Assembly (NCBI GenBank): GCA_030016635.1
Contig: JASEJQ010000011.1
Coordinates: 1-50,374 of the forward strand
Source: Thermoanaerobacteraceae bacterium
GTDB lineage: Bacteria; Bacillota; Thermoanaerobacteria; Thermoanaerobacterales; UBA4877
Length of the DNA stretch: 50,374 bases
Direction of reading: 5' to 3'
Below, one piece after another: positions 1 through 50,374 of the stretch (position 1 is the first letter of the stretch; each line of letters starts with the position of its first letter). The notes beneath the pieces are model-generated. The model was not told the DNA's origin. It did no database searches and saw only the letters and a list, made by a program, of their open reading frames with translations. The position numbers were made by a program, and so were the translations under genes.

Positions 1-36
1 GCATTTGTTAGAAGATGGGAGGATGATGAACTATGA
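1..36 (+). CDS. 3' end of an unidentified gene (partial)
   Basis: The frame is open from the window edge and ends in TGA at 34-36. Its last residues are AFVRRWEDDEL. The stop overlaps the start of the next gene in an ATGA junction, so the two are probably translationally coupled. Too little is visible to name a family. Confidence 0.5.
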   Translation, partial: AFVRRWEDDEL

Positions 37-233
37 AGAATGATACTTTACTCCGATCCGAAGGTATGGATATACTTATAAAGTATCTTGGAAAAGTTAA
101 CGCAGAAAGATTCATCACTTTAATAATGAGAGAACCTTTTGATTACACTAAATGGCAGACTGATCTATGGAAAGATAAGGGCGTCAAAGAACTTAGCAAA
201 AAAGCAATGGAATACCGCAAATCTCAATCGTAA
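33..233 (+). CDS. Small conserved hypothetical protein, 66 aa
   Basis: A 66-residue protein without membrane segments or cysteines. It has a GMDIL...LGKVNAERFI core, then REPFDYTKW and a C-terminal KELSKKAMEY helix. From memory, similar small proteins with a GM(x)nLG-V-AERFI...REPFDYT pattern occur in cyanobacteria and Firmicutes next to another small gene. The 4-bp overlap with the upstream frame fits a two-gene cassette such as a toxin-antitoxin pair, but I cannot assign a function. It is followed by a strong hairpin terminator. Confidence 0.7.
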   Translation: MKNDTLLRSEGMDILIKYLGKVNAERFITLIMREPFDYTKWQTDLWKDKGVKELSKKAMEYRKSQS

Positions 234-257
234 AAAGTAGAACCAATTTTATGTAGT

Positions 258-297
258 AGAGAAGGCCTGATTTATCAAATTAAACCAGGCCTTCTCT
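258..297. terminator. Bidirectional terminator hairpin
   Basis: A perfect 12-bp inverted repeat, AGAGAAGGCCTG (258-269) with CAGGCCTTCTCT (286-297), lies between two convergent genes: the 66-aa gene on plus and the SIS gene on minus. It can serve both strands. The flanking T-tracts are short. Confidence 0.75.
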
Positions 298-298
298 A

Positions 299-1036
299 TC
301 AAAATTTTATCCTATCCCTATATCTCTCCATGAGTTTTCTATTATGCTCATCTGCCCCATCAATATTGCCGCTTATGAATATTGGCGGCTCATATCCATT
401 CTCATGCATTATCTCTACTGCCCGGGCAAAGACAGCATTCAGTATAGTTGCGCCAATTACTGTAGAGCTCGGTGCAAATGGCTCGGGTACACCCTCCAGC
501 TTGAGTATCGCATCCCCTGGTACACCGTGGTTATCTATGACTATATCTCCAAACTCATACAGATGTTTTCCGCTGGAGTGCCTCGAGGGCTGCGATTTTG
601 AATATTCCATAGATGTTATCACTATAACTCTTGCCTCTTTTCCCTTTGCATATATGGCCATCTCTATGGGTACCGGATTTCTCCCTGAGTTTGATATGAC
701 TATAACTATATCACCCTTTCTTATGTCTTGATATTTTGCAAGGATGGTACCATATCCCTCAAATCTCTCAAGGTCTGAGCTTTTGGCTGCTCCCTCATGG
801 AGCATAAGGCCGGTGTCCAGTATAGGATGTACTGGTACTAATCCACCTGCCCTGTAGTACATCTCCTCTCCCAGTATATGCGAATGGCCACATCCAAATA
901 TGTGGACAATGCCACCATCCATTATACACCGGGCTATTGCAGATGAAGAGAGCTCTAAATTATTTAACTCAAGAGTTTTTATTTTTTCAATAATTTCTCC
1001 AATTTTATTTATATAGTCATTGCTTAGCACTCTCAT
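299..1036 (-). CDS. SIS-domain phosphosugar-binding protein (UPF0309 type)
   Basis: A 245-aa single SIS (sugar isomerase) domain protein. A phosphosugar-binding fold is indicated by VHIFGCGHSH (about 44-53) and the SNSGRNP loop (115-121), with NHGVPGD and a PSSTVIGA segment further on. These match the UPF0309 group, which binds sugar phosphates and has no settled reaction. It is the last gene of the PTS operon. Its start (GAGGAGAG before ATG) overlaps the end of the creatininase gene by 20 bp, so it is probably co-translated and acts on the product of the upstream hydrolases. An isomerase or etherase role is possible but is inference. Confidence 0.85.
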   Translation of the reverse strand: MRVLSNDYINKIGEIIEKIKTLELNNLELSSSAIARCIMDGGIVHIFGCGHSHILGEEMYYRAGGLVPVHPILDTGLMLHEGAAKSSDLERFEGYGTILAKYQDIRKGDIVIVISNSGRNPVPIEMAIYAKGKEARVIVITSMEYSKSQPSRHSSGKHLYEFGDIVIDNHGVPGDAILKLEGVPEPFAPSSTVIGATILNAVFARAVEIMHENGYEPPIFISGNIDGADEHNRKLMERYRDRIKF

Positions 1037-1757
1037 CTCTCCTCGTTATATTTTCTATTATAGTTATTATGTTATCTATAACTGAATTTATAATCTGCTC
1101 TCCTTTTTGACGGGTAGCGGCTTTTGCATCTCCAAATACTCCAAAACTTGATACCTCGTCCCAATATATTGGTGTTTCATCAAAGCCCGGTGGATATTCT
1201 GGATACTCTGTAACTGCCTTGTTCATATCTACCTTAGTATCATCAATATAAAGCATCATTGATGTCTCAATCTCGCAGGCATGTATTATAGATGGGTGGC
1301 TCTTAGGTGACTGACAAACGTTTTTAGCTATTTCATTTATTCCAGGATAAGTAAAATATATTACCCTGAATCCTATCTCATCATATATTTCTCTGGCTGC
1401 CTCCTTAACTGCTGTCATATTACCTATATGTGAGTTAACTATTATTAAATATTGTACTCCCTGAAAATTTACTCCTCTTGCTATATCTTTTATTATAGCT
1501 TTAAGAGTATCTGTCGATAAAGAGAGACTACCGGGAAATCTCTTGAGAGACCATACCTGGCCGTAATTAATAGTAGGAAGCAAAATTCCTTTTATTTTTT
1601 CTGACAACAGCCGGGCTACACCTTCTGCCAGAAAATTATCAGTACCAAGTTTCATATGTGGGCCATGCTGTTCCAAGGCCCCCAGGGGTAATATAGCGTA
1701 TTTTTTATTTGTTAGTTGTTCATATTCCTGCCACGAAAGTTCCTGCCATTCATTCAT
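1017..1757 (-). CDS. Creatininase-family amidohydrolase
   Basis: Creatininase family (creatinine amidohydrolase / FAPy deformylase / MftE fold). The metal-site signature PLGALEQHGPH-KLGTD is present near the N terminus, with E29, H31 and D40 as likely ligands, plus NSHIGN in place of the common N-GGN loop and a later HACEIETSMML containing His and Glu. The ATG at 1757 is preferred because AGGGTG lies eight bases before it; a GTG nine bases upstream also reads in frame. The gene sits directly after the phosphotriesterase-family gene in a sugar PTS operon. The substrate is therefore more likely a carbohydrate-derived lactone or amide than creatinine. Confidence 0.85.
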   Translation of the reverse strand: MNEWQELSWQEYEQLTNKKYAILPLGALEQHGPHMKLGTDNFLAEGVARLLSEKIKGILLPTINYGQVWSLKRFPGSLSLSTDTLKAIIKDIARGVNFQGVQYLIIVNSHIGNMTAVKEAAREIYDEIGFRVIYFTYPGINEIAKNVCQSPKSHPSIIHACEIETSMMLYIDDTKVDMNKAVTEYPEYPPGFDETPIYWDEVSSFGVFGDAKAATRQKGEQIINSVIDNIITIIENITRRDESAKQ

Positions 1758-1762
1758 AAGTG

Positions 1763-2701
1763 TCACACCCTGAAGCTGAAAAATTCACGTGGATTGTTTA
1801 TAAGCAGATCCTCAATTATTTCTTTACCATTTAACCCCTGGGAATTCGCCTCTTCTATGAATCTTGGCACCCATTTGGTTAGTATAAAGGTTAGGCCAGG
1901 CCCACCACCATATTCAATATAATATGACTTCCTTGCCATATCCCCAGAAATCATTATTTTCTTTTGATAGCCTTTCTTGCAGAGTTCTATAATAGAATTT
2001 ATTCTTACACTTTCTGGATAATACTTTACTTTTCCAAGACCATCAAATATAAGGTAAGCACCTGTTTCTGCTATTTTGAGGTAATACCACATATCAGGAT
2101 TTCTATCCATATGGCCAAAGGCCACATGAGTCAGGTCAACCCCCTCTTGCCTTAATATTTCTATTTGCTCTAATGCCATAGTCCCTATTTCCGTATGAGC
2201 ATACATAGGTGCTTTTGTATAATTTTGGGCCTTTGCAGCGGCTCTTATTACCTTTTCTTCTGTTGGTGTAATTGTATTATAACTTGTACCAATTTTAATC
2301 TGCCCACACTTTATTCCCGTATCTTCATAGCCCTCCATGACTTCCTTTATCATTAGTTCAACCATCTCTTCCATAGGCATCTCATGTACCCATTTTTCAT
2401 AATAGAGTCCTTTATTAAAACCTGTTGTACAAACAATATTAATGTCAACGTTATCTGCTATTTCTTTTAATTTTAAAACATCTCTCCCATAGTCGATTGC
2501 AGTTCCTTCTATAATGGAATTGCCGCCAGCATCTATGAACATCTTTATTTCATTAACAATCTTCGCTGTATCATCTACAACCAGATCTTCATCTTTGCCA
2601 CTGACCCAATAGGGTGGTTTAGAATATAAATGCTCATGCGAATATGTTATTCCCAATTTTGATGGGTCGATATCACCTTTTATAGTCCTTATAAACCTCA
2701 T
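1763..2701 (-). CDS. Phosphotriesterase-family hydrolase, probable sugar-lactone-phosphate lactonase
   Basis: A 312-aa TIM-barrel of the phosphotriesterase family. All six binuclear metal ligands are visible: H22 and H24 (YSHEHLY), K136 (GQIKIG, the carbamylated lysine position), H169 (YAHTEIG), H197 (FGHMDR) and D254 (ISGDMA). Family members beside Ula-type PTS genes in mycoplasmas and streptococci have been described as lactonases for pentono-lactone phosphates. That makes a sugar-lactone-phosphate lactonase the best guess here, by context. AGGAGG lies eight bases before the ATG. The gene follows the IIC gene after a strong hairpin. Confidence 0.85.
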   Translation of the reverse strand: MRFIRTIKGDIDPSKLGITYSHEHLYSKPPYWVSGKDEDLVVDDTAKIVNEIKMFIDAGGNSIIEGTAIDYGRDVLKLKEIADNVDINIVCTTGFNKGLYYEKWVHEMPMEEMVELMIKEVMEGYEDTGIKCGQIKIGTSYNTITPTEEKVIRAAAKAQNYTKAPMYAHTEIGTMALEQIEILRQEGVDLTHVAFGHMDRNPDMWYYLKIAETGAYLIFDGLGKVKYYPESVRINSIIELCKKGYQKKIMISGDMARKSYYIEYGGGPGLTFILTKWVPRFIEEANSQGLNGKEIIEDLLINNPREFFSFRV

Positions 2702-2722
2702 TTTAAATACCTCCTAAAATGT

Positions 2723-2748
2723 CTCAAGCCCGTTAAAACGGGCTTGAG
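2723..2748 (-). terminator. Intra-operon hairpin between PTS IIC and hydrolase genes
   Basis: A perfect 12-bp inverted repeat, CTCAAGCCCGTT (2723-2734) with AACGGGCTTGAG (2737-2748), has only a two-base loop. No good U-tract follows on the minus strand. It is therefore more likely a partial terminator or an mRNA-stabilising structure that sets IIC and hydrolase levels apart than a full stop. Confidence 0.55.
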
Positions 2749-2759
2749 GTTTATATAGC

Positions 2760-4070
2760 TCATGCAAATAGTTTAGCAATAAACGACAATATAAAACCAA
2801 ATATGAACATATCTGAATCTGCTGCCCAAAGTACTGTATCAGGTACCGTATGTGCCAGTGCACCCACCATCCACCATTGACCCAGTGCAACAACAGTCGA
2901 TGTTATTATACCACCTGCTATAGCTCCTCTTACCCCACCGGTTATATTGCCAAAAACACCAGCAGTTGCTGCATGGAAGAATATTACTATCATCGTTGGC
3001 ACAAAAGCATGTAAGCCGGAGGTGCCTAATATAACCAGCCATACCAAAGCAGTTGCAAAAGCCGATAAGAAACCTATGATTGTAGCGGTCGGCGCATATG
3101 GGAATACTACTGGACAATCCAAAGCTGGAACTGCGTTTGGTGCAATTTTTGTAGCAATACCTTTAAACGCCGGTACAAGTTCACCTATGAATAACCTAAC
3201 TCCATATAAGATAACCGCTATACCTGCCGCAAACTGAAAGCCTTGCAAAAAACCATATATTATAAAGTTTTGTGAGCCTGCCTTAGAAGCTAACTGTTGT
3301 ATTGCAGGATTTGTCCCAAAATCAGGTCTTAAATAAAGGATGGTTGCACCTACTACATAAAGTAAACCCATCACTATTGTTATAATCACGTTGGAATCCT
3401 TTAGAAAGTCTAATCCCTTTGGCAATTTTATTTTTTCTGTGCTTTGTTCTGGATTGCCAATATATTTTCCAACTATTGCAGCCAGAAAAGCTACAGAAGA
3501 TGAAGTATGGCCCAATGCAATCTGGTCATTGCCGGTTATCTTTTTCATGAACTTCTGAGTATAGGCAGGCTGTAATGTCCAATACACACCCATTAATAAG
3601 GTCCCAATTATCAATAAGGCGGTTTTTGAAATTCCGGGAATGGCTTCTATTAAAATTGCTGTGGTTATCAGCGTTACCCAAAACATCATATGGCCTGTAA
3701 GATAGATATATTTAAATCTTGTAAATCTTGCAAGCAAAACATTAAGTAAAAAACCAAAAGTCATAACCAATGCCACAATACTGCCATACTCAGCCAGAAA
3801 ATCAGGCGTCCCTTGCAATACAGGCGGTGCTTCTATACCAAATATTATATTCCACATTGGTTCAAATATGCCCAATGCTCCTACCAATACTCCTGAACCT
3901 GCACTTATGATCAAAAAGCCCAGTATTGTCTTTAAAGTGCCACTTACCACTACAGACGCTGGTTTATTTTGAAGTAAAAGTCCAACTAAAGCAACCAAGC
4001 CTATTAAGAATGCAGGCTGTCCAAATATATTGTTAGCCAGCCACTGAGCTATTGAAATTAAGGTATCCAC
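2760..4070 (-). CDS. PTS IIC component, Ula/SgaT (ascorbate-type) family
   Basis: A 436-aa polytopic membrane permease of the UlaA/SgaT family. The N terminus matches the family pattern (IFGQPAFLIGLVALVGLLLQ, then GTLKTILGFLII), with about 10-12 hydrophobic segments and a conserved LDCPVVFPYAPTA stretch. It imports a sugar-type substrate with phosphorylation by the adjacent IIB. The start is GTG behind AAGGGGG. The neighbours (lactonase-like hydrolase, creatininase, SIS) do not match the canonical ascorbate set ulaG-D-E-F, so the substrate is probably a different acid or lactone sugar. Confidence 0.9.
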   Translation of the reverse strand: MDTLISIAQWLANNIFGQPAFLIGLVALVGLLLQNKPASVVVSGTLKTILGFLIISAGSGVLVGALGIFEPMWNIIFGIEAPPVLQGTPDFLAEYGSIVALVMTFGFLLNVLLARFTRFKYIYLTGHMMFWVTLITTAILIEAIPGISKTALLIIGTLLMGVYWTLQPAYTQKFMKKITGNDQIALGHTSSSVAFLAAIVGKYIGNPEQSTEKIKLPKGLDFLKDSNVIITIVMGLLYVVGATILYLRPDFGTNPAIQQLASKAGSQNFIIYGFLQGFQFAAGIAVILYGVRLFIGELVPAFKGIATKIAPNAVPALDCPVVFPYAPTATIIGFLSAFATALVWLVILGTSGLHAFVPTMIVIFFHAATAGVFGNITGGVRGAIAGGIITSTVVALGQWWMVGALAHTVPDTVLWAADSDMFIFGFILSFIAKLFA

Positions 4071-4087
4071 ATTCTATTCCCCCTTAT

Positions 4088-4357
4088 TTAAATATTAAAA
4101 TATTCTTTTAATTTTTCTTTAATTTCATTTTTGTCAAAGTAATTATTGATAATAATTTTTTGTGCTGGGTTTTGTTCCAACAAGGGTGCTAACTGAGGTG
4201 ATGTAAGTATTAAATCTGCATTCTCAGATGCCGCATAGCTGGCATCCATGTGATCAACTTCAGCCTGTATTTTTAATTCATTTAACACCTCCTCTACATT
4301 CATTCTTAATAATAGACTTGTGCCCTGGCCCAACCCACAGACTGTTAATATTTTCAT
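4088..4357 (-). CDS. PTS IIB component, Ula/Gat-type
   Basis: An 89-aa IIB of the lactate-dehydrogenase-like (Gat/Ula) fold. MKILTVCGLGQGTSLLLRM carries the phosphoryl-accepting Cys7 in the CGxGxGTS P-loop. AAGGAGG precedes the ATG. It lies between the regulator gene and the IIC gene. No separate IIA gene is present in the operon, so the phosphate must come either from the IIA domain at the end of the regulator or from a IIA encoded elsewhere. Confidence 0.92.
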   Translation of the reverse strand: MKILTVCGLGQGTSLLLRMNVEEVLNELKIQAEVDHMDASYAASENADLILTSPQLAPLLEQNPAQKIIINNYFDKNEIKEKLKEYFNI

Positions 4358-4371
4358 TTAGTTTCCTCCTT

Positions 4372-6468
4372 CTATGACGAATATTTTATGATATAATCTA
4401 TGATTCTCTCTTTATTCATATTCTTAATAAGCACACTTTGAACATCTTCATTGCTAAAAAATTGCATCAGTTGTGATAGTGCCTTTATATGGCTGTTATT
4501 ATCTACTGCGCACAGGCACACCACAATCTTTACAGGGTCATTTTGCTGATGACCAAAGTTGACAGGATTCTTGAGCGTGATAAGGCTCATCCCCACCTCC
4601 TTTGCTCCATCTTCAGGCCTGGCATGGGGCATTGCTATGCCGGGTGCTATGACTATATAGGGACCAAGCTGCTTTACAGTCCTTACCATGGCATCAATGT
4701 ATCCTGGCTCTATCTTACCTGCATTTACTAAGAGTTGCCCTCCTTCCCTTACCGCCTCCTCCCAGTTATCTACTTCAACATTTAGTTTGATTGTTTTCTC
4801 CGTTAAAAGGTCCTTTAACACTGGTTGTCTTACCTCCTTTGAAATCAAATGCGACATTTCTGGTGCAATAATCCTGCTTAGTCCTTCTTTTAACCCCGCT
4901 TCGTCTGTTATTATGGCGTATCGTTTTATTACCTTTATAACTCGCTCGAGCTTATCATCATCAATTGGTTCAGGTTTTATATAAATTTCCCTTAAAATTC
5001 TTTTTATATTGCTTATATCCTCTTCTGTAAGCATCGGTGAGACTTTTACGTATGGTAACACTGCATCCTTTAAATTGATTGTTGAAATAACAATGTCTGC
5101 GTCTGTCTTTAGTTCTTTCAGCCCATGATAGGATGTGATATCTTCAATAATTATATTTTCAAACTCATTCATTACCCTGGTGGCCAGCAGCCTGGCTGTG
5201 CCAAGCCCCGTGCTGCATACCAGTACGGCTCTAATGGACCTTTTGGACCTCATTCTTTCTAATGCTGCTCCAAAATGAAATGATATATAGCCAATCTCAT
5301 CTTCATCAATTTTCTTACCTGCATAATTTTCCACTATCTTTACTGCTTTTTCCACTGCTTTGAACAGCTTAGGGTAGTTGGTTTTAACGTCATCCAGCAG
5401 TGGGTTCTTCACGGGAAGGTCATTTTTTATCCTGTAGAGTGTGGGTGTGAGATGTTCCTTTAATCCTTTAAAGAGAATATCATCATGTTCCAGGTCTACC
5501 TTCAGCTCTTCTTCTACCTTTTTTATGAGTTCTGAGGTCATAAACTCCACGTCAAGCCAGTTTTCCTTTTCTATATCTACTGCCGTGGTAGACTTACTGC
5601 CCAGGAGATGGAGTGTAATATATCCCATTTCCCCTATCGGGACTTCTATACCATAGTGGCTTTCTATACAGCTGGCTATCTGAGAAGCAACTGCAAATTC
5701 CTTGGCAACCTGAAGCTGTTTTATTTCTTCATGTGGCATCATTATGTTTCTTCCCAGCTTTATTCTCTTTACCGCAATTGCAAGATGAAGTATGAGCCCT
5801 GAAAAATCCATGTCTGATAGCCTGTATCCAAGTTCCTGTTCTGCTTCCCTCAATACCTCAGATAGGAATTCGACATCCTTATCATTAATAAAATCGGAGA
5901 TTTCTTTTTTTGCTCCCGGCTTAAAGATTCTTTCATCCAAATAATCAAGCAATTTTGGTGTGTCAGTCTCTTTTGTGAGGAGTTCTATGGCAGCCCTTCT
6001 GATTTCTTTTTCTTCACCTGTTATTTTAAGACCATTTTTTGTAGGCTTAATATTTATATTAAACCTTTCAAACCAATCCCTTACATTCTTAAGGTCGTTT
6101 ATTACTGTATTCCTGCTGACATAGAGCTTTTCTGCCAGTTCATCTATCTTAATTTCATCCTTAGCCTTTAATATAAGGGCCTTAAGTATGTCTTCCCTCT
6201 CCAGGCGGCCAGGCCCATATTCATAATAGTCAATCGAGGATAGGGCGTCTGCAATAGATTTCTTTTCTCTAAGATAAACCCCTGTATTGGGTTTTCTCTC
6301 AACGGGTGAAATGTTATTCTCCTTCAGCCAGTCATCTATCCTGTCTAAATCATATCTTATTGTCCTGGTACTGACCTTAAAGACTTCAGCCAGTTTAGAG
6401 GTCGTAACCGGTTTATCTGCTTCTATGAGATAATTTAGTATGTCAATGCAACGGGTATCCAGATACAT
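4372..6468 (-). CDS. BglG/MtlR-type PRD transcriptional regulator with EIIB and EIIA domains
   Basis: A 698-aa multidomain activator. It has an N-terminal winged HTH (ILNYLIEADKPVTTSKLAEVF) and a second HTH near 105-135 (IDELAEKLYVSRNTVINDLK). Two PRDs follow, with His at SHYGIE and in the FHFGAA region. Then come a Gat-like EIIB domain (VLVCSTGLGTARLLA) and a C-terminal fructose/mannitol-type EIIA domain (IAPGIAMPHARPEDGA). Phosphorylation of the PRDs by HPr and EIIB would couple the operon to substrate supply. It is the first gene of the operon, behind its own promoter, and its stop lies 14 bp before the IIB start. Confidence 0.92.
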   Translation of the reverse strand: MYLDTRCIDILNYLIEADKPVTTSKLAEVFKVSTRTIRYDLDRIDDWLKENNISPVERKPNTGVYLREKKSIADALSSIDYYEYGPGRLEREDILKALILKAKDEIKIDELAEKLYVSRNTVINDLKNVRDWFERFNINIKPTKNGLKITGEEKEIRRAAIELLTKETDTPKLLDYLDERIFKPGAKKEISDFINDKDVEFLSEVLREAEQELGYRLSDMDFSGLILHLAIAVKRIKLGRNIMMPHEEIKQLQVAKEFAVASQIASCIESHYGIEVPIGEMGYITLHLLGSKSTTAVDIEKENWLDVEFMTSELIKKVEEELKVDLEHDDILFKGLKEHLTPTLYRIKNDLPVKNPLLDDVKTNYPKLFKAVEKAVKIVENYAGKKIDEDEIGYISFHFGAALERMRSKRSIRAVLVCSTGLGTARLLATRVMNEFENIIIEDITSYHGLKELKTDADIVISTINLKDAVLPYVKVSPMLTEEDISNIKRILREIYIKPEPIDDDKLERVIKVIKRYAIITDEAGLKEGLSRIIAPEMSHLISKEVRQPVLKDLLTEKTIKLNVEVDNWEEAVREGGQLLVNAGKIEPGYIDAMVRTVKQLGPYIVIAPGIAMPHARPEDGAKEVGMSLITLKNPVNFGHQQNDPVKIVVCLCAVDNNSHIKALSQLMQFFSNEDVQSVLIKNMNKERIIDYIIKYSS

Positions 6469-6498
6469 CCGCTTCCCTCCTCTTGATTTTTATTCTAT

Positions 6499-6526
6499 AC
6501 TATATATTCTATCTTTTTAAGTCCAA
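6499..6526 (-). promoter_or_regulatory. Predicted sigma-A promoter of the Ula-like PTS operon
   Basis: On the minus strand, TTGGAC (6526-6521) and TATAGT (6504-6499) are separated by 16 bp, about 30 bp before the regulator ATG at 6468. This is a motif match only. Confidence 0.5.
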
Positions 6527-6550
6527 ACCTTTTCCTCTTAAATGTGGCAA

Positions 6551-6577
6551 AATAAAAAAGAAGGCTAAAGCGCCTTC
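6551..6577 (-). terminator. Rho-independent terminator after murQ
   Basis: The stem GAAGGC/GCCTTC (6572-6577 with 6560-6565) is followed on the minus strand by TTTTTTATTTT. The murQ stop codon lies within the hairpin. It closes the mannose-PTS/murQ operon before the divergently regulated next unit. Confidence 0.8.
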
Positions 6578-7452
6578 CTAATAAACCCGTCTGCTTTTTT
6601 GAGTTCTTCTTCTGCCTGCTCCCTCGATATGCCTTTTAAGATCATCAATATGGCGGTCTTGGAGTGATATCCTGATCCCTCTAATGCCTCTTCAACAATT
6701 TCATCTGGAGCACCTGTGGCCAGCTTTACTATCCTCCTGGCCCTGGCTAAGAGCTTTTCATTACTGGCCTTCATGTCCACCATGAGGTTTGTGTACACCT
6801 TGCCAAGCCTTATCATAGAGGCAGTGGAGAGCATATTTAAGACCAACTTCTGTGCTGTACCCGCCTTCATCCGTGTAGAGCCCATAATGACCTCGGGCCC
6901 AACCTCGGGGGCTATCATGACGTCCACAATCTTTTCCAGTTCACTGTCTTTATTGCAGGCTATGCCTACGGTTCTGCAGCCTGTGCTTCTGGCGTAATCA
7001 ACGGCACCGAGGACATATGGCGTCCTACCACTGGCAGCAATACCAACAGTCACGTCTATGTCTTTAAGCCCCTTTTCTGATAGGTCCCTTTTCCCTTGTT
7101 CCCTGTCGTCCTCTGCCCCCTCCGTAGATGAATAGAGAGCCTTAATGCCCCCCGCTATCACTCCCTGGAAGAGTTCAGGACTTACACCATATGTTGGCGG
7201 ACACTCTGAGGCGTCAAGCACACCCAGCCTGCCGCTGGTACCTGCACCTACATAAAATATCCTCCCGCCTTTTTTGATGGATTCCACTATTATATCGACG
7301 GCTTTTGCTATAGATGGCAGTTCCTGCTCTACAGCTAAGGCCACCTTTTTGTCCTCATCATTGATCTTTCTTAAAATGCCCATGGTATCTAGTGTGTCTA
7401 TGTCCATTGTATCTGGATTTCTGCCTTCCGTGGTTAACCTGTCCAGGTCCAT
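6565..7452 (-). CDS. murQ: N-acetylmuramic acid 6-phosphate etherase
   Basis: MurQ cleaves the lactyl ether of MurNAc-6-P to give GlcNAc-6-P and D-lactate in the cytoplasm. The 295-aa length is normal. The SIS phosphosugar loop GAGTSGRLG (70-78) leads into ASECPPTYG. Glu83 and Glu114 (TEGAEDD) fall exactly where the two catalytic glutamates of E. coli MurQ lie. A C-terminal helical UBA-like end ([17 protein letters not shown]) is typical. It is the last gene of the mannose-type PTS operon. Its product GlcNAc-6-P would feed nagA and nagB nearby. Confidence 0.97.
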
Positions 7453-7467
7453 AATACCAGTCCCTTC

Positions 7468-8520
7468 TTATTTTAAAATTGTAGTCATTGCTATGTTGTT
7501 TATATATCCTCTCAAGGGAATGAGCTTTTGGTTTTCTCTTGTGGGATGTACCCTGTTAGTCAAAAGGACAAAGCCCAGGCCATACTGTCTGTCTATGAGT
7601 ATGGATGTTCCTGTAAAACCTGTGTGATAAAGTACATTATCTGATACAAGGTCTCCCATGGAGTGGCCAGGTGTCTTTAGCTCCCATCCCAGACCACGCC
7701 TCTCATTCAGGCCCTCGGTATAGCATCTGCCCATCGCATCAATAGCCGCTCTGCCAAGTATCCTCTTCCCTTTATAGTATCCGTCATTTAATATCATTTC
7801 AACAAATCTCACCAGGTCGGGGACAGTAGAAAAGAGTCCTGCATGGCCGCTTGCGCCTCCCATTATATATGCGTTGCCGTCATGTACTTCCCCTACAATC
7901 ATACCCCTATCCTCACTATATTCCGTGGCAACGCATCTCTTTTTTAATTCCTCTGGAGGGTTATAACACGTATCAAACATCCCCATGGGTTCAAAGACAT
8001 ACATATTGGCAAATTTATATATCGGCTCTGCCACTTTTTCTACAACAAGGCCCAGAAGCATAAACCCCATGTCGGAGTATAAGACCTTCTCCCCCGGCTT
8101 ATATTCAAGCTCCACATCATATAGCCTGTCTATGACCTCCTCATAATTTCTGCACATACGGTAAAACTTTATCTCAGCAGGCAGGCCTGATGTATGGGTC
8201 AGAAGCTGAAATATTGTAGTATCTTCGTATCTATATCCCGGTAAAATGCTTTTAATCCTGTCATATAACCCGATTTCTCCATTCTCTATTAAAATCATGA
8301 TAGAGGTGGTGGTAGCTATAACCTTAGTGAGGGAGGCCAGGTCAAATACACTGTCCCCCCTCATTTCCCTTTTTATTGGTTCTACCTGTGCATTCCCCAT
8401 GAATCCAGAATAGGACTCATCCACAGACACTATGCCAAAACAGGCACCAGGAAAAGCCCCCTCAGCCATGCATTTTGCAAGGAAATCCCTGAGATAATTG
8501 ACTCTGTTTGCATTCAGCAT
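7468..8520 (-). CDS. Class C beta-lactamase-like serine hydrolase
   Basis: A 350-aa serine hydrolase of the penicillin-binding/AmpC-like family. It has SLTK (S63, K66) as nucleophile and base, Y148 in YSD, and an HTGFTG motif near residue 313 in the KTG position. There is no signal peptide, so it is either cytoplasmic or lacks a classic leader. Genes of this family sit beside murQ and nagZ in Bacillus-type muropeptide recovery loci. A role in trimming peptides or esters from muramic derivatives is plausible but unproven. It overlaps the IIB gene by one base and is followed by murQ 15 bp on. Confidence 0.85.
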   Translation of the reverse strand: MLNANRVNYLRDFLAKCMAEGAFPGACFGIVSVDESYSGFMGNAQVEPIKREMRGDSVFDLASLTKVIATTTSIMILIENGEIGLYDRIKSILPGYRYEDTTIFQLLTHTSGLPAEIKFYRMCRNYEEVIDRLYDVELEYKPGEKVLYSDMGFMLLGLVVEKVAEPIYKFANMYVFEPMGMFDTCYNPPEELKKRCVATEYSEDRGMIVGEVHDGNAYIMGGASGHAGLFSTVPDLVRFVEMILNDGYYKGKRILGRAAIDAMGRCYTEGLNERRGLGWELKTPGHSMGDLVSDNVLYHTGFTGTSILIDRQYGLGFVLLTNRVHPTRENQKLIPLRGYINNIAMTTILK

Positions 8521-9005
8521 TATATCAAGCCCCTTATGAGATCCATAAAATTATTTGCCGGTTCATCGGGAATCATCCTTGCTGTCATCTTTATGCCCAT
8601 TGAATCAAGTTTTTTAAATATCTCTACATCTTCTTTAGTGACATTGACAGATTTCTTTACCTGTGTAGCTCCCTCTTTGTGGGCCATATTGCCCACATTT
8701 ATCTCAGGCAGATTTACTCCAGCCTCAATAAGCCTCAGGCAGTCTCTCGGATTTTTAAATATCATAAAAACCCTGTCAGCATCATACTTACCTGCCTTTA
8801 TCCTTTCTGCTGCGTCTGCTACGGTAAGGACAGAGAGTTTTATCCCGGGAGGTGTTGCCATCTTCAAAACGCTCTTTTGGATTTCATCTTTTGAAGCCTC
8901 GTCATTTACTACCATTATCCGGGTGACACCCAGTGAATTGCTCCACACGGTAGCCACCTGGCCGTGTATAAGTCTCTCATCAATTCTAACATGAATTATT
9001 GCCAT
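8520..9005 (-). CDS. PTS IIB component, mannose/fructose/sorbose family
   Basis: A 161-aa IIB of the mannose (Man/Lev/Sor) family. IHVRIDERLIHGQVATVW carries the phosphorylated His14, and the rest of the domain (VVNDEASKD, MATPPGI, NVGNMA) is canonical. It passes phosphate from the IIA to the substrate during transport through IIC/IID. Gene order IIA-IIC-IID-IIB ending in a hydrolase and murQ suggests an N-acetylmuramic acid or related cell-wall sugar as cargo. Confidence 0.93.
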   Translation of the reverse strand: MAIIHVRIDERLIHGQVATVWSNSLGVTRIMVVNDEASKDEIQKSVLKMATPPGIKLSVLTVADAAERIKAGKYDADRVFMIFKNPRDCLRLIEAGVNLPEINVGNMAHKEGATQVKKSVNVTKEDVEIFKKLDSMGIKMTARMIPDEPANNFMDLIRGLI

Positions 9006-9022
9006 AAATTAACCTCCAAGTT

Positions 9023-9835
9023 TTATCCTAATATCTTCAGATTATATAATACCACACCCAGTACCAAAAGGAATATAATAAGTTTTGTAGAGTTAAAACC
9101 TTTACGGCCTAAAAGCCAGTATGACAGCAATACTATCGCCATTGGCACCATAGATGGCATAATGTTGTTTAGCATATCCTGGACTTTTAGCTCTACCTCA
9201 CCGCTTTTGAACACCAGCGGGACATTGGCCTTTACAACCGCCGGGGCCAGGCCGCCTATAACCGTAAGCCCCAGTATGGCAGCGCCTTCTGTAAGCTGTT
9301 TCAATTGGTTGGCAAATCCTACGGCTATCCTTCTGCCCTGTTCATAACCTATTATCGTAAACTCATACCTTACCCACCATATGGCTATGGCCGGTATAAC
9401 AGGAATTAGAGCACCTATTACATTCCCCTGCAGTGCCATATAGGATGCCACACTGAATACAATTGTCCTGTATATGGCAACAAATACAGTATCTCCTATA
9501 CCTGCAAATGGTCCCATAAGACCTGTCTTAATACCGCTTATTGTATCCTCATTGGCCAGGCCGTATTCCTCTTCCATAGCTATATCGGCACCCACAATAA
9601 GGTGAGCCATGGCAGGGGTTGTATTAAAGAACTGCAGATGCAGTTTCAGAGCTCTTGTCATCTCTTCCTTGCTCTTATAAAGTTTTTTCAGTATTGGCAT
9701 TATAGCGAAGCAGTACCCAAGGCCCTGCATCTTTTCGTAGTTCCATCCCATCTGAAGCCCCAGTATTGTCCTCCAGAATACAGAAACCAGGTCTCTTTTT
9801 GTAACCTTTTTCTCCACCTTTGCATCAGTCATCAA
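9023..9835 (-). CDS. PTS IID component, mannose/fructose/sorbose family
   Basis: A 270-aa IID membrane component. The N terminus KRDLVSVFWRTILGLQMGWNY and the GMxxxGAxxx-like GIKTGLMGPFAGIGDT loop are family hallmarks. The C-terminal third has several hydrophobic segments (VPMAIVLLSYWLLG and LIIFLLVLGVVLYNL). It forms the membrane channel with IIC. Its start overlaps the IIC stop by 11 bp. Confidence 0.93.
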   Translation of the reverse strand: MMTDAKVEKKVTKRDLVSVFWRTILGLQMGWNYEKMQGLGYCFAIMPILKKLYKSKEEMTRALKLHLQFFNTTPAMAHLIVGADIAMEEEYGLANEDTISGIKTGLMGPFAGIGDTVFVAIYRTIVFSVASYMALQGNVIGALIPVIPAIAIWWVRYEFTIIGYEQGRRIAVGFANQLKQLTEGAAILGLTVIGGLAPAVVKANVPLVFKSGEVELKVQDMLNNIMPSMVPMAIVLLSYWLLGRKGFNSTKLIIFLLVLGVVLYNLKILG

Positions 9836-10592
9836 TATCTCCTCCTTCTGTCTGAGGCTTTAATTCATTCTTTAAGAACAGGTAGGCAGCCGCAACCGCA
9901 AATCCAATCAATGCTATACCTATCAGACTTACCTTTAAATATGCTGCCAGTACGAAGCCGATAATCATAAAGGGATAAAACTTCTTTAGAGGTAGATACC
10001 TCATCAGTATTGCAACACCCATGGCAGGGAGGATACCACCTGCAACCTTAAGGCCACCCATGAGCCACTGTGGCAGATATGCTGTGATAGCCTTGACAAC
10101 TTCACTTCCGAAATACAGCCCCAAAAACACAGGAATAGCACGGCTAAGGCCCCATGGTATTATTCCCATAAGGTTCATTCTGGCCACTCCATCTGCATTT
10201 CCATCTTCAGCATACCTGTCAGCCCTATGCTGGAAATATGTGTTGGATAGCCTGGCCAGTATATCCAGCTGCGTGAGTAAAAGCCCTATAGGTAAGGCAA
10301 TCCCTATAGCAAACTCCACATCCTGCCCTGATATTATCGCAAATGCAGTCCCTATAACTGCTGCCGACATAAAGTCCGGTACTGTAGCGCCTCCATATGT
10401 GGCCACACCCAGCACCATTAACTGTAGCGTAGCACCCACTGTAAGGCCCATTGGAATGTTACCCATTATAAGTCCTGTAACAAAACCGGCCATCAAAGGA
10501 TTACCCAGTGAAATCTGAAGGCTTAAAGCATCAAGCTGTGCAACGAAGGCATATACCGTCAAAAATAGTATTTGCCAGAATGCAATTTCCAT
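9825..10592 (-). CDS. PTS IIC component, mannose/fructose/sorbose family
   Basis: A 255-aa polytopic IIC with the family pattern QLDALSLQISLGNPLMAGFVTG near residues 19-40, followed by GNIPMGLTVGATLQLMVLG and GGATVPD. It is hydrophobic throughout and ends in a charged tail. It translocates the sugar together with IID. It is preceded by a good ribosome site (AAGGAGG) and lies 14 bp after the IIA gene. Confidence 0.93.
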   Translation of the reverse strand: MEIAFWQILFLTVYAFVAQLDALSLQISLGNPLMAGFVTGLIMGNIPMGLTVGATLQLMVLGVATYGGATVPDFMSAAVIGTAFAIISGQDVEFAIGIALPIGLLLTQLDILARLSNTYFQHRADRYAEDGNADGVARMNLMGIIPWGLSRAIPVFLGLYFGSEVVKAITAYLPQWLMGGLKVAGGILPAMGVAILMRYLPLKKFYPFMIIGFVLAAYLKVSLIGIALIGFAVAAAYLFLKNELKPQTEGGDIDD

Positions 10593-10606
10593 AAATTTCC
10601 CTCCTT

Positions 10607-11023
10607 TTAACTTTTCATAATGCCTGCAATTTCTTTAAAGACATCTTTGATACCGCTTTTGCCCACCTCTACAAGGTGATCTTTAAGCTCTTCGGCATCA
10701 TCGATATAAGAGGTGGCAAACTCCAGAACCATTCCCAGATTAAACCCGCTTATGAGTTTTACTTTCTCATTCTTGAAGAGTTCTGTAGTCGCCACATTGG
10801 ATGGTGTCCCGCCAATAAGGTCCACCATTACTATTATATTGCTATAACCCTTTACCTCATCCATCACCTCCTTTATCTTTTTCTTTAGGCCCTCAGCTCC
10901 ATCCTTTGCATCCATTGATACTGCGTATGCACTATCGATATTGCCGACAACCATCTCCGCACTTTTCAGTGTTTCCTCAGCCATCCTGCCATGGCTTATT
11001 AAAATTAATGCCGTTTTCTTCAA
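10607..11023 (-). CDS. PTS IIA component, mannose family
   Basis: IIA(Man) receives phosphate from HPr on His11 (ILISHGRMAEE) and hands it to IIB. The TTG at 11023 is chosen as start because AGGAGGT lies seven bases before it and the resulting 138-aa protein (first residues KKTALILISHG) matches family length. An in-frame ATG 63 bp upstream would add a non-family extension and lies within the predicted promoter/transcript start region. The LIGGTPSN motif is typical. It is the first gene of the sigma-54-controlled operon. Confidence 0.92.
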   Translation of the reverse strand: MKKTALILISHGRMAEETLKSAEMVVGNIDSAYAVSMDAKDGAEGLKKKIKEVMDEVKGYSNIIVMVDLIGGTPSNVATTELFKNEKVKLISGFNLGMVLEFATSYIDDAEELKDHLVEVGKSGIKDVFKEIAGIMKS

Positions 11024-11054
11024 AAGCTGCACCTCCTGACTTAGAAAATATAAA

Positions 11055-11121
11055 GCCTTTTGTGAGGGCACCAGACTATGTAGCAAAAATCATGCCAGGT
11101 TTGGTTTCCCTCACAAAAGGC
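11055..11121. repeat. 14-bp inverted repeat flanking the sigma-54 promoter
   Basis: GCCTTTTGTGAGGG at 11055-11068 and its exact reverse complement CCCTCACAAAAGGC at 11108-11121 are separated by 39 bp. The -24/-12 promoter lies centrally in the spacer. Relative to the predicted start site near 11071, the arms sit at about -37 to -50 and +3 to +16. The repeat could be paired operator sites, a looping element or recombination sites; the sequence alone does not decide. Confidence 0.85.
11081..11097 (-). promoter_or_regulatory. Sigma-54 (-24/-12) promoter of the mannose-PTS/murQ operon
   Basis: On the minus strand TGGCATGATTTTTGCTA fits the sigma-54 consensus TGGCACGN4TTGCW with the strict GG-N10-GC spacing (GG at 11096-11095, GC at 11084-11083). 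It lies about 60 bp before the TTG start of the IIA gene. A LevR-type sigma-54 activator is encoded just upstream at 11772-14501, which supports the call. Confidence 0.85.
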
Positions 11122-11165
11122 CTATTTACAGGGTCTCATATACCATCTAATACAGTACAATACTC

Positions 11166-11184
11166 ATCCATATCAATATGGGAT
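11166..11184. promoter_or_regulatory. Candidate upstream activator site for the LevR-type regulator
   Basis: ATCCATATCAATATGGGAT is a near-perfect dyad (ATCCATAT against ATATGGGAT with one extra G) centred about 104 bp upstream of the predicted sigma-54 start site. That is the distance usual for activator sites of this class. It is a pattern-based guess. Confidence 0.4.
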
Positions 11185-11209
11185 AACAATAATACCCAAT
11201 AAGACACTA

Positions 11210-11707
11210 TTATATATTACGATAGTTGAGCTTAATTGAATTTAAGAGTGAGATATGCTTTCTCTCCTCAATTATTATGCTCAGGACCGTCTCCCTGGTG
11301 TTTCTGTTCTTTGTGCCCTCAGAGAGCGCCTGATACAGCAGGATAGAATCTTTCTCCAGGTCCAATGCCATGTTTATAGCATCAAGGGGCTCCCTGATGC
11401 CCTCCAGGACCTTATCTATGTCCTCGTCCTCTGGAAATACAGATGCATGTACGAGATCATCAATATACTTGCTGGCCTCCATATCAAAAAAGTCAGCTGA
11501 TTTGTCACCTGCCATCTCGTCTATGGCTACAGACTGAAGTTCCTTAAACCTTTCTTTGTGCTTTAATTCTTCATCTGACAATCTCAAGAATATGGATCTT
11601 GCCTCTCCATCTTCAAGTTTTGCGGCAGCTTTTTTATAAAAAGCATTACCCTTGTCTTCCATTTCTATGCCTATGGTGATTAAGTCAAGACTGCTATAGT
11701 TTTCCAT
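11210..11707 (-). CDS. Ferritin-like / rubrerythrin-type diiron protein
   Basis: A 165-aa four-helix protein. The first pair of helices has E-D-K-GNAFY and DEELKHKERF, and the second pair has DLEKDSILLYQ and IIEERKHISLLNSI. Together these give the E...ExxH...E...ExxH spacing of the ferritin-like diiron fold. No rubredoxin domain is attached. Such proteins act in peroxide or oxygen defence in anaerobes. It sits 65 bp after levR and before the PTS promoter, so it is probably co-transcribed with levR but functionally separate. Confidence 0.85.
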   Translation of the reverse strand: MENYSSLDLITIGIEMEDKGNAFYKKAAAKLEDGEARSIFLRLSDEELKHKERFKELQSVAIDEMAGDKSADFFDMEASKYIDDLVHASVFPEDEDIDKVLEGIREPLDAINMALDLEKDSILLYQALSEGTKNRNTRETVLSIIIEERKHISLLNSIKLNYRNI

Positions 11708-11771
11708 GTTTTCCCTACCGATGTTTATTATTCTATAGTTATTATTCTCTATTAAACTAATATTTCCTTCC

Positions 11772-14501
11772 CTATTTTATAATTTCCTCAATTATTTTTA
11801 ATTCATCACTTTCCAGAGTTACACCAAAATCCTCATATACTGTTCTTATAAGAGGAACCGGTGGTAGTGCACCTTCTACAACCCTGCTCGCAAATTTGAA
11901 CCTCTCTATGGCATATGCCATATGCATAGTAAACAGCGTGTATTTGTGGTTATCCAGCTTAATATCCTTTTCCTTCTCAATCATCCTGGCATACTTGTCA
12001 AGAAATGGCATGAGTTTTCTCCCTGATAAGAAGTTCAGATTTTCATCAAGGGCATCCATGATCGCCCCATAGACCACTGTCCTGTCTTCATCCTTTATAT
12101 CTGCCCTGAGTTGAGTGCTGCCGGAGATAAGCCTTAAAACCCTTTCCAGGCCATTTCCGGTGACAAACTCCATCAAGTTTATAAATGGGACCCCGGGCAT
12201 TTCCGGGTTGATGCTGCCGGCAATGGCTGCTATTTGGCGTCCTGCAGCAATCCTTTTCATGTTTTCTACTGCTTTTTTCCTGTCACTTATATTGATTTCT
12301 ATTACATCTACACCCTCTATGTTGTTCTTCTTGAGGGCCCTTTCTATTACCTCCTTAAGGTACATGGCTGTCCCTTCCCCTGTACTGCAGACGGTAAATA
12401 TCACCCTTTCCCTCTGTGGACTCCCGTTTACCTCTTTCGATGTCGCAGCTATCAAATCCCTGGTTAAATCCAGTACAGCCCTTGCTACATCGCGCAGCGT
12501 AGAATAGGGTAGCATGGACCTGTGGGCAGCCTCTATGAGCGCAGGGGTGCTTACATTGTCTATGGTGATGGTGTCTATCCCTGTGCGCTTCTCTATTTCC
12601 TCCCCGAACACCTTGAGTGAGCCCATGTCTACCATTAAAAGTATCCCTTTTCCTTCATCTATGTCCTTGGCTAGGCCGATTGCCCTCTCTAAAATATCTT
12701 CGGGGTTGTCATCTAAGCTCATGTCTATGGCCTTCACATGGTCAGTCCTCAAGAGCTTGTTTGCCACATCCGCCATGCCGGTGGCAGTCCCTTCCCCGTG
12801 AGCTATAACCATTACCCCTATCTTTTTGGGTTTCTCTTCCCCATTGGTAAGGTAGAGTATCATGCTTATAAACCCGGCCTCATAGGTTGGTATATCCCTC
12901 TTTAAAAGGCTCTTTAACCGCTCCACCATGTAAGAGGCCACCTCATACTCCACTGGATGTCCACTCTTGATGTCATCGAGGTTTATGGGGTTTACCTTAT
13001 TTTTCCTCACAAACATGGAGTTTATGTGAAAGGCTAAGGCTATCAAAGTATCCTCCTTGATGTGGTAATTAAATTTCTTCAACACCTCTTCAGAGAGTAC
13101 CTTTACGCTGCTTATTATGTCTGCACTTAAAAATCTGGCAAGTTCCTGCTCTTTTATACCTATAGATAATATGCCTTCCCTGTATCTTAAGAATACTTCT
13201 TCCAGGTCTTTTAAGAGCCTGTCGGTCATCTCTCCCTTTGATAGCCCATTTCCCCTGTATTCCCTGCTCTTTTCATCCAGATATTCATATACCTCCATAG
13301 AAAAATCATATGGGTCTCTTTCGCTTTTCTGCCTCTCAAAAGACGCCCCATCAAACACATAATCCCCATACTTTAAGAGCTTTTCAGCGGACCTCTTTTC
13401 ATCCCCTGGAGTCAATATTGCCTCCCTTATACTCTCTGGGAGATGGCTTAAGGTTATCCTCATTTCATCCTGGTTTATAAGGTAGTCCAAGTACCCCCTG
13501 GATGATATGCGCTCTATGTCCGACTTCAGTTCACCCACATTTCCTGATGGCTTATATAATAGCAGTGAGAGCATCACATCCCGAGCCACCTTAATGGGTC
13601 TCTTTACCCGCTCAGCCTCTTTATTAAAAAAGTCGGATATGATCTCCAGTTTTTCTGCAAGGCCCCTTTCCCTAAGGGAAGGAAGTTTTATCATTATAGG
13701 AAAACGTCTTAAAAATGTCTCCAGGAGGGCAGACCTGGGGTCCCGGGTTGTGGCAGCAATTATGATGATATCAGCCTTCCTCTCGCTTACCTCACCAAGC
13801 CTCCTGTAAAGTCCCCTGTCTATTATGTTAAACAGCATTTCCTGGCCTTCAGGAGGCAGCCTGTGCACCTCATCCAAAAATAATATCCCCCCGCCAGCCT
13901 TTTCTACAAGCCCTACCCTGTCAACATCACTCCCGGTGTACGCACCCTTTGCACTCCCAAACAGTATGGACATTAAAAGCTGAGGGTTATTGGAGTAGTC
14001 AGCACAGTTAAAGACGACGTAGGGTGCGTCTTCCTTTATGACTCCATTGGCCCTGGCAAAAAGGTACATATGCTCTGCAAATGTGGTCTTTCCTACCCCG
14101 GTTTCTCCCAGAAGGAGTGTGGCCAGGCCCTTCGGAGGATAGAGCATAGCTGCCTGTGCCTGTTTTATATACGGGAGGAGGCTGCCGTCATGGCCCACCA
14201 TGTCGCTAAAAATGTCCATATTGATGGTATTTGCAGACCTCTCACTCTTAGGTTTGCTGCCTGTGATTCCATGTTCATCTGCCCAATCCCTGGTAAGATA
14301 AAGTGTCGGCCTTCCCTCTATCTTATATACCCTGCCCTCTCTGTACAGGGCATTTAAATCCGCTGAGACGTTATTCCTTGTCAAATTCAGCTTTGAGGCT
14401 ATGTATTCAGCCGAAAACCCCACATCGTCCTTTATGTCCTTTGCCTTTATCCTGCTGCACTCATCATAGAGAAGTCTGTAAACTTTTTCCTTCCTAAGCA
14501 T
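11772..14501 (-). CDS. LevR-type sigma-54-dependent PRD transcriptional activator
   Basis: A 909-aa regulator. In order it has an N-terminal HTH, an AAA+ sigma-54-interaction domain, a PRD, an EIIA(Man)-like domain, a Gat-type EIIB domain and a second PRD. The AAA+ domain shows Walker A GETGVGKTT (about 127-135), the GAFTGA loop as GAYTGS, and Walker B GILFLDEVHR. The EIIA(Man)-like domain has IGVMVIAHGEGTATGM, and the EIIB domain has VIFTVCSTGEGTA. It should activate the -24/-12 promoter at 11081-11097 and be tuned by HPr and PTS phosphorylation. It begins one base after the antiterminator stop. Thr in GAFTGA, needed for sigma-54 contact, is kept. Confidence 0.94.
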   Translation of the reverse strand: MLRKEKVYRLLYDECSRIKAKDIKDDVGFSAEYIASKLNLTRNNVSADLNALYREGRVYKIEGRPTLYLTRDWADEHGITGSKPKSERSANTINMDIFSDMVGHDGSLLPYIKQAQAAMLYPPKGLATLLLGETGVGKTTFAEHMYLFARANGVIKEDAPYVVFNCADYSNNPQLLMSILFGSAKGAYTGSDVDRVGLVEKAGGGILFLDEVHRLPPEGQEMLFNIIDRGLYRRLGEVSERKADIIIIAATTRDPRSALLETFLRRFPIMIKLPSLRERGLAEKLEIISDFFNKEAERVKRPIKVARDVMLSLLLYKPSGNVGELKSDIERISSRGYLDYLINQDEMRITLSHLPESIREAILTPGDEKRSAEKLLKYGDYVFDGASFERQKSERDPYDFSMEVYEYLDEKSREYRGNGLSKGEMTDRLLKDLEEVFLRYREGILSIGIKEQELARFLSADIISSVKVLSEEVLKKFNYHIKEDTLIALAFHINSMFVRKNKVNPINLDDIKSGHPVEYEVASYMVERLKSLLKRDIPTYEAGFISMILYLTNGEEKPKKIGVMVIAHGEGTATGMADVANKLLRTDHVKAIDMSLDDNPEDILERAIGLAKDIDEGKGILLMVDMGSLKVFGEEIEKRTGIDTITIDNVSTPALIEAAHRSMLPYSTLRDVARAVLDLTRDLIAATSKEVNGSPQRERVIFTVCSTGEGTAMYLKEVIERALKKNNIEGVDVIEINISDRKKAVENMKRIAAGRQIAAIAGSINPEMPGVPFINLMEFVTGNGLERVLRLISGSTQLRADIKDEDRTVVYGAIMDALDENLNFLSGRKLMPFLDKYARMIEKEKDIKLDNHKYTLFTMHMAYAIERFKFASRVVEGALPPVPLIRTVYEDFGVTLESDELKIIEEIIK

Positions 14502-14502
14502 C

Positions 14503-15321
14503 CTAAACCTCCTTAGAGGCTTCCAGAGCCCTCTCTATATGTATGGCAAGGTATCCCACCTCGCCCTCAGGTACATCTTTATCAAGATATCCCTCTATTA
14601 TGTTTTTAAGTTTATTGGCCACACGGTACGACCTTTTGTATTTCCTCTTTATGGTGTTAATAAGAGGATTATCTATAGGCTTATCCTTATCTACCCTGTC
14701 TAAGGCAAACCTCAGGTGGGTGATCAACCTGGCGTAGTCCATACCCGACCTGTCTATGGAGACACCCACCCCCCTCTCTATAGTTTCCACCAGTTCATTT
14801 ATTATACTGGTGTATTTAACTGTCTTTGACAGGCTGTTATTCTCCATCCCGGCATGTATGTGCATGGCTATTATCCCTGTCTCATCGGCAGGCATTATTA
14901 CCCCAAGCTTAGCTCCCACCATAAGTACAGCTTTTTCTGCCAGGGCATACTCCTCAGGATATAGCACCTTTAGTTCAGCATTGAACGGATTTTTAATCTC
15001 AATGCCCAGTTTTATACGGTCTATGGCAAAGCCTATATGGTCTGCCAGGGAGATGTGGATGTGTTCTGAAAGTTTCTTGCCTGTCTCCTGCTCTATCATC
15101 GTGATTATCTCCTCGGCCAGGCCAATCACCTGCTCATCCACGGACTCCAAGAGTCCCTTGAACTTTTCTCTCGTATTGTATTCTAAGACAAATCTCTTCT
15201 CTATGCAGGATTCATCAATTATCTCCATAAATCCAAGGCCGCGTCCTATCAGTATTATCTCTTTGCCCTCCTTTTCTGTCAGGACGACATTATTGTTGAG
15301 GACCTTTTTCACATGATACAT
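14503..15321 (-). CDS. Transcriptional antiterminator, BglG/GlcT family
   Basis: A 272-aa antiterminator with an N-terminal RNA-binding CAT domain of about 60 residues (MYHVKKVLNNNVVLTEKEGKE...IGRGLGF) and two PRDs. The PRDs show the His pairs SLADHIGFAIDRIK and AMHIHAG in PRD1, and LITHLRFALDR and AIHIERAL in PRD2. It should bind a RAT site and prevent termination when unphosphorylated. A RAT/terminator pair lies before nagE at 18587-18648 in the same cluster, making nagE the likely target. It starts 44 bp after nagA and abuts levR. Confidence 0.9.
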   Translation of the reverse strand: MYHVKKVLNNNVVLTEKEGKEIILIGRGLGFMEIIDESCIEKRFVLEYNTREKFKGLLESVDEQVIGLAEEIITMIEQETGKKLSEHIHISLADHIGFAIDRIKLGIEIKNPFNAELKVLYPEEYALAEKAVLMVGAKLGVIMPADETGIIAMHIHAGMENNSLSKTVKYTSIINELVETIERGVGVSIDRSGMDYARLITHLRFALDRVDKDKPIDNPLINTIKRKYKRSYRVANKLKNIIEGYLDKDVPEGEVGYLAIHIERALEASKEV

Positions 15322-15365
15322 TTATATCACCAATTAAAATATGATTTGGGTGTAATGAGGATAAA

Positions 15366-16493
15366 TTAGAATACTCTATCCCCTGCTATAAACATCCCTT
15401 TTATGTTTATGTCTTCATCGAAAAATATTATGTCCGCCATATTCCCCTTCTTTATCTCTCCCATATCATTAAGCCCCAGGAGTTTTGCCGGGTTATATGA
15501 CGCCATGCGGACGGCCTCTGGTATGGTGACACCAAGATGTTCTACTGCATTATGCACAGCAGCATCCAGGGTAAGCGTGCTGCCTGCAATAGTCCCGTCA
15601 GCAAGCCTGGCCTGGCCACTTTTCACAAAAACCTGCTGCCCGCCCAGGTCATATACCCCATCGGCAAGGCCAGCCGCTCTCATAGAGTCTGTGACAAGTA
15701 TTGACCTCTCTACGCCCTTTATCTTAAGAAGTGTACGTAATGCAGCAAAATGGACATGTACACCATCACAGATAAATTCAGCAAATATGTCACTGTCAAA
15801 TACAGCCCCAAGGGCTCCCGGCTCCCTGTGGTGAAATCCCCTCATACCATTAAAAGTATGCGTAGAGCTCTTTGCACCTGCCTTTATTCCCTTCATGGCC
15901 TCATCATAGGTAGCATTGGTATGGCCCATGGAGACCACTATACCCATATTAGCTAATTTTCTTATAAATTCTGTTGCCCCATCTGTCTCAGGTGCAACAG
16001 TAATAAGCTTTACAATGCTGTCAAACCCATCACACAGGCTCATAAACTCATCCATTGACGGCATCTTTATATAATCTTCAGGCTGAGCCCCCTTATGCTC
16101 TTTAGATATAAAAGGTCCCTCCATGTGAAGCCCAAGTAGCCTTGCCCCCTCCACCTTACCCATGGATTCACCCACAGTCCTTACCGCCCTTTTGATATTT
16201 TCCCCGGGCATGGTCATGGTGGTAGCAAGAAAACCTGTCACACCACTCGCAATAAGAGCCTTAGAAAGCCCATTTATTGCATCAAAGCTGGCATCCATGG
16301 TGTCATAACCATTCCTCCCGTGCATATGGATCTCTATAAACCCCGGTGAAACGTACATTCCCCTGGCATCTACTCTCCTAATACCCACGGGGACAGCGTC
16401 CCTGAGGTCTACTATCCTGTCCTTATCTACGATTACAACACTATCCACAATCTGGCTTCCAGCAATAACCCTACCATTGGTTATGGCAAACAT
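15366..16493 (-). CDS. nagA: N-acetylglucosamine-6-phosphate deacetylase
   Basis: NagA converts GlcNAc-6-P to glucosamine-6-P and acetate in the cytoplasm. The 375-aa length is normal. The amidohydrolase metal motif EIHMHGRNGYDT (H56, H58) is present, with Glu in LHMEGPFI, His in SMGHTNATYDEA, the substrate loop STHTFNGM, and catalytic Asp in ILVTDSM. It lies between crr and the antiterminator gene. It links MurQ and NagE products to NagB, which is encoded 4 kb upstream. Confidence 0.96.
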   Translation of the reverse strand: MFAITNGRVIAGSQIVDSVVIVDKDRIVDLRDAVPVGIRRVDARGMYVSPGFIEIHMHGRNGYDTMDASFDAINGLSKALIASGVTGFLATTMTMPGENIKRAVRTVGESMGKVEGARLLGLHMEGPFISKEHKGAQPEDYIKMPSMDEFMSLCDGFDSIVKLITVAPETDGATEFIRKLANMGIVVSMGHTNATYDEAMKGIKAGAKSSTHTFNGMRGFHHREPGALGAVFDSDIFAEFICDGVHVHFAALRTLLKIKGVERSILVTDSMRAAGLADGVYDLGGQQVFVKSGQARLADGTIAGSTLTLDAAVHNAVEHLGVTIPEAVRMASYNPAKLLGLNDMGEIKKGNMADIIFFDEDINIKGMFIAGDRVF

Positions 16494-16565
16494 ATTTATC
16501 CCCCCAAAAATTGTGTTATAAATTCCGATAGAACATCTTCTTACAATAGAATCATATATGCAATC

Positions 16566-17057
16566 TCACTTAATAGCGACCACCATTATAGTATCCACAC
16601 CTGCCTCGACGTCCCCATACCTCTTCTCTATGGACTGGATAATCTCTCCATTGGTCAATATAACCGGGGTTACCGCAGATTTACCTGAAGACTTTAACTT
16701 ATCCAAGTCAACCTTTATAAGCGGTGTACCCACAGTAACAACATCTCCCTGTTTTATAAGTGCTGTAAAACCGTCTCCCTTGAGTTCCACAGTGTCTATC
16801 CCTATATGAATAAGGGTTTCCAGGCCCTCCTTACTCCTTAACCCTATGGCGTGAAGCGTAGGGAAAAGCTGCAAAACTTCACCGTCCACTGGTGATACAA
16901 TAAGTCCGTCAGTAGGCTCTATCGCCACGCCATCACCAACCATCTTCTGGGCAAAAACCGGGTCTGGTACATTTCCTAAATCAACTATTGTCCCATTTAC
17001 AGGTGAAAAAATATCCACTGTATTATGTCGTTTAAAAAAGCCGAACAATGCAACCAT
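16566..17057 (-). CDS. crr: PTS glucose-family IIA component
   Basis: A glucose-type EIIA, about 160 aa. FSPVNGTIVDLGNVPDPVFAQ opens the domain, and the phosphate-accepting His84 lies in TLIHIGIDTVELKGDGF with the supporting His69 in LFPTLHAIG. It delivers phosphate from HPr to NagE, which lacks its own IIA domain. A TTG at 17048 with GGAAAGG nine bases before it is an alternative start giving a standard MFGFFK-like N terminus. The ATG at 17057 has AAAGGAAAGG directly against it. A terminator and an extended -10 element lie between nagE and this gene. Confidence 0.93.
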   Translation of the reverse strand: MVALFGFFKRHNTVDIFSPVNGTIVDLGNVPDPVFAQKMVGDGVAIEPTDGLIVSPVDGEVLQLFPTLHAIGLRSKEGLETLIHIGIDTVELKGDGFTALIKQGDVVTVGTPLIKVDLDKLKSSGKSAVTPVILTNGEIIQSIEKRYGDVEAGVDTIMVVAIK

Positions 17058-17077
17058 CCTTTCCTTTGTTCTACCCT

Positions 17078-17086
17078 ATTATAGCA
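17078..17086 (-). promoter_or_regulatory. Extended -10 promoter element before crr
   Basis: TGCTATAAT on the minus strand is a perfect extended -10 (TGnTATAAT) about 22 bp before the crr start. No convincing -35 is visible because that position falls in the nagE terminator stem. It would let crr, nagA and the regulator genes be transcribed independently of nagE. Confidence 0.5.
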
Positions 17087-17091
17087 TATCC

Positions 17092-17129
17092 AAAAATTAC
17101 AGGGGAGGTCTTCCTCCCCTGTAATTTTT
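17092..17129 (-). terminator. Terminator after nagE
   Basis: A perfect 17-bp palindrome (AAAAATTACAGGGGAGG with its complement at 17113-17129, loop of four) overlaps the nagE stop and carries T-runs on both sides. It should terminate or reduce readthrough from nagE into crr. Confidence 0.85.
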
Positions 17130-18555
17130 ACATCATTTTCTGCATTTCCTGAACAATCAGGTCTGCCTTCGTGCCTACCACCACCTGAAGGCTGTTTTTG
17201 CCCATGTGGACCACGGCTGTTGCACCAATCTTTCTCAGCCTGTCATCAGATATAATGGAGTCGTCTTTTACTCCAAGCCTGATCCTGGTGACGCAGGCCT
17301 CCAAAGAGACTATGTTATCCTTTCCTCCTAGTTCCCTCAGGTAACCCTCTGCCATTCTCTTAATGTCCTCATGAGTTTCGCTTTTGCTCTGTACTGGTGC
17401 GTTACCCATTATCTCTGCTGCCGGGTTTACAAACTCCCCATCGGTAGCAAGGCGTCCGGGTGTTGGAAGGTTGAATTTTGTGATAAACCAGTAAAACACA
17501 AAGTAATATATGAAAAAGTACACAACGCCTATCAGCAAGAGCAGCAGCGGTTTGGAGGCTATGCCGTAGCTCAATACATAGTCAATAAGCCCTGCTGAAA
17601 AACCAAACCCCGAGCGAATTCCAAGGGCATAGGTTACTGCCAGTGATATACCCGTCAGAACTGCATGTACTACATACAGCACAGGAGCAACAAATAGGAA
17701 TGAAAACTCTATCGGCTCAGTAATGCCGGTGAGGAATGCGGTCAGCGCTGCTCCTATCATAAAACCTGATATGGCTTTCCTGTTCTCCGGCCTGGCCGCT
17801 CTTATCATAGCAAAGCATGCTGCAGGAAGGCCAAACATAAATATGGGGAAGAAGCCTGTCATAAATATACCTGCTGTCGGGTCACCGGCAAAGAACCTGT
17901 TGAGGTCTCCAGTTACAACCTTGCCTGCAGTATTAGTAAATGTTCCAAATACAAACCATACCAGGCTGTTTATTACGTGGTGCAGGCCAAGCGGTATCAG
18001 CAGCCTGTTCAATATCCCATAGATAAATACGCCAAAAACTCCTGCACCTATTATCCATTGTCCAAGGCCGTTTATCCCCGCCTGTATAGGAGGCCATATA
18101 AAGCCAAATAATATACCAAGTATTAGTGCTGTGACCGCTGTTACAATAGGCACAAATCTCTTGCCGCCGAAAAATCCCAACCAGTCTGGGAGCCTGATAT
18201 CATGATATCTGTTATAAAGATACCCGGCCACAAGGCCCATTATTATGCCCGCCAGTACACCCATGTTTATGTCCTTATTCATTATGCCAGTAACCCTGGT
18301 AAGGACCAGATAGCCTACGGCACCGGCCAGGCCTGCCACACCGTCATTCCCCGCTATGCCTATGGATATACCTATGGCAAAAAGCAGGGCCAGGTTGTCA
18401 AATATGGCACCACCGGCATTCATGACCACCGGTATGTTGAACACATCCGGGGCACCAAGCCTTAAGAGCAATGCCGCAGCAGGTAAAACCGCTATAGGCG
18501 TCATCAAGGCCTTACCTATCTTTTGCAGTTGACCAAGAAAGCCTTTATCATCCAT
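17128..18555 (-). CDS. nagE: PTS N-acetylglucosamine-type IICB component
   Basis: A 475-aa glucose-superfamily permease. The IIC domain (about 1-370) carries the GlcNAc-branch pattern GILNRLLIPLGLHHVIN and the GITEPIEFSFLF signature. A IIB domain follows, with phospho-Cys in SLEACVTRIRLGV. There is no fused IIA domain, and crr downstream supplies it. AAGGAGG precedes the ATG. Glucose is a possible alternative substrate, but nagA, nagB and nagR in the cluster favour GlcNAc. Expression is predicted to be under antitermination through the RAT/terminator leader. Confidence 0.92.
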   Translation of the reverse strand: MDDKGFLGQLQKIGKALMTPIAVLPAAALLLRLGAPDVFNIPVVMNAGGAIFDNLALLFAIGISIGIAGNDGVAGLAGAVGYLVLTRVTGIMNKDINMGVLAGIIMGLVAGYLYNRYHDIRLPDWLGFFGGKRFVPIVTAVTALILGILFGFIWPPIQAGINGLGQWIIGAGVFGVFIYGILNRLLIPLGLHHVINSLVWFVFGTFTNTAGKVVTGDLNRFFAGDPTAGIFMTGFFPIFMFGLPAACFAMIRAARPENRKAISGFMIGAALTAFLTGITEPIEFSFLFVAPVLYVVHAVLTGISLAVTYALGIRSGFGFSAGLIDYVLSYGIASKPLLLLLIGVVYFFIYYFVFYWFITKFNLPTPGRLATDGEFVNPAAEIMGNAPVQSKSETHEDIKRMAEGYLRELGGKDNIVSLEACVTRIRLGVKDDSIISDDRLRKIGATAVVHMGKNSLQVVVGTKADLIVQEMQKMM

Positions 18556-18586
18556 GTATAATACCTCCTTATAATTTATTCAGGCA

Positions 18587-18626
18587 AATAAAAAAGCTGA
18601 AAAGGTAAACAACTACCCTTTCAGCT
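18587..18626 (-). terminator. Leader terminator controlled by antitermination, upstream of nagE
   Basis: On the minus strand AGCTGAAAGGGTA pairs with TACCTTTTCAGCT (one G-U) and is followed by TTTTTTATTT. It lies in the nagE leader, before the ribosome site, so it is an attenuator and not an end-of-gene terminator. Its left arm overlaps the end of the RAT site. Confidence 0.88.
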
Positions 18627-18648
18627 CATGCCTCAACTTGAGTAACAC
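18617..18648 (-). promoter_or_regulatory. RAT (ribonucleic antiterminator) site in the nagE leader
   Basis: The minus strand shows GTGTTACT, then a CAAG/TTGAG half-hairpin, then GGCATGAGC running into the terminator arm. It follows the known RAT layout (TGTTACT...GGCA-A-). RAT folding and terminator folding are mutually exclusive because they share bases 18617-18626. The GlcT-type protein encoded at 14503-15321 is the expected ligand. Confidence 0.8.
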
Positions 18649-18681
18649 GCTGATATTAATAATTTATTAAATTCTATAAAT

Positions 18682-18710
18682 AGACTATCATATACATCAG
18701 CATATGTCAA
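18682..18710 (-). promoter_or_regulatory. Predicted nagE promoter
   Basis: A perfect -35 TTGACA (18710-18705) is followed 17 bp on by TAGTCT (18687-18682), a weak -10. The leader would be about 120 nt and contain the RAT and attenuator. Confidence 0.5.
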
Positions 18711-18727
18711 CAAGAAATGTATTAGAG

Positions 18728-20383
18728 TCAAATGCTCATTAGAGCTTTTTCTGCCAATGCCTTCGCTTCCTCTATAGTAGCATTCCTGATGACATCCTTC
18801 ACCAGCGGTATAGAAGCAGCACTCATACTGAATACATCCAGTCCAAGCCCCAGAAGTATCTTCGTAGCTTCCGGGTCACCTGCCATCTCACCGCACATGG
18901 CAACGTATTTGCCATTCTTATGTGCCTGCTCTATACAGTATTTAATAAGTCTCAAAACGCCGGGCTGGAAGTAGTTGTAATAACCTCTTACCCTCTGGTT
19001 CCCCCTGTCCACCGCCAGGGTATACTGAGTAAGGTCATTGGTGCCTATGCTGAAAAAGTCAACCTCTGGAGCCAGTATATCGGCCGTTAAGGCAGCAGAT
19101 GGAATCTCCACCATTATCCCAACTTCAATGTTGAGGTCATACGGTATACCATTCTGCCTCAGCTCTCGCTTGGCTTCATCCAGTATCTTATTTGCCCGTC
19201 TTACCTCGTCTATATCCGATATCATGGGATACATTATGCTGACCTTGCCATACGCGCTTGCCCTCAGTATAGCCCTGAGCTGGGTTTTAAATATGTCCGG
19301 CCTATCCAAGCAGAACCTTATAGCCCTCCAACCGAGGAATGGATTTTCTTCCTCTTCAAGTCCAAGATATGGTATTTCTTTATCTCCACCAATATCCAGT
19401 GTCCTGATGGTGACCCTCCTGCAGCCCATGGAGGTGACCACCTTCTTATATGCCTCAAACTGTTCCTCCTCGGTGGGTAGATTGTTCCTGTCCATATAGA
19501 GAAACTCTGTCCTGAAGAGTCCCACGCCCTCAGCCCCATTAGCCAGGGCCGCATCCACATCTTTGGGCGTACCTATATTGGCCTCCAGTTCTACTTTTCT
19601 CCCATCTCTGGTAAGTGCAGGGAGAGTGGTAAGACTTTTCAGCTTTTCCTTATATTCCTTATAATCCTCTTTCTTCTTCATGTATATACTTAATACGTCG
19701 TTGTCAGGGTTTACATAGACCTCTCCCTCATTGCCATCAACTATGATTATATCGCCGTTTTTGACTTGCTGGGTAATATTACCCAATCCTACCACGGCCG
19801 GTATCTCAAGGGTCCTGGCCATAATAGCGGTATGAGAGGTCTTCCCACCCTCATCGGTCAGAAAAGCTTCAACCCTTGATTTGTCCATCTGAGCAGTATC
19901 AGAAGGGCTAAGGTCTTTTGCAACTACTATTGTCCCATTTGGAAGTTCCGAAAGGTCGCGTATCTGTCCAAGAAGGTTGGCAACTATCCTGCTGCCCACA
20001 TCCTTTATATCTGCTGCCCTTTCTCTAAGATATTCATCATCCATTTCGCCAAATATCTCTGCATATTTTTTTACCGTCTCATGTACTGCATATTCAGCGT
20101 TGACCCCTTCATTTTCTATGTGAGACTTAATTTCTGGTATAAACTCGGGGTCTTCCAGTATCATTATGTGTGCATCAAATATAGCTGCAGCATTTTCACC
20201 CATTTCCTTAGCTACCCTATCTTTAATCCGCTTAAGCTGTTCAATGGACCTGGTTATTGCCCGGTCCAATCTCGCAAGCTCTTTTTCCCGATCTTCTGCG
20301 GCGGTCTTTTCTATCTTTATTTCTTTCTGCAGAAGATAGGCCTGGCCAATGGCAATGCCAGGTGAAGCTTTTATGCCCCTCAT
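18728..20383 (-). CDS. ptsI: PTS enzyme I (phosphoenolpyruvate-protein phosphotransferase)
   Basis: EI starts the PTS phosphate chain from PEP to HPr. The 551-aa protein is slightly shorter than the 570-575 usual but has all parts. The active-site His184 lies in GGKTSHTAIMAR. The PEP site shows GAEGVGLFRTEFLYM and the signature DFFSIGTNDLTQYTLAVDR, and a catalytic Cys lies in YVAMCGEMAGD. The shortfall is in loops and not in a domain. It follows ptsH by six bases in a ptsHI unit. Confidence 0.97.
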   Translation of the reverse strand: MRGIKASPGIAIGQAYLLQKEIKIEKTAAEDREKELARLDRAITRSIEQLKRIKDRVAKEMGENAAAIFDAHIMILEDPEFIPEIKSHIENEGVNAEYAVHETVKKYAEIFGEMDDEYLRERAADIKDVGSRIVANLLGQIRDLSELPNGTIVVAKDLSPSDTAQMDKSRVEAFLTDEGGKTSHTAIMARTLEIPAVVGLGNITQQVKNGDIIIVDGNEGEVYVNPDNDVLSIYMKKKEDYKEYKEKLKSLTTLPALTRDGRKVELEANIGTPKDVDAALANGAEGVGLFRTEFLYMDRNNLPTEEEQFEAYKKVVTSMGCRRVTIRTLDIGGDKEIPYLGLEEEENPFLGWRAIRFCLDRPDIFKTQLRAILRASAYGKVSIMYPMISDIDEVRRANKILDEAKRELRQNGIPYDLNIEVGIMVEIPSAALTADILAPEVDFFSIGTNDLTQYTLAVDRGNQRVRGYYNYFQPGVLRLIKYCIEQAHKNGKYVAMCGEMAGDPEATKILLGLGLDVFSMSAASIPLVKDVIRNATIEEAKALAEKALMSI

Positions 20384-20389
20384 GCTACC

Positions 20390-20653
20390 CTACTCCTCAC
20401 CAAATTTACTTTCGACCAGCTTAACAAGAGCTTCCAATGCTTCCTTTTCGTCCTCACCGTTTGTCGTGATTTTTATCTTAGTGCCTTGAGAGACACCCAA
20501 AGACAAAATTCCCATTATGCTCTTGGCATTTACCTGCTTTCCATCCTTCTCCACTTTAATGTCGCATTTGTATTTGCTGGCTTCCTGTACAAACAGAGCA
20601 GCAGGTCTGGCATGAAGCCCGGTCTTATTAAGAAGCGTAACCTCTCTCTCCAT
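20390..20653 (-). CDS. ptsH: Phosphocarrier protein HPr
   Basis: An 87-aa HPr. The phospho-His is in KTGLHARPAA (His14 here, His15 in usual numbering), and the regulatory Ser of HprK is in KSIMGILSLG (Ser45, usual Ser46). The regulatory serine predicts CcpA-type catabolite control. GAAAGGAGA lies close before the ATG. It serves the Ula-, Man-, Nag- and Mtl-type systems in this window. Confidence 0.97.
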   Translation of the reverse strand: MEREVTLLNKTGLHARPAALFVQEASKYKCDIKVEKDGKQVNAKSIMGILSLGVSQGTKIKITTNGEDEKEALEALVKLVESKFGEE

Positions 20654-20688
20654 CTCCAGTCTCCTTTCAGTAAAATATCACATCTTTT

Positions 20689-20717
20689 ATTATATACCAT
20701 TTTGCATTTATAATTAA
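20689..20717 (-). promoter_or_regulatory. Predicted ptsHI promoter
   Basis: TATAAT (20694-20689, minus strand) has TTAATT 17 bp upstream and lies about 35 bp before the ptsH ATG. The -10 is perfect and the -35 is poor. Confidence 0.5.
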
Positions 20718-20759
20718 AGATAGGAAAATTTTGAATAACGTTTGCCCGCTAAAATTCTT

Positions 20760-21503
20760 TTATAATTTTTTTGCCAGAAGTTCCATTGCAGAATCCCTGT
20801 CCATTATTACAGTTGTATCCGGATGAAGGTGTAGAAATGATGCCGGCACCTTAGTGGTGACATTGGTATCGCTTAAAAGTTCTGACATGATTCCGGCTTT
20901 TTCTCTGCCGCTTGCCAGAAGCAGTATCTTTTTTGCCTTCATTATTGTTCCAAGCCCCATGGTCACTGCCTTTTCAGGGACATTCTCCAGTTTCCCAAAA
21001 AACCTGGCATTGGCTATTCTTGTCTCCTCTGTGAGTGTTGTGACATGGGTCTCAGTAATCAGTTCATCTCCCGGTTCGTTAAACCCTATGTGGCCATTCC
21101 TGCCTATCCCGAGGACCTGAAGGTCTATACCTCCAACCCTCTGAATTTCCCTGTCGTACTCTTCACAGAATTCATTAATGTCTTCAACAGTGCCATCGGG
21201 TATGTGTATGTTCTCCGGCTTTATGTTTATATGCTTAAAGAAATTCTCATACATATAGTAATGATAGCTCTGTTCGTTATCCGGTGAAAGCCCGTAGTAT
21301 TCATCTAAGTTAAATGTAATGACCCTGGAAAAGTCCAGACCTTCTTGCTTATGAATCCTTATAAGCTCTTTATACATACCCAGAGGTGTCCCGCCAGTGG
21401 CCAGACCAAGCACCATGTCCGGCTTTTTTCTTATCTCATCGGCCACTATCCTTGCCGCCATCCTGCTCATTCCTTCATAGGTCTCTTCTATAATAGTCTT
21501 CAT
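20760..21503 (-). CDS. nagB: Glucosamine-6-phosphate deaminase
   Basis: NagB converts glucosamine-6-P to fructose-6-P and ammonia. The 247-aa size is that of the short Bacillus-type enzyme. Visible motifs are [11 protein letters not shown], the catalytic Asp region [24 protein letters not shown] with the ring-opening His, and [12 protein letters not shown]. It is co-transcribed after nagR (4 bp apart). It ends the amino-sugar route fed by NagE, MurQ and NagA. Confidence 0.97.
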
Positions 21504-21507
21504 TATA

Positions 21508-22233
21508 TTACCCCCTGTCCCTATAAATATTCACCACATACTTAAAAACATCAGAACGATAGAAAGAAATCTCATAGAATACCGGCCTGTCAGACATGTT
21601 GATGCTTTCCACCTTTAAAAGCGGTATGCATCCATCTGTAGACAGAATTTTCTCTAGATAATGGTCGCTCATCACCGCCTCAAAACTTGCCTTGGATGAG
21701 GTAACCTCTATGCCGTATTCCTCCTTTAATAACTGGTACAGTGACCCTGTGAGGTCCAGACCGTCTATCCAGGGAGCATACCTTTCCGGTATGTAATCAG
21801 ACTCCACAGCCACCGGCACATTATCCGCACACCTCAGACGGGTGATTTCAAACATCCCCTCCTGTTCATCCAACATGAATTTCTCATGAAGCTTGCCTGC
21901 TATTGTCTTTTTTAAGTCTATTACCTCCGTTGAGGGCACCATCCCCATGTCCTTTACCATCTGGGTGAAACTCATTATGTTCTTCTGCTCTATCTTGGGC
22001 CTGGCCACAAAGCTGCCGCGCCCTCTTTCCCTAACGATAAGTCCATCGTCCTCCAGCTCCTTTAATGCCTGCCTCACTGTCATGCGGCTTATGCCATAAC
22101 TCTCGGAGTATTCCCTCTCGGATGGTATAGGAGAACCCGGCTTTAGCACCCCGCACTCTATGTCATCCTTTATGAGGTTTTTAAGCTGAAAGTAAATAGG
22201 AATTGGACTCTTCTTGTCTATCTCCATATCCAT
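21508..22233 (-). CDS. nagR: GntR/HutC-family regulator of amino-sugar genes (NagR/YvoA-like)
   Basis: A 241-aa regulator with an N-terminal winged HTH ([17 protein letters not shown]...[31 protein letters not shown]) and a C-terminal UTRA effector domain typical of YvoA/NagR, which senses phosphorylated amino sugars. The ATG at 22233, or 22227 two codons on, is the start. The frame stays open for 300 bp upstream only because it reads through the mobile element at 22316-22569, and no family sequence is found there. The operator over its own promoter predicts autorepression with nagB. Confidence 0.92.
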
Positions 22234-22243
22234 CACCGAGATT

Positions 22244-22279
22244 ATTATAACATATATATGTATAGTTGTATAGACCATT
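22244..22279 (-). promoter_or_regulatory. nagR-nagB promoter with overlapping NagR-type operator
   Basis: On the minus strand AATGGTCTATACAACT (22279-22264) resembles the dre operators of YvoA/NagR, whose core is TGGTNTAGACCA-like. TATACA (-35) lies inside it, and TATAAT (22249-22244) follows 17 bp on. The start point would fall only 4-10 bases before the nagR ATG, so the mRNA is nearly leaderless. Confidence 0.65.
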
Positions 22280-22287
22280 TTAGATGA

Positions 22288-22315
22288 AATAAAAACTGCA
22301 GTGCAGTTTTTATTT
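22288..22315. terminator. Palindromic terminator originally serving mtlD
   Basis: AATAAAAACTGCA and TGCAGTTTTTATT pair perfectly around a one- or two-base loop, with T-rich sides in both directions. It is now 260 bp from the mtlD stop because the mobile element is inserted in its right arm. The 12-bp flanking direct repeat of that element is part of this arm. Confidence 0.75.
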
Positions 22316-22569
22316 GGGTGTAAGAACCACATTTGAGCATGACATATAGCATCAGATGCGGCCTTAAAGAGAGTCCATGATGCTCTTGGATTTGCAGCAA
22401 ATGAAGCAGGGACATCCGGCATGGACGCCGGATGAGCCGACCTTAAGGCTTGTGACGCCGAATGGAGGCGTACCCTGCGAAATGCAGCGGCAAATATTAG
22501 AGTATCAGGACGAACGATCAGGCACATGGATGCTGTTGGCATACCAATATAGACTTCTTACAGTGTAGT
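22316..22569 (+). mobile_element. Non-autonomous structured repeat element, copy 1 (254 bp)
   Basis: This copy matches the element at 33267-33518 (opposite strand) along its length, with long identical blocks. Shared pieces are GTGTAAGAACCA at the 5' end, a GGACGCC-GATGAGCCGAC block, GACGCCGAATGGAGGCG, and ATTAGAG-ATCA-GACG near the 3' end. It is flanked by the direct repeat CAGTTTTTATTT (22304-22315 and 22570-22581). The outer ends share TGTAAGAA in inverted orientation. It contains hairpins CATCCGGC/GCCGGATG and CGCC/GGCG and no credible coding frame. It lies directly after the mtlD stop. Confidence 0.85.
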
Positions 22570-22575
22570 CAGTTT

Positions 22576-23727
22576 TTATTTTACTAATTTATTATACTCT
22601 ACAACTATCTTTGCAGTAATATATGAGTCCTTAGGAAGGCCGCTTATCTCTTCCACCGCCCCTGCTATGCCCTTTTCTCTTATTATCCTTTGCATCTCTA
22701 CGGCCTGGCCGTCTCCTTCATAGTCAAACCTGTAGGCAGCAGCAATACCCTTTATAATGGCTTCTGGCATCTTGCCCCGTTCTATGCAGAGTCTTAAGGG
22801 GGTAATCAATCTATCATTGGGTGCTAGTTTTCTCAATGGTTCTCTGCCCACCCTGGTGATTTCATCATGAAGAAATCTATTTTTAAACCTCTCTATAATC
22901 TTCTCACTGTATTCAATCAGTTCCTCTATGGTAAAGGTGTTATACTTTTGGGCCAGGCCGTGTGCCATCTCCTCCTGGGCTTTTTTCACAGTGGATAAAA
23001 TTTCCTCATCCGTTATAGCCTCATCAATGGTCTTGTACCCCTTAAGGTATCCAAGGTAGGCTGTCATGGCATGAGCGCCATTCAGCATAAAAAGCTTTCT
23101 CTCCAGAAATGGACCAAGGTTTTCCACCAAATTTACCCCGTCTATTTTAAGCTCTGTTTTAAGGTTGCCCTTTTCTATATCCCACTCAAAAAATTTCTCT
23201 GTAGCTGCATCCAGAGGACCCATGTCATCAGACCTGAAGTTAGGTGATATTCTGTCTACAGCCACATTTGCAAAGCCTATATACCTATATGCATATTCCC
23301 TTTCTTCTTCACTTAAGAGTTCCAGCACTTTCGCTTTAAGTATGTCTGTGGCATAAAGTGCATTCTCACAGGCAAGTATATTTAGAGTCTCATTTCTACC
23401 TGCAGCGGTCATTCGTCTTATCCCTTCAACCAGCACCTTTGCTACGCCATCCAGGTGGTTTACCCCCACAGCGGTGGTGATAAGGTTGGAAGTCACAATC
23501 TCCTTTATACATTCATCAGAGTCTATCATAACTCCCCTTACACCATTTACTTTTTCTATATCGACCTCTTCACCCAGGACATGGACCCTATAGCTTTTCT
23601 CTTTATTTAGCCTATCAATCAGGTCTTTTACTACATCGGCAAATACGACCTCATACCCGGATTTATATAGGACAAGGCCAATAAATCCCCTGCCTATATT
23701 GCCTGCGCCGAAATGGAGGGCCTTCAT
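22576..23727 (-). CDS. mtlD: Mannitol-1-phosphate 5-dehydrogenase
   Basis: MtlD oxidises mannitol-1-P to fructose-6-P with NAD+. The 383-aa length is normal. It has the N-terminal Rossmann motif HFGAGNIGRGFIG, an ACENALYATD segment, the catalytic-domain signature LNGAHAMTAYLGYLKG, and a C-terminal helical domain. The ATG at 23727 overlaps the mtlF stop as TGATG behind GGGAGGG. The stop codon lies inside the 12-bp direct repeat created by the mobile element, so the insertion spared the coding region by six bases. Confidence 0.96.
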   Translation of the reverse strand: MKALHFGAGNIGRGFIGLVLYKSGYEVVFADVVKDLIDRLNKEKSYRVHVLGEEVDIEKVNGVRGVMIDSDECIKEIVTSNLITTAVGVNHLDGVAKVLVEGIRRMTAAGRNETLNILACENALYATDILKAKVLELLSEEEREYAYRYIGFANVAVDRISPNFRSDDMGPLDAATEKFFEWDIEKGNLKTELKIDGVNLVENLGPFLERKLFMLNGAHAMTAYLGYLKGYKTIDEAITDEEILSTVKKAQEEMAHGLAQKYNTFTIEELIEYSEKIIERFKNRFLHDEITRVGREPLRKLAPNDRLITPLRLCIERGKMPEAIIKGIAAAYRFDYEGDGQAVEMQRIIREKGIAGAVEEISGLPKDSYITAKIVVEYNKLVK

Positions 23728-24158
23728 CACAATCCCTCCCTTTCGATTATATCCATAACCTCATCAGGAGTTTTAGCCGATACCAGCTTTTTTACATTCT
23801 CAACGTCAGAGCAGACTATGGCTATTTTAGAGAGTATTTCCATGTGCTCCTCGCCCTTGCCCGCAATCCCTATCACCAGATATGCCTTCCCGGCGCCAAA
23901 ATCAACGCCTTCAGGGTACTGGGCTATCACTATGCCAGACCTCTTTATATATTTTACATACTCACTCACTCCATGGGGGATGGCAACTCCGTTTCCAATA
24001 TAGGTTGATATATCCTTTTCTCTTTTTATCATACCTTCTATATAGGTTTCTTCCACATAGCCGTTCTCTACAAGTTTTCCTCCCACCCTCTTTATGGCTT
24101 CAAACCTCTCCTCTGAGGGAAGATTAAGCAAGACATTATCTGCAGCTAATACTTCCAT
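23727..24158 (-). CDS. mtlF: PTS mannitol-specific IIA component
   Basis: A 143-aa EIIA(Mtl). It opens MEVLAADNVLLNLPSEERFEAI and carries phospho-His in GVAIPHGVSEYVK, with the later IGIAGKGEEHMEIL segment. The ATG at 24158 is chosen because GGAG lies ten bases before it and the family begins there. It passes phosphate from HPr to the IIB domain of MtlA. It lies between mtlR and mtlD. Confidence 0.95.
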   Translation of the reverse strand: MEVLAADNVLLNLPSEERFEAIKRVGGKLVENGYVEETYIEGMIKREKDISTYIGNGVAIPHGVSEYVKYIKRSGIVIAQYPEGVDFGAGKAYLVIGIAGKGEEHMEILSKIAIVCSDVENVKKLVSAKTPDEVMDIIEREGL

Positions 24159-24165
24159 GATATCA

Positions 24166-26178
24166 TCACTCCTGTCTCTTATTAAACACATTTAATATGG
24201 CTTCTCTTATTTCTTTTATGTCCCCCATTTTTAAAGCATTCAATAGGTCATCACTTTCTATAAGGGCAGAGCTTATTTTGCCCAATAGGGCAATTACCTC
24301 TGGCCTTTCTTTAATGGGTGCCAGCATGACAAGGACTGTAGACACTTTCTCCATATTAAATCCTATGCTTCTCATATTAAGTGGCCTTACAAGCTTGAAA
24401 ATACCCACATAACTTTTAAATACTGCCTCTGACCTGCCGTGGATGAGGGCGAACATCTTCCCTGGCAGTACCACACTCCCCAGTTTTTCCCTCTCAAGGA
24501 TTATCTCTTTTACTTCCCCAGTATCGGTGCATATACCTGCATCCCTTGCCGTTTCAGCAATGATCTCAACCATTTCTTCCAGGTCGCCAGGATTTACGCT
24601 CTCAAGGGTAATGTTTCTTAAAATTTCATCTGCCCTGATATTTACCTCATCGTCAGCAGGGGTCATTATATCGTCGTCATCACCCGACATGTCGATATTG
24701 TTTATCTTAAAATCTGATATATAATCTCTGATATTTTCTATATCTTCTGCTGTAAGGAATGGTGAAACCACTACGTGTCTCCTCGTGGTATTGAGTGGTA
24801 TCGTGGATATCAAAATATCATAGTCAGCTTCTTTTATGCCTCCCATAGGTGAAACCCCCATTATCTTAAGCTCCGGAAGCTCTTTTCTGATCCTTCCAGC
24901 AAGCAGTTCAGCAGAACCTATCCCGTTGGGGCACACTATCCTCACCCGGAGTCTGCCTCTTTCGTAATTCCACCTTTCTATCGCTGCCCCCATGTGCATT
25001 GTGATATACCCTATCTCTTCCTCGGGCATTACATATCCATATGGTCTAAATATCCCCTCTGTCACACCGTTTACAATATTATAGAGCTTCTGATACCTCT
25101 CTTTTATTTGCGTAAGGAGAGGGTTTCGTATGGCCAGGCCGATGCTCACCCTGTATATGGCCGGTTCTAAATGCTGAGCCAGGCCTGATATAAGGTTCCT
25201 ATCATTTTCTATAGGTATGCCGATAGCATCGCCAACACCCCGTGCCATGCTGTAGGCCAGTTCCATTGTGGTAATACCCAGAGGCAAAAGTCTGGAGTCT
25301 TCTGTAAGTTGCAGTTTAGCCCCTTTAAGATGCAGGGTTAGATATGCTGCCTCATCCTCTTTTATCAAATCTTCTGGAAGAAGCCTTTTAAGTATCCTCT
25401 TCACAATCCTGTATTCCCTACTATCCATAAGCTCATCTTTTCTGTCAATGGAAATGGACTCTCCCCTCTTTGACCTATCAACGGAAAGGATGACGTGGAG
25501 CAAAAAACCGTAAAAGGAGGCCTCATCTAAAGGTGGGTCCATCTCCTTCAATTTCTCCCTGAGGATTACCTTTACCCTTTTGACATCTTCATTTTCAAAC
25601 CAGCTCTTTAATATATCCCCATAACCTCCATATACGCCACTCTCTATCATATAAATCATGTTCCCTGCCGGTACAAAATCATAGAGAAGCTCTACAAGAG
25701 CTTCTCTTTTATCCCTCTCACTGCCTGCGACCTCCACGCCGTAACCCCTCCTGCGGATGAGCTTTAAACTCCGCTGTTTAAACCATCTCTCCAGTCTATC
25801 AAGGTAGATGCTTATACTCCCCTCTACCACATTAAACTTATGGCTGAAGTAGGCCATCTTCAGCGGGCCATCGGAGCGCAAAAGTTCCAGTGCAATATAT
25901 ATCTCTCTTTCTCTGGCGTTTAATACCCAGAGTTGAGGCAACTTGCCCAGATTTGCTAGTGAATTTTCTATATCCTTTTCACTGCCAGAGAGCAGTATTC
26001 TTCCGGAGTCGACCTTTAAGCTGACGTTAAAGTTTATCAAATATCCCCTTATGTCATCCAGGTCTCTTCTTATGGTCCTGTCACTGACACCTAGAGATTC
26101 CGTCAGCTCTGCCATATCTTTATAGCCATCCTTGGCTATTTGCTTTAATATATACTGTTGCCTCGAGGTTAACCCCAT
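24166..26178 (-). CDS. mtlR: Mannitol operon activator, PRD/EIIB/EIIA type
   Basis: A regulator of about 670 aa. It has an N-terminal DeoR-like HTH (YKDMAELTESLGVSDRTIRRDLDDI), a second HTH-like region, two PRDs, a Gat-type EIIB domain (RIVCPNGIGSAELLAGRI, Cys kept) and a C-terminal EIIA domain with FALIHGRSEAV. In Bacillus and Geobacillus MtlR these sites integrate HPr and EIICB(Mtl) phosphorylation. The ATG at 26178 has GGTGG five bases before it; a GTG three codons upstream is possible. It sits within the operon between mtlA and mtlF, the usual order in thermophilic Firmicutes. Confidence 0.93.
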   Translation of the reverse strand: MGLTSRQQYILKQIAKDGYKDMAELTESLGVSDRTIRRDLDDIRGYLINFNVSLKVDSGRILLSGSEKDIENSLANLGKLPQLWVLNAREREIYIALELLRSDGPLKMAYFSHKFNVVEGSISIYLDRLERWFKQRSLKLIRRRGYGVEVAGSERDKREALVELLYDFVPAGNMIYMIESGVYGGYGDILKSWFENEDVKRVKVILREKLKEMDPPLDEASFYGFLLHVILSVDRSKRGESISIDRKDELMDSREYRIVKRILKRLLPEDLIKEDEAAYLTLHLKGAKLQLTEDSRLLPLGITTMELAYSMARGVGDAIGIPIENDRNLISGLAQHLEPAIYRVSIGLAIRNPLLTQIKERYQKLYNIVNGVTEGIFRPYGYVMPEEEIGYITMHMGAAIERWNYERGRLRVRIVCPNGIGSAELLAGRIRKELPELKIMGVSPMGGIKEADYDILISTIPLNTTRRHVVVSPFLTAEDIENIRDYISDFKINNIDMSGDDDDIMTPADDEVNIRADEILRNITLESVNPGDLEEMVEIIAETARDAGICTDTGEVKEIILEREKLGSVVLPGKMFALIHGRSEAVFKSYVGIFKLVRPLNMRSIGFNMEKVSTVLVMLAPIKERPEVIALLGKISSALIESDDLLNALKMGDIKEIREAILNVFNKRQE

Positions 26179-26189
26179 AAATACCACCG

Positions 26190-27617
26190 TTATTTCTTTA
26201 TATTTTTAAGGTCTTCTACAAATGAGTCGTAAGTCTTGCTGTCTAAGAAGTTCTCCACAATGTATACCTTAGCATTCGGTACAACCTGTTTTGCCCTATC
26301 CGCAAGACTCTTCTGCGTGAATATCACGTCGGCCTGCTTAGATATCTGGTTTACCGGGCTGTGCTCTACCCTGATGTCAAATCCGGTCTCTTTAAGTTTC
26401 TTCTTTAATATAGATTCTCCCATTGCAGAAGAACCCATACCTGCTTCACATGCAAATACCACCAGTTCAGGCATGCCTGTAAGAATCTCAGTCCTGTTAA
26501 TCCCTTTGCTCTGCTGCTTTAAGTCCTGTACCATACCCTTGGCCACATTGAAGCTTTCTGCATCCATTGTCTCCCCGGATGCCCTCCTGACAAGTGGTGA
26601 GGCTATCAGAAATGATACCACTGTACCAACTGCTATGCCAAGCAAGACAGGTAAAAGCCCACCCTTTGGTGCCATAGCAATTTCAGCAAATATACTTCCC
26701 GGAGATGGTGTGGCTACCAAGCCAGCATGGGTCAACATAAATGTAGCATCGGCAGCTATACCACCGCCTATAACCGCCAGTATCAGTATAGGGTTCATAA
26801 GGATATATGGAAAGTAAATCTCGTGTATTCCGCCAAGGAAGTGTATAATCACTGCACCTGGTGCCGATTCTTTTGCATTGCCCTTTCCAAAGAACCAGTA
26901 AGCTAAGAGTATGCCCAGGCCTGGCCCCGGATTAGTCTCCAGAAGGAAGAATATGGACTTACCCATCTGCTGTACCTGCTCCACACCAAGCGGCGCCAGT
27001 ATGCCATGATTTATCGCATTGTTCAGGAACAGGACTTTCCCAGGCTCAATAAATATAGCTATAAGAGGAAGAAGTCCCTTTGCTGTGACCCACTGAGCTG
27101 CTGCACCTAAGGCAACTGAAATGCCGCCAACTACAGGTTCTATGATCAAAAACGCCAGTATTGCAAGTGCACCACCAATAATACCGCCTGAAAAGTTATT
27201 CACCAGCATCTCAAAACCTGTTGGTATTTTATCTTTAACTGATTCGTCAAATGCTTTAATTACATAGCCACCAAGTGGTCCCATTATCATTGCACCAATA
27301 AACATTGGCACTGATGAACCAATGATAACACCCGCAGTAGCTATGGCGCCTATAACCCCACCCCTTATGCCATACACCAGCCTTCCCCCTGTAAAGCCAA
27401 TCAGAAGTGGCAACAGGAAGTTTATCATCGGGCCTACCAGCTGTCCCAGTTTTTCATTGGGAAGCCAGCCTGTTGGGATGAATAATGCTGTTATAAGTCC
27501 CCACGCAATAAAAGCTGAAATATTAGGTATTACCATGCCTGCCAGAAAGCCGCCAAACTTTTGAAGCGTCGTCCTGGCACTACTTCCGGCTGTAAAGAGA
27601 GCGTTGTCCTTTACCAT
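26190..27617 (-). CDS. mtlA: PTS mannitol-specific IICB component
   Basis: A 475-aa mannitol permease. The IIC domain (about 1-340) has [21 protein letters not shown], the NHGILAPLG and [10 protein letters not shown] motifs, and about eight membrane segments. After a linker, the IIB domain carries the phospho-Cys in [20 protein letters not shown]. No IIA domain is fused; MtlF supplies it. It is the first gene of mtlA-R-F-D. The 122 bp upstream contain an AT-rich region with TATAAT at 27666-27661 on the minus strand but no clear -35. Confidence 0.96.
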
Positions 27618-27740
27618 AAGTCTAACCTCCTTTTATTTTGTATTCTATAATTAATTAAACATTATATTATGCATATAGTCAAACAACAGAAACTCAGTAT
27701 TGTCTAACAGTGTAATGACAAAATTAAAGGAGGCAGCTTT

Positions 27741-28241
27741 TTAATCATTGCTGCCCCCACCGCCATTATTCCTGTGCATAACCTTATAATAGTAGTATAC
27801 TATCACCACACCGACGCCCACCAGAACAGGTTCGACATCTGAAGCTATCACATCCACATCCATACCTACAAAATCACCACCCAGGCGACCTGTCACCTGA
27901 TTACCGTTAATCTCCATGTCTATATCAAAACCCACCACATCTCCTCCGCATCTGCCTGTGACTCCATTGCCTACGGCATTTACATTGATATCATTGCCGT
28001 CAAAAATTCCGCCTATCCGTCCGTATGCGCAGCCTTTTGTCAGGTTCATGTCCACATCCTTACCCACTATAATGCCGCCTATCCTGCCCTTTAAATACTC
28101 TTGCTCAAAATCATAGTCTAAGTCAATGTTAGCCCCACCTATGGCGCCTCCAAGCCTGCCTTCCACCTTTCCACTGTCTACTGTAATGTGAACATCATAT
28201 CCCCCTATTGCCCCGCCTATCCTGCCGTCAATATGTCCCAT
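27741..28241 (-). CDS. Glycine-rich GRIGG-repeat protein with a C-terminal membrane anchor
   Basis: A 166-aa protein of unknown function. About six repeats of roughly 20-23 residues follow the pattern GR(I/L)GG-x3-G-x-D-(V/I)-D-(x)n, starting at DGRIGGAIGGYDVHI and ending at GRLGGDFVGMDVDVI. The regular alternation suggests a beta-solenoid. It is followed by one hydrophobic segment (VLVGVGVVIVYYYYKV) and a short HRNNGGGGSND tail. There is no signal peptide. The ATG at 28241 is preferred because GAGGAAGG lies nine bases before it. It overlaps the HAD gene by 14 bp and is the last gene of the UPF0182 operon. Confidence 0.8.
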   Translation of the reverse strand: MGHIDGRIGGAIGGYDVHITVDSGKVEGRLGGAIGGANIDLDYDFEQEYLKGRIGGIIVGKDVDMNLTKGCAYGRIGGIFDGNDINVNAVGNGVTGRCGGDVVGFDIDMEINGNQVTGRLGGDFVGMDVDVIASDVEPVLVGVGVVIVYYYYKVMHRNNGGGGSND

Positions 28242-28884
28242 CTTTAACATCCTTCCTCAGTAAATCTACTATTTCCCTTGGGTCATTAAACACATATTTC
28301 GGGTCCAGTTCTAAGAGCCTTTCAGGATTTTTTGAGCCCCACATTGCAACCCCAAAGGGCACACCTGCAGACCTGGCTGATAGAAGGTCATAGAGACTAT
28401 CACCCACATAAAGTGCAACATTATTCTTTATATTAAGGGTTTCAAGAGCCTTTAATATCGGGTCAGGATTGGGCTTGGGCCTTTTAGCATCGTCGGCACA
28501 GACTATAACATCGAAGTCTTTTATTATCTCATCCAGAATCCTCTCAAAAGATAGCTCATACCTAGTCTTGGATGTAACTAAACCGGTTAAATAACCCATT
28601 CCCTTTATGGCATCCAGCATTTCAGGTATACCGGGAAAGAATGACACCTTATCATATTGCTCTAAGAAATACCTGTCCCATAGCTCAATGGCCCTCTCCT
28701 TTTCAGTGACACCAAATATATCCATTGTCATGCTTCCCGTTATGCCCATGCTCACATATAGTTCCTCATCGCTGTATTCTATGCCTGTAAACTCCACGAG
28801 AACCTTCCTTAATGAGTTTACAATGGCATCTGTTGTATCAATTATAGTCCCATCCACATCGAATAGTAATGCCCCATAGCCCAT
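28228..28884 (-). CDS. HAD-family phosphatase (phosphoglycolate phosphatase/PpaX-like)
   Basis: A 218-aa HAD hydrolase of subfamily IA. Motif I is LLFDVDGTIIDT, motif II is LVTSKTRYE, and motif III plus the metal Asp are in KPNPDPI and LYVGDSLYDLLSARSAG. It is soluble. Possible substrates are phosphoglycolate or pyrophosphate (PpaX-like), and the sequence does not decide between them. It lies 12 bp after the selenoprotein gene in the same operon. Confidence 0.9.
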   Translation of the reverse strand: MGYGALLFDVDGTIIDTTDAIVNSLRKVLVEFTGIEYSDEELYVSMGITGSMTMDIFGVTEKERAIELWDRYFLEQYDKVSFFPGIPEMLDAIKGMGYLTGLVTSKTRYELSFERILDEIIKDFDVIVCADDAKRPKPNPDPILKALETLNIKNNVALYVGDSLYDLLSARSAGVPFGVAMWGSKNPERLLELDPKYVFNDPREIVDLLRKDVKDGTY

Positions 28885-28896
28885 CCTGTATCCCCC

Positions 28897-29184
28897 TTAA
28901 AATAGTTTAATGCCCTCAACACCCAGACGGCTTAATAAACCAAAACCTTCAATATATAGCTTGAGGCCATCCTCTTTTACATCAATGCTTTTTGCTACAT
29001 ATACCTCAAATCCATCAACAGTATAGGAATCAAACCTATCTGCATCCTTAGGCTTACCCATCATAACTGATGGGATTGGCACCCGCACTCAGCATGAGGT
29101 TGGGAATGTCAGGTCTATGGTTATCGCCCCAGCATTCCTCTTTTTCAGATAGTACTTTACCTTATCTCCTATATCTATCCTCAT
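28897..29184 (-). CDS. Selenoprotein of the CC/Se-motif type (in-frame UGA = Sec32)
   Basis: Read from ATG 29184 (GGGGG seven bases upstream), the frame gives MRIDIGDKVKYYLKKRNAGA, then ITIDLTFPTSC, a TGA at 29091-29089, and VRVPIPSVMMGKPKD onward to a normal stop, 95 residues in all. The next gene upstream encodes a paralogue that aligns end to end without gaps around this point and has Cys where the TGA lies (SCC against SC-TGA). A hairpin of bacterial SECIS type follows the TGA at the right distance. A conventional reading would keep only a 63-aa fragment from GTG 29088. The vicinal Cys-Sec pair suggests redox or metal binding; no reaction is known to me. Confidence 0.9.
29057..29091 (-). 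promoter_or_regulatory. Bacterial SECIS-like hairpin after the in-frame UGA
   Basis: After TGA (29091-29089) and 14 bases of spacer, CCCATCA (29074-29068) pairs perfectly with TGATGGG (29063-29057) around the loop GTTA. bSECIS elements need a short stem whose apical loop starts with GU about 16-37 nt after the UGA. Here the loop starts 21 nt after it. This supports Sec insertion and not a nonsense mutation. Confidence 0.82.
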
Positions 29185-29195
29185 AGTTCAACCCC

Positions 29196-29489
29196 CTATA
29201 AAACCTTTACACCATCTACAGCCGGCCTGCTCAAGAATGATAGGCCCTCCATATAAATCTTAAGGCCTCTCTCCTTAACCTCTACCATGTTATGCACATA
29301 GACATCGACACCGTCTACATCAATCCTCTCAAACCTATCCAGTCCATTATCCTTTGGCTTTCCAATCTCAACTGATGGAAAGGCACCGGGTACACAGCAG
29401 CTATCAGCAGTCACCAGTTTGATTGTTATGGCTGACTCACCCTTCTTTTTTAGGTATTCCTTTACCTTCTCATCTATACTTATATTCAT
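29196..29489 (-). CDS. CC-motif protein, cysteine paralogue of the adjacent selenoprotein
   Basis: A 97-aa protein with an N-terminal helix (IDEKVKEYLKKKG), a beta strand ITIKLVTA, the vicinal pair DSCCVPGAFPSVEIGKPKD, and a C-terminal half VDGVDVYVHNMVEVKERGLKIYMEGLSFL. It resembles small HesB/CC-motif proteins. It is clearly a tandem duplicate of the selenoprotein gene 11 bp downstream, with Cys replacing Sec. The role is probably thiol redox or metal handling, by inference. It lies 12 bp after the UPF0182 gene with a GGGGG ribosome site. Confidence 0.85.
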   Translation of the reverse strand: MNISIDEKVKEYLKKKGESAITIKLVTADSCCVPGAFPSVEIGKPKDNGLDRFERIDVDGVDVYVHNMVEVKERGLKIYMEGLSFLSRPAVDGVKVL

Positions 29490-29501
29490 TTTTATCCCCC
29501 T

Positions 29502-32216
29502 TTACTCCTGATTTAATATGTTGCCAAGCTCATCCATCAACCTTCCAAACTCAGTGAAGTCACCAGTCTTCAAGGCATCTACGGCCCTGTTGTAAGCATC
29601 TCTTATCTGTCCCAAAACGTCTGAAGGGGCGGTGGGCATAGTGGGCGGAGGGACTTCAGTTTTAACCCCTATGAGTTCATTAAGTGCCTCTTCTATAGTG
29701 TTTGACATCACTATCTTAGAACCATCGGATACTATTATGCGTTTTACCTCCGGTATGCTGTTTTCTGCGCTGGAGGCTATATAAAGGGGCTCTACATACA
29801 GTATGGATCTATCTATGGGTATTACCAGGGTATTCCCCCGTATTACTGATGACCCGCTCTGATTCCACAGGGTTATCTGTTGGGATATATGGGCATCCTC
29901 ATCAATACGGGCTTCCACTTCCAAAGGTCCATACACGTGGATGTTTTTGGGAAACTCATAGACCCTTAAGACAGGCTTTCCAGTCTCTATATCCACGTAT
30001 CCTGACATCCAGGATATCATGTTGTTCTTAGTGGCAGGTGTATAAGGCACCATTAAAATAAAGTTCTCATCCTGGCCATTATCGGGCAATGCCATATACA
30101 CATACTGAGATTCTATATTCTGAACCTCTTCCTGATACCTCTCCTTGGCTATCTCCCAGAGGTCCTCCTTATTATAGAAAACCTGTTCATTATCCATATG
30201 GTAGGTCCTGTACACATCGGACTGTATGTCAAACAGCGTCTGAGGATACCTGACGTGTTCCCTCAGGCCTTCTGGCATTTCTTCAAAGGACTTGAAAAGG
30301 GATGGGAATATCCCTTGATACACCTTTATGACAGGGTCATTGGTATTATAAATATAAAAGTCGGTAGATCCATTATAGGCATCAATGACTACTTTCACAG
30401 AGTTTCTTATATAGTTAAACTGTAAACCACCTATAGTAGACATAGTAGAATACGGGAAATTGCTGCTCACTGTGTATGCATCTATCATCCAGTAGAGTTT
30501 GCCGTCATCAACTACTAGATATGGGTCCTCGTCGTACATCAGGAATGGTGCTATCCTCTGTACCCTGTCCATTATATTTCTGTTTATCAGTATCCTGCTA
30601 TCCGGGCCAATATCACCAGAAAGGAGCAACCTAACATCACCGGTATATATCGTATATAAAATCCTATTGAATAAACCCAGTTTTGTACCGGATTCTCCCT
30701 GGTAGACCGTATATATATTTTCCTCTCCTGAGCTGGCAGGATAGTCAAATTCCTTTGCATTGGTGTTAACTATGACATAATCATTGGTCAGCTCTCCAAA
30801 ATAGATCTCCGGTCTATCAATTTTTATGCCTCCCTTTGGCGGTATGTCCCTGACCATAAACTCCGGTTGTCCTTCTGGCGTTACCTTGTTTACCGGGGTT
30901 CCCACAGCACCGTAACCATGGGTGTAGACCAGATGCATGTTTATCCATGACCTTGCCTGGTCTGAAAGCCTGTTTTTGTCCAGCTCTCTTGCCGAAAGGA
31001 AAACCTCTGTAGGATTTCCATCTATCACATACCTGTCTATGTCCACGTCGTTAAACCTGTAATACATCCTTATACCTTGAAGCTGGTTATATACCTGTAT
31101 AATTGGCCTGTAGTCATTAATCCGTATATTGTCAATGGTATTTTTATTTTTCTCCATGTCTATGTTCCTTATATCCTGCACCTCTCCAAAGTTTACCCTC
31201 TCTATATCACCCAGCCCATACGCCATCTGGGTAAATTCGATATTATTTTTAATATAAGGTCTCTCCCTGGAGAATTCATTGGGCGATACAATAAAGTTTT
31301 GAACAGCGGCACTGGCTATATATGAAACTATCACTACTGCAACTACCAGCAGTGGACCTGCTGCGGTAAGCCTGATATTTCTCCTGAGACCCCCTACAGC
31401 AAACATGATCCCTGCTGCAAGGCATACAACAATAAGTATCCTGTTAAAGAGCAGAGTTACATTGATATCTGTATAGCCCGCCCCATACACCACTCCCAGC
31501 GGCGAATTTAATAAATTAAATCCTTTTAAATAATAACCGAAGGAGAGGAGTACAAAAAACACCAGTCCAAGTATAGCCACCTGATTTATGGCTATCATGA
31601 TTATTTCCCTATTCGGTATAGACCGGAATGCATGACTTTCCTCTGAATATCTGAAAAATCTCGTGGCATTGGAATAGTACATGAGTACATACATTATGGC
31701 AGTAAGTACCGCCAGAACGACGATCAAAAATAGAATAAAATCGTAAAGGCCATTCAAAAAAGGTAATTTAAATAAATACAGACTCAGGTCCTTATTGAAA
31801 ATAGGGTCTTTCTCCCCAAAGTTGACGGAATGGTAAAAGTTTAAAAAACTCTGCCACATGGTGCTGGCAAACTCTAATGCCATGACCACAGATATAAGCG
31901 CAGAACCCCACAGCACAAAGGTGGTGAGCCTCTTTGTTTCCCTGGGTGACAGTACATCCCCGGTATATCTTATGTAATCCCTCTTTATCTTGTTGAAATA
32001 GAAATACAGAAGTAGAAAAAGTATTAAGAATGCAGGAATACCAAGCTCCAGCTCAGCAAAAAACTTTACGAAAAAAATCTTGCCATAGCCGAGGCTTGAA
32101 AGCCATTGATAGCTGACTATGAGCCCTGCTCCACCTGCAATAATGATAAACAATATCACCACAAAAGCTATCACATATAAAAACCAGCGTCCAGATAGAT
32201 TAAACCTGGTTGGCAT
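29502..32216 (-). CDS. UPF0182 family large membrane protein
   Basis: A 904-aa protein of the UPF0182 family. It has about seven N-terminal membrane segments (first VIAFVVILFIIIAGGAGLIV; SLGYGKIFFVKFFAE is a family pattern) and a long extracytoplasmic domain with WINMHLVYTHGYGAVGTPVNKV and DIPPKGG. The C terminus is proline-rich and then helical (PPPTMPTAPSD). The function of the family is unknown. It is the first gene of an operon with the two CC-motif genes, the HAD gene and the repeat-protein gene. Length and motifs are complete. Confidence 0.92.
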   Translation of the reverse strand: MPTRFNLSGRWFLYVIAFVVILFIIIAGGAGLIVSYQWLSSLGYGKIFFVKFFAELELGIPAFLILFLLLYFYFNKIKRDYIRYTGDVLSPRETKRLTTFVLWGSALISVVMALEFASTMWQSFLNFYHSVNFGEKDPIFNKDLSLYLFKLPFLNGLYDFILFLIVVLAVLTAIMYVLMYYSNATRFFRYSEESHAFRSIPNREIIMIAINQVAILGLVFFVLLSFGYYLKGFNLLNSPLGVVYGAGYTDINVTLLFNRILIVVCLAAGIMFAVGGLRRNIRLTAAGPLLVVAVVIVSYIASAAVQNFIVSPNEFSRERPYIKNNIEFTQMAYGLGDIERVNFGEVQDIRNIDMEKNKNTIDNIRINDYRPIIQVYNQLQGIRMYYRFNDVDIDRYVIDGNPTEVFLSARELDKNRLSDQARSWINMHLVYTHGYGAVGTPVNKVTPEGQPEFMVRDIPPKGGIKIDRPEIYFGELTNDYVIVNTNAKEFDYPASSGEENIYTVYQGESGTKLGLFNRILYTIYTGDVRLLLSGDIGPDSRILINRNIMDRVQRIAPFLMYDEDPYLVVDDGKLYWMIDAYTVSSNFPYSTMSTIGGLQFNYIRNSVKVVIDAYNGSTDFYIYNTNDPVIKVYQGIFPSLFKSFEEMPEGLREHVRYPQTLFDIQSDVYRTYHMDNEQVFYNKEDLWEIAKERYQEEVQNIESQYVYMALPDNGQDENFILMVPYTPATKNNMISWMSGYVDIETGKPVLRVYEFPKNIHVYGPLEVEARIDEDAHISQQITLWNQSGSSVIRGNTLVIPIDRSILYVEPLYIASSAENSIPEVKRIIVSDGSKIVMSNTIEEALNELIGVKTEVPPPTMPTAPSDVLGQIRDAYNRAVDALKTGDFTEFGRLMDELGNILNQE

Positions 32217-32259
32217 CTTTGCCTCACCTCATCATTATATTACCACAAAAGTACCGAAA

Positions 32260-32293
32260 ATAAAAATAAAAAGCCTACCATTTCAGGTAAGCT
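32260..32293 (-). terminator. Terminator after the tRNA-Ser pair
   Basis: On the minus strand AGCTTACC pairs with GGTAGGCT (one G-U) and is followed by TTTTTATTTTTATTTT. It lies 16 bases after the CCA end of the second tRNA and before the UPF0182 gene, ending the tRNA transcript. Confidence 0.8.
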
Positions 32294-32308
32294 CTATTTC
32301 ATCATGTA

Positions 32309-32399
32309 TGGCGGAGGAGGAGGGACTCGAACCCTCGCGCCGCTTTCACGACCTACAGTCTTAGCAAGACCGCCCCTTCACCGACTTGGGTACTCCTCC
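32309..32399 (-). tRNA. tRNA-Ser (GCT anticodon)
   Basis: A 91-nt gene with encoded CCA. The acceptor stem GGAGGAG/CTCCTCC is complete. The anticodon arm CGGTCTT-GCT-AAGACTG gives GCT, and the T-arm GAGGGTTCGAGTCCCTC is regular. A long class II variable arm (GTAGGTCGTGAAAGCGGCGC) confirms serine type. It reads AGC/AGU codons. It is the second gene of a two-tRNA unit. Confidence 0.96.
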
Positions 32400-32432
32400 A
32401 AAATCTGCTACATTAAAATAATATTTTATTCA

Positions 32433-32521
32433 TGGCGGAGAGGGTGGGATTCGAACCCACGGCCCCTTGCGGAGACACTGGTTTTCAAGACCAGCTCCTT
32501 AAACCCCTCGGACACCTCTCC
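32433..32521 (-). tRNA. tRNA-Ser (TGA anticodon)
   Basis: An 89-nt gene with encoded CCA. The acceptor stem is GGAGAGG/CCTCTCC. The anticodon arm CTGGTCT-TGA-AAACCAG gives TGA, and the T-arm GTGGGTTCGAATCCCAC is regular. It has a long class II variable arm. This is a normal serine tRNA for UCN codons and not the tRNA-Sec needed by the selenoprotein gene, because the arms have serine-tRNA dimensions (7-bp acceptor, 5-bp T stem). Confidence 0.96.
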
Positions 32522-32560
32522 GAGCGACATATCAAAGTATAACATAAATACTTTTTGGTG

Positions 32561-32980
32561 TCAATACTCTTTGCCAATAGACCTATGGCCCAAACCAATG
32601 ACAACCTCATTTAGGTTTAAAAGCCCTATGCCGAAGAATGCACATACTGTGAGATGCTCACCATACCTGGCCAGGCCAACCTTCCCGCCCACGTTAAATC
32701 CGCTTGCCTTCAGGGATATCTCCATTAATGCATCCCGTATGGCGCCAGCTACTGCGCCCTCTCCCACATGGGTATCGGTTACTATGCCCTCTCGCTTTGC
32801 AGCCACACATGTCCTCTCCACAATTTTCTGTATCGAGGAAGAAAAATCTCCCCCAAAGTCCACAGCGGCCACCCTAATCCCATTTTCCTGATATTTCGCC
32901 TTTAGCTCATGTTCCTCTTCCCTGGTAGATAGGGCCATCTTTACCGCTATCTTTGCTATATCAACACTGCCTACAGCCAT
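32561..32980 (-). CDS. HutP-family protein
   Basis: A 139-aa protein resembling HutP, the histidine- and metal-dependent RNA-binding antiterminator. Matching parts are the RVAAVDFGG...SIQKIVERTCVAAKREGIVTD region, the central helix AIRDALMEI, and the closing FFGIGLLNLNEVVIGLGHRSI (HutP has a comparable FGVGI-HI end). The ATG at 32980 has GGAGG nine bases before it; an open extension upstream of 29 residues has no family match. No hut genes are in the window, so it is an orphan regulator or has another target. Confidence 0.75.
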   Translation of the reverse strand: MAVGSVDIAKIAVKMALSTREEEHELKAKYQENGIRVAAVDFGGDFSSSIQKIVERTCVAAKREGIVTDTHVGEGAVAGAIRDALMEISLKASGFNVGGKVGLARYGEHLTVCAFFGIGLLNLNEVVIGLGHRSIGKEY

Positions 32981-33052
32981 TATTATCAACCTCCAATCGC
33001 TTTCATTATACCACAAAAATATATATCCTTTGTAAATAAAATCATATAAAAC

Positions 33053-33068
33053 TGTGACATAAATCATG
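33053..33068. promoter_or_regulatory. Possible CRP/FNR-type operator
   Basis: TGTGACATAAATCATG is a dyad close to the TGTGA-N6-TCACA form, with the last two bases diverged. It is 58 bp before the ATG of the broken DUF438 gene and about 70 bp before the hutP-like gene. CRP/FNR-family NO or oxygen regulators often control such hemerythrin genes. It is only a motif match. Confidence 0.3.
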
Positions 33069-33126
33069 TTTTGTTTTGTTAGCCGGTGGTATGCTAATTA
33101 TAGAATTTCAAATGGAGGTAAATTAA

Positions 33127-34141
33127 ATGGATAATAAGATAGATAGCTTAGTCAAGGTTTTAAAAAACTTAACAGCGGAGATAACCCTCAAGAGGTCAGA
33201 AAAGAGGCCCGAAAAGTAACAGAGGGAATTACCCCTGCTGAACTTTCCGAAGCAGAACAAAAATTGATTTTAGTGTACAAAGTAGTATTCTACGAATGAT
33301 AGCAACATCCATGCACCTGATCGCACGTCTTGATCCTCTAATAATTCGTGGCTGCGTTCCGCCGGGTGCGCCTCCATTCGGCGTCCATGCCTTCCCGTCG
33401 GCTCATCTGGCGTCCTTGTCAGATGAGCCGGCTACACTTGCCACTTATCAAGAGTACCATAGACTCGCTTTAAGGTTGCATTTAATGTTGCATATCATTC
33501 TCAACATGGTTCTTACACCAGAACAAAAATTGGTTGAAGAAGGCATGAACCCTGAGGAACTTAGAGACCTCTGCTCCGTACACATGGAGATGCTGTCTGG
33601 AAAACTGGAGGGTTTCAAAGCGAGGCTGGAAGCAGGTTCTATGCTGCATACATTAGTCTCAGAGCATGATGAGATACTCAAGTTTTTAGACAGGCTGGAC
33701 TATATAAATAATGTTATACAGAATATAGACACATACCAGCCAGAGGCAATTGTATTTAAAGACCTAAAGCACGTTGCTACTCACTTAGTAGAGACTGAAA
33801 AACATCATCAGAGGGAAGAGGATGTACTATTCCCTGAGCTGGAAAAGAGGGGTATAAGCGGTCCGCCGAGGATAATGCGGATGGAGAATGACCAGCTAAG
33901 GCCACGTAAGAGAAGGTTAAAGGAGATATCGGAAAATGTGCAGAATATGAACTTTACTGATTTCAAGAATGAGCTTACAAAGTTTATAGTCTTCAACCTG
34001 AGAGACCATATATTCAAAGAGAATCATATACTATATCCCACTGCTTTTGAAGTCATTAATGACCCGGAGGTTTGGGAGAAGATGCTCGATGAGGCTGACC
34101 AGATTGGATATTGCTGCTTCACCCCGGGCAAACAACAGTAA
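33127..34141 (+). pseudogene. DUF438/hemerythrin-domain gene broken by a frameshift and a mobile element
   Basis: The gene starts at ATG 33127 (GGAGG eight bases upstream) with MDNKIDSLVKVLKNL. A one-base deletion near the A/T-run at 33158-33172 shifts the frame, and the DUF438 sequence continues as SGDNPQEVRKEARKVTEGIT...AEQKL up to 33266. The 252-bp element at 33267-33518 is inserted there. Coding resumes at 33521 with EQKLVEEGMNPEELRDLC, then a hemerythrin-like region (EHDEILKFLDRL, LVETEKHHQREEDVLFPELEKRGI). It ends YCCFTPGKQQ at 34141. An open frame from ATG 33296 inside the element joins the second part. The usual C-terminal PAS domain is absent. Confidence 0.85.
33267..33518 (-). mobile_element. 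Non-autonomous structured repeat element, copy 2 (252 bp)
   Basis: The reverse complement matches the copy at 22316-22569, with the same length within two bases. It is flanked by the exact 14-bp direct repeat CAGAACAAAAATTG (33253-33266 and 33519-33532). Removing 266 bp rejoins the DUF438 frame as AEQKLVEEG. It has a 10-bp hairpin GGCTCATCTG/CAGATGAGCC in the place where copy 1 has CATCCGGC/GCCGGATG, so base-pairing is kept while sequence changes. No transposase gene is in the window. Confidence 0.88.
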
Positions 34142-34151
34142 ATTTTAAAAT

Positions 34152-34182
34152 AACTCCTCCAATATGAGGAGTTATTTTTTTA
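34152..34182 (+). terminator. Terminator after the DUF438 gene
   Basis: AACTCCTC (34152-34159) pairs with GAGGAGTT (34166-34173) and is followed by ATTTTTTTA. It is a standard rho-independent terminator on the plus strand, and it also lies at the end of the convergent aminotransferase gene. Confidence 0.85.
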
Positions 34183-34203
34183 TTGAAGGAGGTGCCTGTT
34201 TCT

Positions 34204-35493
34204 CTACTCCATTTCTACCAATACCTCATTTAACGTCTCGATGACCTGGTCGATATCCTCTTTTTCTATAATAAGCGGTGGCTGGAAAGCCAGCACATTT
34301 CTGAACTCCCCAACCTTGCCCAGAAGTACGCCCCTATCCTTAAGCTTTTCAAGGATTATATCTATCTCCTTTACTGCAGGGCTCCTGTCCTCATGCACCA
34401 GTTCTGCACCCTGCATAAGGCCAAGGCCCCTTACATCTCCTATAATCCTGTGCTTATTTTTAAGCTCTATGAGCCTGCTTCTCAAATAGTCCCCAAGCCT
34501 GGCCGCCCTGCCGGGCAGGTCATTTCCTTCGATGTAGTCTAAGGTCGCCAGGGCTGCCACCATGGAGACGGGGTTGCCCCCCAGTGTGGATGAGCCTGGC
34601 CTGGTAAAGCATTCTGCAATTTCATCGGTAGTTATAAAGGCTCCTATGGGCATACCGTTGCCAAGGGCCTTGGCCACACTCATAATATCTGGAGACACCC
34701 CGAAATGTTCCATGCAGAACATTTCCCCAGTTCTTCCAAATCCTGTCTGGACTTCATCGGCTATAAGGAGTATTCCATACTTATCCAGTATTCTCTTTAC
34801 CTCTTTGAAATACTCAGGTGGTGGGGTGATTATCCCTCCATTCCCTTGAATGGGTTCTACAATAAAGGCAGCCACGTTCCTTGATGTGGATGTCTCTATG
34901 ACCCTCTCCACCTCTTTGGCACAGGCAATATCACAGTCAGGGTATTTGAGGTTTAGCGGACACCTGTAGCAGTAAGGGTTTGGCACAAAGCTTATTCCAC
35001 CTACCGGGTTCGGCTCTGTCCTCCAGAAAGAAAGACCCGTAAGGCTAATGGTAAGCTGCGTCCTGCCGTGAAGGCTATTTCTTAAGGCCAGCACCTCACT
35101 GTCATGGGTGTATACCTTAGCCAGAAGGATTGCCCCCTCGTTGGCTTCACTGCCGCTGTTTACAAAAAAACTCCTTTTTAGTTTACCAGGTGCAATCTCG
35201 GCCAGTCTCTCGGCAACGTCCACTACCGGTTGGGTCAGGTAGATGGACGACACGTGCTGTAGTGTCTTTACCTGCTCACATACCCTCTCTGTTATTGCAG
35301 GGTTGCAGTGTCCGCAGTTTATGGCGGACACCCCGGAATAAAAGTCAAGGTATTTATTGCCCTCACTGTCATAAAGAAACTGCATCTCACCTTTTACTAT
35401 CTGCATGGGCCTCTCATAGAAATGGTAAAGGCATGGTATCATATACCTCTGTTTCTTTTCAATAATCCTATCAGGTCCTATATAATTCGGCAC
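34204..35493 (-). CDS. Class III PLP-dependent aminotransferase
   Basis: A 429-aa class III (omega) aminotransferase. The PLP-phosphate loop FFVNSGSEANEGA, the cofactor Asp in LLIADEVQTGFGRTG and the Schiff-base Lys in SVAKALGNGMP are all present. A SLHGRTQ segment and a cysteine-rich insert (NPYCYRCPLNLKYPDCDIAC) resemble the alanine-glyoxylate/beta-alanine and aspartate-aminotransferase-family group. The substrate is not clear from sequence. It overlaps the U32 peptidase gene by 23 bp and follows it in the operon. Confidence 0.9.
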   Translation of the reverse strand: MPNYIGPDRIIEKKQRYMIPCLYHFYERPMQIVKGEMQFLYDSEGNKYLDFYSGVSAINCGHCNPAITERVCEQVKTLQHVSSIYLTQPVVDVAERLAEIAPGKLKRSFFVNSGSEANEGAILLAKVYTHDSEVLALRNSLHGRTQLTISLTGLSFWRTEPNPVGGISFVPNPYCYRCPLNLKYPDCDIACAKEVERVIETSTSRNVAAFIVEPIQGNGGIITPPPEYFKEVKRILDKYGILLIADEVQTGFGRTGEMFCMEHFGVSPDIMSVAKALGNGMPIGAFITTDEIAECFTRPGSSTLGGNPVSMVAALATLDYIEGNDLPGRAARLGDYLRSRLIELKNKHRIIGDVRGLGLMQGAELVHEDRSPAVKEIDIILEKLKDRGVLLGKVGEFRNVLAFQPPLIIEKEDIDQVIETLNEVLVEME

Positions 35494-37396
35494 TCATATT
35501 CCCCCTCTTTTTAATCTCATCAAACCTGAAAATGCCAAGGCCCTGGTTGAAACCTGCTGCTTCTCTTAACAGCTTGAAGTCATTCCAGTCAAACTCGCCA
35601 CCATTGCATATACTATCAATGCTTTTCCTGTACAAACCTACAACTGTTTCAACCTGGTCTGCATTATAGAGCCTGCCCTCCACCCTTATACTGGCAAGGG
35701 GAAGGCTTAAGACATCTTTAAGGTATGGCAGTAGGCAGAGCTCCGCCTCAAGAAAGATGTGGTTTCTGCAGTACTGGTCAACCCCCACCCTCCTAAGTCC
35801 TCCTGTCTCATCTTTAAGGTAGAACCCACCATCTCTGCACCCTTTGTCACATGAGTATGGGCTACCCAGCAGGCAGTTGTCGGATACCATCCCCTCTATG
35901 GGGCCCTGGACAATAAGTTCTAAAGGAATGATGGGTTTTATTTCTTTTAGTTCTGCAAAGGTCGCCTCTAAGGACAGGGTGGCCTGGCCAAACCCGAGCT
36001 CTTTTAAAAGTGAAATGGTTATGTCGTTCATGATATTAAAGGAATAGTCAGCACATACAGGCCAGTCAGCCTCTTCTCTTACCAACCTGTATGAACCCAG
36101 GTTTGACACGTAGACAACGTCTGGCGGGGTGTCCTTAAGATACCTTAAAAGCTCTCTGTATTCCAGAATTTCCCTATTCATGGTTATGCGTGGCATGGCC
36201 AGGCCTATCTCCACACCGTATCTATCACTATCCTCAATAAGTCCTTTTATATCCTGCTTTTTAAAAGGCCTGGCCGGATAAAACGCCTCCCCGCCTATGA
36301 TAATCCTTTCAGCTCCTGCCTCTATAGCTGCCATGGCTGAATCCACATCCCTAACCCTCACCGCAAGCTTGGGGATTGACATATCCTTTCCACACTCAAA
36401 CGGCGAAGCCTCGCCAACCTCTATATGGTGTTCCCTGGCAGACCTTGTAAATATTTTAGGCTCCCTCCTACCGGTCTCATCTACATAAGATGGCCCTGGA
36501 TTGCCAAAGGCAAAGGCCGTGCTAAATTCCCTCGCCCTCTTATCGTATAATCTTTTGTAGTCTTCCATATCAAGGGCCCATCCTGCAGGGTCCTTCATGT
36601 AGCTATCAATTGCTCTCCTGTATATACCAATGATCTCACCTATGTATTCGGCTCCCCTCATCCTTCCCTCCACTTTTAAAGAATCCACCTCGGCCTCAGC
36701 CAGCTGTGGTATATAAGGGAGCATACACATATCCTTTACCGCCAAAAGATACCCATCGCGTATAAGCCTATCGTCTTTATAAAGACCGTACACCCATCTG
36801 CATGGCTTCAAGCATAGACCCTTGTTGCTGCTCTTACCCAGGACTATACCTGATGTGAGACACTGGCCGCTCTCGGCATAGCACATGTCCCCATGAATGA
36901 AATATTCTGTCTCTATACCGACATCCTTTTTAATCTCCTTTAGCGTCTTTAAATCCATCTCCCTGCAGGCAACAAATCTTGTAACGCCAAGTTCTTTTAA
37001 GGTCATGGCGGTCTCCCTGTTGTGCACATTCATCATCACGCTGGCATGGACAGGGATCTTTATATTAATGTCTCGTAGGAGCTTTAATATGGAGAGGTCC
37101 TGTACTATCAAGGCATCCGGGTTAATAGTCTTTAAATATTCAAGGTATGCAGCAACATCCTCAATCTCACGCTGGTTATACAGGTTGTTTAACGTAACAT
37201 ATATCTTCACCCCATTACTGTGAGCGTAGGATACAGCCATCTCCAAATCCTCATCGTCAAAGTTCATGTCCTTTCTGTGCATCCTCATATTAAACCTTTT
37301 ACCACCCAGATAAACTGCGTCAGCCCCATTATCAATGACAGCTTTGAGGGCATCAAAATTTCCGGCCGGTGCCAGTAGTTCCAATATTTTCCTCAT
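35471..37396 (-). CDS. Peptidase U32 family protein
   Basis: A U32 protein of about 641 aa. ELLAPAGNFDALKAVIDNGADAVYLGGKRFN opens the domain, and the U32 signature EYFIHGDMCYAESGQCL is intact, with CLKPCRW and SLKVEGRMR after it. A second half with DUF3656-like sequence and the Cys cluster NCLLGSPYSCDKGC suggests an iron-sulfur site as in RlhA and UbiU/V relatives. The ATG at 37396 is used because the family starts MRKILELLAPAGN. It is likely to act in RNA or protein modification more than in bulk proteolysis. Confidence 0.9.
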   Translation of the reverse strand: MRKILELLAPAGNFDALKAVIDNGADAVYLGGKRFNMRMHRKDMNFDDEDLEMAVSYAHSNGVKIYVTLNNLYNQREIEDVAAYLEYLKTINPDALIVQDLSILKLLRDINIKIPVHASVMMNVHNRETAMTLKELGVTRFVACREMDLKTLKEIKKDVGIETEYFIHGDMCYAESGQCLTSGIVLGKSSNKGLCLKPCRWVYGLYKDDRLIRDGYLLAVKDMCMLPYIPQLAEAEVDSLKVEGRMRGAEYIGEIIGIYRRAIDSYMKDPAGWALDMEDYKRLYDKRAREFSTAFAFGNPGPSYVDETGRREPKIFTRSAREHHIEVGEASPFECGKDMSIPKLAVRVRDVDSAMAAIEAGAERIIIGGEAFYPARPFKKQDIKGLIEDSDRYGVEIGLAMPRITMNREILEYRELLRYLKDTPPDVVYVSNLGSYRLVREEADWPVCADYSFNIMNDITISLLKELGFGQATLSLEATFAELKEIKPIIPLELIVQGPIEGMVSDNCLLGSPYSCDKGCRDGGFYLKDETGGLRRVGVDQYCRNHIFLEAELCLLPYLKDVLSLPLASIRVEGRLYNADQVETVVGLYRKSIDSICNGGEFDWNDFKLLREAAGFNQGLGIFRFDEIKKRGNMSAELYRT

Positions 37397-37469
37397 TTTG
37401 ATCACCACACACAATTATAGTACAAGGTAGAATCAATTTCACCCATAAAGTCTAATATAGTTAAATGCA

Positions 37470-38564
37470 TCACATCAATCCTGTACTTAAATAAACAGAC
37501 TCTAAATCCCTTATCATATCAGCAGACCTAAACCCGTTCTTGGCCAGATTATATCCCTTTTCCGCCAGTTCCACGGATTTATCCCGATTATTTAAAAGGT
37601 ATCTCATGGCAGCATAAAGCTCCATATAGTCGCCAGGTTTCACCAGTATGCCTCCCATACCTTCGCCCAGTACCTCCGGTATGCCTCCAACCTTTGAAGC
37701 TATACAGGGCACCTTCGAGGCCATAGCTTCTAAAAGGGAAATCCCAAGCCCCTCTTTTAGAGATGGCAATACAAAAATATCGCAGCCTGATAATAATCTT
37801 CCGGCGTCTTCTCTGTATCCAGCAAAGATAAATCTTTCACTTAACCCAAGTTCCCTGACCATGCCCTCGAGATAACCCCTCATAAGCCCATCACCTATGA
37901 GTATGAAATAAACATCTTCCCTGTCTCTTTTTAGTAATGATGCCGCTCGGATAAAGTACTCTACCCCCTTTTCCGGTATCAGCCTGGCCACACAGGCAAC
38001 CAGTTTAAACCTTTCACCGATATTGAACTCTCTTTTTAACACAGGTTCCCTTGGCTCAAAAAGATCATCATCAATGCCGTTATAAATAACCTTCACTCTG
38101 GACCTGTCGATACCCATCCTACCCAGACTGTCCCTAAGTGCTTCTGATACCGCTATGTATGACCGGGTACGCCTTCCAAGGCGCTTTTCTACTTCCCTGA
38201 AGCCAAACGACCTGAGCCCCTTATCCGGCGGAAAGTTATGAATGGTTATGACCGACGGGACCCTGGAGAGCTGGGCCACAAGTCCAGCCACGAACCCATG
38301 GGCATGAACCAGTTGAATTTCATCCTTTTTAACTGTATTTCTTAACCATGATGCCGCTTTTAATATGTCGCCAGGAGAGGAATTATCAGACATATTAAGT
38401 GAAAAGTACTTAATACCCATTTCATTCAGGGCCCTTGCAGTAGTCTCATCAAATGAAGCGGCAATCTCCATGTCAAATTTTCTCCTATCCAAACCCTTAG
38501 CAATGGTCAGTATATGACTCTTTAATCCCCCTTCACTTCTCCTCACCAGATGAAGTATTTTCAT
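37470..38564 (-). CDS. Glycosyltransferase family 4 (GT-B fold)
   Basis: A 364-aa GT4 enzyme. The N-terminal acceptor domain begins MKILHLVRRSEGGLKSHILTIA, with a VHAHGFVAG loop. The nucleotide-sugar domain has ARLIPEKGVEYFIRAA and the E-x7-E motif EGLGISLLEAMASKVPCIASKVGG. It is soluble or peripheral. It overlaps the upstream membrane-phosphatase gene by 32 bp, so the two are probably made together and act on a cell-envelope glycan. Donor and acceptor are unknown. Confidence 0.92.
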   Translation of the reverse strand: MKILHLVRRSEGGLKSHILTIAKGLDRRKFDMEIAASFDETTARALNEMGIKYFSLNMSDNSSPGDILKAASWLRNTVKKDEIQLVHAHGFVAGLVAQLSRVPSVITIHNFPPDKGLRSFGFREVEKRLGRRTRSYIAVSEALRDSLGRMGIDRSRVKVIYNGIDDDLFEPREPVLKREFNIGERFKLVACVARLIPEKGVEYFIRAASLLKRDREDVYFILIGDGLMRGYLEGMVRELGLSERFIFAGYREDAGRLLSGCDIFVLPSLKEGLGISLLEAMASKVPCIASKVGGIPEVLGEGMGGILVKPGDYMELYAAMRYLLNNRDKSVELAEKGYNLAKNGFRSADMIRDLESVYLSTGLM

Positions 38565-40722
38565 AAGTGTATCTCTCCCCTATAAGCCTGTCTATAGTCA
38601 TAATAACTATAGGCGGCACTATAAATATTATCAGTGTGGCTGCAGCTACTATCCCGGAATCATTTGCCACAAGTACAAAAAATGTCCCTATGAGCCCGCT
38701 TATAAACCCTTTATATAGATATGGATATTCAGCAAACAATTTCTTTAACAGGTCTGTGGGTCTGTATGAAAGGGCGGCCAGGACAATAATGGATGCTAAG
38801 AGGACCCTGGTCCAGATGGTGTATCTTATAAGCCTCAGGTTGGTTGCTAGTTTCCTTATGGCCACCGTATTGAGTGCCCCAATCCCCTGTGTGGCAACAT
38901 TCCTTGCCAGCTCTCCTATATGGGTAGCTCCTATGGACATATCCACAATGAAGAGGCCAAGAACAACTGCAGCGGTAAGAATGCCGGCATATATGATATC
39001 CCGGAATGTGACCTTCTCTCTAGTTATGAGGATTGCAAAGGTGAAAAACGCCATCGCAGCTGCAATGGTGCCGCCAAGGTTTGTCCCATAGGATGGTGCA
39101 GCCACCAGAAATGTCAGCACCAGCATAATCCCTATATTAATGTATCTCAAAATTCCCATCTTATACCTGTCCATAATACCAGAAATGCCCAGCAGTGCCG
39201 CGCCTATCAGCACACCTACATATTCGTTTCCTATCCCATAATATCTGGCTCCCCCGATGGGGTCATAACCCAGTATAGAGGTCTTTATAAGGTTTGCTCC
39301 TGTAAAGAGGTCCAGGGCAATCGCAAATACAGTCAGAAGCCCCATAAACGTCACAATCTTGTAGCTGTCCTTAAAAAACAGGCTTATGATGTATACCATT
39401 ACCGCTGACAACCCTGTTATTGCAAGCAGGGTTATAGATAGTGTCCGTATGTCAAACAGGGGAAGTATAAGCAATATGAAAGGGACCAGCATGTCGCCCA
39501 TGAGTAGATATTTGATGATATATACATACCTTTTTAAAAGGTATATAAACAGCAGTGACACAAAGAGTATCACTATCTGGGCACCTACGTAATATCTCAC
39601 AACAGCAGGCCTTATCACATGGATAGCCGTTGTCCTCTGGTTCATTTCATAGAGGGACTCTAAGCTGCCGCTCCCCCCATCATAGAGCCTGTGGCCTGTC
39701 ATGCCCGCCGGTTTGTCTATGCCAAAATAATCCAGTACCGTCACGGCGATGTCAAGGTTGGCCACAATGCCCGACCTTTTTGTGGTGTCCGATATGAGGT
39801 AGCCCTTGTCAAGGCCTGGCCCTGCCATGATAATAGGCGTCAACATCTCCTGCTTCAACAGAGAGTCCTTGCCCGGATATGGAGATACAATCATGACCAT
39901 GTCCCTTGAAATATCAATCTCATTCAATATATTGCCTATAAATTCATCTATATCCGTTAAGACCTTCGACCTCAAAGCCATACCTCTTTCCTGGCTTGTA
40001 AAACTCATAAAGTCATCGGCGCGGGCCATGTCACCCAGTTCTATTATGGTAAGACCGCCCCTATTAAGTGAGTCTAAAAACCTCTGGTTGAGGTAGTCGT
40101 AGTCTGTCTTGATAAGAAAAGGATATGAATTATCCTTCTTATTCATCCTCCAGCTCACGTCGCCAAACGCCACAACACCATTTTCGTCCATCCCTATCAA
40201 CGGTGCATATCTCCGGGTGAGGTTTGGCCTGTCGCTGTTTCCCAGGACAGTGACTGGTATCCCTGCATCTTCTAAGGTCTCACCAAGAAGGCCAGGCCTT
40301 ATATCCTCATAACGGCCCTCATTGGCCTTCTTAACCTGTGCTATGCCCGGTACAATCACCTCTCCCGAGGGTTCCATGCCGGTATAGATCCTGTAGAGCT
40401 CTTCTGCCATGCCGTTTATATATTCCTCATCACGATTATACCCCTGGCTGGTCTCCACCCCTGCCGTTGCTTTCACTCCTGCCCCTATAGTCAAAAATGA
40501 GCCGGGTTCATTTTTAGTGGCTGCGGCGTTGGAATTCATAACAGCTATGGAACCCATATCCATTAAGTGTCTTATGTTTGGAAGGTCATTATCCCTGAGG
40601 TCATCAAGATTTAGTCCATTCATGACTATCAAGACAAAGTTTTTCGGCTCTTCTGCATAGGCAGGTATAATGCTGCTGAATACTATCAAAAGAGCAAGTA
40701 TATATATGTACAGTCGTTTCAT
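38533..40722 (-). CDS. Membrane protein with an alkaline-phosphatase-like domain
   Basis: A 729-aa protein with a signal peptide (MKRLYIYILALLIVFSSIIP, cleavage near AYA). An extracytoplasmic alkaline-phosphatase/sulfatase-fold domain (about 25-360) has FVLIVMNGLNLDDL, LPNIRHLMDMG, TVLGNSDRP and the late GMTGHRLY. About ten C-terminal membrane segments follow. The ATG at 40722 has GGAGG six bases before it and starts the signal peptide. The fold suggests a phospho- or glycero-phosphotransferase acting on envelope polymers. The catalytic Thr/Ser is not obvious, so activity is uncertain. Confidence 0.8.
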   Translation of the reverse strand: MKRLYIYILALLIVFSSIIPAYAEEPKNFVLIVMNGLNLDDLRDNDLPNIRHLMDMGSIAVMNSNAAATKNEPGSFLTIGAGVKATAGVETSQGYNRDEEYINGMAEELYRIYTGMEPSGEVIVPGIAQVKKANEGRYEDIRPGLLGETLEDAGIPVTVLGNSDRPNLTRRYAPLIGMDENGVVAFGDVSWRMNKKDNSYPFLIKTDYDYLNQRFLDSLNRGGLTIIELGDMARADDFMSFTSQERGMALRSKVLTDIDEFIGNILNEIDISRDMVMIVSPYPGKDSLLKQEMLTPIIMAGPGLDKGYLISDTTKRSGIVANLDIAVTVLDYFGIDKPAGMTGHRLYDGGSGSLESLYEMNQRTTAIHVIRPAVVRYYVGAQIVILFVSLLFIYLLKRYVYIIKYLLMGDMLVPFILLILPLFDIRTLSITLLAITGLSAVMVYIISLFFKDSYKIVTFMGLLTVFAIALDLFTGANLIKTSILGYDPIGGARYYGIGNEYVGVLIGAALLGISGIMDRYKMGILRYINIGIMLVLTFLVAAPSYGTNLGGTIAAAMAFFTFAILITREKVTFRDIIYAGILTAAVVLGLFIVDMSIGATHIGELARNVATQGIGALNTVAIRKLATNLRLIRYTIWTRVLLASIIVLAALSYRPTDLLKKLFAEYPYLYKGFISGLIGTFFVLVANDSGIVAAATLIIFIVPPIVIMTIDRLIGERYTYENTSSGEEK

Positions 40723-40762
40723 ATAATACCTCCATGATATAATTGACATCCCGTTAAGCCTT

Positions 40763-40768
40763 ATTATA
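40763..40768 (-). promoter_or_regulatory. -10 element before the membrane-phosphatase gene
   Basis: TATAAT on the minus strand lies about 40 bp before ATG 40722, with a poor TTTACG about 16 bp upstream. It is divergent from the M48 promoter. Confidence 0.4.
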
Positions 40769-40811
40769 CCACAGCAAGGCAGGTCGTAAAAATCTGTAAA
40801 TTTCTGTAATC

Positions 40812-40840
40812 TTGAAAAGATGCCGCAAAAGTAATATAAT
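40812..40840 (+). promoter_or_regulatory. Predicted promoter of the M48 peptidase gene
   Basis: TTGAAA (40812-40817) and a perfect TATAAT (40835-40840) with exactly 17 bp between form a strong sigma-A type promoter. The leader to the ATG is about 95 nt, with no clear structure. Confidence 0.7.
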
Positions 40841-40940
40841 CAAATCAAAAAGAGGCATATAGTCAACAGGATAAGTCTTTTAAGAAGTGCTGAAGATAGG
40901 TTTAAAATAATAAAGCGCAATATCTGAAAGGAAATGAGCG

Positions 40941-42170
40941 ATGACTTTTAATTTTCATTGGCTCTGGTATGTGATGATTGTAATTACTGTCGTTTTTCTT
41001 ACACTCTACCTCTGGTTTACAATATTCCCAGGCAGGCCATTAGAAGATACATACAGGTATTTCACAGAAAATGAGGTCGGCCTGGCCAGGGAATATGCTT
41101 TCACAGAAAGGATGGTATCGATATTAAGCCTTGCTGCAGAACTTTCTTTTCTAATCTGGTTTACTATGGGAAGGGCAGGTAAAAACCTCTCAAATTGGTG
41201 TGAGAGGAATACAGGCAGCTACATCCTAAGCATAGTTTTATTTTTCTTTATACTGTGGCTCGCCCTTCGCTTAATAAACCTGCCCTTCAGCCTCTATAAC
41301 GGCTATTTTCTCCAAAAGCAGTGGGGATTTTCCACTCAGACCCTCTTGTCATGGTGGATGGACTATATCAAGAGTGCGGCACTGGATCTTGTCATCTCAG
41401 GGATAGGTGTCATACTGCTGTTCTTTGCAGTAAACAGGTGGCCTGGTACATGGCATATCATAGCCTGGGTATTCATATCCCTGTGGCTTGTAGTGCAGAC
41501 CTTTCTCTGGCCAATACTGGTTGAGCCATTGTTTAACAAATTTGAACCGGCAAAAGACCCACAAATAATTGCAATGGTAAATGAACTGGCTGATAAGGCC
41601 GGCATCCCAATCGAGCAGGTCCTCGTAATGGATGCAAGCCGCAGGACAACCAGAGCCAATGCCTATTTCACCGGTGTTGGCAGGGTAAAAAGGATAGTCC
41701 TGTATGATACCCTGCTTAAGGATTATCCAAAAGATGAGGTGAGGGCTGTTATAGCCCATGAGATGGCCCACTGGAAAGAAGGGCATATCGTAAAGGGGCT
41801 TATCATGGGTTCTATAGGGACATTCATCGTATTACTCATTCTGTATATGATGATGAAAACTGATATCCCTTTTAAGGGTCATTATCCTCCCTACCTGTGG
41901 GCTTATATTACCCTCTTCTTTGTCCTTACATCATATATAGCAAACCCCATATATAACTATTCATCACGTAGGATGGAGGAAGAGGCGGACAGGGTATCAG
42001 TAATATTGACAGAAGACCCGGATTCTGTCATAAAGCTGCAGGTAGACCTTGCAAAAAGAAACATATCTGATATGTCTCCGCCATCGTTTATTGAATGGTT
42101 TTCGTATACCCACCCCAGTACAATGCACAGGATAGAAATGGTTGAGAAAATCAAGCTTCCTTCTGAATAA
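40941..42170 (+). CDS. M48 family (Ste24-type) membrane metallopeptidase
   Basis: A 409-aa zinc peptidase of the CAAX-protease-1/Ste24 type. It has several N-terminal membrane segments, then the zinc motif HEMAHWKEGH (His273, Glu274, His277), and the third ligand Glu in the SSRRMEEEADRVS segment after two further membrane segments. It is expected to cleave membrane or misfolded proteins at the cytoplasmic face. It is the only intact larger gene on the plus strand. Its 3' end overlaps the convergent mscS gene by 20 bp. Confidence 0.93.
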   Translation: MTFNFHWLWYVMIVITVVFLTLYLWFTIFPGRPLEDTYRYFTENEVGLAREYAFTERMVSILSLAAELSFLIWFTMGRAGKNLSNWCERNTGSYILSIVLFFFILWLALRLINLPFSLYNGYFLQKQWGFSTQTLLSWWMDYIKSAALDLVISGIGVILLFFAVNRWPGTWHIIAWVFISLWLVVQTFLWPILVEPLFNKFEPAKDPQIIAMVNELADKAGIPIEQVLVMDASRRTTRANAYFTGVGRVKRIVLYDTLLKDYPKDEVRAVIAHEMAHWKEGHIVKGLIMGSIGTFIVLLILYMMMKTDIPFKGHYPPYLWAYITLFFVLTSYIANPIYNYSSRRMEEEADRVSVILTEDPDSVIKLQVDLAKRNISDMSPPSFIEWFSYTHPSTMHRIEMVEKIKLPSE

Positions 42171-43005
42171 CCACCATCCGTGGGTAAGGAATCTCTATGC
42201 CCTCCCGTTCAAAGGCCTCTTTTATCCTCTTCCTAAGCTCCCTCTCCACACCCCATTGAGTGGTCGGTCTTACAGTGGTAATCATGCGTATGGTGATTCC
42301 AGATTCTCCCAAGCTCACCACGCCAAGGACATTGGGCTCTTCCACTATGTCCTGGTTCTCTTCCATTAATTTTACTCCGACATTCTTCATTATTGAAATG
42401 GCCTTATCCATATCCGACTCATAGGATATGCTTGCATCAACTATAGCCTTATTGTTAGCCCTTGAGTAGTTTACGACCTTTGTTATAGAGCCATTGGGGA
42501 TTATATTGAGCTCTCCTGTAAAACCCTGAATTGTTGTGACCCTGAGCCCTATCCCGGTGACCGTCCCTGATATACCCTCAATGGTCACATAGTCACCCAC
42601 TGATATCTGGTCCTCTAAAAGTATAAAGAAGCCCGTGATTACATCCTTGACAAGGTTCTGGGCTCCAAAACCTACGGCCAGGCCACCTATTCCTGCCGTG
42701 GCTATTATAGAGGTCATTGGTACCCCCAATGTATCCAGTATGGTCATTCCAGCAATAAAATACACTGTATACCTAAGTATACTCCTTAATATGCTTGCCA
42801 GCGTCTTAAGCCGTCTCTCCTCTACCGGAAGGTTCATTTTGCCACTCCTGCCAGTGACAAAACGGGCTATAATAAAGTTGCCTGTCCTTATGGCAATGCC
42901 GGCAACAATAAGTATTATCAATATACCTATTCCCTTTGATATAAAGTCGGCAAAATCTATGGCAGCTATCCTATCGTTTATGGCATTTACTACGGATTCC
43001 CACAT
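42151..43005 (-). CDS. Small-conductance mechanosensitive channel (MscS family)
   Basis: A 284-aa MscS homologue with an N-terminal membrane segment (GIGILIILIVAGIAIRTG), TM2, and the pore helix TM3 IIATAGIGGLAVGFGAQNLVKDVITGFFILLED. The beta domain (VGDYVTIEGISGTVTGIGLRVTTI...GELNIIPNGSI) and a C-terminal alpha-beta domain follow. The glycine/alanine packing of TM3 is intact. It opens under osmotic downshock. It converges on the M48 gene with overlapping ends. Confidence 0.94.
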   Translation of the reverse strand: MWESVVNAINDRIAAIDFADFISKGIGILIILIVAGIAIRTGNFIIARFVTGRSGKMNLPVEERRLKTLASILRSILRYTVYFIAGMTILDTLGVPMTSIIATAGIGGLAVGFGAQNLVKDVITGFFILLEDQISVGDYVTIEGISGTVTGIGLRVTTIQGFTGELNIIPNGSITKVVNYSRANNKAIVDASISYESDMDKAISIMKNVGVKLMEENQDIVEEPNVLGVVSLGESGITIRMITTVRPTTQWGVERELRKRIKEAFEREGIEIPYPRMVVIQKEA

Positions 43006-43020
43006 AAAAACACCTCCATA

Positions 43021-43047
43021 TAAAAAGGTACCTGCAGTGCAGGCACC
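43021..43047 (-). terminator. Terminator after the DJ-1/PfpI gene
   Basis: On the minus strand GGTGCCTGCA pairs with TGCAGGTACC (one G-U, one-base loop) and is followed by TTTTTA. It separates this gene from mscS. Confidence 0.75.
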
Positions 43048-43053
43048 GTAATT

Positions 43054-43575
43054 TTATTTACTTTCTCTCTTTACTATCTCTCGCATATATGCAGGCAGGT
43101 CCTCGGGAGTCCTTGAGGTGATGAGGTTGCCATCGACCACTACCTCCTGGTCAAGGTAGGAAACGCCGGCATTTACCATGTCATCTACTATGGCCGATAC
43201 GCAGGTCATCTTCCTGCCTTTGAGCATACCTGCGGAGGCCAGCACCCAGCCTGCATGGCATATGGCAGCTACGAGCTTACCCTGTTCGTTTACCTTCCTC
43301 ACCAGTTCCAGTATACCCTTATCTCTTCTCAATTTGTCCGGTGCCCAGCCTCCCGGTACCAGAAGACCGTCTATCCCGTCTGCACTGACGTCTGCAGCGG
43401 TGCAGTCGCTCACTGCAGGAACGCCGTGTTTGCCGATATATGTCTTCGCCTTTTCTCTACCTAAGAGTTTTACCTCTGCTCCCTCTTCCCTGAGCCTTAT
43501 TACAGGATACCAGAGCTCTAAGTCCTCAAAGCCCTCCTCGACCAGCATAATATACTTCTTACCATTCAAACTCAT
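43054..43575 (-). CDS. DJ-1/PfpI family protein
   Basis: A 173-aa class I glutamine amidotransferase-like protein of the PfpI/YhbO group. The nucleophile elbow AAICHAGWVL carries Cys106, followed by His107. Glu15 in EEGFEDLEL is the conserved acid, and VPGGWAPDKLR is a family motif. Members act as deglycases, glyoxalases or peptidases in stress defence, and these are not separable from sequence. It precedes mscS with its own terminator between. Confidence 0.9.
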   Translation of the reverse strand: MSLNGKKYIMLVEEGFEDLELWYPVIRLREEGAEVKLLGREKAKTYIGKHGVPAVSDCTAADVSADGIDGLLVPGGWAPDKLRRDKGILELVRKVNEQGKLVAAICHAGWVLASAGMLKGRKMTCVSAIVDDMVNAGVSYLDQEVVVDGNLITSRTPEDLPAYMREIVKRESK

Positions 43576-43590
43576 AAAAATCCCTCCTTT

Positions 43591-44490
43591 TTAAATTACA
43601 GGTGATTCCTTTATATTAAATATAGACTGCTCAGCGTCAATCTCTGCCATTACACCCTCTGGAATTGTAAGCTTGTAGGTATCATGGCCAAATACAGGTA
43701 TAGAGAGTACAGGTATTTCCAGTGAGCCAAGAATATCCTCAAATACAGGTTGGACATCCCCGCATCCCTTGAATGAGCCGAGTAGTATGCCGCAGGTCTT
43801 TTCCAGTTTACCGGAATTCTTAAGCTGTGTCAGCATCCTGTCCACCCTGTATGGTTCTTCATTTACATCCTCCAGAAACAGGATGCGGTTGAATGTGTCT
43901 ATCTCATAGGGAGTACCGAGCATTGAGCATATTAGCGAGAGGTTGCCACCTACAAGACGACCCTCGGCCTGGCCAGGCCTTATACACCTCACCTCAATGC
44001 CCTCAGGAATTTCAATCACCCCTGCAGGCTCACCATCCATTAGCTGGGTTTTAAAATACCGAAGTGTGTAGTCACTTATAGCAGATGTAAGGTTCGGCCC
44101 ATGGAATGTAACAAGCCCTGTCATATTATATATAGCAGTCAAAAGCGCAGTAATGTCACTATAGCCAATAAATGGTTTGGGGTTTTCCTCAATCTTATCA
44201 TAGTCTATCATGCTCAGTATCCTGGTAGAGCCATATCCTCCCCTCACTGCTATTATACCATCTATCGTCTTGTCTTCAAACATCCGGTCTATATCCCAGG
44301 CACGAAGCTCATCGTGGGCAGCCAGATACCCCATAGGCTCTGCCATTGCACTTTCCCCAACGACCACCTCAAACCCAAGGCTTTTAAAGAATTCAATGCC
44401 ACGTTTTATCACATCTTCCTTAGCCGGTCCTGCCGGGGCTACCACCCCTATCCTGCTACCCTTTTTCAATCTTTTCGGCTTTATATTCAT
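43591..44490 (-). CDS. LD-carboxypeptidase (S66 family)
   Basis: S66 peptidase, 299 aa, which removes the terminal D-Ala from murein tetrapeptides. Visible motifs are IGVVAPAGPAKED at the N terminus, VRGGYGSTRIL, the nucleophile Ser in FIGYSDITALL, Glu in LEDVNEEPYRVDRML, and His in VPVFGHDTYKLTIP. The ATG at 44490 is chosen because AAGGAG lies eight bases before it and an upstream ATG would overlap cobT. It fits the muropeptide and amino-sugar theme of the window, though it lies in a different operon. Confidence 0.92.
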   Translation of the reverse strand: MNIKPKRLKKGSRIGVVAPAGPAKEDVIKRGIEFFKSLGFEVVVGESAMAEPMGYLAAHDELRAWDIDRMFEDKTIDGIIAVRGGYGSTRILSMIDYDKIEENPKPFIGYSDITALLTAIYNMTGLVTFHGPNLTSAISDYTLRYFKTQLMDGEPAGVIEIPEGIEVRCIRPGQAEGRLVGGNLSLICSMLGTPYEIDTFNRILFLEDVNEEPYRVDRMLTQLKNSGKLEKTCGILLGSFKGCGDVQPVFEDILGSLEIPVLSIPVFGHDTYKLTIPEGVMAEIDAEQSIFNIKESPVI

Positions 44491-44494
44491 CAAA

Positions 44495-45550
44495 TCACTC
44501 CTTCTCTGATACCCCAGCCTCTTCAAAGGTCGCCATCTCTCTAATTATCTTTATGGATGCATCCACAATCCCCATAGCCAGTGCAGCACCCGTACCCTCT
44601 CCAAGCCTCATATCCAGGTCTAAGAGGGGTTTCAAACCCATCATATCCAGCTCTATCCTGTGGCCTCTCTCCATGGACAGGTGTGACGCTATCATATATT
44701 CTCCTGCAAGGGGCTTGAGTTTATAGGCAACCAGTGCTGCTGCGCCGGATATAAAACCATCAATGAGCACAGGGATTCTCATTGCTGCGCACCCTAAGAA
44801 AACACCGGCCAGGCCGGCAATCTCCAATCCGCCCACCTTTGAAAGTACATCAAGAGGGTCGTTTGGGTCAGGCCTGTTTACATCCAGTGCTTTCTCTATG
44901 GTCTCTATCTTGCGCTTCATTCCCTCATCGTCCACTCCTGTCCCCCTTCCCACCACCTCAGATGGCGGCAGTCCGGAAAAAGCACAGACAATGGCGGTAC
45001 TGGCTGTGGTATTGCCTATCCCCATCTCACCTGTCCCTATAAGGCCGTAGCCCTGGTCTTTAGCCTGCACCACCATGGATATCCCTACCTCAATAGCCCT
45101 TATCGCCTCATCCCGGGTCATGGCCTGGCCTTTAGCCATATTAGAAGTACCATTAGCTATCTTCTTATGTATTATTCCTTTTTTACCGGAAATGTCACCT
45201 TTAACACCAATATCCACAACCCACAGGTCAGATCCGACATGCTTGGAGAGCACATTCATAGCTGCCCCGCCCTTTATAAAGTTCTCAACCATCTCCATGG
45301 TCACATCCTGCGGAAAGGCACTCACACCCTCCACCACCACACCGTGGTCTGCAGCCATGAGCACAGAGAGCTTTTTGGGTACATCCGGTATATATTTACC
45401 TGTTATACCTGCTATCCTTACTGCAACTTCCTCCAGCCTTCCAAGGCTACCCTGCGGCTTTGTAAGGCTGTCTAACCTCCTCTGTGTCAATCTCATTGCC
45501 TCATTATCCAGTGGTTCTATTGTTTCTATCGTCTCATTTAATCTTAGCAT
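44495..45550 (-). CDS. cobT: Nicotinate-nucleotide--dimethylbenzimidazole phosphoribosyltransferase
   Basis: CobT activates the lower ligand of cobalamin. The 351-aa length is normal. Motifs are LDSLTKPQGSLGRLEEVAVRIAG near the N terminus, AADHGVVVEGVSAFPQDVT, GEMGIGNTTAS, and GEGTGAALAM near the C terminus with the catalytic Glu region. No other cobalamin genes and no B12 riboswitch are seen nearby, so it is detached from the cob operon. It precedes the LD-carboxypeptidase gene by four bases. Confidence 0.95.
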   Translation of the reverse strand: MLRLNETIETIEPLDNEAMRLTQRRLDSLTKPQGSLGRLEEVAVRIAGITGKYIPDVPKKLSVLMAADHGVVVEGVSAFPQDVTMEMVENFIKGGAAMNVLSKHVGSDLWVVDIGVKGDISGKKGIIHKKIANGTSNMAKGQAMTRDEAIRAIEVGISMVVQAKDQGYGLIGTGEMGIGNTTASTAIVCAFSGLPPSEVVGRGTGVDDEGMKRKIETIEKALDVNRPDPNDPLDVLSKVGGLEIAGLAGVFLGCAAMRIPVLIDGFISGAAALVAYKLKPLAGEYMIASHLSMERGHRIELDMMGLKPLLDLDMRLGEGTGAALAMGIVDASIKIIREMATFEEAGVSEKE

Positions 45551-45604
45551 AAATATCCACCCCTCAAAATAAGACTGTCATCCTATTCCATTATACAATT
45601 AAAT

Positions 45605-45629
45605 AAGAAAAAAGGCAGTCTGAGCCGCC
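45605..45629 (-). terminator. Terminator after the M20 peptidase gene
   Basis: GGCGG and CTGCC form a short stem (one G-U) on the minus strand, followed by TTTTTTC. It abuts the M20 stop codon and ends the YfcC/aminoacylase/M20 operon before cobT. Confidence 0.6.
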
Positions 45630-46799
45630 CTATTTTAAGATTTTATTAAATTCATCCCTTATCCTCTGTCTGAGTTCCTCATCACTCATTACATCCGCTG
45701 CCGTCATGGCAAGGGCCTTAGCTGCAACCAGCATGGCATTCATACCTTTTTCTGACCCTGCCGCATTGCACATCTCAATGCTGTGACCCGGTGTGCCAGG
45801 CTCAACTATCTTAAAGTACATATGCATGGAGGGTACTCTGTGGGATACGTTGCCCATGTCTGTAGAGCCCATATTCTTGTCATTCTCTGAAAGGTCATAT
45901 ATGTCCAGTCTCTTTAAATTTTCTATACAGGCCTCGGCAAGATGGTGATTGGTTATCATGTCATCAAAGGAAAACTCAAAATTAGAAATTTTAAGTGTTG
46001 CACCTGTAGATATTTCAGCACCTTTGGCGCAGTTTATAACCCTTTCCCTTAATACATCCAGCTTAGCCCTTGTTGTTGCCCTCACATAAAAACGGGCCTC
46101 TGCATGGTCGGGAATTATATTGGGTGCCTTGCCACCATCGGTGATTATCCCATGAATCCTGGAGCCATCCTCCGTCTGCTGTCTCAAGGCATTTATGCTG
46201 TTAAAAAGCTGTATTACAGCATCCAGTGCGTTTATCCCCTCTTGAGGGGCTGCCGCTGCATGGGCTGCCCTTCCAAGGTATTCAAATTGCATGGCATCCA
46301 TGGCCAGTGATGACGAATAAACACAGTATTTATCCGATGGATGAGCCATTATAGCAATATCATACGGGTCAAAAACACCGGCTGCAGCCATTGGTACTTT
46401 GGCACCATTGGTCTCCTCTGCCGGGGTACCAAACACTGTCACCAGACCGCCAAACTGGTCGACAACAGGTTTTAATGCTATGGCCGCACCCACTCCTGCT
46501 GCACAGATGAGGTTATGCCCACACCCGTGGCCAAGGCCTGGCAGTGCATCGTACTCTGCCATTATGGCCACGCTCACCCCATCGCCCTTGCCATAATCAG
46601 CCTTGAAGGCTGTCTCCAGTCCAAGATATCCCCTCTCTACTCTGAATCCATATCTCTCCAGCATATCCGCAATAAGTGCAGATGCCTTGTATTCCTGATT
46701 GCCCAGTTCGGGATTATCATGAATAAATGTAGAAAGGTTAATAAGTTCATCCTTTAATCCATCAACACAGGTGTCTATGTTTTCTTTGATTTCATCCAT
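45630..46799 (-). CDS. M20D family amidohydrolase/peptidase
   Basis: A 389-aa M20 zinc hydrolase resembling AbgB and amidohydrolase types. It has AEYDALPGLGHGCGHNLICAAG (Asp and His ligands), the general base in FGTPAEETNGAKV, YIGRAAH-like YLGRAAHAAAAPQEG, and HRVPSMHMYFKI near the C terminus. The dimerisation domain is present. It lies after a YfcC-type transporter and an N-acyl-D-amino-acid deacylase, so it probably acts on N-acylated amino acids or short peptides taken up by that system. Confidence 0.9.
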   Translation of the reverse strand: MDEIKENIDTCVDGLKDELINLSTFIHDNPELGNQEYKASALIADMLERYGFRVERGYLGLETAFKADYGKGDGVSVAIMAEYDALPGLGHGCGHNLICAAGVGAAIALKPVVDQFGGLVTVFGTPAEETNGAKVPMAAAGVFDPYDIAIMAHPSDKYCVYSSSLAMDAMQFEYLGRAAHAAAAPQEGINALDAVIQLFNSINALRQQTEDGSRIHGIITDGGKAPNIIPDHAEARFYVRATTRAKLDVLRERVINCAKGAEISTGATLKISNFEFSFDDMITNHHLAEACIENLKRLDIYDLSENDKNMGSTDMGNVSHRVPSMHMYFKIVEPGTPGHSIEMCNAAGSEKGMNAMLVAAKALAMTAADVMSDEELRQRIRDEFNKILK

Positions 46800-46820
46800 T
46801 TAGATACCTCCTATAATTTT

Positions 46821-48206
46821 TTAGAACGGTCCATATCCTATTGCTACCGCTACTATAAGCACAGCACAGGCAGTCAAAAACCACATCAGCATCAGGGGCC
46901 ACATCCATTTAAACCATTTCTCATAAGGAATATTGGCCATACCCAGTGTGGCCAGCAGTACCCCGGATGTGGGAAGGAATGAGTTGGTAAAGCCATCCCC
47001 ATACTGGAAGGCTAAGACTGCAGTCTGCCTTGTGATGCCAACCAGGTCAGCAAGGGGTGCCATTATAGGCATGGTGGCTGCGGCCTGGCCGCTCCCTGAT
47101 GGTATTATAAAGTCAATGACGGTCTGAACAACATACATGCCCACTGCGGTCAGATAGCCTGGAAGTGTTGACACTACAGAGGCCAGGCCGTGTATGACTG
47201 TATCAATTATCTGCCCATCCTGCATTACCACAAGGACCGCTCTTGCAACACCAACAGCAAGGGCACCAAAAGTAATATCCTTAGCACCTTTTACAAATTC
47301 CTCTCCCAGCCTGTTTATGCCCAATCCTCCAACCAGCCCGGATACAATCCCCATCAAAAGGAATATGCCCGAAAGCTCATCTATATACCATCCCAGTTTA
47401 AAGACACCATATATCAAAACAGCAAATCCTGCCAAAACTATCAAAAGCACAAGGATATGAGATGTCTTAAACTCCGGTATATTGTTAACCTCAATATCAT
47501 ACCTGTGTTTTAACTCCTCCTCGTATATTATACTCCTGGAGGGGTCTTTTTTCACATTCATCGCATACCTGTAAGTATACCACATGGCTGTCCCGAGAAA
47601 TATTGCCCAGGCAGCTATCCGAAGGCCGATCCCTGAAAAAAGCGGAAGTTCCGCTATCCCCTGAGCCACACCTACTGTAAATGGATTCATAAACCCCCCG
47701 GTAAAGCCTGCCGTAGCTCCAATTGAAACCATGGCCAGGCCTGTCAAAGCATCAAAGCCCGCCATTCTAGAAAGGGCTACGATAATAGGTATAAATACTA
47801 TGGTCTCCTCAGCCATACCAAATGTGGCTCCCCCTAAAGAAAACAGAAGCATAACTATCGGAATGAGCAGTCCTTCTTTACCCTTCACAGAATTTACTAT
47901 CCTGTATATACCTGCTTCTATCGCTCCGGTTGCCTGTATAATAGTAAATGAACCACCAACTATGAATATAAAGAAAATAATGTCTGCAGCCTGCTGCATC
48001 CCTTTTGTAAGAGATACAAAAATATCAAAAAAACCAACGGGTGTGCTATCCACATAGTGGAAAGAATCAGGGTCCACTACATTCCTGCCTGTATTTGGGT
48101 CCTCCACCCTGTCGTATACGCCAGCCGGCACAAAGTATGTAGCCAGTGCCGCAATAATGACAATCATAAATAAAAGCACATATGTATGCGGTACCTTTAA
48201 ACTCAT
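46821..48206 (-). CDS. YfcC/DcuC-type membrane transporter
   Basis: A 461-aa protein with about 12 membrane segments. It starts with VPHTYVLLFMIVIIAALATYFVPAGVYDR, a YfcC-family opening. It has FGMAEETIVFIPIIVALSRMAGFD and the re-entrant PSGSGQAAATMPIMAPLADLVGI loop. This fold transports carboxylates or amino acids by secondary transport. Placed between a D-aminoacylase and an M20 hydrolase, its cargo is likely an N-acyl amino acid or dipeptide. It is 21 bp upstream of the M20 gene. Confidence 0.88.
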   Translation of the reverse strand: MSLKVPHTYVLLFMIVIIAALATYFVPAGVYDRVEDPNTGRNVVDPDSFHYVDSTPVGFFDIFVSLTKGMQQAADIIFFIFIVGGSFTIIQATGAIEAGIYRIVNSVKGKEGLLIPIVMLLFSLGGATFGMAEETIVFIPIIVALSRMAGFDALTGLAMVSIGATAGFTGGFMNPFTVGVAQGIAELPLFSGIGLRIAAWAIFLGTAMWYTYRYAMNVKKDPSRSIIYEEELKHRYDIEVNNIPEFKTSHILVLLIVLAGFAVLIYGVFKLGWYIDELSGIFLLMGIVSGLVGGLGINRLGEEFVKGAKDITFGALAVGVARAVLVVMQDGQIIDTVIHGLASVVSTLPGYLTAVGMYVVQTVIDFIIPSGSGQAAATMPIMAPLADLVGITRQTAVLAFQYGDGFTNSFLPTSGVLLATLGMANIPYEKWFKWMWPLMLMWFLTACAVLIVAVAIGYGPF

Positions 48207-48225
48207 AATAAACTCCCCCTTTAAT

Positions 48226-49578
48226 CTATTTTCTTATTGATCTTCCAGGCCTATCTTTGGTAAGTTTGCCATTCTCAACCGCAAACCTTCCATTTATTAT
48301 GACATAATCCATTCCCACCGGTGCCAATGCAGGATCTTCATAGGTGGCCATATCTGCTATAGAATCCGGATCAAACACCACAATATCTGCCCAATTCCCT
48401 TGAATTAGGCTCCCCCTATCTTTTAACTTCAGCCTTTCAGCCGGCATGGTACTCATCTTGTATATAGCATCTTTCATATTCATGAGCCCTTCTCTGACAA
48501 ACCTCAAAACCCTGGCAAATGTGCCTGCTGCCCTGGGGTGACCCTGCCCATCCTTCATAAGTCCATCGCTGGCCACCATCACCAGTGGGTGCTTCAAAGC
48601 AGTATTCACCTCCTCCATGTCCATATTAAAGGATATCACAATAGTATCAGGATAATTCATCCTTAGATCATTAAATATATCCTCGTTGCACCTTAACCCC
48701 TTGTATTTACCTTCTGTTACCAGTATAGACTCATACCCATTGTTTCTCTTTTTGAAATAATTCTCGTCAAATACGGCAGAACCAATAGTGGTGCAGGAGG
48801 CATTATATGGATAACAATCAGCCATGAGGTCTATTCCATATCTTCTTTTCTCCTCCAATAATGAAAGGCCTTGCTGCATGTATCCACATCCATAGGCCAA
48901 ACAACTCCCAATATGGGATACCTGCATTGGTACCTCTGTAACCTCACTTATAAAAGAAAGCTCCTTTATAGCCTCGACTCCCCTGTCCACATCAAACCTG
49001 AAATGGGCTGCACTCAGCTTGTCTTTATATTCTCCTGCCAGCTTAATAAGTTCTATGGCTTCATATGTACTGGCGCCTGGGGTATACTCCAACCCCAATG
49101 ACACTCCAAGTGCCCCATCCTCTAGAGCCCTTCTTACCAGTGGCTTCATAGCTTCAACCTGAGCAAAATCTGCAGCTTTATACACATCTGTAAGCCCTAC
49201 CGCTTCCCTTAATGTCTGATGTCCTATATAAAGGGCAAAATTTACCGGTGAGCCATCCTTATCCACTGTATCCAGATATTCACCCACATCAATGGGACTT
49301 ATACCACAGTTGCCCCCTACAGCCGTGGTCACACCCATTGAAGCCATCCTCCATGCTATGTCATACCCTATCTCACCGTCTACCAACGGATCTTCGTGCA
49401 TATGTATATCAATAAACCCAGGAGCCACAATTTTACCGGTTGCATTTATCACATGCTCTGCATCTATATCATCCATTCCTATGTAAGCAATTCGCCCATT
49501 CTCAATGCCGATATTCAGCTCTATATCCATGTTTAAAGATGGATCTATAGCCCTGCCATTTTTTATTAAAATGTCCAT
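48226..49578 (-). CDS. N-acyl-D-amino-acid deacylase-like amidohydrolase
   Basis: A 450-aa amidohydrolase of the D-aminoacylase/dihydroorotase type. The start NGRAIDPSLNMDIELNIGI is followed by the metal motif GFIDIHMHEDPLVDG. Further on are GGNCGISPIDV, SLGLEYTPG, HFRFDVDRG, VSHIGS and VASDGLMKDGQGHPRAAGTF with Asp and His ligands. It hydrolyses N-acyl-D-amino acids or related amides in the cytoplasm. It is the first gene of the three-gene operon with the YfcC transporter and the M20 enzyme. Confidence 0.9.
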   Translation of the reverse strand: MDILIKNGRAIDPSLNMDIELNIGIENGRIAYIGMDDIDAEHVINATGKIVAPGFIDIHMHEDPLVDGEIGYDIAWRMASMGVTTAVGGNCGISPIDVGEYLDTVDKDGSPVNFALYIGHQTLREAVGLTDVYKAADFAQVEAMKPLVRRALEDGALGVSLGLEYTPGASTYEAIELIKLAGEYKDKLSAAHFRFDVDRGVEAIKELSFISEVTEVPMQVSHIGSCLAYGCGYMQQGLSLLEEKRRYGIDLMADCYPYNASCTTIGSAVFDENYFKKRNNGYESILVTEGKYKGLRCNEDIFNDLRMNYPDTIVISFNMDMEEVNTALKHPLVMVASDGLMKDGQGHPRAAGTFARVLRFVREGLMNMKDAIYKMSTMPAERLKLKDRGSLIQGNWADIVVFDPDSIADMATYEDPALAPVGMDYVIINGRFAVENGKLTKDRPGRSIRK

Positions 49579-49662
49579 CTATGCTCCCCCCTTAGATAAA
49601 CATTTTATACCACATTTTTATTTTAGTAAAGTAGCAAAGTGTATAAATATGCATTTAATTTA

Positions 49663-50232
49663 CTATTCATCTACACTTTTTCCCTTCTCACCACTTTTCC
49701 CACGGAAGAATATTAATCCAGCCGCTGCAGCCAGCACAATGACAAGAACAGGGTGCATGTTTAAGAAAACAATCCCAAGACAGGCAAGCACGGGAATAAT
49801 AAAGGCGTAGCCCTTCACGTCATTGGATTTAACAAGCCTCACCACAGAATACACTATCAAGGCCACCACCGCTGGCCTTATCCCCATAAAGGCCCTCTGA
49901 ACTAAAGGAGCATCTTTTATCATCAGGAAGAATGCAGCTACAACTATAATTATGATAAAAGATGGCAGTACTGCGCCCACTGTAGAAAAGACCGCACCGG
50001 GTATCCCCGCCAGTTTATATCCAACAAAAGCAGCCATATTTACAGCCATGGGACCCGGTACAGACTGAGCAAGGGCTATCATGTTAAGAAACTCTTTTTC
50101 ATCAATCATCTTGTTCTTATCCACAATTTCATTTTGTATGAGTGGTATCATGGCAAATCCGCCGCCCAGTGTAAATGCACCTATCTTCATAAAAATATAC
50201 ATAAGCTTTAAAGGCAGCTCCAACTCATCCAT
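49663..50232 (-). CDS. Chromate transporter, single-domain (ChrA half)
   Basis: A 189-aa single CHR domain. The signatures LKLMYIFMKIGAFTLGGGFAMIPLIQ and QSVPGPMAVNMAAFVGYKLAG are clear, with about six membrane segments and a charged tail (RGKSGEKGKSVDE). Such half-size proteins usually work as an adjacent pair. No partner is visible on the low-coordinate side, and the upstream side runs off the window. Transport of chromate or sulfate is the family annotation and is unproven here. Confidence 0.9.
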   Translation of the reverse strand: MDELELPLKLMYIFMKIGAFTLGGGFAMIPLIQNEIVDKNKMIDEKEFLNMIALAQSVPGPMAVNMAAFVGYKLAGIPGAVFSTVGAVLPSFIIIIVVAAFFLMIKDAPLVQRAFMGIRPAVVALIVYSVVRLVKSNDVKGYAFIIPVLACLGIVFLNMHPVLVIVLAAAAGLIFFRGKSGEKGKSVDE

Positions 50233-50307
50233 CTCCCATCATAATGTGCTCTGAATATGAATCATTAACTGCTTTAGCCTCGAATCTTTACCGGTCATAA
50301 TTTTATT

Positions 50308-50370
50308 GAAGCCTTCAAACTGACTACTCTCCGCCACAAGTGGCGAAGGTTCTGTTTACTTGAAGGCTTC
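50308..50370. repeat. 63-bp nested inverted repeat at the window edge
   Basis: GAAGCCTTCAA (50308-50318) and TTGAAGGCTTC (50360-50370) enclose an inner perfect hairpin CGCCAC-AA-GTGGCG (50332-50345). On the minus strand no U-tract follows, so it is not a typical terminator. A stop-free frame on the minus strand (50355 down to TGA at 50239) crosses it and could be the remnant or end of a gene; I cannot identify it. Confidence 0.55.
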
Positions 50371-50374
50371 TCCT

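Follow-up and report, generated by a model that had tools for sequence, protein, structure and literature searches.

A predicted selenoprotein gene of the CC/Se motif family beside its cysteine twin, and a related bacterial clade with two consecutive UGA codons

Introduction

The window analysed in this study is a stretch of 50,374 nucleotides of DNA from a Thermoanaerobacteraceae bacterium, and it contains a short reading frame that is interrupted once by TGA, next to a similar gene with a cysteine codon at the same place. The question raised by this locus is whether the TGA ends translation or is read as selenocysteine (Sec). An answer assigns a real product to a gene that standard gene callers may truncate.

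Results and Discussion

The reading frame and its operon

The features of the locus are as follows.

29502..32216, minus strand: UPF0182 protein, next gene upstream; gene order the same in the relative G001
29196..29489, minus strand: Cys twin, 97 aa, motif S-C-C-V, NF041239 62.1 bits; no hairpin found at the corresponding place
28897..29184, minus strand: CC/Se motif family selenoprotein gene, 95 aa, Sec codon 32, motif S-C-U-V, NF041239 64.3 bits (cut-off 40)
29089..29091, minus strand: UGA, putative selenocysteine codon; the twin has Cys (TGT) there
29057..29074, minus strand: SECIS-like hairpin CCCAUCA-GUUA-UGAUGGG, 7 bp, loop 21 nt after the UGA, -9.9 kcal/mol
28228..28884, minus strand: HAD-family hydrolase (PpaX/phosphoglycolate phosphatase-like), next gene downstream; gene order the same in G001

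The frame running from 29184 to 28897 on the minus strand was intact: it had 95 codons, ended in TAA and was interrupted only once, by an in-frame TGA as codon 32. The initial annotation, made from the sequence letters, had described this frame and its TGA correctly without giving the strand. It had also predicted that a standard gene caller would reduce the gene to a 63-codon fragment starting with GTG, and codon 33 is indeed GTG, so that a caller stopping at the TGA leaves this fragment. These 63 codons contain neither a further stop nor a frameshift, at 53% identity to the twin. In the comparison of the Sec gene with the Cys twin, dN was 0.49 and dS 1.15 on the 5' side of the TGA, and dN was 0.36 and dS 2.5 on the 3' side. 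As dN is lower than dS on the 3' side, that part of the Sec gene is under purifying selection.

The twin aligned to the Sec gene with an E value of 2e-32, S-C-C standing against S-C-U. It had been called a gap-free paralogue with Cys at the TGA position; the Cys was confirmed, but the alignment has one gap of two residues, after KPKD. Neither protein has Cys or Sec beyond the motif pair, which in the Sec protein is Cys31-Sec32. An in-frame UGA and homologues with Cys at the site, two of the marks of a bacterial selenoprotein gene, are both present for the window gene.

The row UPF0182 - Cys-Cys - Sec - HAD is co-directional with spacings of 11-12 nt, and a GGGGG stretch was found 5' of each of the three starts examined (Cys-Cys, Sec and HAD). 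No promoter-like or terminator-like match was detected on the minus strand from 31135 to 28679, within and between the twins included, the promoter search covering the sigma-70 consensus only. The UPF0182 and HAD neighbours gave no clear clue to function. In the family tree, the Sec gene is sister to a clade consisting of the Cys-Cys twin and its relatives (support 100/94), and the twin pair therefore arose by duplication, as had been suggested from the tandem arrangement.

Membership of the CC/Se family

Both window proteins scored over the cut-off of the profile NF041239, 'CC/Se motif family (seleno)protein', and show the residues of its site (Cys-Cys or Sec), as C-U and C-C. Score, length and site are what they share with this family. 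Table 1 of PMC13188914 places the family among the high-confidence predicted selenoproteins with one Sec, as a 'hypothetical protein predicted in Moorella thermoacetica'. The motif in that table is CxxU, whereas G, S or T mostly precedes Sec in the proteins studied here.

A survey of 398 genomes of the phylum found the family in 89 at E 0.001 and in 85 over the cut-off; 136 members were fetched and four matches were not. The states of the site in these 136 members were GU (62), CC (26), SU (19), UU (11), TU (6), CU (3) and nine others, three of which end in Sec (VU, NU and AU). The family was absent from the 14 named control genomes, and a plasmid search gave no match. The family tree, which is unrooted and was built from 145 rows and 96 columns, with one double-UGA row (L088) on a long branch, has 11 changes of the single-Sec state and 12 of the Cys-Cys state. 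Two members in one genome (L113; G406:C13:28056-28307 and 31701-31967) were broken by TAG or TAA and are probably decayed copies; the same genome also has UGA forms.

Selenocysteine machinery

In the window's genome (2.35 Mb, 114 contigs), selD, selA, selB and selC form one cluster on contig C33, with scores of 391 for selD, 587 for selA, 418 for selB and 74 bits for the tRNA-Sec (anticodon TCA). The selD gene itself has one in-frame TGA. The absence of selB and selC, named at the outset as a finding that would speak against a selenoprotein, is thus not the case, and the claim of a true selenoprotein was supported by the complete set of sel genes and by the match of both twins to the CC/Se family. 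A reading of the UGA as tryptophan was set aside because of the tRNA-Sec with anticodon TCA.

Among the 76 genomes with a UGA-bearing member, 73 had a selA match, compared by eye with 272 of the 398 genomes of the whole sample. All 12 sampled genomes with only non-Sec members had a selA match too (ten at E 1e-154 or better), and the presence of selA does not separate Sec genomes from Cys genomes. The three UGA-bearing genomes without selA were two drafts (G200 and G272, the latter with selB over the cut-off) and G208, whose family member is cut short.

The hairpin downstream of the UGA

The perfect 7-bp hairpin that had been noticed 14 nt 3' of the TGA, with a loop beginning with GU, was confirmed (stem CCCAUCA/UGAUGGG, loop GUUA). 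The criteria for bacterial SECIS elements, as set out in PMC13188914, are a loop of 3-9 nt, a stem of 4-16 bp, G in loop position 1 or 2, a distance of 16-37 nt from the UGA and an energy of -7.5 kcal/mol or lower. The window hairpin agrees with this published model on every point (a 4-nt loop starting with G, a 7-bp stem, a distance of 21 nt and -9.9 kcal/mol). In the 81-nt stretch a competing fold wins: the minimum-energy fold there is a different, longer pairing, and the 7-bp hairpin is present in the centroid structure.

Taken by itself, the hairpin is only moderately unusual. The z score against shuffled sequences was only -1.2, and an energy of -9.9 kcal/mol was reached by 9 of the 1188 coding positions sampled, by 3 of 60 synonymous recodings with GC3 weights and by 17 of 2000 recoded according to the codon usage of the window. 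Of 28 stop codons of window genes, one was followed by a hairpin of -7.5 kcal/mol or lower. An Rfam scan of the locus returned nothing meaningful, the one match being a chance match to an lncRNA model (E 2.9).

The weight of the hairpin comes from the family-wide comparison, in which the script scored unbroken stems only. A SECIS-type hairpin of -5 kcal/mol or better was found in 94 of 110 Sec members vs 6 of 34 Cys-Cys members (Fisher 4e-13), sets that include members from related genomes and six genes from a pattern scan that itself required part of the hairpin. Without these six genes the Sec count was 88 of 104, and with near-copies removed the comparison was 66 of 77 Sec members vs 5 of 27 Cys-Cys members. 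At the published limit of -7.5 kcal/mol, the hairpin was found in 44 of 110 vs 5 of 34 (p 0.007). Several of the 16 Sec members (of 110) lacking an unbroken hairpin of -5 kcal/mol look like carriers of mismatch-bearing stems.

The stop-like TGA of the window gene almost certainly codes for selenocysteine. As in the known bacterial mechanism, SelB loaded with Sec-tRNA would bind the hairpin, with its loop 21 nt past the UGA, and the ribosome would decode codon 32 as Sec. The product would have about 95 residues and a predicted HesB/IscA-like fold, with Cys31-Sec32 as the sole Cys or Sec residues. Duplication would account for the Cys-Cys twin in the same operon, with no order of the Sec and Cys states implied. 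The window gene is very probably a real selenoprotein gene belonging to a catalogued family and is, to that extent, of a kind already known. On the evidence of sequence, the explanation as a whole, namely an NF041239 selenoprotein with its codon-32 UGA read through the hairpin, a duplicated twin and a paralogue with two UGA codons, is very probably correct.

A third paralogue and the double-UGA clade

The third paralogue lies on another contig of the window's genome.

G000:C37:53682-53933 (L082), minus strand: third paralogue with two adjacent TGA at the family site, 3' of a Ppx/GppA-type gene and 5' of tRNA-Leu

Its start is seemingly a TTG directly after the Ppx/GppA-type stop. It scored 54.0 bits against NF041239 as a typed protein and 42.7 in the genome search; among four other double-UGA proteins scanned, two were over the cut-off (48.9 and 45.7) and two below it (34.3 and 33.7). 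The window's genome has Cys-Cys, Cys-Sec and putative Sec-Sec (double-UGA) versions of one protein.

In the phylum sample, all 11 family matches with two TGA codons have them adjacent, and in each of these genes a hairpin with a loop of 4 nt follows the second UGA, at a distance of 21 nt in 10 genes and of 24 nt in one. These genes were found by profile, in a search that required neither UGA adjacency nor a hairpin. The distance of 21 nt from UGA to loop is also that of the single-Sec gene of the window. A pattern scan of named genomes, in which UGA-UGA and part of the hairpin were required, yielded 11 places. Six of them were new, including Alkaliphilus peptidifermentans, and four were judged to be repeats of sampled genomes, such as those of Thermovorax subterraneus and Thermosediminibacter litoriperuensis. 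The remaining place, in Polaromonas (L084), was rejected as a chance match with a frame unlike the family. The total is 17 distinct double-UGA genes in 16 genomes. Within the window, the bare pattern TGATGA gave 23 matches and was uninformative.

Sixteen hairpin sequences were aligned, comprising 15 double-UGA genes (five from the pattern scan) and the window gene; one of the two genes omitted is codon-shifted and the other is identical over the stretch. In this alignment 97.3% of cells pair, vs 30 to 46% when the alignment was slid. The covariation score exceeded that of all 500 shuffles, and two pairs were changed on both sides, a number reached by 115 of the 500. In the clearest covarying pair, CCA occurs with ATG or GTG, and CCG occurs with ACG or GCG in four of six cases. 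Eight pairs of double-UGA genes were compared, and dN was lower than dS both 5' and 3' of the UGA pair in every case with a computable dS.

A single branch of the tree separates the 16 double-UGA rows from the others (98/94; 99% of bootstrap trees). In a search with a clade profile, the 11 double-UGA genes all had E values of 1.2e-21 or better and the next was 7.9e-13, and this search found no Cys form of the clade among the 398 genomes, with at most 12 candidates scored per genome. All ten double-UGA genomes of the sample have selA. One double-UGA gene (L088) comes from a metagenome-assembled (MAG) contig whose label, Propionibacteriaceae (Actinomycetota), is distant from all other hosts, which suggests either a transfer or a misbinned contig.

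From these comparisons we infer that both UGA codons are read as Sec, the two consecutive codons sharing one hairpin. It is likely that this is a bacterial family with consecutive Sec, in which one SECIS directs the decoding of UGA-UGA to give a vicinal diselenol or diselenide that is kept, despite deep divergence, in all clade members found by profile, with the gene often beside aldehyde:ferredoxin oxidoreductase (AOR) or arsenic genes and with three versions of the protein in one genome. The new element is the conserved, putative Sec-Sec variant, together with the series Cys-Cys, Cys-Sec and Sec-Sec in one genome.

No case of adjacent Sec-Sec in bacteria was found in the literature searched, whose coverage was incomplete, and Table 1 of PMC13188914 has no family with an adjacent U-U motif. 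Two consecutive Sec codons occur likewise in algal PDI_e (PMC7539508), in a paper that calls itself the first report of consecutive Sec. PDI_e is a disulphide isomerase of algae, whereas the proteins studied here are bacterial, with a predicted HesB-like fold, and their two UGA codons are followed immediately by a single hairpin that lies within the coding sequence. Bacterial proteins that contain two or three Sec are also listed in Table 1 of PMC13188914 (MbdU, UxxU forms and arsenite methyltransferase fusions), some of them with a metal or arsenic context by name. Five double-UGA proteins scanned against the models of multi-Sec families gave no score over the cut-off.

The double-UGA clade poses the question of how SelB, with one Sec-tRNA at a time, serves two UGA codons before the ribosome melts the hairpin, and would offer a natural vicinal Sec-Sec site. 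The three forms of one small protein in the window's genome lend themselves to a comparison of what selenium contributes.

A decayed copy in a relative

The most telling single test was provided by the only same-family genome returned by the search (G001), in which the order UPF0182 - Cys-Cys - HAD is kept. Between the stop codon of its Cys-Cys gene and the HAD gene lie 210 nt, which aligned to the Sec gene with a score of 190, vs 85 for the best shuffle (n=300). This copy of the Sec gene (L021:1795-2001) has several deletions and a broken frame, and its Sec codon is now TGG; the Cys-Cys twin beside it is intact. G001 had no selA match and no selB over the cut-off. In the counterpart of the sel cluster, of which 10 kb were examined, a selB remnant, its 50-residue tail, stood beside a tRNA-Sec-like gene, and neither selA nor selD was present. 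The tRNA-Sec-like gene (L207:4674-4770) shares 82 of 93 bases with that of the window's genome and scored 50.7 bits, over the cut-off of 47 and compared with 74 in the window's genome, under a model that also passes other kinds of tRNA in several genomes. It may be intact, being over the cut-off, or is possibly decaying. G001 can be read as a genome that apparently lost Sec decoding, in which the Sec gene decayed and the Cys twin was retained. A decayed copy in a relative seemingly without Sec decoding shows what selection holds in place.

G014 has only the Cys-Cys form and is likewise without selA. In the other relatives with non-Sec forms, selA was absent from G012, G016 and G018, weak in G007 and G020, and present in G011 and G021; G018 had a tRNA-Sec match of 75 bits though no selA match. 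A candidate double-UGA remnant behind the Ppx gene of G001 was rejected, only the first 40 nt or so being alike and the whole alignment (73.5) scoring below the best shuffle (88.5). The shortened UGA-type member of G208 (L171; G208:C31:44768-44920), in a genome with no selA match and no selB over the cut-off, may likewise be left over from a time when Sec was still decoded.

Alternative explanations

The decay seen in G001 bears on whether the window gene might itself be a pseudogene of the Cys twin, with the second Cys codon turned into a stop and translation ending at residue 31. UGA is one base change away from a Cys codon, and the function could be covered by the twin, but true decay, as in G001, consists of deletions and frame breaks, whereas the 63 codons 3' of the TGA have acquired no other stop or frameshift despite their divergence from the twin, with dN well below dS. 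A pseudogene would also fail to account for the hairpin, for the Sec machinery and for the pattern seen across the family, and this explanation is considered extremely improbable. The tandem might instead have a regulatory role as a selenium switch, selenium scarcity causing a stop at codon 32 and lower HAD expression, with the Cys twin taking over. The twins share one apparent operon in which the Sec gene is directly 5' of HAD, and selenium-dependent expression of Sec/Cys isoforms is reported for Methanococcus maripaludis (PMC11097638). Against such a switch stand the lack of any promoter-like or terminator-like consensus match within or between the twins on the minus strand (sigma-70 consensus only) and the rarity of the arrangement: of the 12 sampled genomes whose fetched members include both a Sec form and another form, the window's genome alone has the two in tandem (on one strand and at most 3 kb apart). 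The suggestion of selenium-dependent expression in the initial annotation found no support in this co-directional operon without a promoter-like or terminator-like match between the twins, and a switch appears improbable.

A further alternative concerns function rather than decoding, the protein being regarded as an A-type iron-sulphur cluster carrier (IscA/SufA/HesB) with Sec in place of a cluster-binding Cys. The structural models of the double-UGA protein (pLDDT 93.9, pTM 0.84) and of the window Sec protein (mean pLDDT 69.7) both matched IscA, SufA, DsrR and related folds above others, with modest Z values of 3.3 to 5.4; these matches are weak, the best Z values being 5.2 and 5.4 and the best Foldseek E 0.011. 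By title or by what we take the entries to be, 9 of 9 and 10 of 11 rows in the two listings have the HesB/IscA fold, some of them presumably HesB-type entries. The twin also had a weak match to Pfam Fe-S_biosyn (PF01521), but at 17.5 vs a cut-off of 26.3, and the Sec protein had none. Sequence searches of the PDB gave no match at E 1 with the alignment and one meaningless match at E 1.7 with the twin. A-type carriers have three cluster-binding Cys, two of them near the C-terminus, whereas neither window protein has a Cys outside the pair, which makes the classical three-Cys role unlikely; the carrier explanation as such is improbable. The earlier description of the protein as HesB-like holds only weakly, at the level of the fold, and fails at the level of profiles, as the Fe-S_biosyn scores show. 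HesB-like selenoproteins are themselves known in Sec forms (PMC13188914). With the HesB-like selenoprotein model (TIGR01911) and the IscA/HesB models (NF038090, PF01521), the window proteins may share the predicted fold and have a weak profile similarity, but no match was over the cut-off, and they have no cysteines outside the pair.

Possible chemistry and the neighbours of the double-UGA genes

For the selenoprotein reading, the most likely chemistry at Cys31-Sec32 would be thiol-selenol redox or a soft-ligand centre for a metal, metalloid or chalcogen. At nine of the 17 double-UGA loci, a gene of the aldehyde:ferredoxin oxidoreductase type ends at most about 450 nt before the UGA pair, and eight of these nine also have a gene with an Fe-hydrogenase domain after it; one representative of each neighbour type was scanned and the rest were assigned by BLAST cluster. 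Four other loci have a setting that hints at arsenic. ArsR-type regulators were found near the double-UGA gene in Anaerosolibacter, in Alkaliphilus and, without anything more specific, in a Syntrophomonadaceae MAG; ArsA-type ATPases were found in Anaerosolibacter, Alkaliphilus and a Clostridia MAG, the last of which also has an arsenite methyltransferase. The remaining four loci, that of the window's genome included, have neither setting. As a lead, these neighbours might point to redox or soft-ligand chemistry at a vicinal thiol or selenol pair.

At four double-UGA loci (L074, at +1919 to +3971 from UGA-UGA, and also L075, L077 and L086), a gene that we take to be formate dehydrogenase-like was split into two ORFs 12 nt apart, as is expected if that gene too carries a Sec codon.

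Other observations in the window

The predicted N-termini of two proteins, at about 22230-22542 (minus strand) and 33296-33508 (plus strand), were alike by eye and out of place. One of the two proteins is presumably a GntR-type regulator and the other a DUF438/hemerythrin protein. They were not among the results of a repeat search at 45 nt, whose one weak 45-nt pair was of no relevance. The look-alike N-termini are probably starts called too far upstream, over similar non-coding DNA.
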